Part shown: in pieces, positions 1 to 9,323 of the stretch
How the letters are laid out: every line of letters starts with the position of its first letter
How positions within the stretch are numbered: position 1 is the first letter of the stretch
Assembly: GCA_024860865.1 (NCBI GenBank)
Contig: JACRDV010000149.1
Span: 1-9,323 of the forward strand
Origin: JACRDV01 sp024860865 [NCBI: Methanobacteriota archaeon]
GTDB lineage: Archaea > JACRDV01
Direction of reading: 5' to 3'
Length of the DNA stretch: 9,323 bases
Position numbers and translations under genes: made by a program
The notes under the pieces: model-generated
Seen by the model: only the letters and a program-made list of their open reading frames with translations
Told to the model about the DNA's origin: nothing
Databases searched by the model: none

Positions 1-156
1 ATAGCACATCACTTGCTTAAAAACAATGAGGAATACGTGGAAGAAGGGTTTGAAAAGGAAGTTAGGCTTAGCTTTCAAAATTTCAATTTTCCACCCCTAC
101 AAAAAATGGCAGAAATATTGGGGAATGCGGGCTATTTAATACAGCCGCCAACCTAA
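1..156 (+). CDS. C-terminal end of an unrecognised protein (5' truncated)
   Basis: The first reading frame is open from base 1 to a TAA at 154-156 and gives the last 51 residues of a protein whose start lies outside the window. The visible part is mostly charged and probably helical (two adjacent Glu pairs near residues 10-16), then has a short proline-containing turn (FPPL) and ends GYLIQPPT. No membrane segment and no motif I recognise is present. It is the only long open frame in this stretch and runs in the same direction as the downstream plus-strand genes, but the next gene is convergent with it. Function unknown; reality as coding sequence is likely but rests on only 51 codons. Confidence 0.55.
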   Translation: MAHHLLKNNEEYVEEGFEKEVRLSFQNFNFPPLQKMAEILGNAGYLIQPPT

Positions 157-332
157 CAGCAAAATCTTTTTCATAGCAACGCAAAACTTTAGATATTAAA
201 TAAAGACGCTAAAGATAGCTTTGATTAGCTTGATAATGGTTTCACTCGAGCTTGTAGCAACTAAAAAACTACATTCAATATCTTGAAGCTATTAGGTATC
301 TTATTTTTTATGAGGAAATTTTTAACCAATCA

Positions 333-641
333 TTATCTTGTACTCACATACAGTAAGACCAACAGCGCGAATAATTCAAAGACATCAGCTATCGCTCTAT
401 AGAAATCAACTGGAGTAGAAGATAATTCATGAAAAAATAGAATCTTAATGATAGGAGATGAAAAGACGGCGCGAACAAGTAGAATAATGGCGAAAACTAT
501 TAAACCTAGGGCCATTTGAGATTTGATCTGTCTATATGACTTAGCAAATGTAAACAAGAAGATAGATAAGACAGTCATGTTTGCGATAGTTAGTATCAGG
601 CGGATAATTTCTACAACATCAGTCACTGTATTTTTCTCCAA
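333..641 (-). CDS. Small three-helix membrane protein, partner of the adjacent winged-helix regulator
   Basis: A 102-residue integral membrane protein. Hydrophobic segments lie at about residues 12-33, 43-60 and 83-99, with a basic loop (SYRQIKS, 35-41) after the first. It is a clear paralogue of the protein at 8646-8939: both have SYR-(Q/K)-x-(K/R)-S followed by a similar second helix, and both end LY-x-x-TR. The start is a TTG at 641; no ATG precedes residue 22, and no good ribosome site is seen, so GTG at residue 6 is an alternative. It is transcribed divergently from the winged-helix gene at 968. From memory, archaea often carry a small wHTH gene of this type next to a small membrane protein; a signal sensor or membrane tether for the regulator is my inference, not shown by sequence. 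Confidence 0.8.
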   Translation of the reverse strand: MEKNTVTDVVEIIRLILTIANMTVLSIFLFTFAKSYRQIKSQMALGLIVFAIILLVRAVFSSPIIKILFFHELSSTPVDFYRAIADVFELFALLVLLYVSTR

Positions 642-967
642 ATATTAAAAGAGTATAGTGACGTTATGCTATAATAAAATTTTCTAAAATAAAATATTTA
701 TTCGCTCTTGTAACGAAGATTGTGGCTGAGAAATACAATTAGTTAAAAGCTCTAATCCTTAGAAAAGCTAACTAATTTTGTGAATTTAGTTAAAATTTTC
801 TTAAATAGGGTTCTTATCTGAAATTTATTCTATCTGAAGAAAATTCTGCTTTAACAGTTTTTTAATTGTTTCATTTTTTGAAACTTTTAATCTTCAGCCA
901 CAACTTTCTTAACATGAGCGTATTTATTTAGTAATATTAAAATTTACAAGAGTTTGGTTGAGGATCA
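642..967. promoter_or_regulatory. Divergent promoter region with a shared element and a hairpin-forming repeat
   Basis: No gene is seen in these 326 bases. The ten-base element TCAGCCACAA occurs upstream of both genes and in the same orientation relative to each: at 894-903 for the plus-strand regulator, and as its complement at 720-729 for the minus-strand membrane gene. Similarity continues beyond it (TTC and T at matching positions). A candidate TATA box for the regulator is TATTTATTTA at 921-930, and for the membrane gene a weaker ATTTTATTATA read on the minus strand at 671-681. A perfect inverted repeat AATTAGTTA/TAACTAATT lies at 737-745/769-777, and TATCTGAA is repeated directly at 815-822 and 831-838. 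Boxes are judged by eye. Confidence 0.6.
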
Positions 968-1249
968 ATGAGAGAGCTATTCTGGTGGATTTTCGGCGGG
1001 ACTGTAGGAGGTCTTACGAGAGCAGAAATTATTAAGGCCTTGAAAGATAGGCCTTATAATGCTAATCAGCTAGCCCAAAAGTTAGGATTAGACTATAAGA
1101 CAGTTCGATATCATTTAGATGTTTTAGAAAGAAATGGACTTGTAAAGCCAACTGAACAAACATATCCTATGTATTTTTTAACTGAAGAAATGGAGAAAGG
1201 TTATCAGGATTTTGAAATGATTTACGAGAAAATAGCCAAGAAGAAATAA
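968..1249 (+). CDS. ArsR-like winged helix-turn-helix transcriptional regulator
   Basis: A 93-residue DNA-binding protein. The helix-turn-helix spans about residues 30-56 (YNANQLA, then a recognition helix with DYKTVRYHLDVLERNG), followed by a short wing and YFLT at about 69-72. An aromatic N-terminus (LFWWIFGG, 4-11) precedes the domain. From residue 1 to 59 it aligns without gaps to the regulator at 8350-8634, including WW, TR, RPYNANQLA and HL-x-VLE-x-NG. The ATG at 968 follows GAGG at 960-963, 4 bases away. The divergent neighbour is the three-helix membrane protein, so autoregulation and control of that gene are plausible. No cysteine cluster typical of metal-sensing ArsR members is present; the ligand, if any, is unknown. 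The WW segment may contact the membrane or the partner protein (inference). Confidence 0.88.
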   Translation: MRELFWWIFGGTVGGLTRAEIIKALKDRPYNANQLAQKLGLDYKTVRYHLDVLERNGLVKPTEQTYPMYFLTEEMEKGYQDFEMIYEKIAKKK

Positions 1250-1281
1250 AAGAAAGTTTAATTATTTTTATTTCGCAAAAG

Positions 1282-1293
1282 TTTAAATTTAAA
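1282..1293 (+). promoter_or_regulatory. TATA-like box for the membrane protein gene at 1314
   Basis: TTTAAATTTAAA is centred about 26 bases before the ATG at 1314, the usual archaeal distance from TATA box to transcription start. No Shine-Dalgarno sequence precedes the ATG, so the transcript is probably leaderless, with its own promoter rather than read-through from the regulator gene. Confidence 0.5.
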
Positions 1294-1313
1294 AATTTTA
1301 TACTGGTATTTTT

Positions 1314-1679
1314 ATGGTTAATGATAGAAAATTAATACCAGTTTATGTATTTTCGCTGTTTTTAATAACTTTCGGACTTGCGAGGATAGTAGTACGTTCC
1401 CATCTAACATTTGAGCTCCTATGGAAAGGTTATCGAATACATCACTTCTTCTTTGGGATAATTTTATCGCTGATTGGGGGATGGATTGCACTTAACCAAG
1501 ATGGTTCAAAATGGATTAAGGCAGCTAGCATTTTATACGGTATTGGACTTGGTTTAATTATCGATGAAATTGGTTTATTGCTCACATGGGGCAACTATTG
1601 GGCAAGAGTGACTTACGATATCTTTATAGCTTTAGTTTTAATTTTTCTAATTTTTATTTTCTTAAAAAAAGTTTCTTAA
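1314..1679 (+). CDS. Four-helix membrane protein with HH and DE motifs
   Basis: A 121-residue integral membrane protein with hydrophobic segments at about residues 8-27, 44-61, 68-91 and 99-118. Polar residues stand out at helix ends: His43-His44 at the start of helix 2 (GYRIHHFFFG), Asp84-Glu85 within helix 3 (GIGLGLIIDE), then Trp96 and Asp102 before helix 4. From memory, bacterial (notably actinobacterial) membrane proteins of unknown function share the pattern HH-x(3)-G followed by G-x-G-x-x-L-x-x-DE; I cannot name a family. Paired His and acidic residues facing one side of the bilayer could bind a metal, which is inference. It starts with ATG, has no ribosome site, and is followed at once by a T-run (1681-1686) that may end the transcript. 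Confidence 0.8.
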   Translation: MVNDRKLIPVYVFSLFLITFGLARIVVRSHLTFELLWKGYRIHHFFFGIILSLIGGWIALNQDGSKWIKAASILYGIGLGLIIDEIGLLLTWGNYWARVTYDIFIALVLIFLIFIFLKKVS

Positions 1680-1680
1680 A

Positions 1681-1690
1681 TTTTTTATAT
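1681..1690 (+). terminator. T-rich terminator candidate after the gene ending at 1679
   Basis: Six Ts begin two bases after the stop codon, followed by ATAT. Oligo-T tracts alone can end archaeal transcription. There is no stem-loop here. Confidence 0.35.
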
Positions 1691-1742
1691 TAAAAAAATT
1701 GAAGAGTGATATCATTTTATGTAAAAACGAAATTTTACCAAT

Positions 1743-1750
1743 CTATAAAA
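1743..1750 (+). promoter_or_regulatory. TATA-like box for the DedA/VTT gene
   Basis: CTATAAAA is centred about 28 bases before the ATG at 1775. No convincing Shine-Dalgarno sequence precedes the start, which again fits a leaderless transcript. Confidence 0.45.
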
Positions 1751-1774
1751 TTAAACTGTGGATTTTGATGAATA

Positions 1775-2383
1775 ATGTTTGAATTCATTTTTACGCATCC
1801 ATATCTGTATCTTTCTCTACTTATGGTTCTAGATACAGCATTTAGTGTGGTACCTTTTGAAATTTTGATTGGGCTGGCAATAGTGTTAAAAATCAACCCA
1901 TTAACTCTTGGGATGCTTGGAGCAGTTAGTTGTATGCTAGGTGCTTGGGTGGATTACTACCTTGGATTTTGGTCTGGGCGCTTTGTTTTTAAGAGGATCT
2001 CAGCGGAGAGACTCGAGTGGGCAAAAGAGTACTTGAAAAGATATGGTCCAGCAGGTATTTTAGTCAGCAGAATCATCCCATTTATACCATATAAACCCAT
2101 ATCGATGATTTGTGGGATGTTAAATTACAACCTCCTTCTTTTTTTATCGTTCACAGCAATTGGATCATTCTTACGATTCTATATTGAATCAATAGCTATT
2201 CTCAAAAGTGGAGTGGAACTAAAAAAAGCTAGTTATTTTATTGGACGTATAGAAGAGAATGTTATTTTACCCCATAAATATTTGGTCACAAGTGCTATCA
2301 CATTGGTTGTGATATTAGTTATGCTATATTTGGTTGCGGGAAAAAATATTATACGAAATTTCAAAACAAAATCTAATAAGTAG
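1775..2383 (+). CDS. DedA/VTT-domain (SNARE-associated) membrane protein
   Basis: A 202-residue polytopic membrane protein. The VTT/DedA signature is visible in order: a membrane-entry segment with Glu29 (VVPFEILIG), GAWVDYYLGFWSGR at about 56-69, a linker helix, then RYGPAGILVSRIIPFIPYK at 89-107 and a CGMLNY turn. Arg99 and Pro102 match the R-x-x-P core, whereas the second Arg of bacterial DedA is not present, so it is closer to the TVP38-like branch. A further hydrophobic helix at about 167-189 and a basic tail follow. Members are implicated in lipid or ion handling across the membrane, some as lipid flippases (established for other members); the substrate here is unknown. It converges on the FixH-like gene and appears to have its own promoter. 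Confidence 0.85.
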   Translation: MFEFIFTHPYLYLSLLMVLDTAFSVVPFEILIGLAIVLKINPLTLGMLGAVSCMLGAWVDYYLGFWSGRFVFKRISAERLEWAKEYLKRYGPAGILVSRIIPFIPYKPISMICGMLNYNLLLFLSFTAIGSFLRFYIESIAILKSGVELKKASYFIGRIEENVILPHKYLVTSAITLVVILVMLYLVAGKNIIRNFKTKSNK

Positions 2384-2435
2384 CTGTTAACTGCATTTTT
2401 AAAACTTTTGATAAATTTTTGTTTTGTAGTTCGGC

Positions 2436-2996
2436 TCAATGTGTTACTGCTCCAAATGTAATAGCAGTTAACATTCCGGCAGAAAACGCTATGCCAATGC
2501 ACAAAAGTGCATAAATTATATGATTTAGTTCCATGAATGATACGCTGAGATTCGCCTCATCTTGTTTTTGCCCTTGAGTAACTTTTGCAGTAAATCTTAC
2601 TCCGCCCCAGTAGGCTTGGCTATTAATTTGAATTTTTCCAGAATAAACTCCAGGTTGACCTTCTGTTAGTTGTGCTGAAACTTTTTCTGGATTTCCTTTA
2701 TATACATCAGCTATCACTACTACGTTTGCACCGCTTACTGGTTCCATCGTCACCTTATCATTTACTGAAACTTTAAAGTCAATAGTGTCTATTGGTTTAT
2801 AGATCAAAACTTTCATATCAATAACTCCAGGAATCAAGGTGTACTTTGCCGTTGGCTTTGGCTCGAATTTTATCGAAAAAACAGTTCCGCCAGCAACGGC
2901 TTCTGGAGCCTCTGTGCCAGTAGCTGAAACTACTGCCGTCATTATAAGAAATATTAAAATTAAAGTAGCAGTTAAGAAACATAATTTCGTTTTCAC
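2436..2996 (-). CDS. Exported FixH/YtkA-like beta-domain protein with C-terminal anchor
   Basis: A 186-residue protein with a signal peptide (residues 1-25, possible cleavage after VVSA), an extracellular beta-rich domain at about 36-155 and a hydrophobic C-terminal anchor at 159-181. The pattern PVSGANVVV (86-94), GVYSG (116-120) and YWGGVRFTAKV (129-139) resembles the fold shared by FixH and YtkA-type domains, though the match is by eye. The GTG start at 2996 lies one base after the TAA of the TauE/SafE gene (TAA-a-GTG), and GAGG within the end of that gene serves as ribosome site, so translation is coupled. It is probably an accessory of the permease, for example an outside-facing substrate or metal-binding subunit (inference). 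No His, Met or Cys cluster supports copper binding. It may instead be a generic Ig-like domain. Confidence 0.8.
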   Translation of the reverse strand: MKTKLCFLTATLILIFLIMTAVVSATGTEAPEAVAGGTVFSIKFEPKPTAKYTLIPGVIDMKVLIYKPIDTIDFKVSVNDKVTMEPVSGANVVVIADVYKGNPEKVSAQLTEGQPGVYSGKIQINSQAYWGGVRFTAKVTQGQKQDEANLSVSFMELNHIIYALLCIGIAFSAGMLTAITFGAVTH

Positions 2997-2997
2997 T

Positions 2998-4032
2998 TTA
3001 CTTCCTCATTTTCTTAGGTTTAAATATAGTTACCAATGCAAATATCAGCACGCCTCCTGAAACAACAAGAACTGCAACAAGCAATCCAAGCCCTATAGAG
3101 GCTGCGATAGCTAAAGGAACTACCCTCATTAGTTGTGCCACGTCTACAATCATTTTCATTGCAACTATCAGCACAATTCCACCGAATATCATTCGCAATC
3201 TTGGTCCTTTGATGTACTTGGTAGCTTTAGCTCCAATTTGTGCTCCGATAGTTGTACCAATAAACATAATAACAAGCAAATAAAGGTCAACGTTGCCACT
3301 AATCGCTTGCATGAGAGAGGCGTTTGTAGCAGTAAAAACCATTTGGAAAAGATCAGTTCCAACCGCAATAACTACAGGTAGACCGAGGCCATAAACTAAT
3401 GCTGGAGTCATTAAAAAACCTCCGCCGACCCCCATAAATCCAGAAAGAATACCGACCAAAAATCCTAAGCCTACCGCAAAAATCGCTGGAACTGAAACCT
3501 CAGCTTTTTCTAAAACTAATTTTGGAGGCAAAGGTAAAGATCGTATAAATCGGCTAACACCAGTTGAGACCTCATCATCTTTTGTTTTAGGTTTTTGTTT
3601 TGAAGCTCTGTAGGACATCCAACCTTCAAGAAATAGAAGAGACCCTAAAAAGGAGAGGATAACCATCCACACGATCTTAGTATAAAGCGTTAGATTTGAT
3701 GCGCCCATAGTCTTCAATGAATTTAATAAATAAACTCCAGTCCAACCCCCAGGAATTGAGCCAATCAAAATTGTTAATCCAAGCTTCCATTCAACATGGC
3801 CAAGTTTGTAGTGAGCAGCTGTTCCAGATGTGGCTGTTGCAACTATTCCAACTAAGTCTGTGCCAGCAGCGACGTTCATAGGTATTCTAAAAATGGAGTT
3901 TAGTAATGGAACCATCAAAAACCCGCCACCAACTCCAACTAAGCCAGCCAAAAAACCAACAAGTAGCCCTATACTAATTACTCCGAAAGGATTGACTTCA
4001 AGGCCAGCCCACGGTAGATACAACTCAAACAA
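2998..4032 (-). CDS. TauE/SafE family anion exporter (permease)
   Basis: A 344-residue permease built of two homologous halves. The family motif G-x-GGGF-x-(M)-x-P occurs at about 34-42 and again at 201-210, and each is followed by GTDL (57-60) or GTDLFQ (225-230). A charged, probably cytoplasmic, loop joins the halves at about 142-181. The start is TTG at 4032: GAGG sits 8 bases before it, an in-frame stop lies three codons further upstream, and the nearby ATG is out of frame. Family members export sulfite, sulfoacetate or related organosulfur anions in bacteria (established); the substrate here cannot be read. It lies 34 bases after a universal stress protein gene and is coupled to the FixH-like gene behind it, suggesting a three-gene operon. 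Confidence 0.92.
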   Translation of the reverse strand: MFELYLPWAGLEVNPFGVISIGLLVGFLAGLVGVGGGFLMVPLLNSIFRIPMNVAAGTDLVGIVATATSGTAAHYKLGHVEWKLGLTILIGSIPGGWTGVYLLNSLKTMGASNLTLYTKIVWMVILSFLGSLLFLEGWMSYRASKQKPKTKDDEVSTGVSRFIRSLPLPPKLVLEKAEVSVPAIFAVGLGFLVGILSGFMGVGGGFLMTPALVYGLGLPVVIAVGTDLFQMVFTATNASLMQAISGNVDLYLLVIMFIGTTIGAQIGAKATKYIKGPRLRMIFGGIVLIVAMKMIVDVAQLMRVVPLAIAASIGLGLLVAVLVVSGGVLIFALVTIFKPKKMRK

Positions 4033-4066
4033 AAAATCATCCTCACTCTAGTTCTAAGAAAACAGT

Positions 4067-4495
4067 TTATCTAATAACTAGCACAGGACACGGAGCGTGC
4101 CTAGTTACCCTATCTGCAACACTGCCGAGCAAGGTATGACTTAATCCTCTTAATCCTCTAGACCCTATAACTATGGCATCGCAAAATGTTTCTTCAGCTT
4201 CTCTAATTATTTCTTCCCATGCTTCGCCTTCCCTGATCTTTGTCATCATTTTAACATCTTCTTTCTCTGCTCTTGCTTTTACATCCGCTAGAATTTGTCT
4301 GCCTTTTTGCCACAGCTCTTTCTCCATGGTATCTCTGACCATCACATGAGTCAAACTCATAGCCCAGTGACTTATATCAACCACATATAAAGCTGTTAAT
4401 TGGGCTCCAAATTTCTTTGCTATTTCAATAGCATAATTTTCAGCTTTTTTTGCACATGAAGAGCCGTCTGTTGCAAGAAGGATTTTTTTATACAT
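4067..4495 (-). CDS. Universal stress protein, ATP-binding type, first gene of the permease operon
   Basis: A single-domain UspA-fold protein of 142 residues. It starts MYKKILLATDGS with the conserved Asp10, has the second strand ALYVVD at about 35-40, and carries the intact nucleotide motif G-2x-G-9x-G-S at Gly111, Gly114 and Gly124-Ser125, then HAPCPVLVIR at the C-terminus. The motif predicts ATP binding and dimer formation (established for the family). It shares an identical AIEIAKKFGAQLTALYVVD stretch with the two lone stress proteins in the window. Position at the head of the TauE/SafE operon recalls TeaD, a stress protein that regulates the TeaABC ectoine transporter in Halomonas; a similar role here is inference. 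The ATG at 4495 has no clear ribosome site. Confidence 0.93.
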   Translation of the reverse strand: MYKKILLATDGSSCAKKAENYAIEIAKKFGAQLTALYVVDISHWAMSLTHVMVRDTMEKELWQKGRQILADVKARAEKEDVKMMTKIREGEAWEEIIREAEETFCDAIVIGSRGLRGLSHTLLGSVADRVTRHAPCPVLVIR

Positions 4496-4600
4496 AATAT
4501 CTGTGTTAAATAGTTAAACTCGACTTAAATCTTTTTAACTAATAAAAATAGAATTTTGAATTCAATTTATTTCAAAATACATGAGAGTTTTCTAACAAAT
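4496..4600 (-). promoter_or_regulatory. Promoter region of the stress protein-permease operon
   Basis: Read on the minus strand, a TTTAAG tract lies about 29-34 bases before the ATG at 4495 and could be a weak TATA box. An inverted repeat ATTTTGAA/TTCAAAAT stands at 4553-4560/4571-4578; its right arm extends to TTTCAAAAT, which also occurs upstream of the other two minus-strand stress protein genes. Assigned by eye. Confidence 0.35.
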
Positions 4601-4637
4601 AATAAAAAAATTTCACTAGTAAACCTTTACTAGTGAA
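4601..4637 (-). terminator. Strong intrinsic-type terminator hairpin
   Basis: A perfect 12-base-pair inverted repeat (TTCACTAGTAAA at 4612-4623, its complement at 4626-4637) is separated by only two bases. On the minus strand the stem is followed at once by A and seven Ts (4610-4604). It begins 25 bases after the stop codon of the stress protein gene at 4663-5187, so it looks like a classical stem-plus-T-run terminator for that gene. Such hairpins are less usual in archaea, where T-runs alone often suffice. Confidence 0.75.
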
Positions 4638-4662
4638 GTCTCATATCGTATTATTTTAGAAT

Positions 4663-5187
4663 TCAGTGCGATACTATTTGTTGAATTGAAGGCGTACTTT
4701 CAGGATGCGAAGGTCTCTTGATGCCTCCTAATAGAGGTCTAACTACAAATACTGGACAGTGTGCATGCGTAAGTACATTTTTAGAAACGCTGCCTAGCAA
4801 GACTCGACTTATACCCTTACGACTGTTTGATCCGACAACTACTAGATCATACTTGCCTACTTTAGCTTCTTTGACAATTTCTTCCCATGGATTTCCTTTT
4901 CTGACCTTGGTTTCAATTTGAATGCCTTCTTTTTCTGCCTTCTCTTTTAGATCCATTAAAAGTTCTTGACTTCTCTCTATCGTTACTTGTTCTAGATATT
5001 CATCAAACGATTGCATTTTATCGTCTTTAATCACTGGGGTAGTTATCTTATACGAACGAAAAATTAGATCAACTACGTATAAAGCTGTTAATTGAGCTCC
5101 AAATTTCTTTGCAATTTCAATTGCCTGTTTCTCCGCTTCTTTTGCGCTTTGGGAACCATCGGTTGCAATTAATATTTTCTTGAACGT
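4663..5187 (-). CDS. Universal stress protein with altered ATP motif; probable ACG start
   Basis: A UspA-fold protein, 174 residues if translation starts at ACG 5187. That codon falls exactly where its relatives have ATG (T-F-K-K-I-L against M-Y-K-K-I-L) and 7 bases after AGGAGG (5200-5195), the same spacing as in the paralogue at 8039. An in-frame TTG at 5226 would give 13 more residues but would place the ribosome site inside the gene. Asp10 is kept. The nucleotide motif reads G-S-N-S-x(9)-G-S (Gly119, Ser122, Gly132-Ser133), so the second Gly is Ser. After CPVFVVR comes a 24-residue tail rich in Pro, Ser and His, absent from the operon-linked stress proteins. It is monocistronic, bounded by its own promoter and a hairpin terminator. 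ATP binding is uncertain. Confidence 0.88.
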   Translation of the reverse strand, partial: TFKKILIATDGSQSAKEAEKQAIEIAKKFGAQLTALYVVDLIFRSYKITTPVIKDDKMQSFDEYLEQVTIERSQELLMDLKEKAEKEGIQIETKVRKGNPWEEIVKEAKVGKYDLVVVGSNSRKGISRVLLGSVSKNVLTHAHCPVFVVRPLLGGIKRPSHPESTPSIQQIVSH

Positions 5188-5604
5188 AAGAACGCCTCCT
5201 TTTTTTAAAATATTATAATGTAACAAACATTATTAAGGGATTTTTCAAAATTAGATTAAACTAAACTACTTAAAAAGGAACAATTAATTTAAAATTGTTT
5301 TAAAATTAGTTTAATGAGTTTCCCAAACTTATTTATAATCTAGAACTTTACACCAAATTTTTTTGAACGAGAAGATTAGAATCAAAAATGCTAGCCTAGA
5401 ATTTTGTTGTTTCAAATCTGAAAATAATTGATTTAAAAAATTTATTTATTTTAATAATTAGCAAAAAATTAAAAATTTAAGTCGATTTTTCCGATTTTTC
5501 TTCGAAATCTTTTTATAGAGGCAACATCTTAACCGCGCTAATCTGATAGTAATTTTACATTAATTTATAATTAAATTATAACTAATTAAAAAAGAGGGCT
5601 AAAA
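5188..5604. promoter_or_regulatory. 417-base divergent intergenic region with palindromes and promoters
   Basis: No gene is seen. For the minus-strand stress protein, AGGAGG lies at 5195-5200 and a conserved element (TAAGGGA then TTTTTCAAAATTA, 5234-5253) is shared with the region before the gene at 8039. An inverted repeat ATTAAACTAA/TTAGTTTAAT at 5255-5264/5306-5315 encloses a second one, AACAATT/AATTGTT, at 5279-5285/5293-5299. For the plus-strand operon, a TATA-like TTTTTATA at 5510-5517 follows a CGAAA stretch; it would give a leader of about 65 bases. That leader holds the palindrome TTATAATT-A-AATTATAA (5565-5581) and the ribosome site GAGGG (5594-5598). The palindromes are A+T-only or nearly so and may partly be chance. 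Confidence 0.5.
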
Positions 5605-5865
5605 ATGCCATTTAATTCGAAAGGGATGATAACCGCTCTTTCGCTCGCCCTTGCTACTATTGTCGCTTATTGGTTGGCTATCACTAAGGTAGGCGTAATT
5701 GAACGACTGTTTAGTGAAAACAAACTTGGCTATGCTGTATTATGTGTTAGCACTATGGCTATCTGTGGCACTCTACTTGGATTTTTTGCAGACTCCATAA
5801 CGAATTTACTAGGATGGAAAATAGAGAGAGTAGAAGAAGCCGAGGTAGAAAGACTGGAAGAGTAG
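5605..5865 (+). CDS. Small two-helix membrane protein, first gene of the second TauE/SafE operon
   Basis: An 86-residue protein with two hydrophobic helices at about residues 8-26 and 41-61 and a strongly acidic C-terminal tail from 73 (RVEEAEVERLEE). The ATG at 5605 follows GAGGG by 6 bases, a strong site. It ends 19 bases before the TauE/SafE gene and so is almost certainly co-transcribed with it. I do not recognise the family. Its place corresponds to an accessory subunit: the other TauE/SafE operon has a FixH-like anchored protein instead. A small partner that stabilises or gates the permease is inference; the acidic tail could be a docking site for the stress protein. Confidence 0.8.
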   Translation: MPFNSKGMITALSLALATIVAYWLAITKVGVIERLFSENKLGYAVLCVSTMAICGTLLGFFADSITNLLGWKIERVEEAEVERLEE

Positions 5866-5884
5866 AGTCAATTTAGGTGAGGAT

Positions 5885-6931
5885 ATGTATTTCCCATTTT
5901 CAGGTGTTGAATTTCCATTGTGGTATCTTCTTTTAATCGGCTTTACTGTCGGAGTTTGTGGCGGATTTTTCGGATTCGGCGGAGGATTTATGGTAACACC
6001 TTCTCTTGCTATCTTTGGATTTCCATATGCATTTGCAGCTGGCACAGATCTTCAACACATAGCTGGCAAGTCTATTATAGCAACTATAAGGCACAGAGAA
6101 TTAGGCAATGTTGATTTTAAGCTTGGATTATTATTGTTGGCTGGAACTGTGCCTGGAGTAGAACTTGGGCACACGATAGTTGAATATCTTAAGTCCATAG
6201 GTAAGGAAGTGTACATGTTGTTAGTTTGTTTCATAGTTCTCAGCTGTATATCCGGTTATATGCTCTACGAACTTTCTAAAGTGAGGAGGTTTATAAAAGA
6301 AAAGGGAATAATAGGTAAGGACGTGGTACCGAGCAAACTCCCACAGAGGATACAGAATATTAAAGTTCCACCTATGATATTACTGCAAGCAACAAAAGTC
6401 ACGATTTCTCTTTGGATCATAATTGCTATAGCTTTCCCTGTTGGTCTTTTAGCTGGATTGCTTGGTGCTGGTGGCGGTTTCATTATGGTGCCATCATTGA
6501 TTTATATCATTGGAGCTCCAACTACTGTAGCAGTTGGAACTGATCTTTTTCAAGTTATGTTTACAGCTGCTTATGGCGGTTTAACATATGCGCTTTCAGG
6601 ACACGTTGATATACTAGCAGCCATATTGATGCTAGCCGTAGCCGCGGTTGGTGCACAAATAGGTTCAATTGCAACGGCGTATGTGAGAGGTATATCCATC
6701 AGGTATTTGTTCTCTATAATGATATTCTCGGCAGGTCTAGGGGCGCTCCTTAGGTTTATAGCATCTCCGGAAACATACGGAATTGCTGTGCTTCAAAATG
6801 TCGCTTTGGTGCTCGTACTAGGCGCTGCTCTCATTCTGTGCATAGTGATAATAATATATTTGGCAAAAGGTATAACAGCTGCGCGTGAAAAGCAAAGAAA
6901 AGCAGAAGTTAAAAGTCAATCAACACGGTGA
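5885..6931 (+). CDS. Second TauE/SafE family anion exporter (permease)
   Basis: A 348-residue permease with the same two-half design as the gene at 2998-4032. The first half has GGFFGFGGGFMVTP (26-39) and GTDL (53-56); the second has GLLGAGGGFIMVP (191-203) and GTDLFQ (218-223). A charged loop of about 132-162 joins them and ends VPP, as in the paralogue. A basic tail closes the protein, which fits cytoplasmic C-terminal exposure. The ATG at 5885 is preceded by GGTGAGG at 5876-5882. Apart from the motifs the two permeases differ considerably, so they may carry different substrates or face different partners. Export of sulfite or organosulfonates is the family precedent; nothing in this window (no sulfite or taurine metabolism gene) confirms it. 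Confidence 0.93.
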   Translation: MYFPFSGVEFPLWYLLLIGFTVGVCGGFFGFGGGFMVTPSLAIFGFPYAFAAGTDLQHIAGKSIIATIRHRELGNVDFKLGLLLLAGTVPGVELGHTIVEYLKSIGKEVYMLLVCFIVLSCISGYMLYELSKVRRFIKEKGIIGKDVVPSKLPQRIQNIKVPPMILLQATKVTISLWIIIAIAFPVGLLAGLLGAGGGFIMVPSLIYIIGAPTTVAVGTDLFQVMFTAAYGGLTYALSGHVDILAAILMLAVAAVGAQIGSIATAYVRGISIRYLFSIMIFSAGLGALLRFIASPETYGIAVLQNVALVLVLGAALILCIVIIIYLAKGITAAREKQRKAEVKSQSTR

Positions 6932-6960
6932 AAAGAAAATGCAAAAACTTGAGTGTTTGT

Positions 6961-7386
6961 ATGTTCAAGAAGATTTTAATTCCAACCGATGGTTCTGTTT
7001 CTGCTGAAAAAGCTATTGAAGTAGCTGCAGACTTGGCTAAGAAATATGATGCTAAGCTGACGATTTTGCATGTCTTACCTCTTCGGGCCAGTATATCCCC
7101 GATAGGCCCACTCGCTTTAGGAGAAGTTATGAAAAAGCTTCAAGCGGAGGCAGATAAGCATATTAGAAGCGGAAAAGAAATTGCTGATAAAGCAGGGATC
7201 GTAGCTGAGACTAAGACTATAGTTGGACTTCCTGCAATAACTATTCTCGAAGAAGCAGAGAAAGGCGAGTATAATCTCATTGTAATGGGGACTCGAGGTT
7301 TGAGTGCAGTAGCTAGGTTTGCACTAGGGAGTGTTAGTGATAAAGTAGTTCGACACGCTCCATGTCCTGTTATGCTAATTAGATGA
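6961..7386 (+). CDS. Universal stress protein, ATP-binding type, last gene of the second permease operon
   Basis: A 141-residue UspA-fold protein with Asp10 in LIPTDGS and an intact G-2x-G-9x-G-S motif (Gly110, Gly113, Gly123-Ser124), ending HAPCPVMLIR. I place the start at ATG 6961 because MFKKILIPTDGS aligns with the start of the other family members; a GTG at 6928, overlapping the permease stop (GTGA), would add 11 residues with no counterpart. The GTGA overlap and the absence of a promoter indicate translation from the permease mRNA. It is the most divergent of the four stress proteins here: its first helix reads AADLAKKYDAKLTILHV rather than the AIEIAKKFGAQLTALYV of the other three, so it did not arise by the same recent duplication. 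Confidence 0.92.
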   Translation: MFKKILIPTDGSVSAEKAIEVAADLAKKYDAKLTILHVLPLRASISPIGPLALGEVMKKLQAEADKHIRSGKEIADKAGIVAETKTIVGLPAITILEEAEKGEYNLIVMGTRGLSAVARFALGSVSDKVVRHAPCPVMLIR

Positions 7387-7532
7387 TAGTACAAAATTAT
7401 CAAATTTTTTCTAAAATAAAATTTCCTAATTCCCTAATTCATTTTTAATTTAAAGTTGTTCTGTCACAAAATAAAAAAAGAGATTAAGCGAACCAAAAAA
7501 ATAGGAACGCCATTTTTTCGTTGTTTTATTTT
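7387..7532. terminator. Convergent 3' region with T-runs on both strands
   Basis: The plus-strand operon and the minus-strand stress protein gene converge here. On the plus strand six Ts stand at 7405-7410. On the minus strand seven Ts (7501-7495) and a further six (7479-7474) follow the stop of the 7533-8039 gene. These T-runs are candidate terminators; no stable stem-loop is associated with them. Confidence 0.4.
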
Positions 7533-8039
7533 CTATCCTGACTTCACTGGTGATACAATAGCGCTTGGTATTACTCTTGGCCTCTCCGCGATTTCTGGTA
7601 GCGATCTCGCTATGAGTACTGGGCAACGCGCATTAGCAAGAACTCTCTCGGCGACACTTCCTAAGAAAGACAACATACCCTTACGGCTAGCTGACCCAAT
7701 CACTAGTAAGCTGTATTTGTTTACTTTAGTTTCTTTAACTATTTCTTCCCATGGATTTCCTTTTCTGACCTTGGTTTCAATTTGGATGCTTTCTTTTTCA
7801 GCTTTCGATTTAATGTCCTCCAAAATTTCTTTGCTTTTCTGTGTAAGCTCTCGTTCTAAAGCATATACGGCTCCTAATGGGATAGTTATAGTAGCCTCGT
7901 ATGTACGAATTAGTTGTTGATCTACCACATATAAAGCTGTTAATTGAGCTCCAAATTTCTTTGCAATTTCAATAGCTTGCTCTTCTGCCTTCTTTGCACC
8001 AGTTGACCCATCTGTTGCAACCAAAATTTTGTTATACAT
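7533..8039 (-). CDS. Universal stress protein with one-residue deletion in the ATP motif
   Basis: A UspA-fold protein of 168 residues. The ATG at 8039 follows AGGAGGTG with 7 bases between GGAGG and ATG. Asp10 is present, but the nucleotide motif is G-S-A-S-x(8)-G-S (Gly115, Ser118, Gly127-Ser128): the second Gly is Ser and one residue is missing from the usual nine-residue spacer, so canonical ATP binding is doubtful. Residues 146-168 form a Pro-rich tail after CPVLIAR. It is the sister of the protein at 4663-5187: both have RKGNPWEEIVKE and two 44-base stretches of identical DNA. It appears monocistronic with its own promoter and converges on the second permease operon. Confidence 0.92.
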   Translation of the reverse strand: MYNKILVATDGSTGAKKAEEQAIEIAKKFGAQLTALYVVDQQLIRTYEATITIPLGAVYALERELTQKSKEILEDIKSKAEKESIQIETKVRKGNPWEEIVKETKVNKYSLLVIGSASRKGMLSFLGSVAERVLANARCPVLIARSLPEIAERPRVIPSAIVSPVKSG

Positions 8040-8349
8040 TAAAACACCTCCTAAAGTTATTTTTATAATAATCTATAACGGCCCTCTATAAGGGAATTTT
8101 TCAAAATTAAGTAAAAATTAATATCAAAATAATGTAAATTTATAATAAAATTATTATAAATTAATTATAACTAGTTATAAATTAGTACAAAATTAGTTAT
8201 TAATTAATATAAAATTAATACAAATTCAAATTTTTGCTATTATTTTAAAAATTGGCCTAAAAATTTGAAATTAATCAAAAAGATATATCATAAGTGTATC
8301 TTTTACCATTATAAAATTACTATTATTAAAACCTCGAAAAGTGGCCTTT
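8040..8349. promoter_or_regulatory. Divergent A+T-rich region with palindromes between stress protein and regulator
   Basis: No gene is seen. Next to the stress protein start are the ribosome site AGGAGG (8047-8052) and the element shared with the 5187 gene (8089-8109), which contains the palindrome AATTTT-TC-AAAATT, on the plus strand, at 8096-8109. Further on stand TTATAATA/TATTATAA (8140-8147/8152-8159) and the 16-base perfect palindrome TTATAACTAGTTATAA (8165-8180), in a run of A+T-rich, weakly repetitive sequence to about 8225. Before the regulator gene a dyad AAAAGATA/TATCTTTT (8278-8285/8297-8304) abuts a TATA-like ATTATAAAATTA (8308-8319). Confidence 0.5.
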
Positions 8350-8634
8350 ATGAAACATCTGCTTTGGTGGTTATTCGTTGTTTCTCGGGGCAGCGGCACT
8401 CGAGTAGAAATAGTACGTGCCTTAAAAGAAAGGCCGTATAATGCAAATCAACTGGCGGAGTTACTCAATTTGGGTTACAGAACTATTCGCCACCACCTAA
8501 AAGTTCTAGAGGATAATGGTATAATAGAGACAGAGGGGAGCAGATACGGCATTATGTATTTTTTGTCTTCAGAGATGGAACAAAATTACGCCTTATTTGA
8601 GGATATATCGAAAAAAAGAGAAAAAAATAAGTGA
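8350..8634 (+). CDS. Second ArsR-like winged helix-turn-helix regulator
   Basis: A 94-residue wHTH protein when started at ATG 8350, which aligns without gaps to the start of the paralogue at 968 (LLWWLF against LFWWIF). A GTG at 8341 would add three residues and, with a TATA-like box centred near 8313, could be a leaderless start, so the choice is open. The helix-turn-helix is at about 30-56 (YNANQLAELLNLGYRTIRHHLKVLE), followed by a wing and YFLSSEME. The gene overlaps the upstream part of the next gene: its TGA lies in GTGAGGG, which acts as that gene's ribosome site, so the two are translationally coupled. Autoregulation through the dyad at 8278-8304 is plausible. The tail is very Lys-rich. 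Confidence 0.88.
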   Translation: MKHLLWWLFVVSRGSGTRVEIVRALKERPYNANQLAELLNLGYRTIRHHLKVLEDNGIIETEGSRYGIMYFLSSEMEQNYALFEDISKKREKNK

Positions 8635-8645
8635 GGGATCTAAAT

Positions 8646-8939
8646 ATGAGTATGCTTACTACAATTTACGGCATAGTTATACTTGCGATAAACGCTGGTT
8701 TTTTAATCGCTCTGCTTTTCTTGCTCTTTAGTTCTTATCGAAAAATGCGGTCAACATTTACCTTGGCTATGATTCTATTCGCTCTTGTACTTTTAATGAA
8801 AGCAATTGCTAAAGAAGGTTTATATATCGCAGTATTCCTTGGCAAATCTGACATAGGCTTATTTTATGATTATAACGTGGTCACTGAGACTACCGAATTT
8901 GTTGCTCTAGCTATTCTGCTTTATCTGATGACTCGATAA
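8646..8939 (+). CDS. Second small three-helix membrane protein coupled to the regulator
   Basis: A 97-residue membrane protein, paralogue of the one at 333-641. Hydrophobic helices are at about 8-28, 38-54 and 82-95, with the basic loop SYRKMRS (30-36) and the shared ending LYLMTR. I take ATG 8646, which follows GAGGG (8633-8637) by 8 bases; GTG 8631 would lie within that ribosome site, and ATG 8652 is a further alternative. Here the membrane gene follows its regulator in one operon, whereas the 333/968 pair is divergent. The strict pairing in two arrangements supports a functional unit; role unknown. Confidence 0.85.
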   Translation: MSMLTTIYGIVILAINAGFLIALLFLLFSSYRKMRSTFTLAMILFALVLLMKAIAKEGLYIAVFLGKSDIGLFYDYNVVTETTEFVALAILLYLMTR

Positions 8940-8987
8940 AGTCGTACTGAAGTAAATGAAACCTAAAGGTGAGAATTCACTGAAGAC

Positions 8988-8997
8988 ATTTATATTC
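8988..8997 (+). promoter_or_regulatory. TATA-like box for the KaiC-like gene
   Basis: ATTTATATTC is followed after about 25 bases by a plausible start of transcription near 9018-9020. An AGGA at 9027-9030 then lies 9 bases before the ATG at 9040. Confidence 0.45.
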
Positions 8998-9039
8998 TCA
9001 TACAATTAATAAAGAATCAAAAGTTTAGGAAGAACTTAC

Positions 9040-9323
9040 ATGTTTAAACGTATCCCTTTTGGGATTCCCGGTATCGATGAACTAACAAATGGTGGAATTC
9101 CGTTACCTTCTGCGATTTTGCTTTTAGGTGATCCAGGTACTGGGAAAAGCGTAATTACACAACAATTTATTTGGGAAGGCCTTAGACTTGGGCAGCCAGG
9201 AATTTACTTTTGCGTTGATCATTCTCCTCAAAGCGTTAGAGAAAACATGGCATCTTTTGGTTGGAATGTAAAACCATATGAAGATAAAGAAGAGCTGATT
9301 TTAGTAGATGCATTCTTGGGTCG
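9040..9323 (+). CDS. RAD55/KaiC-like RecA-superfamily ATPase (3' truncated)
   Basis: The first 94 residues of a RecA-fold ATPase are present; the gene runs off the window. It begins with the KaiC-type lead G-(I/P)-x-G-(I/L)-DEL-x-x-GGIP (8-21), then strand AILLLG and the Walker A motif GDPGTGKS (30-37), helix VITQQFIWEGL, and GIYFCVDHSPQSVRENM, where bacterial KaiC and its relatives have a (T/S)-x-E-E. Here that position reads CVDHSP, so the usual Glu pair is absent. Walker B is approached at ILVDAF but the remainder is outside. Archaeal proteins of this type bind ATP and many act in signalling; no direct link to the upstream genes is shown. It has its own likely promoter. Confidence 0.9.
   Translation, partial: MFKRIPFGIPGIDELTNGGIPLPSAILLLGDPGTGKSVITQQFIWEGLRLGQPGIYFCVDHSPQSVRENMASFGWNVKPYEDKEELILVDAFLG

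Follow-up and report, generated by a model that had tools for sequence, protein, structure and literature searches.

The window, by which we mean the whole 9,323-nucleotide stretch analysed, holds two sets of three genes on opposite strands, each combining a TauE/SafE permease with a Usp stress protein and a small membrane or exported protein (Table 1). The initial annotation had read these sets as two TauE/SafE operons with a stress protein in each, and this is confirmed by Pfam scores well above the cut-offs (177 bits for the minus and 154 bits for the plus permease against 32.6 for PF01925; 135 and 132 bits for the operon Usps, within a range of 110–135 bits for all four Usps of the window, against 24 for PF00582) and by operon-like spacing. 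Gaps of 34 and 1 nt separate the minus-set genes; in the plus set, 19 nt are followed by either a 4-nt overlap or 29 nt, depending on whether the Usp starts at GTG 6928 (152 aa) or ATG 6961 (141 aa). The tally of stress proteins holds as one Usp per operon, but the window has four Usp genes and not two: the two additional genes, both on the minus strand, lie on either side of the plus operon (4663–5226, divergent from it, and 7533–8039) and are only candidate members of the module. A third such operon is present in the same genome, on contig C7, in the order Usp, 76-aa two-helix protein, TauE, Usp.

Table 1. Genes of the two TauE/SafE operons and the flanking Usp genes in the window
Feature	Position	Strand	Characteristics or match
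Minus-operon exported, membrane-anchored protein, 186 aa	2436–2996	-	Signal-like N-terminus, beta-rich middle, C-terminal helix ~158–185
Minus-operon TauE/SafE permease, 344 aa	2998–4032	-	PF01925, E 6.9e-52, 177 bits
Minus-operon Usp, 142 aa, complete ATP motif GSRGLRGLSHTLLGS	4067–4495	-	PF00582, E 3.2e-39
Flanking Usp, 187 aa (TTG start as listed), incomplete ATP motif	4663–5226	-	Pfam
Plus-operon two-helix membrane partner, small (86 aa), with acidic tail	5605–5865	+	Partner-helix profile, E 1.2e-11
Plus-operon TauE/SafE permease, long form, 348 aa	5885–6931	+	PF01925, E 6.2e-45, 154 bits
Plus-operon Usp, 152 aa, complete ATP motif GTRGLSAVARFALGS	6928–7386	+	PF00582, E 3.3e-38
Flanking Usp, 168 aa, incomplete ATP motif	7533–8039	-	Pfam

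The ATP motif was scored as G-2x-G-9x-G(S/T), a form in accord with the table in PMC3673472. A pattern scan bears out the earlier statement that both operon Usps carry it complete, as G-2x-G-9x-G(S), and did not find the complete motif in the two flanking Usps, which share 58% identity. Both operon Usps are related in sequence to TeaD (3hgm), and the PDB relatives of the plus-operon Usp also include 3loq. The operon Usps resemble other Usps of their own genome more than those beside foreign TauE genes, and the partner may therefore have been exchanged or have arisen by local duplication.

The predicted structure of the plus-operon permease (pLDDT 91, pTM 0.89) displays a central loop at about 141–175 and a long C-terminal helix at 301–347. 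Both the loop and the C-terminus are positively charged in the model, and for this reason probably face the cytosol; a counter-sign is the predicted outside loop between TM3 and TM4, which has two K/R residues. A PDB sequence search with a TauE profile returned no relative, only one match at chance level (E 0.52), and Foldseek found nothing in the PDB for the model at E ≤ 0.001. Compared with the fold of the undecaprenyl-pyrophosphate phosphatase BacA, the model gives a VIA-align Z of 13.6 over 240 residues and a Foldseek E of 0.31. In a TauE tree with near-identical sequences collapsed and 14 sequences at contig edges excluded, the minus-operon permease groups with TauE/Alph_Pro_TM loci (branch support 87). 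Its nearest relatives among the fetched loci are L102 and L090.

The anion export proposed initially would follow from the TauE family name only. The substrate may be guessed to be a small sulfur oxyanion, for example sulfite, from the family name together with the presence of dsrAB and no match to aprA in the same genome; since this genome is 92% complete, the missing match is no proof of absence.

The two membrane partners, described initially as different, are distinct proteins, but profile comparison suggests that they may share one type of partner helix. The table's profile match of the 86-aa protein was obtained with a profile of small proteins located upstream of TauE, from which the window had been excluded. 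Its match to NF040783, the DVU0150 family (E 1.1e-4, 22.5 bits), falls under the curated cut-off of 70 bits, which none of the proteins scanned reached, and the 86-aa protein appears to be a distant relative of DVU0150-like small proteins. Small membrane proteins related to that family lie directly 5' of TauE (L044 and L062, with NF040783 matches at 4e-17 and 6e-13); PMC4641369 lists DVU0150–DVU0146 among transport operons under sigma54 control.

The exported 186-aa protein had been called FixH-like, an identity that we reject: no FixH model is among its Pfam matches at E ≤ 1, which are limited to MG2 (E 0.0015) and YtkA (E 0.012), both under the threshold. In position and layout it is similar to Alph_Pro_TM proteins (PF09608/TIGR02186), which likewise are exported, end in a C-terminal helix and adjoin TauE in the gene order of the minus operon. 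Unlike them, it has no Pfam match to PF09608 at E ≤ 1, and the resemblance is a weak one confined to the C-terminal helix: an Alph_Pro_TM helix profile run on 7026 ORFs scores this helix at E 0.2 and ranks the protein first once the known Alph_Pro_TM and small-partner proteins are set aside, while the small-partner profile gives an E of 0.85 and does not rank it best. Its single-sequence model has low confidence (pLDDT 50), too poor for a structure search. Across 149 genomes, the window itself was the one match at a convincing E-value, with four further matches at E 7e-4 to 6e-3. The two-helix and exported partners may thus be variants of one transmembrane helix type, with the case for the exported protein a weak one.

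Both gene orders have counterparts outside the window. The order small partner, TauE, Usp recurs in deltaproteobacterial loci (L056, L059, L062 and L063) and in Desulfosporosinus lacus (L089); the plus operon is a minimal module of membrane partner, TauE and Usp, with counterparts in bacteria. The order Usp, TauE, Alph_Pro_TM is found in bacteria as well (L180, L182, L185 and L207). As to the complex of TauE, stress protein and FixH-like protein for which no description was known initially, the arrangement is not unique and the FixH label is unsupported. In the open-licence literature we found no paper in which TauE/TSUP/DUF81 and Usp are considered together as a single system.

To quantify the linkage, we scanned 31 archaeal genomes with the general Pfam models for TauE and Usp, leaving out four rows that fell short of the Pfam cut-off (three TauE, one Usp) and joining one split TauE match. 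Twelve of the 33 TauE genes lie within 1.5 kb of a Usp, whereas 0.55 were expected (P 3e-14). The excess persists when the genome of the window is excluded (9/28 against 0.41 expected) and when the two genomes of the phylum with fused proteins described below are excluded too (4/21 against 0.18, P 2.5e-5). MFS genes served as a control: in Usp-bearing genomes, with split matches joined, 2 of 104 were near a Usp among the matches listed, compared with 12 of 28 for TauE (Fisher P 6e-8). The co-occurrence of TauE and Usp put forward initially is therefore above chance. Position within loci points the same way: around TauE, Usps number 0.26 per kb up to a distance of 300 nt but about 0.03 per kb at 1.5–5 kb (P 7e-7; 79 of 80 named loci fetched by TauE similarity, L122 omitted). 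Co-evolution of the two proteins was considered and rejected—the correlation of TauE and Usp distances (r 0.84, 17 pairs) drops to r 0.14 without close relatives (6 pairs), a value equalled or exceeded in 2363 of 10000 permutations.

TauE loci were fetched with profile A1, whose five source TauE are each linked or fused to a Usp, so that its searches favour such branches. The custom Usp profile was built from the Usps of the window and the fetched loci rather than from Pfam. These loci include 20 regions from 31 A1 matches in eight genomes, all picked for holding Usp-linked TauE, and a sample of one bacterial phylum with 29 newly fetched loci of 58 A1 matches (L212 being the same gene as L169). 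A Usp is missing at 19 of the 29 loci in this sample and at 64 of 121 TauE overall (14 contig-edge cases dropped); many bacterial long-form TauE have a membrane partner but no Usp. Usp is not obligatory for TauE.

Natural fusions provide the strongest evidence. Within one archaeal phylum, 9 of 23 genomes encode single TauE-Usp-Usp polypeptides, all nine Pfam-confirmed and among them L145 (613 aa) and L134 (612 aa); their TauE parts are relatives of the plus-operon permease (44% identity for the TauE half of L036), each followed by two Usp domains. Among the 21 long-form TauE matches found with A1 in this phylum, 9 are fused, 11 have a Usp directly downstream and the last is truncated at a contig end. 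The gene dsrA does not clearly follow the module there: by hand count, 14 genomes carry long-form TauE, dsrA passes the cut-off in 8 of these and not in the other 6, and five genomes possess dsrA but no long-form TauE; we rejected it as a marker. A second kind of fusion, L131 (369 residues), joins a Usp domain and a two-helix partner in one ORF. Upstream partners of ~190–240 aa (L031, L075, L076, L085, L125, L130, L079 and L087) were considered as carriers of a degenerate Usp, and this candidate was rejected (hhalign probability 14%, P 0.0019); Pfam, run on L031, L076, L085, L079 and L087, reports a Usp in L079 only, below the cut-off (E 0.0013). Because this evidence is weak, a fusion of Usp and partner is claimed for L131 alone.

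The fusions in other archaea make it probable that the transporter has the stress protein built in as its regulator. The proposal that Usp works as part of the transporter is well supported by linkage above chance in archaea and bacteria, by the TauE-Usp-Usp and L131 fusions and by the charge of the loop and C-terminus, which places both probably in the cytosol. In the model that we favour, and consider reasonably probable as a whole, Usp serves the TauE permease as a regulatory subunit in the cytosol. The TauE/SafE (TSUP) permease would form the core of a membrane complex encoded by each operon, the small or exported protein would contribute one partner transmembrane helix, and Usp, on the cytosolic face, would bind the long cytosolic loop and the C-terminal helix of the permease. 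Contact between Usp and permease is likely, and where the two are separately encoded we infer it. With less certainty we infer that nucleotide binding by Usp would change transport, by analogy with ATP-binding TeaD, a Usp that modulates the activity of TeaABC in Halomonas elongata (PMC9006882). The gating by energy state put forward initially is likewise tentative, a complete ATP motif being absent from part of the Usps that adjoin TauE or are fused to it.

An unlikely alternative is co-regulation without contact: TauE and Usp would be co-transcribed as responses to a common stress, such as sulfite or energy stress, with Usp acting elsewhere in the cell. Usps are general stress proteins, and the many TauE loci without Usp fit such an arrangement, as do the haloarchaea: 10 of 51 linked Usps lie on the opposite strand, eight of them haloarchaeal, and there the Usp is divergent, 90–925 nt from TauE and outside the operon. 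Against co-regulation stand the nine-genome fusions and the Usp/partner fusion, and the short or overlapping same-strand TauE/Usp junctions in several phyla. Somewhat less probable still is a Usp that serves as a structural or assembly factor, or senses a ligand other than ATP (such as AMP or c-di-AMP), as the Usp domain of KdpD is reported to bind c-di-AMP (PMC8214093). Of the 38 Usp ORFs that adjoin TauE or are fused, 13 lack the complete motif, among them 2 of the 6 distinct fusions examined and the Usps of all three Usp-TauE-Alph_Pro_TM loci tested; against this, 25 of the 38 ORFs keep at least one complete motif, as do both operon Usps. That the operons are a local accident of a Usp-rich genome (11 Usp matches in 1.54 Mb), with functionless duplications beside TauE as the 48–52% identity of the minus-operon Usp to the two flanking Usps might suggest, is highly improbable and largely refuted by the linkage statistics, which hold without this genome and by position within loci, by the recurrence of the arrangement in other phyla, by the fusions and by the placement of the genome's three Usp-linked TauE on three separate branches of the tree.

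The model of Usp as a regulatory subunit has parallels among known systems. Like TeaABC–TeaD, the window operons combine a transporter with a Usp bearing an ATP motif; unlike it, the permease belongs to TauE/SafE (PF01925) and not to TRAP, whose families are absent from the Pfam matches of the ten proteins of the window that were scanned, the operons showed no substrate-binding protein, and the partner is a two-helix or an exported single-pass protein. Archaeal amino acid permease-USP-USP and Na+/H+ exchanger-Usp fusions likewise place transporter and Usp in one polypeptide, but TauE/SafE does not figure in the accounts of these fusions consulted here, and the TauE/Usp module also occurs as separate genes with a membrane partner. 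In Tn6050 of Cupriavidus metallidurans, a sulfate permease-UspA-DksA-like module was described for which the authors proposed a functional link (PMC2864759). By its description it resembles the window operons in that a sulfur-anion permease adjoins a Usp; it differs in being termed a sulfate permease, in being transposon-borne and, in the section that describes it, in having no partner helix protein mentioned.

Taken together, these observations permit a broader and more tentative reading, to which we give somewhat less than even weight: a class of nucleotide-gated TauE/partner-helix/Usp transporters across archaea and bacteria, in which DVU0150-like and Alph_Pro_TM-like proteins would be alternative carriers of the partner helix, and Usp a detachable gate, joined to the C-terminal end of the permease in one phylum of archaea. 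If this is true, the archaeon of the window runs three such systems in parallel, perhaps coupling sulfite traffic to its energy state. Usps are very common and few have an assigned job; a permease family repeatedly found with Usp, fused or adjoining, offers a testable role for them as nucleotide sensors of an anion transporter in the membrane. A possible partner is thereby suggested for the uncharacterised DVU0150-like and Alph_Pro_TM families, and the natural TauE-Usp-Usp fusions are ready single-chain constructs for structural work.

The assembly containing the window is archaeal, spans 1.54 Mb and is 92% complete; the window is the whole of its 9323-base contig C111. Both TauE/Usp operons described in the initial annotation are present, and Pfam places their permeases (TauE/SafE or TSUP, PF01925) and universal stress proteins (Usp, PF00582) unambiguously in these families. 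The genes are tightly packed: 34 and 1 nt separate those of the minus operon, and those of the plus operon have a 19-nt gap followed by a 4-nt overlap if the Usp gene starts at GTG. A motif check recovered the complete ATP motif in both operon Usps, as had been claimed. The window also holds two Usp genes that the initial annotation did not mention. The minus operon's exported protein, previously called FixH-like, is not FixH by Pfam; the MG2 and YtkA models match it, both below cut-off. The HTH proteins and the ~100-residue membrane proteins around the operons are possible candidate regulators of the TauE/Usp module. Near TauE–Usp loci of other archaea, HTH proteins of similar look (L020, 3136-3420; L039, 2967-3254) and a membrane protein similar to those of the window (L031, 75-368) are seen by eye.

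Features of the window
Feature	Positions	Strand	Remark
~100-aa membrane protein	333-641	-	resembles 8631-8939 by eye
HTH regulator	968-1249		ArsR-type models match below cut-off
VTT/DedA-type membrane protein	1775-2383	+	PF09335, E 5.8e-18
Exported 186-aa protein	2436-2996	-	minus operon
TauE	2998-4032	-	minus operon
Usp	4067-4495	-	minus operon
Flanking Usp	4663-5226	-	beside plus operon; ATP motif incomplete
86-aa two-helix protein	5605-5865	+	plus operon
TauE	5885-6931	+	plus operon
Usp	6928-7386	+	plus operon
Flanking Usp	7533-8039	-	other side of plus operon; 58% identical to 4663-5226; ATP motif incomplete
HTH regulator	8341-8634
~100-aa membrane protein	8631-8939
KaiC/RadA-like ATPase, gene start	9040-9323	+	Walker A by eye; ended by contig edge

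The co-occurrence of TauE and Usp across archaea is well above expectation. Among 31 archaeal genomes, sampled at one or two per family, a Usp gene lies less than 1.5 kb from 12 of 33 TauE genes, against 0.55 expected with random Usp placement (P 3e-14). Without the genome under study 9 of 28 TauE genes are linked (0.41 expected), and without G001 and G023, from the phylum with fusions, as well, 4 of 21 (0.18 expected, P 2.5e-5). As a control in Usp-bearing genomes, 2 of 104 MFS genes among the matches listed are linked, versus 12 of 28 TauE genes (Fisher P 6e-8). Among named loci fetched by TauE similarity with a profile built from Usp-linked TauE (79 of 80 counted), distance from TauE served as the control: Usp density is 0.26 per kb up to 300 nt from TauE and ~0.03 per kb at 1.5-5 kb; Usp occurs somewhere in the fetched flanks of 24 of the 80.

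The archaeon's genome contains five TauE and 11 Usp matches. A third operon, on contig C7, encodes Usp, a 76-aa two-helix protein, TauE and Usp in order; contig C28, carrying the fourth TauE, has no Usp match. The TauE of contig C87 (L005) is a fragment of ~116 aa amid short genes that look by eye like toxin–antitoxin genes, and is perhaps a decayed copy. In a tree of 121 TauE sequences, drawn by a quick method and with long branches and many forks left unresolved, the three Usp-linked TauE of this genome occupy three separate branches; their presence is therefore not accounted for by local copying of a single operon. The operon Usps of the window are closer to other Usps of the same genome than to those beside foreign TauE, and partners may therefore have been swapped within the genome. 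A correlation of TauE and Usp distances vanishes once close relatives are removed.

TauE and Usp are also found as natural fusions. Genome G023 encodes TauE and two Usp domains in one 662-residue open frame. Across 23 genomes of its phylum, 21 long-form TauE matches (E <= 2e-72) comprise nine TauE-Usp-Usp fusions of 612-665 residues in nine genomes, all confirmed by Pfam (L036 and eight others), 11 in which Usp follows immediately and one truncated at a contig edge; among the weaker matches are also loci without Usp in reach, e.g. L140. The phylum is very probably Hydrothermarchaeota, since the partner tails of L126 and L076 (Candidatus Pyrohabitans jungbluthii) are identical and L085 is named Hydrothermarchaeota. 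The TauE of the plus operon shows 44% identity to the permease part of the G023 fusion; in the tree it sits on a branch of 29 rows that also holds all six fusions included there (support 91%, below the tool's starred level). A second fusion type, the 369-residue protein of L131, joins an N-terminal Usp domain (E 1.5e-9) to a C-terminal two-helix partner, and is followed by TauE and then Usp.

Many long-form TauE have a small one- or two-helix protein directly upstream, some of which match the NCBI DVU0150 family with sub-threshold scores. The 86-aa protein of the window is matched (E 1.2e-11) by a helix profile made from the other small partners. This profile and that of the C-terminal helix of Alph_Pro_TM (PF09608) detect one another, with best E of 4e-4 and 1.8e-5, which suggests that a single type of partner helix is common to the small proteins and Alph_Pro_TM. 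With the Alph_Pro_TM profile the 186-aa protein of the minus operon is the top ORF outside known partners (E 0.2 among 7026 ORFs), and with the small-partner profile it reaches E 0.85 and is not the best-scoring ORF; for a protein named in advance the former score is suggestive of an Alph_Pro_TM-type helix, not proof. Bacterial loci have the order Usp, TauE, Alph_Pro_TM (L180, L182, L185, L207) or TauE, Alph_Pro_TM, Usp (L178, L179, L181, L102; L090 is similar), with Alph_Pro_TM identified by Pfam in L102 and L180 and by our profile elsewhere; the minus operon thus has counterparts. In eight loci (L031, L075, L076, L085, L125, L130, L079, L087) the partner directly upstream of TauE has an extra N-terminal domain of ~130 residues, possibly, on weak evidence, a degenerate Usp domain.

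Small partner, TauE and Usp follow one another in this order also in Deltaproteobacterial MAGs (L056, L059, L062, L063) and in Desulfosporosinus lacus (L089). Eight genomes picked for holding Usp-linked TauE supplied 20 more TauE regions, 15 of which contain Usp. In a 59-genome sample of one bacterial phylum, 24 genomes had a match at E <= 1e-60; 10 of 29 newly fetched loci have Usp in their flanks, and 17 match the partner-helix profile, 16 through a small protein and L204 through an Alph_Pro_TM protein. In haloarchaea Usp is divergent, 90-925 nt from TauE. On the tree, 57 of 121 TauE bear the Usp label, requiring 23 changes versus 40.5 in shuffles, at least 17 of them forced by well-supported branches. 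Usp is thus a frequent TauE partner, gained or lost repeatedly and not obligatory.

The plus-operon TauE model is confident (pLDDT 91.4, pTM 0.89); its C-terminal helix (301-347) is long, and its central loop lies at ~141-175. Loop and C-terminus each contain 7 K/R and 2 D/E; K/R are absent from the N-terminus and from two loops on the opposite side, and the TM3-4 loop, expected outside, has 2 K/R and 1 D/E. By the positive-inside rule, this distribution probably places the central loop and the C-terminus in the cytosol, in keeping with the fusion of Usp to the TauE C-terminus. A PDB sequence search with the TauE profile found no relative. Aligned with VIA-align 2 to Foldseek-ranked chains, the model matches the undecaprenyl-pyrophosphate phosphatase BacA (5oon, 6fmt) with Z 13.6 over 240 residues (rmsd 3.9, 12% identity), far ahead of the next unrelated match (Z 6.3); Foldseek itself ranked BacA weakly (6fmt, E 0.31). 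TauE may share the BacA fold, a likeness on which our literature search found nothing.

Searches of open-licence literature for a system of TauE, TSUP, DUF81 or sulfite exporter with Usp or UspA, or via DVU0149/0150, found no paper. Usp reviews (among them PMC3673472) describe Usp fused to amino acid permeases and Na+/H+ exchangers, and TauE is absent from their passages on such fusions. The closest published remark there concerns the sulfate permease, UspA and DksA-like module of Tn6050, whose authors proposed a functional linkage (PMC2864759).

The initial proposal that Usp is a working part of the transporter gains support from linkage, fusions, motifs and predicted topology: Usp is most likely a cytosolic regulatory subunit of the TauE permease, and would contact it also when separately encoded. 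Against the subunit reading stand the closer likeness of the operon Usps to Usps of their own genome, the loss of the distance correlation without close relatives, and the divergent Usp genes of haloarchaea. ATP-dependent gating of transport by Usp is less certain than contact, because no complete ATP motif occurs in 13 of the 38 Usp ORFs that are adjacent to or fused with TauE. The genome encodes dsrAB (DsrA 494 bits), and a search of this 92% complete assembly for aprA gave no match; reduction in this archaeon may start from sulfite instead of sulfate. On contig C132 (L218), dsrA and a dsrB-like gene are preceded by a TusA-like gene recognized by eye. In the fusion phylum dsrA and the TauE/Usp module do not clearly track each other. 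Given dsrAB and no aprA match, sulfite is a reasonable candidate substrate of the TauE module.
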